Positions 1 to 28,024 of a DNA stretch of 28,024 nucleotides are shown here, piece after piece. The position numbers and the translations under genes are program-made. The stretch lies in IMG/VR virus record IMGVR_UViG_3300036853_000087, positions 1 through 28,024 of that record; one strand, 5' to 3'. The notes beneath the pieces were generated by a model. The model did not search any database, had not been told where the DNA came from, and saw only the letters and a program-made list of their open reading frames with translations. Numbering within the stretch: the first letter of the stretch is position 1; every line of letters begins with the position of its first letter. Source of the DNA: a virus.

Positions 1-1967
1 CCTAATGCAACTAAGCCAATACCTGCGGCTATGGCTAATCCAGGGTTCGATATTGCGAATTTTTCAAGTGTACTTTTTAATACTTTAATGGCAATTGCGG
101 CGGTTATAACCTGCTTACCAATTTGTTCCAAAACACCACCCAATATGTTCAATATACTCTGGGCTGCTAGTCGCAGACCGTTGCCAAAATCACCAGAAGA
201 GAGCGCATCACCAAAGGCTTCACCCACAGATGCTAATCCATCACCTATGCCCTGCTTGATGGTTTCCTGAATTTGCTTACTTAATTCATCAACAATCCTT
301 TTGGTTTCATTGATAATTGTACCCTGTTTTATACCAAGCAGTTTAATGTTGGCTTCTGGTATTGTAATGGTCGGTATTTTTTTGTCAAGGCCCGTAGCCT
401 TGGCGATCCTGCCTTGTAAATCTGTAACATCAACGGGAATGTCTTTCACTTCAAACTTTAGATTCTCCCCATCCAATATTACCTTGAGTTGTTCCTTGGT
501 AGTAAATGAATGTGCTGCCAATTCGGAAACATCGAGCCTGTCAACGCGGCTCGGTTTCAGCTTAGGATTAAATTCTAACAGAAGCGCCTCTTTTTCAAAT
601 GCATCATTTAATCTCTTCTGTGTATCTTCTTTTATTGCTTCTGATAACTTAGTTATTTCACCTGCCGGTAACCCAGCTTTCTTTGCATCTCTTATACCAA
701 TCTTAAGCTTCAAATCTCCAACCTGTTGCTCTAATTTGGCTAACTTATCAGTTGCCGATTCAACGTCTTTTAAATCGAATTGCTTACCCTGGGCCTCTTT
801 AGCGGAATCACGTATCTTTTCCAGTATAGCAAGCTGTTTATTTAATTCATCGCTATCTTTTTTTGTAGCTTCTTTATGAAGCGTTACTCCTGTTGTTAAT
901 CCTTTTATTTGATCGTTAACCTGTTCGATTTGTTTATCAATACTACCTAAAGCATTATCGTTAGCCTTGAGTGATTGGGTTAGTAAATCTATTTGATGAA
1001 GCGTGGTAGGGTCGCCTGTTTTTTTATACTCTTCACGCAGTCGCTGCAATTGTTCTTTTTCACCTTCGATAGTACCTAAACGAGCTATGCCTGAAGCAGT
1101 CGTACCCTGTTGCCTCAATTGCTGCTCCAATAACTGTTCAAGCCTGGTTTGAAGTACTTTTACCGCAACTACATTGCGCAGGTTTTTAATATATTCATCA
1201 TAGGCTGTTGTCAACCCCTTAACAGTATCTCCTTCAAGTTTTAAGTTTGAAAAATTATCAGGCGCCAATTTCTGAAGTTCTTTTAGAGCTTCATTTTTAC
1301 GTTTGCGTGTTTCTGTTTCACTACCGAGTACGTCAACAAGGACAGCAACTTGAGAAGCTTCTTTACCTACATTGGCGAATATTTCACCTTCTGCACTTTT
1401 TAGTTTTTCATGATCTGTCTTTAATTGCTTTTCCTTGTCAGACAATTCTGTGAAATGCTCTATCAGTTTTGATATACCTGCTATAGCTAAGGGCAATGCA
1501 AGAATTAATCCAGTACTGCTGAATAAAGATGCTGAAAGAGCGGCAAGCGCCCCCTTTGCCGATCCTGTTTCAACAACTAAGCGAGAAAATGTATGAGATA
1601 ACGAATTAAGGTTTTGAATTTCAGAACCCTGACCGATTGCAAGATTGGAAAGTTCTACTCCACCTCTGACAGTTTGCTTGTTAGCAGAATTGGTAGAAAT
1701 TAGGTTTGCTTCTCTTTCAAGCTTTTTTAATTCTATCTGGGCTTGTTTAAAATCAGCAATTAATTCTTTACCGAATGTAGATTTTAGTTGAGCCTGGGAA
1801 AAGCTGGCTATTTCAGCTTTCATTCGTTTAACTGTCAAACGCGCCTCCTCAATACTTCCTTCAACAACGTCACCAAATTTTTGCACGTCACCGGATGCTT
1901 TCTTTAGCTCAGATGTTGCAGCCGATATATCGGCCCCGATTACTATTTGTAGTCCTGCGTCTGCCAT
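1..1967 (-). CDS. Tape measure protein (C-terminus beyond window)
   Basis: This frame is open from the ATG at 1965-1967 to the left edge (about 655 residues). It begins MADAGLQIVIGADISAATSE, the usual tape measure start, followed by coiled-coil stretches (ELKKASGDVQKFGDVVEGSI, then KSTFGKELIADFKQAQIEL). A hydrophobic segment at about residues 136-167 (GALAALSASLFSSTGLILAL) and another at the edge (NPGLAIAAGIGLVALG) are typical for tape measures that span the membrane during DNA injection. A GIGDGLASVGEAFGDAL region lies near residue 580. The start overlaps the chaperone stop in TAATG. Confidence 0.93.
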   Translation of the reverse strand, partial: MADAGLQIVIGADISAATSELKKASGDVQKFGDVVEGSIEEARLTVKRMKAEIASFSQAQLKSTFGKELIADFKQAQIELKKLEREANLISTNSANKQTVRGGVELSNLAIGQGSEIQNLNSLSHTFSRLVVETGSAKGALAALSASLFSSTGLILALPLAIAGISKLIEHFTELSDKEKQLKTDHEKLKSAEGEIFANVGKEASQVAVLVDVLGSETETRKRKNEALKELQKLAPDNFSNLKLEGDTVKGLTTAYDEYIKNLRNVVAVKVLQTRLEQLLEQQLRQQGTTASGIARLGTIEGEKEQLQRLREEYKKTGDPTTLHQIDLLTQSLKANDNALGSIDKQIEQVNDQIKGLTTGVTLHKEATKKDSDELNKQLAILEKIRDSAKEAQGKQFDLKDVESATDKLAKLEQQVGDLKLKIGIRDAKKAGLPAGEITKLSEAIKEDTQKRLNDAFEKEALLLEFNPKLKPSRVDRLDVSELAAHSFTTKEQLKVILDGENLKFEVKDIPVDVTDLQGRIAKATGLDKKIPTITIPEANIKLLGIKQGTIINETKRIVDELSKQIQETIKQGIGDGLASVGEAFGDALSSGDFGNGLRLAAQSILNILGGVLEQIGKQVITAAIAIKVLKSTLEKFAISNPGLAIAAGIGLVAL

Positions 1968-2673
1968 TATACTGAATAACCCATTTGTCGATAAGTTTCA
2001 AATACTGCATCCATAGCCTCTTTATCCGCCTCTGCCTGAGTTTCTTTTCTCAATATCATTTCTTCCTCACTTGGATCAGTTGGTAAGCTCATTATGTCTT
2101 CTGGGACCATATGCGCCCCTTTCTTTAGATATGGTAACGAGCCATACCATGCTATGAATCTGGCCCGCTCCCACTGATATGATTCTCGTTTCTGATATCC
2201 ACGGTAATGCCTTAAAATTTCCCCTACCGTTAGATCATAATATTGCTCAGGCATTAATTGCAGTTCAGAACATATGTCTAATAGTAAATCCCAGGTCAGC
2301 TCTTGGTTTTTACGGGAATTTTTTTTTCTTGCCCATTCGATCCGCTATCGGTGAAAGATTCAATGATTATTTTTAACATAGCCACAAATCCGCCTCCTGC
2401 AATACCGCCCATTTCATCGATCCAATCCGATGCATCCATTTCGGTATGAGTAAACTCCCTGTTTTCTTTAATGCTTACATATTCAGCTGCACAAAGAAGA
2501 AGGGAAATGAAACCTGAAAGCGTCATGCCTGTACTCAGGGCGTCCTGTAACTGGCTCAATGTCATATTACCGTTGATCTCACAGAACCGTTTGAACGTCC
2601 AGGTGCAGAATCGCAAAGGGACTTGTTTACCATCCCCCAGTTTTATGGTATAAAAACCTCGTTGTTGTAGCAT
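1967..2673 (-). CDS. Tail assembly chaperone, long frameshift form (gpGT-like)
   Basis: Slipping -1 at the A-run (2319-2327) joins 118 residues of the short form to a second frame that reads NSRKNQELTWDLLLDICSEL and then the ORF at 1967-2254 (QYYDLTVGEILRHYRGYQKR, then WERARFIAWYGSLPYLKKG). The fused product is about 235 residues. The second part resembles the T half of tail chaperones. The frame relation is exactly -1, and the second frame is open from the slip site to its stop, which is strong evidence. A separate start at 2254 is possible but less likely. The stop shares a base with the tape measure start (TAATG). Confidence 0.85.
2296..2673 (-). CDS. Tail assembly chaperone, short form (gpG-like)
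   Basis: The chaperone coats the tape measure protein during tail assembly. The protein begins MLQQRGFYTIKLGDGKQVPL, then RFCTWTFKRFCEINGN and GFISLLLCAAEYVSIKENRE, matching chaperones of this class (strand pair, then helices). It ends near a run of nine A, KKIPVKTKS. That run is the site where ribosomes can slip -1 and extend the product into the next frame. Confidence 0.85.
   Translation of the reverse strand: MLQQRGFYTIKLGDGKQVPLRFCTWTFKRFCEINGNMTLSQLQDALSTGMTLSGFISLLLCAAEYVSIKENREFTHTEMDASDWIDEMGGIAGGGFVAMLKIIIESFTDSGSNGQEKKIPVKTKS
2317..2328 (-). other. Programmed -1 frameshift slippery site
   Basis: The minus strand reads GAA AAA AAA ATT in the frame of the chaperone. Nine A in a row hold the heptamer A-AAA-AAA. 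One base back gives AAT TCC CGT AAA, the open frame of the long form. The zero frame stops at TGA (2296-2298), 20 bases after the site. I saw no convincing downstream pseudoknot or long stem. Confidence 0.8.
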
Positions 2674-2681
2674 GATAATTT

Positions 2682-3116
2682 TTATGGGTTACTGATGTCC
2701 AGGATACCTTCACCGGTAAGCGTCCATGAAAACTTAATTACGTCATTGGGCGCAAACTGTAAATCCAGCGAGGTCACCTTACAGCTTCCCTTTAAAAAGA
2801 AATTGTTTCCAGTTGATCCGCTGGAAGGATTACGCACTCTGAACTTGATTGTTTCAATGTTCGTCTGCGCTGTAAGCAACCTACTATAGGTTACCTGTGA
2901 TCCCGCATCAGGATCGGCCCGGCAAACCGCAGTGCCGGTAGGGTTAAATGTTTGGGTACCCACTCCAACCACCTGCCCGCAGGTAAGGGTATTAGTAACG
3001 GTGGTAGGTAATTCGGTAGGCACATTATACGCCTCCAAACAAACAAGAACCTGCCAGCTTACTTCATTATCAAATGATAACTCTATAGGCGAGGTAGATG
3101 ATTGAATCGTTGTCAT
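2682..3116 (-). CDS. Major tail tube protein
   Basis: The protein forms the tail tube. It is beta-rich with a Thr-rich middle (ELPTTVTNTLTCGQVVGVGT) and a typical close (DVIKFSWTLTGEGILDISNP), which resembles TP901-1-type tube proteins. Its length of 144 residues and its place after the tail terminator and before the chaperone gene fit. It is preceded by a terminator-like hairpin, which may mark a separately controlled start. Confidence 0.85.
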   Translation of the reverse strand: MTTIQSSTSPIELSFDNEVSWQVLVCLEAYNVPTELPTTVTNTLTCGQVVGVGTQTFNPTGTAVCRADPDAGSQVTYSRLLTAQTNIETIKFRVRNPSSGSTGNNFFLKGSCKVTSLDLQFAPNDVIKFSWTLTGEGILDISNP

Positions 3117-3146
3117 TTTATTTTGTTGAATGGTGTAAAATGAAAA

Positions 3147-3178
3147 AGGGGCACCGACTCTTTCGAATCGATGCCCCT
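3147..3178 (-). terminator. Hairpin with U-tract before tail tube gene
   Basis: The minus strand has a 7-bp stem AGGGGCA/TGCCCCT plus three more pairs past one mismatch, a nine-base loop, and then a run of five T (3142-3147 region). This is the plan of a rho-independent terminator for leftward transcripts, 31 bases before the tail tube start. A box reading AGCCCGGCCAAAATT sits just upstream (3181-3195). Confidence 0.75.
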
Positions 3179-3215
3179 ATAATTTTGGCCGGGCTTGTTT
3201 AAATGGCCATCAGTC

Positions 3216-3656
3216 TCATAATTGTGCGATCTTCGCCGTCAATCTCAAAAACTTCGCTACCTCCGTTTGTGCATTCTGTAAACTAACTTCACTGCTGTTC
3301 ACACTTTGCGCCTGCAGGCAATTAATTTGAAATCCACTTTGCTGCACAAGTCCGTCGGTAGCTGGTCCTGGGAAAAGAATCTGAGTAATCTGTTCGCTCA
3401 CATAATCCAGTGCATCTTTGCTGGTCGTGTCATCTGTTTTCGCCTCTATCTGCAGCAAAATTGAACTGTCATGTAAAAATAAACTAAAGTTTGGTATTTG
3501 GTTACCGGTTTCTGTAGATAAGATCACATAAGTATTGCTTACTGCATCAGTAGCTTTTCCATCGAATACCTGAACCGCATGGCTATCCAGATCAGTCAGA
3601 TTACCATTAAGTGCCGAAAAAACGGCCATCCGAAATGCTTTATGCGGATCTTTCAT
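3216..3656 (-). CDS. Tail completion / tail terminator protein
   Basis: The protein begins MKDPHKAFRMAVFSALNGNL, then SNTYVILSTETGNQI and HDSSILLQIEAKTDD; its end is KFLRLTAKIAQL. This order fits tail terminator proteins (DUF3168-like), which cap the tail and join it to the head. Its length of 146 residues and place before the tail tube gene agree. A hairpin with a U-tract follows, 3147-3178. Confidence 0.75.
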   Translation of the reverse strand: MKDPHKAFRMAVFSALNGNLTDLDSHAVQVFDGKATDAVSNTYVILSTETGNQIPNFSLFLHDSSILLQIEAKTDDTTSKDALDYVSEQITQILFPGPATDGLVQQSGFQINCLQAQSVNSSEVSLQNAQTEVAKFLRLTAKIAQL

Positions 3657-4168
3657 AAGTCTTTCAAAACGTTTTCAACATGCTTAACAATTATATCTTT
3701 TTCATCAAAAAAGGGTTGAAAGAAAAACGGATGAGGCTTTACACCGTGTCTCAAGATGCTAATTGCAATTGGATAGGCAGCCTTGTCTTCAATCCCTTTT
3801 CTTTGAGCCCATACCGTTATGATGTTTAAAAAAGCTTCAAAGCCAATTTTTGGCCCCTTAACATTGAACTGGGCCGCAAATTCCTGAACTTCAGCCGGTA
3901 TAAGTACGCGCCTTTTTGTTCCAAATTCCATGAATGGAGCATAGCGTTTGCTACTGGTTATACTAACTTCCAATTCACTAATCTTTTGCGTTGTGGTGGA
4001 CTGTTTAATGCCACCTTCATCAACTGGAACAAGTCGGACCTGCTTTGCATTAATTCTGCGGGCGCCATCTTGTATTTCACCGCCAACCTCTTTTCTGAGT
4101 TTAGCCGGTAAATTACCCAACCGCTTTTGAAGTTGATCAAATCCTTTTATTTCAAATTTAAACGCCAT
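3653..4168 (-). CDS. HK97 gp10-like tail/head-tail protein
   Basis: The sequence FKFEIKGFDQLQKRLGNLPA opens as gp10-like proteins do, followed by VPVDEGGIKQSTTTQKI (usual P-V-D-T-G-x-L) and KRYAPFMEFGTKRRV (usual Y-A-x-x-x-E-F-G-T). Near the end HGVKPHPFFFQPFFD is the P-F-x-x-P-A type close. It helps to finish the head-tail interface. The stop overlaps the next start (ATGA at 3653-3656). Confidence 0.9.
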   Translation of the reverse strand: MAFKFEIKGFDQLQKRLGNLPAKLRKEVGGEIQDGARRINAKQVRLVPVDEGGIKQSTTTQKISELEVSITSSKRYAPFMEFGTKRRVLIPAEVQEFAAQFNVKGPKIGFEAFLNIITVWAQRKGIEDKAAYPIAISILRHGVKPHPFFFQPFFDEKDIIVKHVENVLKDL

Positions 4169-4349
4169 CGTTTACCAAATTGTAACAACTTTCGCAAAAG
4201 GAAATCTTTAGAGCGGTTACAGATTGTCCTACCTGAACTACCGGTACAAATCGCCTAAAATAAATTGGCTCTTTACATGCCTCACATGGTTGACAATTCC
4301 CTGGTTGTTCCTCCCAATAAAACTTTATCGATAGTGATAACTCCGCCAT
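4158..4349 (-). CDS. Small zinc-binding-type protein (63 aa)
   Basis: Five cysteines in CQPCEAC (residues 19-25) and FCESCYN (51-57) suggest a zinc ribbon with strands between. I do not recognise the family. It lies between two head-tail genes and overlaps both, so it is likely to help joining or control translation. Its place in a conserved structural operon is odd for a zinc finger. Confidence 0.55.
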   Translation of the reverse strand: MAELSLSIKFYWEEQPGNCQPCEACKEPIYFRRFVPVVQVGQSVTALKISFCESCYNLVNDGV

Positions 4350-4693
4350 TATTCATTTTCCAGGAGGGTAAACCTGTAATATTTTTTTTTCTGATCGATC
4401 AACTCGTAATTGTTTACCGTGAACCTACGACCATCTATAATCCATCGGATCGCCTTCTTATTCGTTATGCTATCAATGGCAATCTGGTACCTGCATACCC
4501 AAACCCAATCAGCATTTATGTTTGTCTCACTGCTATTCAAAGATCGATAACCTCTTGACTTAGTTAAATTACCCCGGCAGGTAAGCAATGTGGCATAATT
4601 ATCTTTAAATCCTGCACCTTGTTGAACTGGTGTATTAATTTGCAGCTGCCCAGAATCACGAAGTTTACCAATGTCGGGATTTCTTATAGCCAT
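4349..4693 (-). CDS. Head closure / head-tail joining protein (SPP1 gp16-like)
   Basis: The protein is a small beta-barrel stopper: KLRDSGQLQINTPVQQGAGF (usual lead R-x-x-I-x-I-Q), then WVWVCRYQIAIDSIT and IRWIIDGRRFTVNNYELID, the typical closing strands. Its length of 114 residues suits the family. It lies in the usual place behind the connector gene. The stop overlaps the next start (TAATG at 4347-4351). Confidence 0.8.
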   Translation of the reverse strand: MAIRNPDIGKLRDSGQLQINTPVQQGAGFKDNYATLLTCRGNLTKSRGYRSLNSSETNINADWVWVCRYQIAIDSITNKKAIRWIIDGRRFTVNNYELIDQKKKYYRFTLLENE

Positions 4694-5280
4694 ACTAACC
4701 TCCGGTGTTTACTCGCAAATAATTCAAGCGCTTGGTCTAATCCCATTTGTCTTTCTTGACCTCCTTTTAAGCTCATCAATGCCTCATCTCCTTTATGCTC
4801 ATAACAATAGCCACATACCCGCTTAAGGTCAAGAATAAGATCTTTCGGCACTTTGGCGGCATCATACCCAGTATTGTAAACAATCTTCCACCGGCCGCCG
4901 CTATATGGTTTAAACTTCTGGAAGCCGCCAGTAATGCCATCCAGCTCGTAGTCGTCATTCGCTGTTTGTATGGTATATACACTATTGCCTGTTTTCAATG
5001 AAGCCGATGTAAGGGACGCCACTGGCCCGTAAGGCAACTCTCTTTCACAATATAAATCAGCGAATAAGGTAATTGTTTTCTCCACCAAGCTAATACAACA
5101 AAATTGCTCAATAGCTGCCCGACATGCTGCAATAAGTTCAGTCAGGTAAACATCATCATCAGAATAGGTGATCTGTAAATGAGCTTTCAATTGAGCTAAA
5201 TTAATTAATTCCGTGGCGCCAGATTCATCAAACTGGCAGTCATGGATATTATTATCAGTATGGCGTGGTAAATAGGTCAT
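4684..5280 (-). CDS. Head-tail connector protein (HK97 gp6-like)
   Basis: The adaptor that joins to the portal after packaging. The segment LINLAQLKAHLQITYSDDDV, then LTELIAACRAAIEQFCCISL, matches the gp6-like connector helices; ELPYGPVASLTSAS and RWKIVYNTGYDAAKVPKDL are further family features. The length of 198 residues is usual. The start overlaps the GT4 gene stop. Its end overlaps the next gene by ten bases. Confidence 0.85.
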   Translation of the reverse strand: MTYLPRHTDNNIHDCQFDESGATELINLAQLKAHLQITYSDDDVYLTELIAACRAAIEQFCCISLVEKTITLFADLYCERELPYGPVASLTSASLKTGNSVYTIQTANDDYELDGITGGFQKFKPYSGGRWKIVYNTGYDAAKVPKDLILDLKRVCGYCYEHKGDEALMSLKGGQERQMGLDQALELFASKHRRLVWL

Positions 5281-6347
5281 AAATACGTAACCCTCCTATG
5301 CTGTTGTTGTGGCCTGCTGGTATTAGCTGCTGTATACAAGAACTTCTCAACCTCCATAAGCCCTTTCTGCGGATCAAGGTCACGGCCCCGGGCTCTGCAC
5401 TTATCACTAACGACCTTGTAATATTTTTTGTCGTTATCCAGCTTTGTTATTTGTTTCACAAGATACGCAATATCGTAAGTATCCCGGTCATCTTTCAATA
5501 TTATCCTATTGGTGTCACGTTCAGGTTCCTCCCTGGCTGGGATATAGATGCCAGCATCAGCACAGTTTTCTTTCAGTCCCTCCGTTGGAGTACATATGAC
5601 AGGTATACCATTACACATCGCCTCTGTGGCAGTCATGCCCCAGCTTTCGTACCTGGAAAGCATAAGTAAAATACGTGTCTGTGCGTACACTTCCAATATG
5701 TTAGGGGTGTTCGGAATAACTTTAACGTTTGGTGGAAAGTTGGATGCCTGGCCGATGTAATGTGGCTCGCTGTAACTGCCCTTAACTGCCAAAAACTTTT
5801 TGTTTGGCATGGCCTCGGCCAGCCGGCGTAGTATAAATCCGCCTTTATTCTCATCCAGGTTTATCAGAGTTATGTATTCATTTTCACGTGGAAACTTACC
5901 TAAATCGAAATAACGGTAGTCAATAGGTGGTGTAAACACCATTGACGGCCATTGGTAATTGAGCTTCTGTTGTATCCATCGGCTATTGTAGAGGCAATAA
6001 TTGTTGCGTCTGGCATTCTGGATGCACTGGTATGGATGCGAATTGTGGATGACGTTGATAATCGGTTTATTGATCGCTTCCGCAATGCCGATGGTATGGT
6101 GTGTGAAGTCAAGGTGCGTTAAGAGCATGTCAGCCCATAAGAACTGATCTGTCGAGCCATTGGGGCCGAAGACTGAAACCCCATCAATGTCGTACGGCAC
6201 CTTAACATTATGCATGATTGCTTGCTGGAGCACTACCCGAACATTATGCCCTTTGCTGACCAGGTACTTGTTGATGTTGTGGGCGTAATATTCGGAGCCG
6301 CAATTGTGGCCGGGTGGATAAAGATGTATATTCCAAAGGAGGTTCAT
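5277..6347 (-). CDS. GT4-type glycosyltransferase
   Basis: The protein has a GT-B plan: N-terminal LYPPGHNCGSEYYAHNINKY (residues 9-28), a donor-domain start at INLDENKGG (162-170), and the GT4 motif RYESWGMTATEAMCNGIPVI (232-251) with the two conserved glutamates (234 and 242). It uses a nucleotide sugar to extend a glycan. It is the last gene of the island; the stop overlaps the start of the head-tail connector gene (ATGA at 5277-5280), so the virion genes and the sugar enzymes are translated together. Confidence 0.88.
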   Translation of the reverse strand: MNLLWNIHLYPPGHNCGSEYYAHNINKYLVSKGHNVRVVLQQAIMHNVKVPYDIDGVSVFGPNGSTDQFLWADMLLTHLDFTHHTIGIAEAINKPIINVIHNSHPYQCIQNARRNNYCLYNSRWIQQKLNYQWPSMVFTPPIDYRYFDLGKFPRENEYITLINLDENKGGFILRRLAEAMPNKKFLAVKGSYSEPHYIGQASNFPPNVKVIPNTPNILEVYAQTRILLMLSRYESWGMTATEAMCNGIPVICTPTEGLKENCADAGIYIPAREEPERDTNRIILKDDRDTYDIAYLVKQITKLDNDKKYYKVVSDKCRARGRDLDPQKGLMEVEKFLYTAANTSRPQQQHRRVTYL

Positions 6348-6351
6348 GCCA

Positions 6352-6603
6352 TTAGTTTTTGATGGTAACAGGGTTTGCCTGAATCCAGTTTCTTTTTTTT
6401 AATTGTATAGTCTTATCTTTCTCAATACCATTCTCTGTCAAGAATGCCATGCCTGTTTTGATATGTAACTTTCTTAATTTAAAGATAGCCACAGTCTCAC
6501 CAGTTCCATTAAAACTTAAAATCTCACCATAATAGGTTTGCCACCCATTAAATGAGCTTTTATGTAAATAAGCTCTATTCCATAATCCTTTATAATGCTC
6601 CAT
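6352..6603 (-). CDS. Small basic hypothetical protein (83 aa)
   Basis: I do not recognise it. The protein is basic with aromatic residues (GLWNRAYLHKSSFNGWQTYY, then AIFKLRKLHIKTGMAFLTE) and looks beta-rich. It sits between two glycosyltransferase genes and overlaps the first. It could be a small partner or accessory of the pathway. Confidence 0.55.
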   Translation of the reverse strand: MEHYKGLWNRAYLHKSSFNGWQTYYGEILSFNGTGETVAIFKLRKLHIKTGMAFLTENGIEKDKTIQLKKRNWIQANPVTIKN

Positions 6604-7396
6604 GTAATTTATTTTCGTAGTTAATCACAGTCCAGTCATCACAATAAATGTCCCGGCCAGTTATATTCGTATACTTCGGACCAAACCAGGGAGATGGTGC
6701 AATTACCCGCTTATCTTTTGCCTCACCCAATATGGCTGCCATGGCGCTGTAGGAGCTATTGCCGATAATGAAGTGGCGGCAGGATTTCATTAGTTTAAAA
6801 TCGTCTATATATGAACTTTCGCCTGAATAAGAAATGGCATATTTATGATCGAATGAATGAAGCATTGCCATAGCAGTATTTGGCTCGTCACTGAAAAGAA
6901 TAAATTTAGTTCCACCAGGCATGCGCTGCATTGCGGCAGAATAGTAATCAATACTTAACCGCGGGTGATAGCCGCCGTCATAATCACCTAGCCTAACATG
7001 TATAGCGCAAACATCCTGCACCCCTGGTTCATCCTTCATCCGCATATAATATTTCACCTCATCAAAGCAATGAGCGAAGTACTTGAACGACTGAAAGTGG
7101 CCTGACAGGTTCCAATTGCCCGGCCCCAGGCGCACATCTTGATACCCCCACTCAACTGGTCGATCACGCCATTGGATACCGGCCGGCATGGCAGGCAAAG
7201 GATTTTTAAAGTATTTCCATACATCAATATCCTCAGAGCTGCCGAAACGCTCTTTATGATCCAGGTTCACCAGAGGCTTGAATACCGGTTGCAGACCGTT
7301 TTTGCGGGCAACACCGATCACGCCGGCTACCTGGAATAACATATTTGCGAATCGACCATAATTACCAATGGATGTCATTGTACAGTAGCCTTTCAT
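6590..7396 (-). CDS. GT11 family alpha-1,2-fucosyltransferase-like protein
   Basis: The protein probably transfers fucose or another deoxy-sugar from a GDP donor. The GT11 signs are GRFANMLFQVAG (residues 14-25, usually G-G-L-G-N-Q-M-F-Q), AIHVRLGDYDGG (131-142), KFILFSDEP (164-172), and MKSCRHFIIGNSSYSAMAA (203-221). It is a full-length small member (268 residues). The ATG at 7394-7396 makes a clean ATGA overlap with the methyltransferase stop, so I prefer it to the ATG at 7414. Its end overlaps the next start by 14 bases. Confidence 0.85.
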   Translation of the reverse strand: MKGYCTMTSIGNYGRFANMLFQVAGVIGVARKNGLQPVFKPLVNLDHKERFGSSEDIDVWKYFKNPLPAMPAGIQWRDRPVEWGYQDVRLGPGNWNLSGHFQSFKYFAHCFDEVKYYMRMKDEPGVQDVCAIHVRLGDYDGGYHPRLSIDYYSAAMQRMPGGTKFILFSDEPNTAMAMLHSFDHKYAISYSGESSYIDDFKLMKSCRHFIIGNSSYSAMAAILGEAKDKRVIAPSPWFGPKYTNITGRDIYCDDWTVINYENKLHGAL

Positions 7397-8019
7397 ACCG
7401 CAACATTTAACCAATTAGTTCTAAAATATTCTCCTGAGTTCTTCAGCCCGTCACCTTTGATCTCAGGGAACAACTTTTTATACTGCTTGTCAACAAAGAC
7501 AAGGTTACCGGTATGGCAAAGCAGGAAGTACCCTTTCTCAATGCCTAGTTTCACCATGGGCAAATAACCCGCCCCGCCCTCCCGATTGAAATGATCGGCA
7601 TCTGGCGGAATGCTGCTGTCGATCTCAATAATAACAACGGCTGGTTTAGATTCCATGGCTTTAAAAATTTGGTAATCGATGCCGTCCACGTCAATGCTTA
7701 ACACGTCGGTTGTTTCATCAATAAAAGCGTTGATATTGGCATCGGAAACAAAAGAACAGATGCTCTTTACATTCTCATTGCCCTGCCAGTTCCTGCAGCA
7801 CTGTTCCCATAAGTCATAATTGGCCTCGATAAACTTTCCGGACCAGCCATTATCGATCAAGAGCGCCGTATTAGAAAGGTATTTACCATTGTGGCCACCG
7901 GTTTCTACGCAGTTGCCTTTTCCGATCTTTATGCGCCTCAATATTTCCTGCAGTAAACCTTCCTCTCCGTTCTGGCTATATACAATGTCTTTTGCGAACT
8001 TATTATAGAACGATAACAT
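7393..8019 (-). CDS. FkbM-like methyltransferase, second type
   Basis: This 208-residue protein is a SAM-dependent methyltransferase: YSQNGEEGLLQEILRRI (residues 14-30), a SAM-site block CVETGGHNGKYLSNTALL (37-54), GKFIEAN (61-67), and VLSIDVDGIDYQIFKAM (106-122). It differs from the other FkbM protein at 10875-11462 in every visible block, so the two probably act on different positions or substrates. Its stop overlaps the fucosyltransferase-like start (ATGA at 7393-7396). Confidence 0.82.
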   Translation of the reverse strand: MLSFYNKFAKDIVYSQNGEEGLLQEILRRIKIGKGNCVETGGHNGKYLSNTALLIDNGWSGKFIEANYDLWEQCCRNWQGNENVKSICSFVSDANINAFIDETTDVLSIDVDGIDYQIFKAMESKPAVVIIEIDSSIPPDADHFNREGGAGYLPMVKLGIEKGYFLLCHTGNLVFVDKQYKKLFPEIKGDGLKNSGEYFRTNWLNVAV

Positions 8020-8303
8020 TATGATGATGTTAGTGGTTTTTCAAATACCTGCTCAACTATCTCGCCATAGCCCTTTTTGGCGGCTACCTCGATGTAGGTT
8101 TGCAGCTTCCATACGCCAGCCTGATCTATATCTGTATTGATCACAGCATATGTTAATGACTGGCCGGAAATTGTTGCAGTCCATTCACCTTTTGTTCCAT
8201 CAGGTTTCTGATAGAGTATTTTGGGATTACTGGCGCCGGTCAGGTCCCGGCCGGTATCCAATGTCAGGGTTAACAGGCCTGAACCTGTATAAAGTATACT
8301 CAT
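8019..8303 (-). CDS. BppU-N-like phage surface protein (94 aa)
   Basis: The sequence LTLDTGRDLTGASNPKILYQ then KPDGTKGEWTATI and AGVWKLQTYIE resembles the immunoglobulin-like N-terminal domain of phage baseplate upper protein (BppU-N). It probably joins a virion surface structure. The stop overlaps the next start in a TAATG arrangement (8017-8021), tying it to the methyltransferase gene downstream. Confidence 0.65.
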   Translation of the reverse strand: MSILYTGSGLLTLTLDTGRDLTGASNPKILYQKPDGTKGEWTATISGQSLTYAVINTDIDQAGVWKLQTYIEVAAKKGYGEIVEQVFEKPLTSS

Positions 8304-8305
8304 GA

Positions 8306-8725
8306 TTATGCAATTGTAAGAACTCCGTTAGTGCCGTCGAAGTCTGTTGTGAATGTTTCACCGGTGGCGAGTGTAATTGATGAACCATAGTCTGCATAGG
8401 CTATCAATTCCTTATTGGTAGCTGTGTCGTTATACAGAACAATATACCGGAACGGCCCTATGCTGCCTCCTGATGCAGTGAATACCACGTCAGCCAATAC
8501 TAGCTTGTAGGTACCTGATGTTTGTGCGGATGACGATATTGTAGCAGCTGTACCGCCGGCAGTATAACCATTACCTGCTGATATTTCCGTAATATCTGTC
8601 TTTACGGTATTAGTAGCTACGGGTGCGGTATTGGTTAGCATGACCTTTAAGCTGTCACTACCCAGGTTATGAACCTTTTCCGCTACAGCCTCTACGAATG
8701 AATTGAATTTACTTAACGTTGCCAT
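8306..8725 (-). CDS. Phage structural protein, small beta-rich (139 aa)
   Basis: The protein begins MATLSKFNSFVEAVAEKVHN, then SLKVMLTNTAPVATNTVKTD and ITEISAGNGYTAGG, and continues with Thr/Ser-rich strands. I recall this pattern as a frequent phage virion protein near fibre genes. It may be a fibre-associated or decoration protein. The gap to its neighbours is two to five bases, so it is co-transcribed with the repeat protein. Confidence 0.7.
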   Translation of the reverse strand: MATLSKFNSFVEAVAEKVHNLGSDSLKVMLTNTAPVATNTVKTDITEISAGNGYTAGGTAATISSSAQTSGTYKLVLADVVFTASGGSIGPFRYIVLYNDTATNKELIAYADYGSSITLATGETFTTDFDGTNGVLTIA

Positions 8726-8730
8726 AGTAA

Positions 8731-10554
8731 TCAGTTTGTTGTTATGATGTTAGAGTTTAATTGTTGCTGATCGTTTATATCAGATTCTGAATCAATAAGA
8801 CTTCCTATGTTAGATGAATTATTAGATGTTATTGAAATATTTGATTGGCCGGCCACCGACCCGTTTATATGGCTTATCAATTGTATAACCTGGTTAGCAT
8901 TGACAGTACTTATGGAGAAGGATACGTCGTTCCCGTTTAATGTATATGAGACCGTGCCTATATTGAAAATCCGAGCTAATAACTGTGCTACATTTTGCCA
9001 CTGAATGATTAAAGGTGCTGTAGATATTGCTAACCTCCTGCCAGTTACTAACTGGGCATTAAGATATGCCAAATCAAACGATGCCTTATTAACAGGCATA
9101 GTTCGGTTAGCCAACAATCCGACTTGGTTTCTTGTAATGGCAAGGGCGAGTGCGTTAATCTGTAAGCTGTAATTTTCAATACTACCGTATAATAATCCTA
9201 TATTATTTAATGATAACGAAAACGTTGCCGGCGAAACCGGGAGCAATCGGTTCGACTTTAGTGCAGCCAGTATAGTGGTTACCGTGAACGATACGGCACT
9301 TACTGGAATTGTTCTAGCAGCCCTTAATCCGGCAGCGACGGTGGTGACAGCAAATGACGCCGGATTGATAGATAATCTGAATCCAAAATTTAGCCCTACA
9401 TTAACTAAGGTTAATGTATAACTGGCCGTCGCCACAGGCAATCTTCGTGTTGCTAATAACCCAATAGGCAATCTGGTAACCGTATAGCTTCCTGTCGTTA
9501 AAGCTATTCTACGCTGAATAGTTAACGCATTACTTTGGTTAGTTAAAGTGTAGGCGGCTGATGTAATAGCCAGTCTTTTGCCAGCTAATAAGCCTACAGA
9601 CTGAGCCGTTGAACTGAGTGCAAGCGGCGATATTGCCGATCTTCTTGCAGCTGATAATCCTACTGAAATATTAGTAAGCGTATAAGCGGCCGGTGATAAT
9701 ACTACCCTATAACCATGTAAAAGATTTAATGTTTTTGGCGTATAAGTGAATGAAGATGTTGATAACGTTAAACTCCTGCCCATTAACAGCCCTACTGCAG
9801 TGTTCGTCTGCGTGAATGAGGCAGTAGTTATTGGCAAAGTGTACGCTCCTGAACTGGCTTCATAGAAAGAAATAATAAACGTGGCTCCCGCGTCACCACC
9901 GAGTGTTGCCTGGTTTTTACTTACGCTTCCGGTTGCAGCGGCACTTGATTGTATCTTGTAGGCATAGGAGCTGCTCATGTCGTTACCTGTAGTATTCCTA
10001 TATTGCGCATCCCCTAAAACACTCCAACCTGTTCCGCTTAGCGTCCCCCATGTATTATCATCTTCGCTAAACCAACCGGCTATTGCCACCGAACTGGCAT
10101 GTGTAGGAGTAACGCCAGTAATTGAAACGGTGAATGGAGTGGACGGCGCTGCATATGAAGCATTAGACAAGGCATTATCCACAGCCCAAGTGTTAGATCC
10201 AGATGTTGGCCTGAAAACATGTCCAACGGTCGTAAAGGCAATGGTGGACCCTCCGGATATAACTTCAAAGTTAGGATCATTGCCATTGTAAGTGGCATTA
10301 TCCCATCTGGCCCAGAATACTCTAACAGCGCAGAGGCTACCAGTATCGTTGAATTGCGTAAGGCTGTTCCATGTTTGTCCAGCCATCTGAGCTTCTGGCT
10401 GCAAGGTGGCATTCCCTCTATAATGTGCTATTACCACCACAAGATCACCGGTAGTTACACCCAATGCAGCAATGGATAGCGCAGAGGTAACACTACCTGC
10501 TTGCGCACCGCCATCGCCTGGCCTACTGGTTGATCCTATGTAGGTAATTGCCAT
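8731..10554 (-). CDS. Repeat-bearing virion surface or fibre-like protein (607 aa)
   Basis: The first 235 residues form a beta-rich domain typical of phage fibre or decoration proteins: MAITYIGSTSRPGDGGAQAG, then VVVIAHYRGNATL, RVFWARWDNATYNGN. From residue 238 to about 548 are 13 tandem 22-residue repeats plus part of a fourteenth, built on R-(R/L)-x-(I/V)-x-x-(A/G)-(S/A)-(Y/F)-T-(L/V)-T-x-x-x-V-G-L-L-(A/T)-x-R. The C-terminal 55 residues are Asn/Ser-rich. The repeats look like a beta-helix or solenoid and hold many Ser and Thr residues that could accept sugar. It is placed amid the glycosyltransferases and methyltransferases, which suggests it may be decorated. Adhesion or host-binding is an inference. 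Confidence 0.8.
   Translation of the reverse strand: MAITYIGSTSRPGDGGAQAGSVTSALSIAALGVTTGDLVVVIAHYRGNATLQPEAQMAGQTWNSLTQFNDTGSLCAVRVFWARWDNATYNGNDPNFEVISGGSTIAFTTVGHVFRPTSGSNTWAVDNALSNASYAAPSTPFTVSITGVTPTHASSVAIAGWFSEDDNTWGTLSGTGWSVLGDAQYRNTTGNDMSSSYAYKIQSSAAATGSVSKNQATLGGDAGATFIISFYEASSGAYTLPITTASFTQTNTAVGLLMGRSLTLSTSSFTYTPKTLNLLHGYRVVLSPAAYTLTNISVGLSAARRSAISPLALSSTAQSVGLLAGKRLAITSAAYTLTNQSNALTIQRRIALTTGSYTVTRLPIGLLATRRLPVATASYTLTLVNVGLNFGFRLSINPASFAVTTVAAGLRAARTIPVSAVSFTVTTILAALKSNRLLPVSPATFSLSLNNIGLLYGSIENYSLQINALALAITRNQVGLLANRTMPVNKASFDLAYLNAQLVTGRRLAISTAPLIIQWQNVAQLLARIFNIGTVSYTLNGNDVSFSISTVNANQVIQLISHINGSVAGQSNISITSNNSSNIGSLIDSESDINDQQQLNSNIITTN
8911..9843 (-). repeat. Tandem 22-residue repeats within the surface protein
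   Basis: Thirteen or so units of about 66 bases encode copies of a motif like R-L-x-I-(S/T)-x-A-(S/A)-Y-T-L-T-x-x-x-V-G-L-L-A-x-R. Copies are diverged at DNA level but keep their aromatic, Thr and Leu-Leu positions, with one 26-residue unit (IENYSLQINALALA onward). Such diverged repeats point to an old expansion under protein-level selection, not recent duplication. Confidence 0.85.
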
Positions 10555-10560
10555 TTATTA

Positions 10561-10863
10561 TTAAAGGCTATTAATTGCTTGTTCAAAGATTGCAGGGTCA
10601 CTATCTAACCCGCCTGAAAAACGATCGCGGTCATGATATGCGAGTTTATCGAGGCGACCATATAGCACAAGCCGGTCTGCTTGAGATAGCTCTGAAATAT
10701 TTTTAACAATTTCCTTCAGCGGGCTTGCTTTTTTTTCATATAATGAAATTTCTTTTTGTTCATCGCCCTCAGGGATTTCAATTTCGTCCCCAATTTTTAA
10801 TCCTTCGTTTGACAATTCTGGGTTATTATCGAAATCCTCCTGTGTTAGAATTTTCTTTTGCAT
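10561..10863 (-). CDS. Acidic hypothetical protein (100 aa)
   Basis: The N-terminus is strongly acidic (LKIGDEIEIPEGDEQKEIS) and leads into a basic, helical middle (KKASPLKEIVKNISELSQAD) and a tail with RDRFSGGLDSD. I do not recognise it. It lies right before the repeat-bearing surface protein, with a gap of six bases, and may be its chaperone or a linker to it. Confidence 0.55.
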   Translation of the reverse strand: MQKKILTQEDFDNNPELSNEGLKIGDEIEIPEGDEQKEISLYEKKASPLKEIVKNISELSQADRLVLYGRLDKLAYHDRDRFSGGLDSDPAIFEQAINSL

Positions 10864-10874
10864 TGTAATGTTTT

Positions 10875-11462
10875 TTATGAATGATTAATAAGTTGCCAGT
10901 TTTCCCAGCAATATGGGTATTGCCAGGTTAATGAATGAGTTTTCCTTAGTTTATCTGCGATCTCCTTGTACCATATTTCGTATGGCAGCCCCTCGATCTG
11001 ATGGAACTGAACCTGAATGTTTTTGATCCGGGTATGCAGGCCGGCGCCAATGATGTGGCTGAGTATATCATACTCTGCGCCCTCGATGTTTATTTTCAGT
11101 AGGTCAATAATAGGCCACCTATTAATGATATTGTTTACATCTACACACTCGTACTCATGATCTCCTTGCTCGAAAGTGCTGGTGTAATAAGCACGACCAC
11201 CGAAAGACATTTTGCCGTTGTGGGTACCGGCTGCTTTATTAATGATTGTCCCATACTTGTAATCTCTAATATATTCTGTTGGCTCAATCACTATCGGACA
11301 GACCATGTAACGATTAAACATTTCAGTAGCCCACTCACCATAATAGGCTCCCAGGTCAATGACAACACTTTCAGGCGTAAGTTCATACTCATATCGCAGT
11401 CGTTCGAGGCGCTGATCTTGCCAGGTGGTCAATGATTCTGGGTGGAGGGATATTTTACTCAT
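10875..11462 (-). CDS. FkbM-family methyltransferase
   Basis: The protein has the SAM-binding motif VVIDLGAYYGEW (residues 33-44), IVIEPTEYI (57-65) and the FkbM hallmark LLKINIEGAEYDIL (121-134). FkbM enzymes O-methylate sugars or small molecules. The length of 195 residues is short but within the range of small members. The start ATG at 11460-11462 overlaps the membrane protein stop. The likely job is to cap or methylate a sugar laid down by the glycosyltransferases nearby. Confidence 0.85.
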   Translation of the reverse strand: MSKISLHPESLTTWQDQRLERLRYEYELTPESVVIDLGAYYGEWATEMFNRYMVCPIVIEPTEYIRDYKYGTIINKAAGTHNGKMSFGGRAYYTSTFEQGDHEYECVDVNNIINRWPIIDLLKINIEGAEYDILSHIIGAGLHTRIKNIQVQFHQIEGLPYEIWYKEIADKLRKTHSLTWQYPYCWENWQLINHS

Positions 11463-11782
11463 TGGTAATTATTTCTTATTTCTTCAAAATAAATTACGCC
11501 TGCATTGGCACGTCTAATATTCCACCCCAGCTTACTGTGCCATGTATACTCAAGCCAATAACTACCGTGATAGCTATAAACAGATACTTCGGACTCTTTA
11601 TTCATCCAATAGGATACAATTTTTTTCTGTCCAGTTATCAATGTAATATTGAATGTTCTTAGTACTTTTGGATCTCCACTTTCCTTTCCTCCAAAATATA
11701 ACAATGCGCCGATTCCGCTCATGAATATGGCGGAAAAAATTATTACTAACAAAACTTCCAAATTTCTCTTTACCCAATTCAT
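11459..11782 (-). CDS. Single-pass membrane protein (107 aa)
   Basis: A short basic N-terminus (MNWVKRNLE) leads into a hydrophobic helix (VLLVIIFSAIFMSGIGALLY, about residues 10-30). The rest, about 75 residues, has mixed strands (TFNITLITGQKKIVSYW, SVYSYHGSYWLEYTWHS). The orientation is probably N-in, C-out, or the helix is an uncleaved signal anchor. I do not recognise the family. It lies between the GT-A-like gene and an FkbM-type gene with ATGA-type overlaps, so it may serve the sugar pathway, for example as a flippase-like partner, or stand apart as a superinfection factor. Confidence 0.6.
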   Translation of the reverse strand: MNWVKRNLEVLLVIIFSAIFMSGIGALLYFGGKESGDPKVLRTFNITLITGQKKIVSYWMNKESEVSVYSYHGSYWLEYTWHSKLGWNIRRANAGVIYFEEIRNNYQ

Positions 11783-12573
11783 ACGAACGAATATTTTGAT
11801 TTGAAATACTTTTGCATATGCCGGTTAAGGTCATCGGTTGCGGTAAAGTCGTTGTTTCTAAGTCGATGGTGATGAAATAAAACAGGGTAGGTATCATTAA
11901 AACCGGTTTTCTCATAGGTAAAGTGCCCGGCGTTATACATGGCGGGCCACCAATGTAAGGGGGTTATTCGCTCCCTGTAGGCTAATGCCGTGAGTATGGC
12001 CTGATCGTGCCGATGTTCTTGGAACTCAGGATGATTAGGCAATTTACTGGAGCTATCATCAATTAATCCTGGGGCCGTACACAATAATAACCATTCTTTG
12101 ACAAATACCCTTGCGCTTTGCGAATTGCGAATAATTATGACACTGGCCTGCACTTGACTGCCATAGTTAGCAAAAGGGTCATTCCTCCAATTGTCATTTA
12201 TTGCCAAAATAACATCCGCCTTACACCAATGAACATGCTGAAACTTATTGCCAAACAGCCAGATATCCCCGGCCATCCGATCAATAATATGGTTCACGTT
12301 GTTGATAATCTCTACACCGGCATCGCAATAAATCAGGTAGTCGCCGTCCTTCATCTTCTTCAGTTCCTGATCGATGAAATAAGGTTTCCAAAGCCAATAC
12401 CCGCAGCCGCGTGGTTGATCCAGGATAGCTTTATTCATTTTCGCGAACTTGACATCAATGTCCTTCAGTCGGTATATCTTCGCCTCATGCACATTGTTCT
12501 GTAATGCACTCGCTTTGCAGATATCCGCGGCCATAGTCATGTTGTCGTCTGTGAAGGTGATGAGGCGGGTCAT
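11779..12573 (-). CDS. GT-A-like glycosyltransferase
   Basis: The 264-residue protein resembles GT-A enzymes: an N-terminal strand (RLITFTDDNM), then GCGYWLWKPYFI (residues 56-67), the acidic motif DYLIYCDAGVEI (78-89), GSQVQASVIIIRN, and RHDQAILTALAY (188-199) near the end. The pattern GYWLWKP-x-x-I plus D-A-G and H-D-Q is that of small sugar transferases from capsule and LPS regions. The acceptor is unknown. It sits between a helical protein and a membrane protein in the sugar-modification island; the ends of both neighbours overlap it. Confidence 0.7.
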   Translation of the reverse strand: MTRLITFTDDNMTMAADICKASALQNNVHEAKIYRLKDIDVKFAKMNKAILDQPRGCGYWLWKPYFIDQELKKMKDGDYLIYCDAGVEIINNVNHIIDRMAGDIWLFGNKFQHVHWCKADVILAINDNWRNDPFANYGSQVQASVIIIRNSQSARVFVKEWLLLCTAPGLIDDSSSKLPNHPEFQEHRHDQAILTALAYRERITPLHWWPAMYNAGHFTYEKTGFNDTYPVLFHHHRLRNNDFTATDDLNRHMQKYFKSKYSFV

Positions 12574-12851
12574 TAGCCAATATTAATTTTGCTTTCTATT
12601 TTTTGAATTGGCGGGTGCCCGTTTACTATGGTGGTTATAATACTTATACTCTCAACCCTTAAACCCGGGTAATTGCGTTGATACTCGAAAATTGTTTTTG
12701 CTATATTTGCCTCCATTTCAGCTTTATCGGCCAGGGCTTTCTCGATTGTATTCATTTTACTATCGTTTGAATTTGATAAGAAATCTTGTTCTGCCTGAGA
12801 TTTTCGCAACTTATATTGGGGGTTATCAAATATGCTAAAATCGCTTTTCAT
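12573..12851 (-). CDS. Helical hypothetical protein (92 aa)
   Basis: The protein is helical with a charged middle (MNTIEKALADKAEMEANIAK) and a strand-rich end (RVESISIITTIVNGHPPIQK). I do not recognise it. It could be a small chaperone or coiled-coil partner. The TAATG junction with the glycosyltransferase gene below (12571-12575) suggests coupled translation. Confidence 0.55.
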   Translation of the reverse strand: MKSDFSIFDNPQYKLRKSQAEQDFLSNSNDSKMNTIEKALADKAEMEANIAKTIFEYQRNYPGLRVESISIITTIVNGHPPIQKIESKINIG

Positions 12852-13171
12852 TGGTTAGCCTCCCCATTTTTATCTAACGTGAACAATGCCATTGGTGGCA
12901 GGCCATTGGCTATGGTCTTTACATAGATCGGCTCGCCGCGGTTAAGTGCTTCCAAGTCTTCTTTATTTGGCTTCCATGCCGTCAGGAAGAAATGGAACTT
13001 GTCCGCATCAATGCTATCATAAACAGCAGGTGGAACCGATGCAGCGCCATCTTTGAACACTTGCTTTAGACCTTGCAGACCACATTTGGCCCAAATGCTG
13101 GTGCATTGTTCGTCCGTCATATCTTCGGGCTTTTCGATCTCATGGGCGCCCTCAAAATTTACTGGCATCAT
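12848..13171 (-). CDS. Phage hypothetical protein (107 aa), MMPVNFEGA type
   Basis: The sequence starts MMPVNFEGAHEIEKPEDMTD and continues with FHFFLTAWKPNKEDLEALNR, then GEPIYVKTIANGLPPMALFT. I recall this as a common small phage protein, seen near tail or host-recognition genes and without a proven role. It looks like a compact alpha-beta protein. Its stop overlaps the next start (ATGA at 12848-12851). Confidence 0.65.
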   Translation of the reverse strand: MMPVNFEGAHEIEKPEDMTDEQCTSIWAKCGLQGLKQVFKDGAASVPPAVYDSIDADKFHFFLTAWKPNKEDLEALNRGEPIYVKTIANGLPPMALFTLDKNGEANQ

Positions 13172-13343
13172 GTTTCTTATTATTAATAGTATCCTTTACA
13201 AACCAAAATGCAACCCAACCTAGCCTTATTTCAAATGACCATGATCGCCTGATTGTAGTGAAAGGTGGATCTACAATGAACATAATTCCAATCCCGCAAA
13301 ACTTACTTGTTGTATAAAGACAATATGGCCTCTGCTTCTTCAT
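13152..13343 (-). CDS. Small phage hypothetical protein (63 aa)
   Basis: The run IVDPPFTTIRRSWSFEIRLG followed by WVAFWFVKD is a pattern I recall from small phage proteins of Bacteroidota with no known role. The middle is aromatic and basic. The ATG overlaps the GT25-like stop (ATGA at 13340-13343), and its end overlaps the next start by 20 bases. Confidence 0.6.
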   Translation of the reverse strand: MKKQRPYCLYTTSKFCGIGIMFIVDPPFTTIRRSWSFEIRLGWVAFWFVKDTINNKKHDASKF

Positions 13344-13936
13344 ACAAGTTTCATTTGACTTTCCTTAAATATGTTCTCATAGTTCACCACTTCATTCCAT
13401 ATAGCCGATTTACGGGGCCGCTGGTAAGCCAGAAAGGGCTTGCATACATAAGCCTTCCAGTTGGGTAGCTGACCGGCCAACCAGTTATCATACATCTGTT
13501 CGCTTTCTCCCGGGTGGTTGTCCAGGATAAACTTAACGATCGGCTTCCGGTACACTACTGCATGGGTAGTCCAGCAATCACTCACCCGGTAAATGTGCTG
13601 ACTGATACGCTGCGGCTTTTCATCACGAATATTGGCACCCAGGTAGAATATATCAAAGTCTTTCGGCAGCTCACGCAGCACCTTCGACATAAGATGCAGA
13701 TCGCGAAACTCACAATCATCTTCAAGGAAAAGCAACGTATGGTCTTTACTTTCAAAGAACTCTTTTAGGATTTGATAGGTAGAAAGATTAAATGATTGAT
13801 GAGGCCCTATTGATGGAATAGCCTGGAATGGCCTTGCCTTCAACCCAACTGCGTTAAACTCGGCCTCTGCATATGTCCATTCGTCGCCGCCGAGGGTGAG
13901 GCAAGTAATACGGTCGAAGAAGTTCCAGTTATTCAT
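13340..13936 (-). CDS. GT25-like glycosyltransferase
   Basis: The protein probably transfers a sugar to a glycan or protein. The GT25 signs are DRITCLTLGG at the N-terminus (usually D-K-I-x-x-I-x-L), the acidic motif LLFLEDDCEF (residues 68-77), DIFYLGANI (95-103), and THAVVYRKPIVKFIL (124-138) followed by MYDNWLAG (148-155). The start at the second ATG (13934-13936) is supported by AAGGAGG at 13943-13949 with six-base spacing, as seen in two accessory genes. It is the first gene of the sugar-modification island behind the capsid gene and overlaps the gene upstream. Confidence 0.8.
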   Translation of the reverse strand: MNNWNFFDRITCLTLGGDEWTYAEAEFNAVGLKARPFQAIPSIGPHQSFNLSTYQILKEFFESKDHTLLFLEDDCEFRDLHLMSKVLRELPKDFDIFYLGANIRDEKPQRISQHIYRVSDCWTTHAVVYRKPIVKFILDNHPGESEQMYDNWLAGQLPNWKAYVCKPFLAYQRPRKSAIWNEVVNYENIFKESQMKLV

Positions 13937-14180
13937 CATTCGCCTCCTTTTCAAGCTGTTCCGCATTCTCCTTTAAATAAGCACCAATCTTTTTATGCAT
14001 CTCGCCTTGATGCAAAGTGCCGAATCCTCTGAACTTAACACGGGCTGGATAGCACTCAACAATTTCCTTTTCTTCATTTAAATCAACAACCAACGCCCAT
14101 CCAAAGGCATGTAGGATGGTATTAACAAACATAAATAAACCGGTATCCCGGAACTCCTGCCATGATTTCTTTGTTACCAT
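13929..14180 (-). CDS. Small phage protein after capsid gene (83 aa)
   Basis: The segment SWQEFRDTGLFMFVNTILHA, then FGWALVVDL and ECYPARVKFRGFG, is a pattern I recall from small proteins next to head or tail genes in many phages of Bacteroidota and Firmicutes, listed only as hypothetical. The ATG at 14178-14180 begins MVTKKSW; an in-frame TTG at 14187-14189 is less likely. It lies just past the hairpin pair behind the capsid gene and overlaps the glycosyltransferase start. Confidence 0.65.
   Translation of the reverse strand: MVTKKSWQEFRDTGLFMFVNTILHAFGWALVVDLNEEKEIVECYPARVKFRGFGTLHQGEMHKKIGAYLKENAEQLEKEANDE
13943..13949 (-). promoter_or_regulatory. Shine-Dalgarno site deciding the GT25-like start
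   Basis: AAGGAGG lies six bases before the ATG at 13934-13936 and three before the ATG at 13937-13939. The six-base spacing matches the other two clear sites in the window, so 13936 is preferred over 13966 as the start. Confidence 0.7.
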
Positions 14181-14187
14181 ACAAAAC

Positions 14188-14230
14188 AAAAATCCGGCTT
14201 CTCATCTGGGAAATGATAGACCGGACTTTT
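14188..14230 (-). terminator. Hairpin before the post-capsid gene
   Basis: Outer stem AAAA plus TCCGG (14188-14197, one mismatch) with CCGGA plus TTTT (14221-14230), with an inner TCAT/ATGA stem. In the leftward transcript the stem is followed by a T-rich run (TTTTTGTTTTG), as in terminators. It ends eight bases before the ATG at 14178-14180. Its upstream arm carries AGTCCGGTC, similar to the box by the other two hairpins. Confidence 0.6.
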
Positions 14231-14243
14231 AAACTTACTAACG

Positions 14244-14277
14244 CAAGTTGGTAGCGTTCCCAGGCACTACCAACTTG
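14244..14277 (-). terminator. Perfect inverted repeat directly after the capsid gene
   Basis: An 11-bp perfect stem, CAAGTTGGTAG (14244-14254) with CTACCAACTTG (14267-14277), has a 12-base loop. It starts 12 bases after the capsid stop codon. It may stabilise the abundant capsid message or stop part of its transcription. The T-run after it is weak, so message protection is as likely as termination. Confidence 0.65.
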
Positions 14278-14288
14278 ATATTTATCTA

Positions 14289-15527
14289 CTATGTTGTACC
14301 AGCGCCAAAGTAGGTGAACGCATCAAGACGCAGTTGAGCCAGGGCCACACGGGCTTCAGCTTTCACTGTAATCAGGTTACGTTGTACGTTGTCGCTGTCT
14401 TGCTCGTACATGTTTACATTTAACCCTTCGGTTTGAATGATGGCCGCTTTTGTCCAGTCACCGATCAATACCCTGTTTGCGCCGATGTAGGTGTCTTTCA
14501 CCTTGATTACCGGAATGCCCAGGATGTTTACATCACCGTTGGCGGCAACAGTTACTGCGTTACCAGCAGGCAAACTGTAATCGTTTGGTTTTGTCAACAG
14601 GATTTTCGCCCACACTTGGTTGGTGGCTACGATACCATTAGGATCGTAATCATCATCCCCCATGTTTGCAATAGCCTGAATGATCTTTTCAACTGTTACT
14701 GTGCTGGTGAGGTTTGAAGTGTTGCCAGTTGCAGCGCCGGCCACTTGCATGAAGAATTTCAGGTCTTCTGTGCGCAGGTAGTCCTCCACGAGCTCATTCG
14801 ATACGAAGGTTTGCATGAATGGCAAATCCTGGAGCATCTGTTTGGCAATGCGAACAAAGCCAGCCAGATAATCAACGGTCACGGTTACTTCAGTGAAGTC
14901 GTAATCCAATTGGTTTTTAACGGCGGCATGTGTGGTCTGAAAGTCAAAAGAGCCTTCACCTACAGGTTTATTCTGGCGGTAAAACTTCCAAAGACCGGTA
15001 GCCGATGGGATCACGTTCACCAGGTCGCGGAAATGGACTTTCTGGCGGCCACGTAAAGCGGGCTGTGAGGCATATGTTGCTTGAACGCTACCTGTAAGGT
15101 TAGCAGAAGCTGTCATGTTACCAACAGATTTCACCTTGAACTTGTGTTCAGCTTTGGGCTCATTCGCCTGCTCTTTGATCTTATCAAAGTTTTCGGCAAA
15201 ACCGGCTTTTAGCAGGTTCTTAGTGCTTTCTTCTTCCTGGCCATCCGGTGTATAAACACGGCCACGACGGGCCTTAAACTCCTGCAGTTCGTCCTGCAAT
15301 TGCTTTACAGTGGCACCTTTGGCGGCAATGTCGGTATTGATTTCCTCAACTTTTGTGTTCAGGTCATCAATCCACTTCTTTGCTTCGGCGTGTTTTTCTT
15401 CGAGTTCTTTGGATGTGAGCGCCTTTTCGGCGAGGGCCTTAACCTCATCGAGGTCTTTTTTGCTTTTTGTTTTGAACTTCCCGAAGTCGTCTACGAGACT
15501 TTCGAGAACTTCTAATTCGTCTGCCAT
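14289..15527 (-). CDS. Major capsid protein (HK97 fold)
   Basis: This is the shell protein. The first 100 or so residues form a charged coiled coil (KKDLDEVKALAEKALTSKEL and KQLQDELQEFKARR), the delta or scaffolding domain normally cut off by the protease. The fold follows with FRDLVNVIPSATGLWKFYRQ, then DYDFTEVTVTVDYLAGFVRI, AKQMLQDLPFMQTFVSNEL, and a C-terminal strand set including GIPVIKVKDTYIG and VLIGDWTKAAII. The length of 412 residues is normal. The gene follows the protease by 23 bases and is followed by a hairpin that could end its transcript. Confidence 0.95.
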   Translation of the reverse strand: MADELEVLESLVDDFGKFKTKSKKDLDEVKALAEKALTSKELEEKHAEAKKWIDDLNTKVEEINTDIAAKGATVKQLQDELQEFKARRGRVYTPDGQEEESTKNLLKAGFAENFDKIKEQANEPKAEHKFKVKSVGNMTASANLTGSVQATYASQPALRGRQKVHFRDLVNVIPSATGLWKFYRQNKPVGEGSFDFQTTHAAVKNQLDYDFTEVTVTVDYLAGFVRIAKQMLQDLPFMQTFVSNELVEDYLRTEDLKFFMQVAGAATGNTSNLTSTVTVEKIIQAIANMGDDDYDPNGIVATNQVWAKILLTKPNDYSLPAGNAVTVAANGDVNILGIPVIKVKDTYIGANRVLIGDWTKAAIIQTEGLNVNMYEQDSDNVQRNLITVKAEARVALAQLRLDAFTYFGAGTT

Positions 15528-15550
15528 TGTGAAATAAGTTAAATGATGAT

Positions 15551-16558
15551 TTAATCATCGCTACTCATAGCCATTTTGGCTTTAAGCAGCAACGCTTTGC
15601 GTCTTAACTCATCCTTATTTCTGCTGGCGTCCGGCTGACTACCCTCTTTAATGAGGTGACCGCATTCTGCGCATTGAATGCTGCCATTATCATTGGTCTG
15701 CGCTACCGAGTGCGTTCCGCACTTACGGCATTTTACCAATGAATTGTCAGTGGTTGTCGCGGTATCAGAATCTTTATTTAGGAGAATATTAAGCGATTTT
15801 TGAACGGACTTGATGCATTCATCCGATGCAGTGCTGTTGCGGATGAACTTCTGCATCTTTACAATCTGGTTCTGCGTGGCTTCTTTCATGCCATAACTCA
15901 ATTGACACCTTACATCACCCACGATACTGGCCTGCTGGGCGATCATCCACATGATGCAACAGTACAGATCAGATTCGGGGTCCAGATTAGCGGCTACAGC
16001 AATTGCTGCCTGAATATTATCTATGCCGTTAACCATGATCTGATTCAGTATATCCTGTTCATCCTGGCTGAGTTGTTTAAGCCTGAACTTTTGGCCGGCC
16101 AGCGCCTTTTGAACTGCTACAGGCCCGCTGTCAGTATGAGCGCCCCAGTGAGTAAGGGCAGATACTTCGTAGTGCTTTACTTCAGTGAAGTCTTTGCCTT
16201 TGCCTTTAATGTCCTTGTATTTGACAGGATCAAACCCGAATGAGGCCGCCACTATAATGCCTTCATCCAGCTGCTTCAGTACATCTTCACCCAAAGTATG
16301 GGTGCCATGTTTCACCCTGGCATAGGCATGATCGGCATCATCCCACAGTTGCTCAATCTTACCCGGCGCCTGCTTTTTTTCGTGGTTGAGAAAGTAACGA
16401 ACTATAGTCGGCTGTTCACGCCAGCTTTTATCGAACATGCCTCGATTGCTGCGATCGCCATCGAGGTCTAAAGATTTATATGTAGCAAAAGCAATAACCG
16501 CCTCACGCTTGTTGAGGTCGATATCTTTTACGCTTAGGTCAATCGCTTTTGTAATCAT
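15551..16558 (-). CDS. HK97-type prohead protease with C-terminal zinc ribbon
   Basis: The protease trims the capsid protein during head maturation. The N-terminal 150 residues carry the family motifs: DGDRSNRGMFDKSW, RYFLNHEKKQAPGK with the likely catalytic His59, and VAASFGFDP with the likely nucleophile Ser106, then HYEVSALTHWGA. A second region (residues about 150-270) is helical and may act as a scaffold. An unusual zinc ribbon follows at about residues 276-303 (KCRKCGTHSV, then IQCAECGHLI), ending in a basic, Ala/Lys tail. Usual family members are shorter, without the ribbon. Confidence 0.88.
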   Translation of the reverse strand: MITKAIDLSVKDIDLNKREAVIAFATYKSLDLDGDRSNRGMFDKSWREQPTIVRYFLNHEKKQAPGKIEQLWDDADHAYARVKHGTHTLGEDVLKQLDEGIIVAASFGFDPVKYKDIKGKGKDFTEVKHYEVSALTHWGAHTDSGPVAVQKALAGQKFRLKQLSQDEQDILNQIMVNGIDNIQAAIAVAANLDPESDLYCCIMWMIAQQASIVGDVRCQLSYGMKEATQNQIVKMQKFIRNSTASDECIKSVQKSLNILLNKDSDTATTTDNSLVKCRKCGTHSVAQTNDNGSIQCAECGHLIKEGSQPDASRNKDELRRKALLLKAKMAMSSDD

Positions 16559-16574
16559 TGTATTTAAGTTGTTA

Positions 16575-17429
16575 TTATCCTGTTTGTGAAAGGCTTCCTC
16601 CGCCTATTGGTATTACTTTGGTCTTTGGTATCAGCCGACCGTTTTCGTCCCGCTTTGCTCTTGTGGCGGTCACACAGCGGCAATTGCAGATATTCGCCGC
16701 ACTGGCTGTTGGATCTCCCGGCCCCTCCATGTAATCCACTCCACCTTTTGGTGTCTCTACCGCGTACTTTGCATCCACATCTATTACCTCTCCATCTACT
16801 CCCCTGTGTGAATGCCTGACTCGATGATCGTGGGCCGATATCCACTCTTTCTCTATCTCCCACTCTGAATCGTCAGCGGCGATCTTTCTTCCAGCAAAGG
16901 CCCCTTTGCCAAGCTCTGTGCGGGCAATTAGCCTGGCCCTGGCCGCATTGATCTCAGGCGCCTTTAACTCCTTCACGATATCATCATTCGACAATCCCTC
17001 TTCTGCTGCTTTTGAAAGAACTTTGAATATTATATCCTTTGTGGTATCACTGATATTTTTCACCAGGATGAAATATTCATTTTTGAAAAAGGCGATAATG
17101 GCGTTGAGCCATTCTTCAGACAACCCGAAACCGGCTTTCTCAATCTTCTTCTTTGCGCTACGCCTGATCTCGTAGTAGGTTTTCTTCCCGAAGTACAAGC
17201 CGGCATCTTTGTGCATGTCCTGTATCACTGGTCCTATTTCTTCATTGGCTGCCACTGATACATGCAATCGGTTTGTGGCGGCCTGCAGACCGTGGGTACT
17301 CATATCATCAATGAACTTCTGAACCTGGCTAAACAGGGCATTATATACCTTCCTGACATACTTCTTTTCCAGCTTATTCATTCTGGCTATATGCTGTTGG
17401 CTGTATGCTTGCCGCTGGTTTGCTGTCAT
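16575..17429 (-). CDS. Minor head protein, Mu gpF / SPP1 gp7-like
   Basis: The protein is the head-morphogenesis type that sits at the portal and is packaged in small numbers. The N-terminal part is helical and basic (YVRKVYNALFSQVQKFIDDM). The conserved C-terminal block is clear: ARARLIARTELGKGAF, then EWISAHDHRVRHSHRGVDGE, then GPGDPTASAANICNCRC. The length of 284 residues suits the family. It follows the Com-like gene and its hairpin, and precedes the prohead protease by 16 bases. A different frame at 16564-16863 is only a shadow. Confidence 0.88.
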   Translation of the reverse strand: MTANQRQAYSQQHIARMNKLEKKYVRKVYNALFSQVQKFIDDMSTHGLQAATNRLHVSVAANEEIGPVIQDMHKDAGLYFGKKTYYEIRRSAKKKIEKAGFGLSEEWLNAIIAFFKNEYFILVKNISDTTKDIIFKVLSKAAEEGLSNDDIVKELKAPEINAARARLIARTELGKGAFAGRKIAADDSEWEIEKEWISAHDHRVRHSHRGVDGEVIDVDAKYAVETPKGGVDYMEGPGDPTASAANICNCRCVTATRAKRDENGRLIPKTKVIPIGGGSLSQTG

Positions 17430-17442
17430 GGGCGTAAATGCG

Positions 17443-17484
17443 AAAGGGGCAACCCAACATTTTTATCTGTTGAATTGCCCCTTT
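17443..17484 (-). promoter_or_regulatory. Strong hairpin just before the gpF-like start
   Basis: A perfect 10-bp stem (AAAGGGGCAA at 17443-17452 with TTGCCCCTTT at 17475-17484) continues past a 2x2 internal loop with five more pairs (CAACA with TGTTG). It ends 13 bases before the ATG at 17427-17429. The tract after the stem is only partly U-rich. It could be a weak terminator or an RNA switch controlling translation; the Com-like gene lies directly upstream. The box AGCCCGGTCAAATT is at 17487-17500. Confidence 0.7.
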
Positions 17485-17530
17485 AAAATTTGACCGGGCT
17501 GAAATTTGGTCTACAATATGTTAGTGAACC

Positions 17531-17740
17531 TTATGCGCTCTTTCTCGAATATCTCTGTCGCTCGCCATAAGGCTCCTGAATTACTTTGTTTTCCGTCTCA
17601 AACACGTTCACTGTCTTACAGGTGTGGCAGGTAATCCGTATGCCTCCCCACTGCTTGCCTTCATTTGACACTTTCTTTTCCGCCAGATGGCGCCCACAAT
17701 TACAACAATTGAGGCTTATATACTCCCGTTGTTTTGACAT
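17531..17740 (-). CDS. Com-like zinc-ribbon protein
   Basis: The 69-residue protein has CCNCGRHLAEKK, a spacer, then GGIRITCHTCKTVNVFE and a basic end (YGERQRYSRKSA). This resembles the Com family of phage Mu, in which the zinc-ribbon Com protein binds a stem-loop in the mom message and opens it for translation. Other zinc ribbons could look alike, so the match is moderate. The gene stops 101 bases before the next start, and that gap contains a strong hairpin 13 bases before the start codon (17443-17484), which is the layout a Com-type control would need. Confidence 0.6.
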   Translation of the reverse strand: MSKQREYISLNCCNCGRHLAEKKVSNEGKQWGGIRITCHTCKTVNVFETENKVIQEPYGERQRYSRKSA

Positions 17741-17913
17741 TGCTTCTGTTGCTCCTTGTATAAATTGTATAGCTTCTCACGTAATGCTTGCCTGGCTCCG
17801 TTCCTTGTCCGCCTCTCCGTCTGACAGGTCTTTTCTGTCGGAATGAAGGGGAAGCGGTTCATTACCATTTCCTCTATTTTCGATACGTCTATCAATTCGG
17901 TAGAATTTATCAT
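17716..17913 (-). CDS. Small basic hypothetical protein (65 aa)
   Basis: From the ATG at 17911-17913 the frame reads MINSTELIDVSKIEEMVMNR, then FIPTEKTCQTERRTRNGARQ, then ALREKLYNLYKEQQK. It looks more like a folded small basic protein than the overlapping end of its neighbour does. A stop (TAG) lies a few codons upstream, so it begins independently. It overlaps the 155-residue gene by 137 bases and the zinc-ribbon gene downstream by 25 bases. Both overlaps are unusually long for this window. Confidence 0.5.
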   Translation of the reverse strand: MINSTELIDVSKIEEMVMNRFPFIPTEKTCQTERRTRNGARQALREKLYNLYKEQQKQCQNNGSI

Positions 17914-18244
17914 ATACTGCAAAAGCTATCTTAACTCTGTTCTGAAATTGCTGCATGTCGTTCATTACTTCCATTGTCTGTTCTACTCCATCGACATAAC
18001 ATGCCACTGCTAATTTACAAGGAATTATTATAATGTAATGACTTTTGTCGGATAACAAAACAAAATTAGCATTTTCCGCAATAGCAATTGCAACTTGATT
18101 TATAACTTCCTCGTTCCGGTTGGGCAGTATGGCGTCAATATTTACCGTTACATTAAGAGAAGCGATGCCTGCGCCGGACTGTATGCGTTCGTCAAGTTGC
18201 TTACATGACTCGGATCGGTATGTTAATTGTGGTGTATACACCAT
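17777..18244 (-). CDS. Hypothetical protein (155 aa), 3' part shared with another frame
   Basis: I do not recognise this family. The first 110 residues are a plausible alpha-beta domain: VTVNIDAILPNRNEEVINQV, a hydrophobic strand HYIIIIPCKLAV, and a helix (EQTMEVMNDMQQFQNRVKI). The last 35 or so residues (NRGNGNEPLPLHSDRKDLSD onward) are disordered-looking and overlap the frame of the gene at 17716-17913. That suggests a true overlap, a sequence error, or a +1 shift between the two frames. A real gene ending soon after FYRI cannot be ruled out. Confidence 0.6.
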   Translation of the reverse strand: MVYTPQLTYRSESCKQLDERIQSGAGIASLNVTVNIDAILPNRNEEVINQVAIAIAENANFVLLSDKSHYIIIIPCKLAVACYVDGVEQTMEVMNDMQQFQNRVKIAFAVYDKFYRIDRRIENRGNGNEPLPLHSDRKDLSDGEADKERSQASIT

Positions 18245-18246
18245 TG

Positions 18247-18573
18247 TTAGAATTCCAAATTTGAAGTTGGCCTAAATTCCCACGAGAAATTTATTAAAGG
18301 CTTAGTATCAGGCAATGGAGGCAACCGCAGTATCTTAACCTCATTCGCCTCAAATGCATCAGGCCAGTAATGCATCGTATCCCCTTTTATAATAACTACT
18401 TGCGAACCCTTTAACGCTGCACATTCCTTGACTTCAAATACCCCATGAAAGGGGTGACCTTCCGGGAATATAGATGGCCTTTCATTGAGCTTGTCAATCG
18501 CTGCCATCATAGCTTCAAGCGTTATTGGGGTCGTATTGGCAGCCTTACTTACTATATCTGCAATATGTGTCAT
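18247..18573 (-). CDS. Hypothetical protein after portal (108 aa)
   Basis: I do not recognise this protein. It has a short N-terminal helical region (ADIVSKAANTTPITLEAMMA), then a beta-rich domain with GHPFHGVFEVKECAALKGSQ and VVIIKGDTMHYWPDAFEAN. It may be a small adaptor or enzyme. Starting at the ATG at 18571-18573 leaves a four-base gap from the portal stop; an upstream ATG at 18597 would overlap the portal by 20 bases. It belongs to the cluster of four small genes between portal and minor head protein. Confidence 0.6.
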   Translation of the reverse strand: MTHIADIVSKAANTTPITLEAMMAAIDKLNERPSIFPEGHPFHGVFEVKECAALKGSQVVIIKGDTMHYWPDAFEANEVKILRLPPLPDTKPLINFSWEFRPTSNLEF

Positions 18574-18577
18574 ATGC

Positions 18578-20044
18578 TTAATTAGTTTTCGCCCCATTTA
18601 ACTGCCCATTAGTCTTTGCCGGCACCGTAACTGGCTTCGCATAATCATTGGCCCCCGCCACGCCCAGGTCATTAAGCATCTGGTCGAAGCCATCGCCCTG
18701 TAACTGGCTCATTGGCGTAAGGTTATTGGGTATCCAATATTCGTCCATCAGAGGTTCGGCATCATCTTTCTCCCAACCCATAAGATCGCGCCTTTCATTT
18801 GGTTTAATCCACCACGCTTCCTTTAGCCACTCGGTCAACGACTTCAAATCAGCTTGCATCTCTGGAAGCTGGCTATAATCGCACTGAATAATGAATTTAC
18901 CCTCCAATGCGAACGCCCGCAGTAATACCCGATTCAGTTCATCATCAAGCTCGGTAGAAGCCGGCATAATCCGGTTGCTTACCCAATTCTTTTGTTGCCA
19001 TTCAGAGTTTGCCCATGCGGTATTTGGATCGAATAAGGTATAAGGCACTCCGAAAAGGAAACACAACATCATCATAGACATTTCTTTGCCCTTCAGAAGG
19101 TCCAGGTCTATTGAAGACTTGCTCAGATCAATAACACCCCATTCGCCCTGTAATGCCGCCACGGCACCCTTTACGTCATTGTTATTAAGCTTGCGATCAA
19201 TCACATTACGCATCTGTGTTTCTTGCGTAGGTGTCATCTTGTCAAGTGTCTTGTTATATATAGCCGCCTTAGCGCCATCGTTCTGATACATCCGTATCGC
19301 CGAGTGCGTGGCATCATTGTTCTGCTGTAAGGTAGCTGCGCCTGGTTTCAAAGGTGACATGCCGCGCAGATGGTCTTTGGTTGTCGTGTCGAATAATAGG
19401 TTAGTATCCTTCCAGTGGATTACTTCGCTTTTCTTGAAAGGTATTTTAATACCTCCTGCATCCAACAGGTAGCCGGTAATGCCCCATAAGTTCTCTGGAT
19501 CCGGTACAATATCCATACGATAAGACGGTAGCGGATACATCTCCAACACCGGCAACAAGGCAATCTGGTCATCAGTTAGGCCGTCGGTCTCTCCCCGGTT
19601 CAACCATATGAATGATTCGCCGCATGTCTTATAATAACTCCGTACTGTTTTAAAGAATGCGGCCTGCCCCTGGTAGGGGTTGGGCCTGTTGAGTAGCCGA
19701 TTTAGAGCATCCTTTGTTTTACCTTCCCCCATCGCCTCGGCCTTCATGAGCGATTTGTACTGTAAAGGGACCTTCCGGCGCTTTTCTTCGAGTTTTTTTG
19801 CATCTGCTACGTAACGAGGAATTGCTGCAAACTTCTCGGCATCTGTTTTAATGATTGAGTATACGGCATCGTTGGCATTGTATCCTTCAGTGATCGCCTT
19901 CTCGGCGTTTATATCAGGTAATACCTCCCTAGTCCCGTAATTGAATATTCGCCAAGTTTTGGCCCGGTTAAAAAGCGAAGTGAACCAGCTTATGGTTCTC
20001 TGCAATGTGCTATCCTTTTTTATTATGCGTTCAGATTGTGCCAT
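18578..20044 (-). CDS. Portal protein (HK97 family)
   Basis: The portal forms the dodecameric ring for DNA entry and head-tail joining. The protein matches the HK97-type portal plan: an N-terminal region with ANDAVYSIIKTDAEKFAAIP, then LLNRPNPYQGQAAFFKTV, YKTCGESFIWLNRG, the WGITGYLLDAGG strand, PLKPGAATLQQNN, a stem region (MRNVIDRKLNNNDVKGAVAA), and a C-terminal clip and crown area. I chose the ATG at 20042-20044 (488 residues). A GTG at 20078-20080 would overlap the TerL stop and add 12 residues (VISFLPLTNIYN) that look unlike a portal start. Confidence 0.92.
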   Translation of the reverse strand: MAQSERIIKKDSTLQRTISWFTSLFNRAKTWRIFNYGTREVLPDINAEKAITEGYNANDAVYSIIKTDAEKFAAIPRYVADAKKLEEKRRKVPLQYKSLMKAEAMGEGKTKDALNRLLNRPNPYQGQAAFFKTVRSYYKTCGESFIWLNRGETDGLTDDQIALLPVLEMYPLPSYRMDIVPDPENLWGITGYLLDAGGIKIPFKKSEVIHWKDTNLLFDTTTKDHLRGMSPLKPGAATLQQNNDATHSAIRMYQNDGAKAAIYNKTLDKMTPTQETQMRNVIDRKLNNNDVKGAVAALQGEWGVIDLSKSSIDLDLLKGKEMSMMMLCFLFGVPYTLFDPNTAWANSEWQQKNWVSNRIMPASTELDDELNRVLLRAFALEGKFIIQCDYSQLPEMQADLKSLTEWLKEAWWIKPNERRDLMGWEKDDAEPLMDEYWIPNNLTPMSQLQGDGFDQMLNDLGVAGANDYAKPVTVPAKTNGQLNGAKTN

Positions 20045-20076
20045 GTTGTAGATGTTAGTTAAAGGTAGAAAAGAAA

Positions 20077-21267
20077 TCACATTGCCACCCAGGAAAGTTG
20101 AGGGGCATGCAGATGCGTGAATGTTCCATACCGGCCGGCATCCAGAGCGTGGTCATTAAACTTCACCGGCTCATCCAGCACTTTGCCATCCCGGTCGGTC
20201 TTCCACTTATACGATCTGATCTCTTTGAGCAAGTTGGCCGACCGCTTAGTAATGTACAGCGGCATACTCTTAACCTTCCTTATACCTTCTGTAACGTCTT
20301 TGTCTGCAGAGATAGCATTATACCCGGCCCGGCAAAGTTCTTCGATTGTCTTCGGCTCTGCAGCGTCACAATAAACATTGCCGGTCTTTGACATATCCAC
20401 AGACTTATACCGCTCAATAAGATCGCCGGTAGTTAATTTTGGTTCATATATGATCTCATCCCAGTAGACCGCTCCCTCGTAGAACTCAATGCGCAATAAG
20501 GCTGATGGAACGTTATAACCAAAGTCCTGGCCGTATACTATCTCGCCCTTCATTGGCAACTCATCACACATCTTCCAGTGGGTGTATATCGTTTCAGAAC
20601 TGGTACCACGCAAGCCCAGGCCAAACACTTTCCACAGGTTTTCGTCGGCATCTTTCAGCCCCTCTATTTCGGCTACCTGCTCTTTGGTGAGATTGGCAAG
20701 GTTATTTTGATAGGTGCTTATTATCAGTTTATTACCTGCCTTGTCGGCTACTTCGTACACCCATGAATATTCATCAGCTGGATTGAAGTCAATGAAAACA
20801 ACTTCTCTGGTTCGAAGGAACAATTGCAGGGCAGTATCTTTTCTTAGTAGATTGGCCTCGTTTACATAAAGTATGTCTCGGCCAGGCCCTCTTACCCGCT
20901 GACTATCATCAGCGCCGAAGAACTCAATATAACTGCCAGTAGATGGGAAGGTATATATCTGATCTGTACGGTTAAAATCATTCTCGTTGAATAACATCTG
21001 GTTTTCAAGATTCTGCAGGACATCTTTGCGGGCCCCTTTCTTCAGATGTGGCAATGATGGGCTGACTATGCTGATCTCTTTCTTGCCATATGGTTTGCCC
21101 GTGATCTGGTTGATACCACCACTTGCAATGTCGATCATCAACTGTGAGAGTGAATATGTCTTGCTGGATCTGGTGCTGCCTTGGTTGGCGATGACCCGGT
21201 AAATGCCCTGATCGTATGCCTTCTTATTGGCCCAAAATACCGGCGTAGTGTTTATCTCAATCTGCAT
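20077..21267 (-). CDS. Terminase large subunit
   Basis: TerL is the ATP-driven DNA packaging motor and nuclease. The N-terminal ATPase has the variant Walker A NQGSTRSSKTYS (residues 28-39) and Walker B DILYVNEAN (131-139). The C-terminal RNase H-like nuclease has GQDFGYN (Asp248), VYCDAAEP (Asp301) and NDHALDAGRYG (Asp372 and Asp376). The length of 396 residues suits the PBSX/Terminase_3 group. The gene overlaps TerS upstream by 11 bases and ends next to the portal gene. Confidence 0.95.
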   Translation of the reverse strand: MQIEINTTPVFWANKKAYDQGIYRVIANQGSTRSSKTYSLSQLMIDIASGGINQITGKPYGKKEISIVSPSLPHLKKGARKDVLQNLENQMLFNENDFNRTDQIYTFPSTGSYIEFFGADDSQRVRGPGRDILYVNEANLLRKDTALQLFLRTREVVFIDFNPADEYSWVYEVADKAGNKLIISTYQNNLANLTKEQVAEIEGLKDADENLWKVFGLGLRGTSSETIYTHWKMCDELPMKGEIVYGQDFGYNVPSALLRIEFYEGAVYWDEIIYEPKLTTGDLIERYKSVDMSKTGNVYCDAAEPKTIEELCRAGYNAISADKDVTEGIRKVKSMPLYITKRSANLLKEIRSYKWKTDRDGKVLDEPVKFNDHALDAGRYGTFTHLHAPQLSWVAM

Positions 21268-21667
21268 CTGGCAGTGGCTGGTTGCCTGGTTGGTTCTTAT
21301 AAGTGATGGAAACCCCCTCTGGGGTCCTAATATCCATTTCGCTCTTATCTTTCCAGCCCATGTTCTTAAGAGCGAAGATAGCCCCGGTTACACTGGCCCC
21401 GCTCAACTTCATTTCATAACCCATCTCAACCATTGTTCTACAATATTTTACAATGCCAGAAAATTCATCCTTTTTTTGGTAGTCGTAAAGGCTTTGCCGA
21501 TCACAAAATCCCAAATGAAGCGCAAGTCCAGTAATTGTCCATTTTGATTCGTCCGTGCTTGTAAAGTACTCAGAGGCTTTAGCAGCAAAAGCTTCTACAG
21601 TTTCAAATACCGGAGGCCGTCCGCTGTCTGCTCCAATTGCATATTTATTCCCTTCGGGTGCTGGCAT
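21257..21667 (-). CDS. Terminase small subunit
   Basis: TerS recognises phage DNA for packaging and feeds it to TerL. The protein opens MPAPEGNKYAIGADSGRPP, a typical TerS start, then has a helix-turn-helix-like region (ITGLALHLGFCDRQSLYDY), a central helix, and GAIFALKNMGWKDK, which matches phage small terminase subunits. I chose the ATG at 21665-21667 because the family usually begins there. ATGs at 21673 and 21745 are also in frame; the last would overlap the HTH gene. Its end overlaps TerL by 11 bases. Confidence 0.85.
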   Translation of the reverse strand: MPAPEGNKYAIGADSGRPPVFETVEAFAAKASEYFTSTDESKWTITGLALHLGFCDRQSLYDYQKKDEFSGIVKYCRTMVEMGYEMKLSGASVTGAIFALKNMGWKDKSEMDIRTPEGVSITYKNQPGNQPLPDAD

Positions 21668-21719
21668 AATCATAAGCCGTAAAAGGCTATTTAATATTCC
21701 AAAGTTACCAATATTTCGT

Positions 21720-21926
21720 TTACTCTGCACTGGTGGATACTCCACTCATTTTCAGTTTAACAACCAATTGTACAGCTGTCCTGCACTCGTGCTTGGCCTT
21801 CAGCTTCTCCATCCTACGCTCCAGGGTAAATATTTTCATCTCGTGCATTTTGCAGATCTCAGGGAGCTTGTAGCCCGCTGCCAGCAGGTCAATGAGTTGC
21901 TCGTTGGTTAGTCTTGTAGGGGTCAT
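21720..21926 (-). CDS. Small LuxR-like helix-turn-helix protein (68 aa)
   Basis: The sequence TNEQLIDLLAAGYKLPEICK, then MHEMKIFTLERRMEKLKAKH, then ECRTAVQLVVKLK follows the LuxR-type helix-turn-helix plan: a helix ending in G-x-x-x-x-E-I, a recognition helix with T-x-x-x-R-x-x-x-L-x-x-K, and A-x-x-L. No receiver or ligand domain is present. It lies just before the terminase genes, so it may regulate late genes or assist packaging initiation. Its ATG overlaps the upstream stop (ATGA). Confidence 0.65.
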   Translation of the reverse strand: MTPTRLTNEQLIDLLAAGYKLPEICKMHEMKIFTLERRMEKLKAKHECRTAVQLVVKLKMSGVSTSAE

Positions 21927-22252
21927 AGGTTTTTATTTTCTCTTAATTTTTGCGCTTCCTGCATTTGCTCCATTCGAATCTGCCATTTAGATTTGCCTGC
22001 GTACTTTTTCTGTTCTTCCTTAATTTTATTTATCTGCTCTCGCTGCCGAAGCGTTAAAAAGAACCGGATTTTAATAAAGGCCCAAATGGTTGTTCCGACG
22101 AAAAGGATCAGCAAAAGCGCTGGTGCTATCCACAGCGGGCACAATACCCACAGCCATGGCCACGCTATTACATTACATAATTTCAGAACAATGAAAACGA
22201 TGCCCAGCAGGCTAAGAAAGCCAATGCCGCCAGAATTGTTACTATTACTCAT
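21923..22252 (-). CDS. Two-helix membrane protein (transmembrane Fragile-X-F type)
   Basis: The protein has a short polar Ser/Asn/Gly N-terminus, a hydrophobic helix at about residues 10-28, a Trp/Pro-rich bend (VIAWPWLWVLCPLWI), a second hydrophobic helix at about 40-62, and a basic coiled coil (QREQINKIKEEQKK) to the C-terminus. I recall this pattern as the phage family called transmembrane Fragile-X-F protein. Its role is unknown; inner-membrane placement with a cytoplasmic basic tail is expected. It could take part in exclusion or lysis, but nothing in the sequence shows that. Confidence 0.6.
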   Translation of the reverse strand: MSNSNNSGGIGFLSLLGIVFIVLKLCNVIAWPWLWVLCPLWIAPALLLILFVGTTIWAFIKIRFFLTLRQREQINKIKEEQKKYAGKSKWQIRMEQMQEAQKLRENKNL

Positions 22253-22482
22253 GATTTATTGTTTTCAAATTCTTCAATATCTTTCTCTATCAGCGCCTTA
22301 ATCATCGTCAGGGTGGATCCTTTGACCTTCCGCATATCGATCTTCAGTTCGACCCTTCTACCCATACTGAGGTCATTAGAATACTGCTCATTGCTGCAGC
22401 TGGCGCATTGGGGCTTACCATCATCATCCCGATTGGTGGTCTTTATCTTCTCGCAGTAAATGCAAAGGTCTTTGTCGTTCAT
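22249..22482 (-). CDS. Small zinc-finger protein (77 aa)
   Basis: Four cysteines in two CxxC pairs (LCIYCEK at 7/10 and PQCASCSN at 26/29) form a probable treble-clef or zinc-ribbon fold. A basic segment and an acidic C-terminal helix (MIKALIEKDIEEFE) follow. It may be a regulator or adaptor; I do not recognise a named family. The stop overlaps the next start (ATGA at 22249-22252). Confidence 0.6.
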   Translation of the reverse strand: MNDKDLCIYCEKIKTTNRDDDGKPQCASCSNEQYSNDLSMGRRVELKIDMRKVKGSTLTMIKALIEKDIEEFENNKS

Positions 22483-22512
22483 GGTTATTACTATTTAGGT
22501 ATGGGTTAAGGG

Positions 22513-23097
22513 TTAAAAGGGTAGGCATCCGCATTTCGGATAGGTACAGTTCTGCCGGTTATCACATACGTGAGGATCAGGATGCTTTACTCCTTGTTTT
22601 CTCAATTTTTCAGCCTCTATATGTCTTTGGTATATGTCATTCAACTGATCGGTCGAATAGTAAATCCCATCATCATCTTCCCACATGCCGTCGGTGAACT
22701 TGAAAAGCGTGGCCGCCCATTCCGCGAATGCTCCCTCTCTTCCCGCCTGCGGTTGGCTTTCGTCGAGCCAGTAATATTCTAAAGTTGGCGTGTTTTTTAC
22801 CCAGTCTGCAAGTTGATTTGCAGTCCATGTTTTTACCCACATTTGAATATCGAACCATTTAACGATGTATAAAACGGGGGTTTCCGTTTGCTCCGGCAAC
22901 CTCTCCTTCGCCTTCACCCATCCGATACCTTGCGGGGTGGCTGGTTCATAGGGCTTCAGTTTTTCACGCAAATAATTCACAGCGCAATCTTCGCATTGGG
23001 TAGCTCTCTTATCGCCAAAAAATGACCTATCACAAGTACAGCACCTGTTATGATAATTCCCGGGCGCATATCCTCCTATCGGATATTTCTTTTCCAT
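22513..23097 (-). CDS. DUF551-like protein flanked by two zinc-ribbon-like cysteine clusters
   Basis: The 194-residue protein begins with a cysteine cluster (RCCTCDRSFFGDKRATQCEDC, cysteines at 19, 20, 22, 35 and 38) that probably binds zinc. Then comes GWVKAKERLPEQTETPVLYI, the usual lead of DUF551 proteins, ending near YYWLDE. A helical region follows, and the C-terminus has a second cluster, HVCDNRQNCTYPKCGCLPF. DUF551 proteins are common in phages and have no proven function. The double zinc arrangement suggests nucleic-acid or protein binding. Confidence 0.65.
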   Translation of the reverse strand: MEKKYPIGGYAPGNYHNRCCTCDRSFFGDKRATQCEDCAVNYLREKLKPYEPATPQGIGWVKAKERLPEQTETPVLYIVKWFDIQMWVKTWTANQLADWVKNTPTLEYYWLDESQPQAGREGAFAEWAATLFKFTDGMWEDDDGIYYSTDQLNDIYQRHIEAEKLRKQGVKHPDPHVCDNRQNCTYPKCGCLPF

Positions 23098-23102
23098 GTT
23101 GG

Positions 23103-23450
23103 TTATTTAGCAGTTAATTGTTCTTTGGTGTAACCCGTATAAGTAACGAGATCGTCATCTGTAAGATTGGTAAACTCCAATGGCACCCGCTTAAAATATA
23201 TCCTCCACTCGTGGCCGGTCTGCTCAGTAAATATCTCACTCAGCGCATCGCCTACAATCTCTTTTTGCCACTGCTTTATCAATTCGAAATCCTGCTCGTA
23301 AGTCATTGGGTGCATTTCGCTAAGTGACGGATTCTTAATCCAGCACTCCACGTAGCATACTGTTTTGTCATGAACATCCTTTTTAAAAAGCCGGGCGGTT
23401 CCGTGTTTTGGTAGCGTTTCACGGATTCGCTGCATGTCGATAGTTGTCAT
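23103..23450 (-). CDS. Hypothetical phage protein (115 aa)
   Basis: I do not recognise a domain. The protein has mixed strand and helix, with MTYEQDFELIKQWQKEIVGD in the middle and EWRIYFKRVPLEFTNLTDDD towards the end. The last residues (VTYTGYTKEQLTAK) look like a short helical cap. It is separated from its neighbours by 5 and 21 bases, in the same direction, so it fits the operon. Confidence 0.55.
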   Translation of the reverse strand: MTTIDMQRIRETLPKHGTARLFKKDVHDKTVCYVECWIKNPSLSEMHPMTYEQDFELIKQWQKEIVGDALSEIFTEQTGHEWRIYFKRVPLEFTNLTDDDLVTYTGYTKEQLTAK

Positions 23451-23471
23451 TATTTATTGTTTGAGTGGGTG

Positions 23472-23726
23472 TTAAATAGGTATGCTGTCAACAAACTGAA
23501 ATGATACAAACCGTTTCTTAATAAGAAACCCAAGAAAGGCATAACTGTTTGTGGGCAACTGCTCAATTATGTCCCCATCATTATCAGTTACCATGGTTAT
23601 ACCTTCTCTTTGATAGTTAATATTGAAACATATATAGTTGTTATAAAACATTCCTGGCTCAGATTCTTCCTTCGAAAAACCAGCTTTCAATAATAGATCA
23701 GCAGGGGAAATATTTACTTTACTCAT
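23472..23726 (-). CDS. Hypothetical phage protein (84 aa)
   Basis: I do not recognise this family. It is rich in aromatic and hydrophobic residues (GMFYNNYICFNINYQ, then SYAFLGFLIKKRFVSFQFV) and probably beta-structured. There is no clear signal or membrane segment. The ATGA overlap with the gene upstream supports its start. Confidence 0.55.
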   Translation of the reverse strand: MSKVNISPADLLLKAGFSKEESEPGMFYNNYICFNINYQREGITMVTDNDGDIIEQLPTNSYAFLGFLIKKRFVSFQFVDSIPI

Positions 23727-24133
23727 TGTCCATTGTTTTGGTTAGTGGTTTGCAGGTATGCGTTGTAGTCGGCTTCGTCACATGGAATCAAATAACGCAA
23801 TTCAATCCGACACTGAAATACTCTTGCCATTACCAATACTTGACTATTACCATACTGGATAGCTGAAACAACTTCACCATCTCTAGTGTCCTTTAAATAT
23901 CGCGGCATATCCTCAGCCTTTCTCTCTTTCCACCAGGGTAATGGCTCGAATAGGTGGGGGTATGCACCAAACCCCGAATAAGTGATCTCTACGCCGGTAG
24001 CTTCATTTCGCCATAAGTCATAAGTTTGGGCAATCTCGCGTACATAGGTAAGGATATCTCCTACTTTGAACTTGCACCCGGGATAATTTGCGATTACCTT
24101 ATATCTTTCTTTCATTAACTCTTCCGTTGTCAT
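23723..24133 (-). CDS. Hypothetical phage protein (136 aa)
   Basis: I do not recognise a domain. The N-terminus (YKVIANYPGCKFKVGDILTY) looks like the small beta-barrel lead-in seen in many phage accessory proteins, where a cell-like text on position and viscosity of no set function follows. The middle holds FEPLPWWKERKAEDMPRYLK, and the C-terminus is Gln/Asn-rich. Its stop overlaps the next start (ATGA at 23723-23726). Confidence 0.6.
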   Translation of the reverse strand: MTTEELMKERYKVIANYPGCKFKVGDILTYVREIAQTYDLWRNEATGVEITYSGFGAYPHLFEPLPWWKERKAEDMPRYLKDTRDGEVVSAIQYGNSQVLVMARVFQCRIELRYLIPCDEADYNAYLQTTNQNNGQ

Positions 24134-24141
24134 TGTTTATT

Positions 24142-24360
24142 CTACTTTTGGTCTGATACATATCGAATTGCATATTTCTTTTTGTATCTACCTTTTGATT
24201 TTAGATAATACTGAATGTTATTTGCCTGCTTCATTCCCAAAAATTGTGCTGCTAATCTTTGCGATCCGGTGAAGACAATTTTCTTCGTTGCTATATCATA
24301 TACATGCACATCTACTGATTCACCATCTCTGAAACCAAATGCGCTCTTAGGCAGTGCCAT
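24142..24360 (-). CDS. Small NUMOD-like DNA-binding-type protein (72 aa)
   Basis: The segment VYDIATKKIVFTGSQRLAAQ followed by FLGMKQANNIQYYLKSKGRY and KKKYAIRYV resembles the NUMOD/helix-turn-helix repeats found beside homing endonucleases: a short strand pair, then S-x-x-x-A-A-x-F-L-G, then a basic strand. Here the repeat stands alone without a nuclease. The start is supported by AAGGAGG at 24367-24373, six bases before the ATG at 24358-24360. It may bind DNA or be a remnant of a mobile endonuclease gene. Confidence 0.55.
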   Translation of the reverse strand: MALPKSAFGFRDGESVDVHVYDIATKKIVFTGSQRLAAQFLGMKQANNIQYYLKSKGRYKKKYAIRYVSDQK

Positions 24361-24754
24361 TCTCTACCTCCTTCTGCCCTTCCCCTGCAGACAGGGCTTC
24401 GTTTATTTCGTTTAATAATTTCCCGGCGTACCCCTTCAACATAAGGGCCATATTGCTTTTTTCAAGCAATGTTTTATACCTCTCACACTTAGCTTGTAGG
24501 GCATCCCTTTGTCTTTCTAATTCACGTTTTCTGTTTGCATAATTAATTGCAGTTCTTTGAACTCGTTCAAAATCCTGCTCCGCCTGGTGCAGCTTGGTGG
24601 CGTATTCAGTGGCACCGGCTTCTATTCCTGTTCTCATTCCGCTGTAATACCCTTTGTTAAAACTATCATCCAGTATTATAATGGAGGTGAGTTTATCCTG
24701 AAGTTCTTTTATCTCTTCCACCACCTCAGCCGGTAATTGTGTGTCTTTATCCAT
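24347..24754 (-). CDS. Coiled-coil hypothetical protein (135 aa)
   Basis: The protein is helical and charged. Two predicted coiled-coil stretches, VVEEIKELQDKLTSII near the N-terminus and a long one from about residue 55 to 100 (YATKLHQAEQDFERVQRTA, then NRKRELERQRDALQAK), flank a glycine-rich link (NKGYYSGMRTGIEAGA). That helix-glycine-helix shape is seen in many phage accessory proteins, with no fixed function. Its end overlaps the next gene by 14 bases. Confidence 0.6.
   Translation of the reverse strand: MDKDTQLPAEVVEEIKELQDKLTSIIILDDSFNKGYYSGMRTGIEAGATEYATKLHQAEQDFERVQRTAINYANRKRELERQRDALQAKCERYKTLLEKSNMALMLKGYAGKLLNEINEALSAGEGQKEVENGTA
24367..24373 (-). promoter_or_regulatory. Shine-Dalgarno site deciding the start at 24360
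   Basis: AAGGAGG lies six bases before the ATG at 24358-24360, within the end of the coiled-coil gene. It supports this start for the NUMOD-like gene. Confidence 0.7.
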
Positions 24755-24757
24755 TTA

Positions 24758-24955
24758 TTAGTATTTTTGAATGGAAGGCTTACAGCCTAATTTTTTAAAT
24801 AAGTCTTGAATCAAATGGGCTGGTAAATCCTCCCACGTTTTATACTTGCTGTTCGGATGATTGAATACAGCTGTAAGCACATGATTTGTCTTTGCGAACT
24901 CAGCTACCTTCTCATTGAATTGAGCGGCATCAATGTATGGTAATTCGTTATCCAT
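24758..24955 (-). CDS. Small hypothetical protein (65 aa) with strong ribosome-binding site
   Basis: I do not recognise this family. The start is well supported: AAGGAGG lies at 24962-24968 on the minus strand, six bases before the ATG at 24953-24955. The protein has an acidic N-terminal helix (AAQFNEKVAEFAKTNH) and a TWEDLPAHLIQDLFKKLG segment. Shine-Dalgarno sites this strong are rare in the window, so this product may be made at a higher level than its neighbours. Confidence 0.6.
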   Translation of the reverse strand: MDNELPYIDAAQFNEKVAEFAKTNHVLTAVFNHPNSKYKTWEDLPAHLIQDLFKKLGCKPSIQKY

Positions 24956-25154
24956 TACCTACCTCCTTGTTTACTGTTTTCAAAACATTATCTACTTCGT
25001 CATCATTCAGTAGCCCAGTATGTTGATAGCCTTTTTCAATAGCGTATTCCAAAACTGCTTTCACCTCAGCCTTACTCATTGGTTTACCCTTATGCACAAA
25101 GGCTTTATATGATTTGTTTATTTGCGCTAATGCGCCTTTGCAATCAGCGTTCAT
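24948..25154 (-). CDS. Small hypothetical protein (68 aa)
   Basis: I do not recognise this family. It is lysine-rich and helical: a first helix (KGALAQINKSYKAF), a short basic turn, a second helix (SKAEVKAVLEYAIEKGY), then an acidic helix (NDDEVDNVLKTVNKEV). The start sits in a TAATG junction with the DUF1508-like gene, and its end overlaps the next start by eight bases. The translational coupling supports it as a real gene. Confidence 0.6.
   Translation of the reverse strand: MNADCKGALAQINKSYKAFVHKGKPMSKAEVKAVLEYAIEKGYQHTGLLNDDEVDNVLKTVNKEVGNG
24962..24968 (-). promoter_or_regulatory. Shine-Dalgarno site deciding the start at 24955
   Basis: AAGGAGG on the minus strand lies six bases before the ATG. 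Most genes in the window lack such a site, as is usual for Bacteroidota. Confidence 0.7.
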
Positions 25155-25435
25155 TATAAATATGATTGAAGTGGTGATTCTGGTTTACTGTGATCGTAGT
25201 AAGCTGGCCTGCCCGTTGTTGATATCTGCGTATAGAACAGGTTCGCCGCGACCTTTATACTCTTTACCGCTCCCGACTTCCGACTATACGTCTCAGAAGA
25301 TCGAGCTATGATGTGACCATTAGAGGCGACGATGTGCCAATACCAGCCTTTATAATAAGATATACCACTCCCTTTCGGCTTTGACATTATATCACAAAAG
25401 AGATGTATCCCTGGTTTGTTTTTAGTCTTTGGCAT
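25154..25435 (-). CDS. DUF1508-like small protein
   Basis: The 93-residue protein contains YYKGWYWHIVASNGHIIARS followed by SGAVKSIKVAA. This is the one-repeat YegP/DUF1508 pattern: a G-W-x-W strand, N-G-x-I-(I/A)-x-S, then a helix with K-x-x-I. The family is small alpha-beta proteins with no agreed function. The stop overlaps the next start in a TAATG arrangement at 25152-25156. Confidence 0.65.
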   Translation of the reverse strand: MPKTKNKPGIHLFCDIMSKPKGSGISYYKGWYWHIVASNGHIIARSSETYSRKSGAVKSIKVAANLFYTQISTTGRPAYYDHSKPESPLQSYL

Positions 25436-25444
25436 GGGTGGTGG

Positions 25445-25654
25445 TTATTTTAAGTACTTACTTTTAAGATTAGCCGCTGCATTCAACACCTGTTGAATGT
25501 CAGTTAATGTCAATTGAGTTTGATCCCGGATTAACAACAGGATAACCCTTTCCTTAACCTTAGATGATTGTAACTTCTTTACCGCGTCAGCTACATCTTC
25601 AATAGCTGTAACAATCGGGGCGAACATTTCGTCTTGTGTAATTTCGTTTTTCAT
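25445..25654 (-). CDS. Small helical hypothetical protein (69 aa)
   Basis: The protein is short and almost wholly helical, with an acidic N-terminus (ITQDEMFAPIVTAIEDVADAV) and a basic, leucine-rich middle (LQSSKVKERVILLLIRDQ). It may be a small binding or dimerising protein. I do not recognise the family. It overlaps the upstream gene by four bases and is followed after nine bases by the next start. Confidence 0.6.
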   Translation of the reverse strand: MKNEITQDEMFAPIVTAIEDVADAVKKLQSSKVKERVILLLIRDQTQLTLTDIQQVLNAAANLKSKYLK

Positions 25655-25989
25655 GCTATCTTTTTAAGTATTAAATAAGTTTTATTCAGATCGCACCCTT
25701 TTGAGGTAAGGATGGATTTGAGAGATTCTAATGGATTGTCAGTATAGTTCTGCAAGCCTCTAAACGATACATAATCTAAATACAATTCACCGTCACGCTC
25801 AACAATACTTGCCGCTTGCTCTTCTGTTGCCTTACTCGTGCAGACTATATCCCAGGTGCCGGGAGGAAGAGCAATAAACCCGCGACCTTGTGCACCATTC
25901 GCAGACCACGTAATTGTGTTGCCGGATATAACCGCATGTTGCGGGTCCGGCACCTCGACCGCCCAGTAATTATCTCGTAGGTGTATCAT
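25651..25989 (-). CDS. Hypothetical phage protein (112 aa)
   Basis: I do not recognise this family. The protein begins MIHLRDNYWAVEVPD and has a beta-rich first half with GFIALPPGTWDIVCTSKA, then a helical C-terminus (LESLKSILTSKGCDLNKTY). It has no membrane segment or cysteine cluster. Its start overlaps the stop of the ASCH-like gene (ATGA), and its end overlaps the next start by four bases, so it is translated from the same message. The tight coupling on both sides is the main evidence that it is real. Confidence 0.65.
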   Translation of the reverse strand: MIHLRDNYWAVEVPDPQHAVISGNTITWSANGAQGRGFIALPPGTWDIVCTSKATEEQAASIVERDGELYLDYVSFRGLQNYTDNPLESLKSILTSKGCDLNKTYLILKKIA

Positions 25990-26537
25990 GAGTTGATAAT
26001 TGAGGGTGTATAATCGATCTTATCTGACCATGCGATGATCTGGCCGGTGAATACCTGCCGTTTATTCTTCGGATGGACATTGAACCAATCTTCAAAGTCC
26101 CTGCAATCAAGTCCGTCATTGGCAGCTACTTCACAAAGTGGTAGTAGTCGCATCTGAATGCCTCGGATTTCTGGTAGGCCAATACTAACCCCGACGCCGC
26201 GTGTCCATATCTCAATATCCCACACCCTCTTTATCTCCACCTGCGCGAACTCGATCTGCTTGCTTCGGTACGGTGCCCCTGACCAGATCCGCAGGCTGGC
26301 CATGTCACCGGCTTTCCAGCGGGAGCCTGCACGGATGGTGGTATGTTTTTGCCTCTCATTGGCGATAAGCTGGAAGTCATTGACATAATCCCTCGCAGCG
26401 GGCATAATATCGTCAAGGTTGAGCTTATCATCGGGAGTGCGCAAGATTGCATTAAGAATACTTTCGACGAACCAGGTCGGCTGTGATGCCTTCGGGTGGC
26501 CTTTGGGGAAGTGGTGGCTAAAAGTTAATATCTTCAT
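25986..26537 (-). CDS. ASCH/PUA-like domain protein
   Basis: This 183-residue protein has a central block HTTIRAGSRWKAGD followed by RIWSGAPYRSKQ and a beta-rich stretch, then DGLDCRDFEDWF and FTGQIIAWSD near the end. This pattern resembles ASCH/PUA-like proteins of phages, which often bind RNA or modified nucleotides. The match is by memory of motif order only. It overlaps the nuclease-like gene upstream and joins the next gene by an ATGA overlap at 25986-25989. A role in nucleic-acid metabolism fits the neighbours. Confidence 0.6.
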   Translation of the reverse strand: MKILTFSHHFPKGHPKASQPTWFVESILNAILRTPDDKLNLDDIMPAARDYVNDFQLIANERQKHTTIRAGSRWKAGDMASLRIWSGAPYRSKQIEFAQVEIKRVWDIEIWTRGVGVSIGLPEIRGIQMRLLPLCEVAANDGLDCRDFEDWFNVHPKNKRQVFTGQIIAWSDKIDYTPSIINS

Positions 26538-27021
26538 AATCTTCTTTTTTTAATTCTAAAGTGAATGCAGCCCGGTATTCATCGCCTGTTATTTCTTTAT
26601 CCAGCAGCTTTTGCCGCCAGATGTTTCGCCAACGGTAATACATTTTATTAGCCAGCATCTGCCAGTTATTAAACCTGCGATCATGCAGGCGGCGGGGCTT
26701 TTTCTCAATACTCACATGGCCGGTTTCCCATACATAGATCAGGCCGTACCGTTTATCCACCTCGTCTTTTTTTATCAGGTCTTTAGGGCAGACATAGTAG
26801 AAGTAGTTCGCGCCTTTGTCAGACCGGTGCTTTTCTTTCTTCGCATCGCTGAAGTAGTCGGACCTACTGATCTTTATTTCAAACTCCTTCGCCGTGCCGC
26901 CTACATCCAGCGCCCAGTAATCCGATTCCCAGCCATAAATAAAAGCATTGGGCACCTGGTAGGGATATTCCCGGTTGTCAATCCATCGGGTCAATTCTTT
27001 GATAATTGATTGCTCGGTCAT
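26518..27021 (-). CDS. MmcB-like / PD-(D/E)XK nuclease-like protein
   Basis: The 167-residue protein has WESDYWALDV (residues 31-40), then EFEIKISRSDYFSDAKKEKH starting near residue 46. The Asp39, Glu48, Lys50 layout followed by S-R-x-D-(Y/F)-x-x-D fits PD-(D/E)XK proteins of the MmcB kind. The FYYVCPKDLI strand (from residue 74) also fits that fold. A DNA-repair or nuclease role is therefore likely but not proven. The C-terminal third (KMYYRWRNIWRQKLL) is basic and aromatic and may bind nucleic acid. It follows the VRR-NUC gene by ten bases and overlaps the next gene by 20 bases, so it belongs to the same transcript. Confidence 0.6.
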   Translation of the reverse strand: MTEQSIIKELTRWIDNREYPYQVPNAFIYGWESDYWALDVGGTAKEFEIKISRSDYFSDAKKEKHRSDKGANYFYYVCPKDLIKKDEVDKRYGLIYVWETGHVSIEKKPRRLHDRRFNNWQMLANKMYYRWRNIWRQKLLDKEITGDEYRAAFTLELKKEDYEDINF

Positions 27022-27031
27022 AGTTACTTTT

Positions 27032-27361
27032 TTACTTGGTTACCTCCCACTCCTTCAACTCCATGTTATTACCCACCTGACAGGCCACGTACGCCTCTCC
27101 ACCGGTTTTCTTTATGTCGTTAAGGAATTTTATCTGATCGGGTGAAAAGACGTCCTTAATGGTTTTCACTTCGCATACAACCCAGCGCCCGTCTTTGGTG
27201 ATGCCAATAATGTCCGGCACCCCTCGCCGGCCAATGAACTTGCGGCCGCGAACCGCGATGTTGTTCTGGATCCAGACATCGTAGCCCCGCCAGGTAAGTT
27301 CCTTCAAGGCTGATTGGCGGATGATGTCTTTGCTGAGGGTTATGGTTGGTTTAACTGCCAT
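27032..27361 (-). CDS. VRR-NUC / Holliday-resolvase-like PD-(D/E)XK nuclease
   Basis: This 109-residue protein has the layout of small PD-(D/E)XK nucleases of the VRR-NUC group: RRGVPDIIG with Asp50, then VVCEVKT with Glu64 and Lys66, then SPDQIKFL with Gln76. These match the metal-binding and catalytic positions of the family. The likely role is cutting branched or damaged phage DNA during replication, recombination or packaging. The ATG at 27359-27361 overlaps the end of the methyltransferase gene, so the two are probably co-translated. A restriction role paired with the methyltransferase cannot be excluded, but lone resolvase-like nucleases are common in phages. Confidence 0.8.
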   Translation of the reverse strand: MAVKPTITLSKDIIRQSALKELTWRGYDVWIQNNIAVRGRKFIGRRGVPDIIGITKDGRWVVCEVKTIKDVFSPDQIKFLNDIKKTGGEAYVACQVGNNMELKEWEVTK

Positions 27362-28024
27362 TGTTCAATCGCTTTGAAGATTTGATAAACCAATTGGGGT
27401 ACAACTGCATTACCCAACGCCTTTATGCTTTCTCTTCGCCATCTTGGAAAGGTAATATCAGCCAGTCTGCTGGATAACCCATCATCTCCGCCACAAACAG
27501 GGGATTGAGTTGGGAAGTCTTGCCAGCTGTAAATGCCATCAAATCGTTCAATGATTGATTGTGATCGCCCCCTGTTCGATTCGTCATGCCTGATCTGTAA
27601 TCCGAAAGGCTTGGCGTCGGTAATAATCCCCTCTGTAATAATTCCCCTAACGTCATCCCAAACCCGTTCCCGCTGTAGTTTGTTCCGTTCTTCCCGTTGT
27701 TCCTCGCTTTCATTCTCTTTCTTCGGGCATCGATCTTGTTTAATTCCGTTGTGCTGGCCGAATCCACCACTGTTGGCGTGGGCAATAAACCATATCCGAT
27801 CTCGTCTGTGGGGAGCGTTGACACCTGCAGCTGGAAGTAAAAACGAGAGCACTTCGTAGCCTTCAGCTTCCAGGTCAGCTTGCACCTCGTCGAATACCAG
27901 CCCTCCATTCCAATTAGTAAGCCCGCGAACGTTCTCACCCACAACCCATTCCGGTTGAATTTCCCGAATTGCTCTAAGCATTTCCGGCCACAGGTGGCGG
28001 TCATCTTCTTTACCTTTTCGCTTC
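27340..28024 (-). CDS. DNA (cytosine-5) methyltransferase, C-terminal part (N-terminus beyond window)
   Basis: The protein transfers a methyl group from S-adenosylmethionine to C5 of cytosine in DNA, probably to protect or mark phage DNA. The frame is open from the right edge: before the first in-window ATG (27981) it reads KRKGKEDDRHLWPE, so the true start and the catalytic PCQ motif lie outside. Seen here are the ENV motif in VVGENVRGL, the RRDRIWFIA block (motif VIII) and the C-terminal ALGNAVVPQ block (motif X). About 227 residues are visible. The stretch between motifs VIII and X, normally target-recognition sequence, is low in recognisable features and also encodes a second frame (27423-28004). 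The gene ends inside the start of the downstream nuclease-like gene, overlapping it by 22 bases. The target sequence cannot be told from this fragment. Confidence 0.93.
   Translation of the reverse strand, partial: KRKGKEDDRHLWPEMLRAIREIQPEWVVGENVRGLTNWNGGLVFDEVQADLEAEGYEVLSFLLPAAGVNAPHRRDRIWFIAHANSGGFGQHNGIKQDRCPKKENESEEQREERNKLQRERVWDDVRGIITEGIITDAKPFGLQIRHDESNRGRSQSIIERFDGIYSWQDFPTQSPVCGGDDGLSSRLADITFPRWRRESIKALGNAVVPQLVYQIFKAIEQWQLNQP
27423..28004 (-). CDS. Alternate-frame ORF inside the methyltransferase gene, LLPTP-type phage protein
   Basis: This 193-residue frame lies wholly within the cytosine methyltransferase gene in another frame. It does not look like a random shadow. It carries GLLPTPTVVDS and later GLLPTPSLSDY, then ends with LNPLFVAEMMGYPADW and ILPF. 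I recall the LPTP-x-x-D and LNP-F-MMG-P-W blocks, and its MTATCGRKCLE start, from proteins listed as methylase-like or hypothetical in phages of gut and soil Bacteroidota. The ATG at 28002-28004 follows an AAGG-containing purine run. The frame is also open up to the window edge. Possible explanations are a true overlapping gene, a product made by frameshifting from the methyltransferase, or a conserved by-product of methyltransferase codons. No function can be assigned. Confidence 0.5.
   Translation of the reverse strand: MTATCGRKCLEQFGKFNRNGLWVRTFAGLLIGMEGWYSTRCKLTWKLKATKCSRFYFQLQVSTLPTDEIGYGLLPTPTVVDSASTTELNKIDARRKRMKARNNGKNGTNYSGNGFGMTLGELLQRGLLPTPSLSDYRSGMTNRTGGDHNQSLNDLMAFTAGKTSQLNPLFVAEMMGYPADWLILPFQDGEEKA

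What the first reader, a model, noticed from the sequence alone, without database searches (positions are those of the whole stretch)
5277..13936. Sugar-modification island inside the virion operon, between the capsid gene and the head-tail connectors
Seen: GT25-like, GT-A-like, GT11-like and GT4-type proteins, two different FkbM-type methyltransferases, a one-helix membrane protein and small unknown genes interleaved with three probable virion surface proteins, all on one strand and coupled by ATGA or TAATG overlaps. In HK97-type phages the connector genes usually follow the capsid gene closely. Here about 9 kb of sugar-enzyme genes lie between. Known: some viruses (for example chlorovirus PBCV-1) glycosylate their own capsid with virus-coded enzymes and methylated sugars. 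Inference: this phage builds a multi-sugar, O-methylated glycan on its capsid or fibre, or changes the host envelope during late infection. The late-operon position, timed with virion assembly, favours virion decoration.
Basis: partly seen in the sequence, partly recalled or inferred. Interest (0 to 1): 0.8.

Follow-up and report, generated by a model that had tools for sequence, protein, structure and literature searches.

The report
Phage capsid-glycosylation gene cassette
This phage carries, next to its capsid gene, a conserved set of up to six enzymes that very probably builds a methylated sugar chain on its own particle; related and unrelated uncultured phages share the set, and mycobacteriophages with a similar gene arrangement are known to coat their capsids with sugars.

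Summary
Six intact sugar enzymes (GT25-like, a GT-A-fold transferase, two FkbM-type methyltransferases, GT11, GT4) lie on one strand between the capsid gene (MCP) and the head-tail adaptor (HTA), mostly in overlapping reading frames. Comparison shows this is a conserved cassette, not a random island. Of 53 related contigs with both MCP and HTA in view, 36 carry at least four of the enzymes between them, always in the same order; ten have an empty site; several carry different transferase and methyltransferase genes in the same slot. A second phage lineage (MCP 27% identical) has the cassette split around its protease-MCP pair, with a GDP-fucose-synthase-type gene beside GT11 in some contigs. 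Trees show exchange between capsid lineages. The three 'virion surface' genes are an insertion seen only in this window. The nearest precedent is the Corndog mycobacteriophage group (O-methyltransferase plus three transferases between portal and capsid), where capsid and tail-tube glycosylation has been shown. Best reading: the cassette builds an O-methylated oligosaccharide on virion protein, the GT25-like enzyme perhaps adding the first sugar. Acceptor, sugars and benefit are untested. New variant of a known kind.

The parts
14289..15527 (-). Major capsid protein (HK97 type), upstream flank of the cassette and possible acceptor
   Evidence: phrog_10 E 6e-34
13340..13936 (-). GT25-like glycosyltransferase, candidate first (protein-linked) sugar transferase
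   Evidence: AF2 pLDDT 91; COLGALT1 Foldseek E about 1e-10, VIA Z 19.9, rmsd 3.5, 183 aligned; profile's best PDB sequence match is procollagen galactosyltransferase 1, E 0.03; E82 and D84 of the EDD motif invariant in 27 sequences
13152..13343 (-). small unknown gene, not part of the conserved core
12848..13171 (-). small unknown gene, shared only with close relatives L003, L004 and L009
12573..12851 (-). small unknown gene, partly shared with L009
11779..12573 (-). GT-A-fold glycosyltransferase (GT6/GT8-like fold, family unassigned)
   Evidence: AF2 pLDDT 90; BoGT6a Z 14.3, bovine alpha-1,3-GalT Z 13.9, PBCV-1 capsid transferase 2p6w Z 13.8, tied; D84, G86, E88, D190, Q191 invariant
11459..11782 (-). 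one-helix membrane protein, not in relatives
   Evidence: hydropathy 2.65 at residue 10; no homologue at this place
10875..11462 (-). FkbM-family methyltransferase 1
   Evidence: PF05050 31.3 bits; D36, G38, K123, E127, G128, E130 invariant
10561..10863 (-). small acidic protein, about 48-49% identical to short stretches in L026 and L044
8731..10554 (-). 607-residue protein with 22-residue repeats, probable virion surface fibre; insertion in the cassette
   Evidence: repeat period 22; no homologue in 14 related records, although that search had no positive control
8306..8725 (-). phrog_644 protein (unknown function, probable virion surface); part of the insertion
   Evidence: E 2e-19; one weak match, elsewhere in the record of L035
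8019..8303 (-). weakly minor-tail-like protein; part of the insertion
   Evidence: phrog_17345 E 0.006
7393..8019 (-). FkbM-like methyltransferase 2
   Evidence: PF05050 19.4 bits, under the cut-off; E39, G41, D110, D112 invariant in 26 sequences
6590..7396 (-). GT11 (fucosyltransferase family) glycosyltransferase
   Evidence: PF01531 E 2e-11; HxRxGD residues invariant; in lineage 2 beside an NAD-dependent epimerase of GDP-fucose-synthase type
6352..6603 (-). small unknown gene between GT11 and GT4
5277..6347 (-). GT4 glycosyltransferase, last cassette gene, overlaps HTA by ATGA
   Evidence: PF00534 E 2e-13; phrog_26352 E 8e-51; both E residues of the EX7E motif invariant
4684..5280 (-). Head-tail adaptor, downstream flank of the cassette
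   Evidence: phrog_442 E 1e-16

Best explanation
A virion-glycosylation cassette. During late expression the phage makes four soluble glycosyltransferases and two SAM-dependent sugar O-methyltransferases together with its head proteins. In the host cytoplasm they build a short, branched or linear, O-methylated oligosaccharide directly on a virion protein, most likely the major capsid and/or tail-tube protein. The GT25-like enzyme (COLGALT1-like fold) is the best candidate for adding the first sugar to a side chain. The GT-A-fold, GT11 (probably L-fucose) and GT4 enzymes then extend it, and the FkbM-type enzymes cap hydroxyls. Shown: gene content, order and position, conservation of catalytic residues, purifying selection, block and single-gene exchange between phage lineages. 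Inferred: acceptor, sugars, order of transfer, benefit.
For: Order GT25-GTA-(FkbM1)-(FkbM2)-GT11-GT4 between MCP and HTA in 36 of 53 contigs with both flanks in view. Lineage 2, with MCP about 27% identical, keeps the enzymes beside protease-MCP, and GT4 between MCP and HTA. Other transferase/methyltransferase genes fill the same slot: L011 (GT2-like, TOD1/MUCI70-like, Methyltransf_11), L092 (methyltransferase, GT2, epimerase, GT4) and L097 (methyltransferase, GT4), Streptomyces phage TurkishDelight gp20. Empty-site relatives exist. Corndog group: an O-methyltransferase and three transferases, one of them GT25 by Pfam, between portal and protease-capsid in Firecracker, with experimentally reported virion glycosylation (PMC12363180; PMC11600133). 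Fold of the GT25-like enzyme. PBCV-1 A064R unites two transferases and a sugar methyltransferase acting on a capsid glycan (PMC7019647).
Against: No acceptor site or glycan mass was measured. Late co-expression would also allow action on host envelope precursors. The sequence match of the GT25-like enzyme to the Firecracker GT25 is weak (hhalign probability 24%, E 8e-4). FkbM1 is missing in many relatives and both FkbM genes in one clade of MCP relatives (such as L102-L113), so methylation by FkbM enzymes is not a universal part. No isolate carries the full set.
Confidence: 0.8

Rival explanations
1. The enzymes remodel the host cell envelope (LPS core, capsule or glycoprotein glycans) late in infection, for example to block superinfection or to stop progeny from binding debris; the place beside the capsid gene only provides late expression.
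For: GT25, GT4 and GT11 families include LPS and capsule enzymes (established knowledge). T4-like cyanophages carry GT11 and related genes in large sugar clusters away from the capsid genes.
Against: No Bac_transf (PF02397) or GtrA (PF04138) gene in 15 records, with working controls. None of the six enzymes has a strongly hydrophobic segment. The position is always inside the head module, in two capsid lineages and with unrelated enzyme sets. Only one of 15 records holds an integrase match, and no close homologue of the GT25-like enzyme was found in bacterial genomes, so lysogenic conversion is unlikely. The many incomplete contigs and the host's own carrier genes leave room.
Confidence: 0.13
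2. The transferases glycosylate hypermodified bases in phage DNA, as in T4-like or TET-bearing phages.
For: Phage DNA glycosyltransferases exist and are varied (Pyle 2024, cited in PMC12619734). The window has a DNA cytosine methyltransferase-like gene at 27340-27981.
Against: No thymidylate-synthase-type base hydroxymethylase in 15 records, with working control. No Tet_JBP match either, although that control was silent. Sugar O-methyltransferases and placement among head genes are not expected.
Confidence: 0.04
3. The island is a chance collection of cargo genes (morons) in a permissive gap, without a joint function.
For: Small unknown genes, homing-endonuclease-like genes and an RNA-ligase-like gene come and go between the enzymes.
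Against: Order of the enzymes is fixed in 36 contigs while the small genes change. Low dN against near-saturated dS for every enzyme. Invariant catalytic residues.
Confidence: 0.02

Closest known systems
Corndog-group (cluster O) mycobacteriophage glycosylation genes, with Che8 and Myrna (Freeman 2023, as cited in PMC12363180, PMC11600133, PMC11256854)
   Same: Phage-coded transferases plus an O-methyltransferase between portal and capsid protease-MCP (Firecracker gp33-gp36); one enzyme is GT25 by Pfam; virion glycosylation reported by experiment.
   Different: Different methyltransferase family (TylF, not FkbM); no GT11 or GT4 found among gp33-gp36; different phage group; sequence link of the GT25 enzymes is weak.
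Chlorovirus PBCV-1 major-capsid glycosylation (A064R and others)
   Same: Virus-coded transferases and a sugar 2-O-methyltransferase modify the major capsid protein; the GT-A enzyme here shares the fold of the PBCV-1 capsid transferase 2p6w (Z 13.8, tied with GT6 enzymes).
   Different: A064R is one protein with three domains, here separate genes; eukaryotic virus with another capsid type.
Cyanophage and T4-like sugar gene clusters (P-TIM68, S-SM2, ACG-2014f)
   Same: GT11 at about 32% identity, with a GT-A homologue in P-TIM68 and a GT25-type neighbour in S-SM2.
   Different: Large clusters with nucleotide-sugar synthesis genes, among metabolic genes in the stretches viewed; function unproven.
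Human COLGALT1 (GT25 procollagen galactosyltransferase)
   Same: Closest fold and best PDB sequence-profile hit of the GT25-like enzyme.
   Different: 20% identity over one domain; human enzyme acts on collagen hydroxylysine; phage acceptor unknown.

Membership tests
Phage virion-glycosylation cassette (Corndog type) | several transferase genes inside the head module beside MCP | tested here: met
   precedent
Phage virion-glycosylation cassette (Corndog type) | accompanying sugar O-methyltransferase | tested here: met
   two FkbM-type genes in the window; absent in part of the relatives. That they act on sugar oxygen is inferred from the family.
Phage virion-glycosylation cassette (Corndog type) | homologous GT25 enzyme | tested here: inconclusive
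   Firecracker gp36 is PF01755 at 24.5 bits; hhalign to A6 probability 24%, E 8e-4
Phage virion-glycosylation cassette (Corndog type) | glycan on MCP or tail tube by mass spectrometry | not testable with these tools
   needs virions
GT4 (PF00534) | Pfam score over cut-off and EX7E motif | tested here: met
   50.5 bits, cut-off 26.4; motif residues invariant
GT11 (PF01531) | Pfam score over cut-off and HxRxGD motif | tested here: met
   44.1 bits, cut-off 23.9
GT25 (PF01755) | Pfam score over cut-off | tested here: not met
   no Pfam match for the window protein; fold COLGALT1-like, so called GT25-like only
FkbM methyltransferase (PF05050), gene at 10875 | Pfam score over cut-off | tested here: met
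   31.3 bits, cut-off 22.7
FkbM methyltransferase (PF05050), gene at 7393 | Pfam score over cut-off | tested here: not met
   19.4 bits; called FkbM-like
GT6 or GT8 | sequence family match for the gene at 11779 | tested here: not met
   no Pfam match at E 1; GT6 and GT8 structures lie within about 1 Z of each other
O-antigen modification by phage (GtrABC type) | GtrA flippase | tested here: not met
   0 of 15 records, controls ring; records are incomplete
DNA hypermodification system | thymidylate-synthase-type base hydroxymethylase | tested here: not met
   0 of 15 records, controls ring; records are incomplete
DNA hypermodification system | TET/JBP dioxygenase | tested here: inconclusive
   0 of 15 records but control silent

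The most novel reading that the evidence does not exclude
A widespread group of uncultured phages, known only from metagenomes and probably infecting Bacteroidota in part, carries a transferable pathway that coats the capsid with an O-methylated, fucose-containing oligosaccharide. The pathway passes between unrelated capsid lineages as a block and by single-enzyme swaps while staying next to the capsid gene, so capsid glycan type would be an exchangeable trait like an O-antigen serotype.
Probability: 0.5. Interest if true: 0.78.

Novelty: new variant of a known kind. Interest (0 to 1): 0.64.

Why it matters
Virion glycosylation in tailed phages is shown, as far as the literature held here goes, only for a few mycobacteriophages. 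This cassette extends the likely phenomenon to at least two further phage lineages with a defined, conserved enzyme set, and gives natural empty-site relatives (MCP then HTA, no enzymes) for comparison. It makes testable what the coat is for (shielding from host proteases or surface binding, particle stability, avoidance of adsorption to debris) and how capsid glycan types are exchanged. The GT25-like enzyme is a possible small phage relative of collagen-type protein galactosyltransferases.

Tried and rejected
1) Treating all 16 genes between MCP and HTA as one unit: rejected, because only the six enzymes recur; the small genes and 8019-10554 do not. The empty answer for the 607-residue protein had no positive control, so absence elsewhere in those incomplete records is not proved. 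2) Bacterial origin of the GT25-like enzyme: one genome-contig scan gave only 25-37% matches; no prophage or host cluster found. 3) Solved structures by sequence for FkbM1, FkbM2, GT11 and the 607-residue protein: no match. 4) Same cassette in isolate phages: the GT25-like enzyme has one distant hit, FkbM2 none, GT4 only TurkishDelight, GT11 and GTA only in cyanophages and other marine or uncultured phages. Closest isolate MCPs (Flavobacterium phage 11b, Cellulophaga phage phi10:1) lack annotated transferases between MCP and connector. 5) Corndog's own record was not held, so Firecracker of the same group was used; Freeman 2023 and Pyle 2024 were not held, so their results are taken from citing papers. 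6) dS is near saturation between window and relatives, so omega values are only indicative.
Full report
OBSERVATION. The window is a whole IMG/VR record of 28,024 bases. Nearly all genes run on the minus strand in the order TerL, portal, MuF, protease, MCP, then the island, then HTA, neck, major tail, tape measure. Between the MCP stop (14289) and the HTA start (5280) lie 9.0 kb. Starts shared with relatives place GT25 at 13340-13936 and GT11 at 6590-7396. Junctions are tight: six ATGA (4-nt) and two TAATG (1-nt) overlaps.

WHAT THE TWO UNNAMED TRANSFERASES ARE. The GT25-like protein gave a confident model (pLDDT 91) whose best matches are human COLGALT1, a protein (hydroxylysine) galactosyltransferase: Foldseek E about 1e-10, VIA Z 19.9 over 183 residues at rmsd 3.5, followed by mimivirus R655 (Z 16.2). 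Its sequence profile also ranks procollagen galactosyltransferase 1 first in the PDB, though weakly (E 0.03). The GTA protein (pLDDT 90) has a GT-A fold; GT6 enzymes (BoGT6a, Z 14.3), the PBCV-1 capsid transferase 2p6w (Z 13.8) and glycogenins (Z 13.2) lie close together, so its family is left open.

CONSERVATION. A scan with MCP found relatives. In L004, L007, L009 and L010 the six enzymes lie in the same order between MCP and HTA, at 73-92% identity to the window in the three close ones, comparable with MCP (76-94%) and HTA (72-81%). Scans with FkbM2, GT25 and GT4 alignments and an MCP profile, mapped by tblastn and HMMs, gave 53 contigs besides the window with both MCP and HTA in view. Thirty-six have at least four cassette enzymes between them, always in the order GT25, GTA, (FkbM1), (FkbM2), GT11, GT4. 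Two of lineage 2 have the other enzymes upstream of MCP and GT4 downstream. Ten have no cassette enzyme and a gap of 237-1148 nt. Four have GT4 only. One (L011) has an unrelated set. Some of these contigs are near-copies from different samples and the 80 loci kept were the best of 499, so the fractions are not a census.

SAME SLOT, OTHER ENZYMES. L011 (MCP 34% identical) has a GT2-like protein, a TOD1/MUCI70-like protein, a Methyltransf_11 protein and a further protein without Pfam match between MCP and HTA. L092 has a methyltransferase, a GT2 protein, a sugar epimerase and GT4; L097 a methyltransferase and GT4. Some contigs that lack the FkbM genes carry a roughly 190-residue protein of unassigned family between GTA and GT11. 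Streptomyces phage TurkishDelight has a double-GT4 gene between MCP and its tail genes. So sugar-transfer genes are placed in this slot repeatedly.

LINEAGE 2. L031-L039 and L042 have a different structural set (MCP 26-27% identical where compared; phrog_10 MCP, phrog_442 HTA and phrog_80 protease in L035). Order there: portal, MuF, GT25, GTA, (FkbM1), FkbM2, GT11, protease, MCP, GT4, HTA, with parts missing where contigs end. L036-L039 add an NAD-dependent epimerase of GDP-fucose-synthase type beside GT11, which suggests that GT11 uses GDP-fucose. That name rests on family and neighbourhood, not on a test.

EXCHANGE AND SELECTION. Lineage-2 enzymes are 42-58% identical to the window's (GT4 34-40%), although MCP is only 26-27%; L044 has GTA 80% and GT11 78% with MCP 44%. 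Trees agree: in GTA, the window with L004, L007, L009, L021, L023, L025 and L044 forms a starred clade (100/100) that shuts out L010 and L080, which are nearer by MCP; in GT25, L021, L023, L025, L027, L030 and L044 join lineage 2 (97/98). Some rows have long branches, so single placements are less sure. dN is 0.04-0.19 with dS above 1 or saturated for all six enzymes, as for MCP and neighbours.

MECHANISM. The most likely reading is cytoplasmic, late, direct glycosylation of a virion protein, extended by the other transferases and capped by methylation. Support comes from position, from fold, and above all from precedent: Firecracker of the Corndog group has O-methyltransferase gp33, gp34, gp35 (annotated polypeptide GalNAc transferase) and gp36 (GT25 by Pfam) between portal and protease-capsid. 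Papers citing Freeman 2023 state that Corndog gp38 and Che8 gp110 are essential for capsid glycosylation (PMC12363180) and that three tandem transferases and an O-methyltransferase in cluster O modify capsid and tail tube (PMC11600133). PBCV-1 A064R joins two rhamnosyltransferases and a 2-O-methyltransferase acting on its capsid glycan (PMC7019647).

RIVALS. Host-envelope remodelling cannot be excluded but gets no support from lipid-carrier, flippase or integrase genes or from bacterial homologues. DNA glycosylation is unlikely without a base hydroxymethylase (the TET search had no ringing control). Random cargo is contradicted by order, selection and intact motifs.

HOST. TerL is nearest to Bacteroides and Parabacteroides phages (37-38%) and MCP to Flavobacterium and Cellulophaga phages (33-35%), so a Bacteroidota host is likely for the window; the host of lineage 2 is unknown.

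VERDICT. A real, conserved and probably functional virion-glycosylation cassette: a known kind of system in a new enzymatic variant and new phage groups.

Noticed in passing
window 8731-10554: 607-residue protein with a run of 22-residue repeats over about 300 residues; no match in the PDB by sequence and only noise in Pfam; looks like a head or tail surface fibre inserted into the cassette.
   Followed up: partly
L096 11237-13155: Two large proteins (406 and 228 residues) without Pfam or PHROG match sit between MCP and the GT25-like gene, again possible surface proteins beside a cassette.
   Followed up: partly
L004 11256-12317; L005 4738-5289; L010 5146-5685; L008 6116-6631; L035 7803-8393: Proteins resembling GIY-YIG or HNH homing endonucleases (read by eye) are scattered between cassette enzymes and may drive the exchange of single genes.
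   Followed up: no
L007 12197-12763: An RNA-ligase-like protein (PF17720) inside the cassette.
   Followed up: no
L056 2395-12831: A sugar cluster of about a dozen genes (GT25-like 32%, GT11, FkbM-like and others) in a 56-kb record, apparently beside large surface or fibre genes; a separate phage type.
   Followed up: partly
L109 8388-8954; L121 11416-11982; L137 7527-8150; L035 9442-10008: A set of similar-looking proteins of about 190 residues between GTA and GT11 or FkbM2, methyltransferase-like by eye but without Pfam match where scanned, seems to stand in for the FkbM genes.
   Followed up: partly
G003 37362-37805 (record of L009): Integrase-like match (PF00589) in one cassette-bearing relative, suggesting that some of these phages may be temperate.
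   Followed up: no
window 26518-27981: DNA cytosine methyltransferase-like gene with neighbouring endonuclease or Holliday-junction-like genes at the upstream end of the record.
   Followed up: no

Follow-up and report, generated by a model that had tools for sequence, protein, structure and literature searches.

A phage cytosine-5 DNA methyltransferase gene that very probably encodes both chains of a two-subunit enzyme in nested reading frames

Introduction

A cytosine-5 DNA methyltransferase gene at the end of a virus contig contains a second long reading frame, lying over some of the enzyme's own conserved motifs. Is this frame a protein-coding gene, and if so, what does its product have to do with the methyltransferase in which it is embedded? 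We examined this question in the window, by which we mean the whole 28,024-base stretch of DNA analysed here, and in relatives of the locus from viral contigs and bacterial genomes. The main-frame product is referred to as α and the product of the second frame as β. In single-chain cytosine-5 methyltransferases, motif IX is part of the small, target-recognising domain, and the fate of this motif proved central to the reading of the locus given below.

Results

A second reading frame inside the methyltransferase gene

The features of the locus are listed in Table 1. In the window, α carries motifs VI, VIII and X and no motif IX, its 5′ part lying beyond the contig end; it scored 75.3 bits against PF00145, for which the curated cut-off is 22. 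β matched PHROG_1008 (E 2.6e-17), and this was its sole PHROG match. An earlier reading made from the sequence alone (the sequence-only reading) had recorded a 193-residue ORF in another frame over the methyltransferase gene, and this ORF is indeed present, in the +1 frame of α. The C-terminal LNP-F-MMGYP-W block attributed to it was found as LNPLFVAEMMGYPADW. Both of the reported LLPTP motifs were also found, with three residues before the D and not two. They had been placed over RIWFIAHANSG of the main frame; this applies to the first, which lies on IWFIAHANSGG, and the second lies on EGIITDAKPFG instead. Along the DNA, the order is motif VIII (α), motif IX (β), the β stop (27423) and motif X (α). 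Since the window is a virus contig of 28,024 bases, both reading frames lack their 5′ part here, and because the β frame is open up to the contig end (28022) the true β start may lie outside the window.

Table 1. Features of the methyltransferase locus in the window
Feature	Position	Strand	Details
Window record			IMGVR_UViG_3300036853_000087, 28,024 bases, virus contig
α, cytosine-5 DNA methyltransferase, 5′-truncated by contig end	27340..28023	(-)	227 aa; PF00145 E 7.5e-21; phrog_363 E 3.6e-38
β, nested ORF in the +1 frame of α	27423..28022	(-)	199 codons open to contig end; PHROG_1008 family
β from ATG to stop	28004-27423	(-)	193 aa
Candidate β start codon, ATG	28002..28004	(-)	position where 78/102 relatives have ATG
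α motif VI, GENV	27928..27939	(-)	overlaps β block GLWVRTFAGLLIGMEGW
α motif VIII, RRDRIWFIAH	27775..27804	(-)	sequence; profile comparison
β first LLPTPxxxD motif, LLPTP-TVV-D	27762..27788	(-)	sequence, alignment
β second LLPTPxxxD motif, LLPTP-SLS-D	27600..27626	(-)	sequence, alignment
β motif-IX-like block, LNPLFVAEMMGYPADW	27462..27509	(-)	aligned by profile with motif IX of ordinary m5C methyltransferases
α motif X, ALGNAVVPQ	27394..27420	(-)	directly 3′ of β stop codon

A VRR-NUC nuclease-like gene (PF08774; 27032-27361, minus strand) shares 22 nt with the 3′ end of the methyltransferase gene, and a VRR-NUC gene is also found within a few kb of the methyltransferase in Bacteroides phage BS-TP4. 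Elsewhere in the window, Pfam glycosyltransferases (PF00534, PF01531) and FkbM-type methyltransferases (PF05050) occur among phage head and tail genes, on the minus strand at 5277-6347, 6590-7414, 7393-8019 (PF05050 weak) and 10875-11462. Two further minus-strand genes, at 11779-12573 and 13340-13966, look similar in kind and have no Pfam match. These glycosyltransferase and FkbM-type genes possibly modify glycans of the virion or of the host surface.

The alternate frame is open far beyond chance

Among viral contigs, the alternate-frame query retrieved 271 relatives and the main-frame query 436. Two ORFs in the same +1 overlap were present in the 155 fetched loci that had both matches on the plus strand, among them loci found via the main frame alone. 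As a null model, synonymous codons were permuted within each gene, leaving the protein and its codon usage unchanged. For the window gene, the permutation gave a mean of 5.0 stops in the alternate frame, and the frame was open in 0.5% of shuffles. For 106 distinct loci the mean was 6.6 stops over 252 codons, with 0.24% of shuffles open. The alternate frame was actually open in 104 of these 106 loci, compared to a P(open) of 0.0024 per locus. Each of the two exceptions has a single nonsense codon, inside the β frame in L085 and in the main frame in L106. An alternate frame broken by stops beside an intact methyltransferase, the pattern that the sequence-only reading had set against dual coding, was thus found in only one of the 106 related loci (L085).

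The same reading had voiced the worry that the motifs were a by-product of constraint on the main frame, an explanation under which the amino-acid and codon constraints of the methyltransferase would by themselves keep the +1 frame open. The position of the LPTP motif on the conserved motif VIII speaks for it. However, the shuffles described above keep both the protein and its codon usage and still leave several stops in the frame. Ordinary methyltransferases likewise have the expected number: 53 enzymes sampled from PF00145 in Pseudomonadota and Bacteroidota genomes showed no depletion of stops in the +1 frame (11.7 compared to 11.2 in the null model), and the sole fully open +1 frame of the sample, L391, is a copy of the nested family. 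On the strength of the synonymous permutation and the PF00145 sample we reject the by-product explanation, whose probability we regard as close to nil; the suppression of synonymous variation and the lack of stop-creating substitutions reported next also argue against it.

Purifying selection acts on both frames

Synonymous variation in α was 0.85-0.96 of expectation upstream of the β ORF, fell to as low as 0.15-0.35 of expectation over the β motifs, and rose again to 0.81-0.85 of expectation past the β stop. This synonymous-site comparison, which had been proposed as a check for additional constraint, therefore revealed clear extra constraint in the codon statistics. Substitution rates were determined over 32 disjoint pairs of relatives, with the first letter of each class denoting the main frame and the second the alternate frame, and were 0.158 for SS, 0.040 for SN, 0.029 for NS and 0.0048 for NN. 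From these rates, omega comes to about 0.17 in the alternate frame and to about 0.12 in the main frame. In the same 32 pairs, changes creating a stop in β while leaving the main frame stop-free numbered 0 of about 2070 weighted opportunities. Purifying selection acts on both frames, and dual coding of the locus is supported. The extent of 580 bases first suggested for the dual-coding region was too short, as the overlap in relatives spans about 215-310 codons.

β carries the motif that α lacks

Comparison of the α profile with ordinary enzymes using hhalign covered motifs I-VIII (P 6e-39) and X, and skipped motif IX. A motif-pattern scan found an ordinary-type motif IX in 0 of 237 nested α sequences; an ordinary motif IX was present in 44 of the sampled PF00145 enzymes. 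The C-terminus of β, LNPxFVxEMMGxPxxW, lines up with ordinary enzymes at motif IX, which is also the best local match of the β profile to those enzymes, with KTSQLNPLFVAEMMGYPADWLI aligned to NPRRLTPRECARLMGFPDTFRI (P 0.0046, or P 0.0099 with a more diverse β set). Taken by itself the match is weak, being just 22 columns long with an hhalign probability of 4-8%, and it gains its weight from the absence of motif IX from α and from the fused and split loci.

Three architectures were distinguished by motif patterns, and the counts are partial because 52 loci were classed as 'other' and 49 have truncated α matches. In 237 loci motif IX is in β only and motif X is in α. Five fused loci (L284, L293, L402, L441 and L471) have motifs I-VIII, a β-type motif IX and motif X in a single ORF, and no β ORF with motif IX remains in them. 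In five split loci (L253, L282, L286, L288 and L458) α ends just past motif VIII and the +1 ORF holds motifs IX and X. Comparing the fused and split versions may reveal how the motif IX domain changes frame through frameshifts. As β carries the sole standard motif that is absent from α, both halves of the enzyme are probably encoded in the same stretch of DNA. Collectively, these results make it very probable that the locus encodes a two-subunit m5C methyltransferase with β nested in α.

A stand-alone β without a methyltransferase was sought in all fetched loci and only one case was seen: at L287:3001-3693, a β C-terminus with motifs IX and X directly follows an unrelated integrase-like ORF, with no catalytic half. 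This arrangement is a remnant or a recombination product, and as it is the sole case among the fetched loci there is no clear stand-alone β family.

Structure and database searches on β

No Pfam match to β was obtained at E <= 1, NCBIfam returned nothing relevant, and the β profile had no match among PDB sequences. The blocks LTWKLK..RFYFQL and LLIGMEGW of β have no counterpart in single-chain enzymes. The AlphaFold model of β had a pLDDT of 61 and was uninformative, and its Foldseek matches were unnamed or misnamed copies. In the AlphaFold model of the fused protein L402 only the catalytic domain was confident, most of the small-domain part having a pLDDT of 30-50; its PDB match, to M.HhaI, covered about 160 catalytic-domain columns only. 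Pieces of β were matched by PHROG_1008, PHROG_31772, PHROG_26627 and PHROG_27243, which are named DNA methyltransferase or unknown, and these four families may need re-annotation.

The shortness of the motif IX match, the large part of β that is without counterpart in single-chain enzymes and the lack of PDB and Pfam matches are what one might expect if β were a real overprinted protein that resembled motif IX by coincidence and had an independent function, for example in anti-restriction or in regulating the methyltransferase. We consider this unlikely, since a coincidence does not account for the lack of motif IX in α in all 237 nested loci, for the five fused loci that hold the same block in frame between motifs VIII and X, or for the five split loci that place motif IX together with X in the β frame.

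A conserved candidate start codon

At the conserved β start, which lies over a conserved E-D-D/E-R stretch of α, an ATG is found in 78 relatives out of 102, compared to 45 expected from synonymous shuffles. A quarter of the Bacteroidota-type loci have no ATG at this position. Upstream of the conserved start, the +1 frame usually continues without a stop for about 35-45 codons, so loci that lack the conserved ATG may begin further upstream. The upstream opening would also suit a different product, in which β is a +1 frameshift extension of α and the chimera carries α motifs I-IV followed by β sequence; the occurrence of fused single-chain genes points the same way. Against this, ATG is enriched at a single conserved position, and a shift before the conserved β region would drop motifs VI-VIII and X of α. 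A frameshift chimera is therefore very improbable.

Distribution and existing annotation

In Bacteroidota genomes, all 80 loci, which were found through the β frame, had both frames in +1 overlap. A further 96 loci from Bacteroidota, Bacillota, Pseudomonadota and a cyanophage showed the same +1 relation, and the nested pair is also present in Paenibacillus and Lactobacillus phages, phage N15, Burkholderia and Xanthomonas phages and a cyanophage. PHROG_1008 matches were found in 0 of 14 control genomes, 10 of which had PF00145 matches, and in 17 of 299 Pseudomonadota genomes. The nested arrangement recurs across hundreds of phages and prophages.

Annotations of the nested ORF exist but are sporadic. 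DIVA_50 of Paenibacillus phage Diva is listed as 'g49 internal gene', and XYR92586 of Xanthomonas phage PhiXhv-18 as a second 'DNA methyltransferase'; these annotations, as hypothetical protein or second DNA methyltransferase, state no subunit role. The phage family PHROG_1008 ('DNA methyltransferase') is matched by β of the window and by all tested relatives, and its name gives no hint that the family comes from the +1 frame of the PHROG_363 methyltransferase gene. No paper describing the nested phage family was found in the literature searched. Plasmid matches in Klebsiella aerogenes and Citrobacter were checked for systems of the EaeI or CfrI type, and no restriction gene was annotated adjacent to them.

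Discussion

Together, these results suggest an enzyme divided between two chains that are read from the same DNA. The main-frame product, α, would be the catalytic domain and bear motifs I-VIII and X, and the +1-frame product, β, would contribute the LLPTP region of the small domain as well as motif IX. β would most likely be made by internal translation initiation within the α message, and the two chains are predicted to associate into one active enzyme. The assembled enzyme would then methylate phage DNA, probably as a defence against host restriction, since a solo methyltransferase in a phage most simply protects the phage DNA in this way. The computations show that the locus is dual-coding, that both frames are under purifying selection, that the motifs are placed in a complementary way and that fused and split versions occur naturally; translation of β, its physical association with α, the methylation activity and the protective role are inferred.

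A more speculative extension concerns the two variable regions. Those of α and, out of frame, of β might both be DNA-recognition surfaces, such that one mutation or indel there would change both halves of the specificity, and the nested, split and fused forms might interconvert by single frameshifts. We regard this as rather doubtful.

The near-complete nesting of a subunit in the gene of its partner, kept in several bacterial phyla and in their phages, provides a strong example from nature of dual coding that has been sustained, and the existence of nested, split and fused versions makes the evolution of overlapping genes directly testable. Public database entries for the most part label the nested frame 'hypothetical protein' or list it as a duplicate 'DNA methyltransferase'. 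If β is needed for activity, cloning α by itself or optimising its codons would yield an inactive protein, with consequences for all functional screens of these phage methyltransferases.

Three known systems invite comparison. The ShiLan domain is a hidden HNH endonuclease that is read out of frame in a phage methylase and is a mobile insertion (PMC11855218). What our locus shares with it is a second protein encoded out of frame inside the gene for a phage DNA methylase. In contrast to ShiLan, β lies over the enzyme's conserved core, and almost every member of the family has it. A hidden HNH or other mobile insertion was rejected for this locus, as there was no HNH match in Pfam and no insertion boundary.

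M.AquI has the catalytic motifs I-VIII on one chain, and its small chain bears both IX and X (PMC3404938). The five split loci share this layout, with motifs IX and X on the second chain, and they are the only relatives that have it. The window differs from M.AquI in that motif X stays on α and β is nested in the other frame.

Two-polypeptide YGGCCR cytosine-5 methyltransferases are represented by M.EcoHK31I and M.EaeI. The small chain of M.EcoHK31I has 176 aa, and its gene is reportedly nested, in another reading frame, in the gene for the large chain. In the account given in PMC3404938, citing Lee, Kam and Shaw 1995, the larger subunit of M.EcoHK31I has motifs I-VIII and X together with a predicted TRD, and the smaller subunit has motif IX only. 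Judged by this described motif layout, the phage pair is of the same kind, α having motifs I-VIII and X without IX, and β having IX. Unlike M.EcoHK31I, the phage family consists of solo loci in phages and prophages, with no restriction enzyme noticed adjacent, extends over several phyla, and has a longer β of about 190-300 aa. The phage family is most likely a widespread new addition to the known two-subunit m5C methyltransferases.
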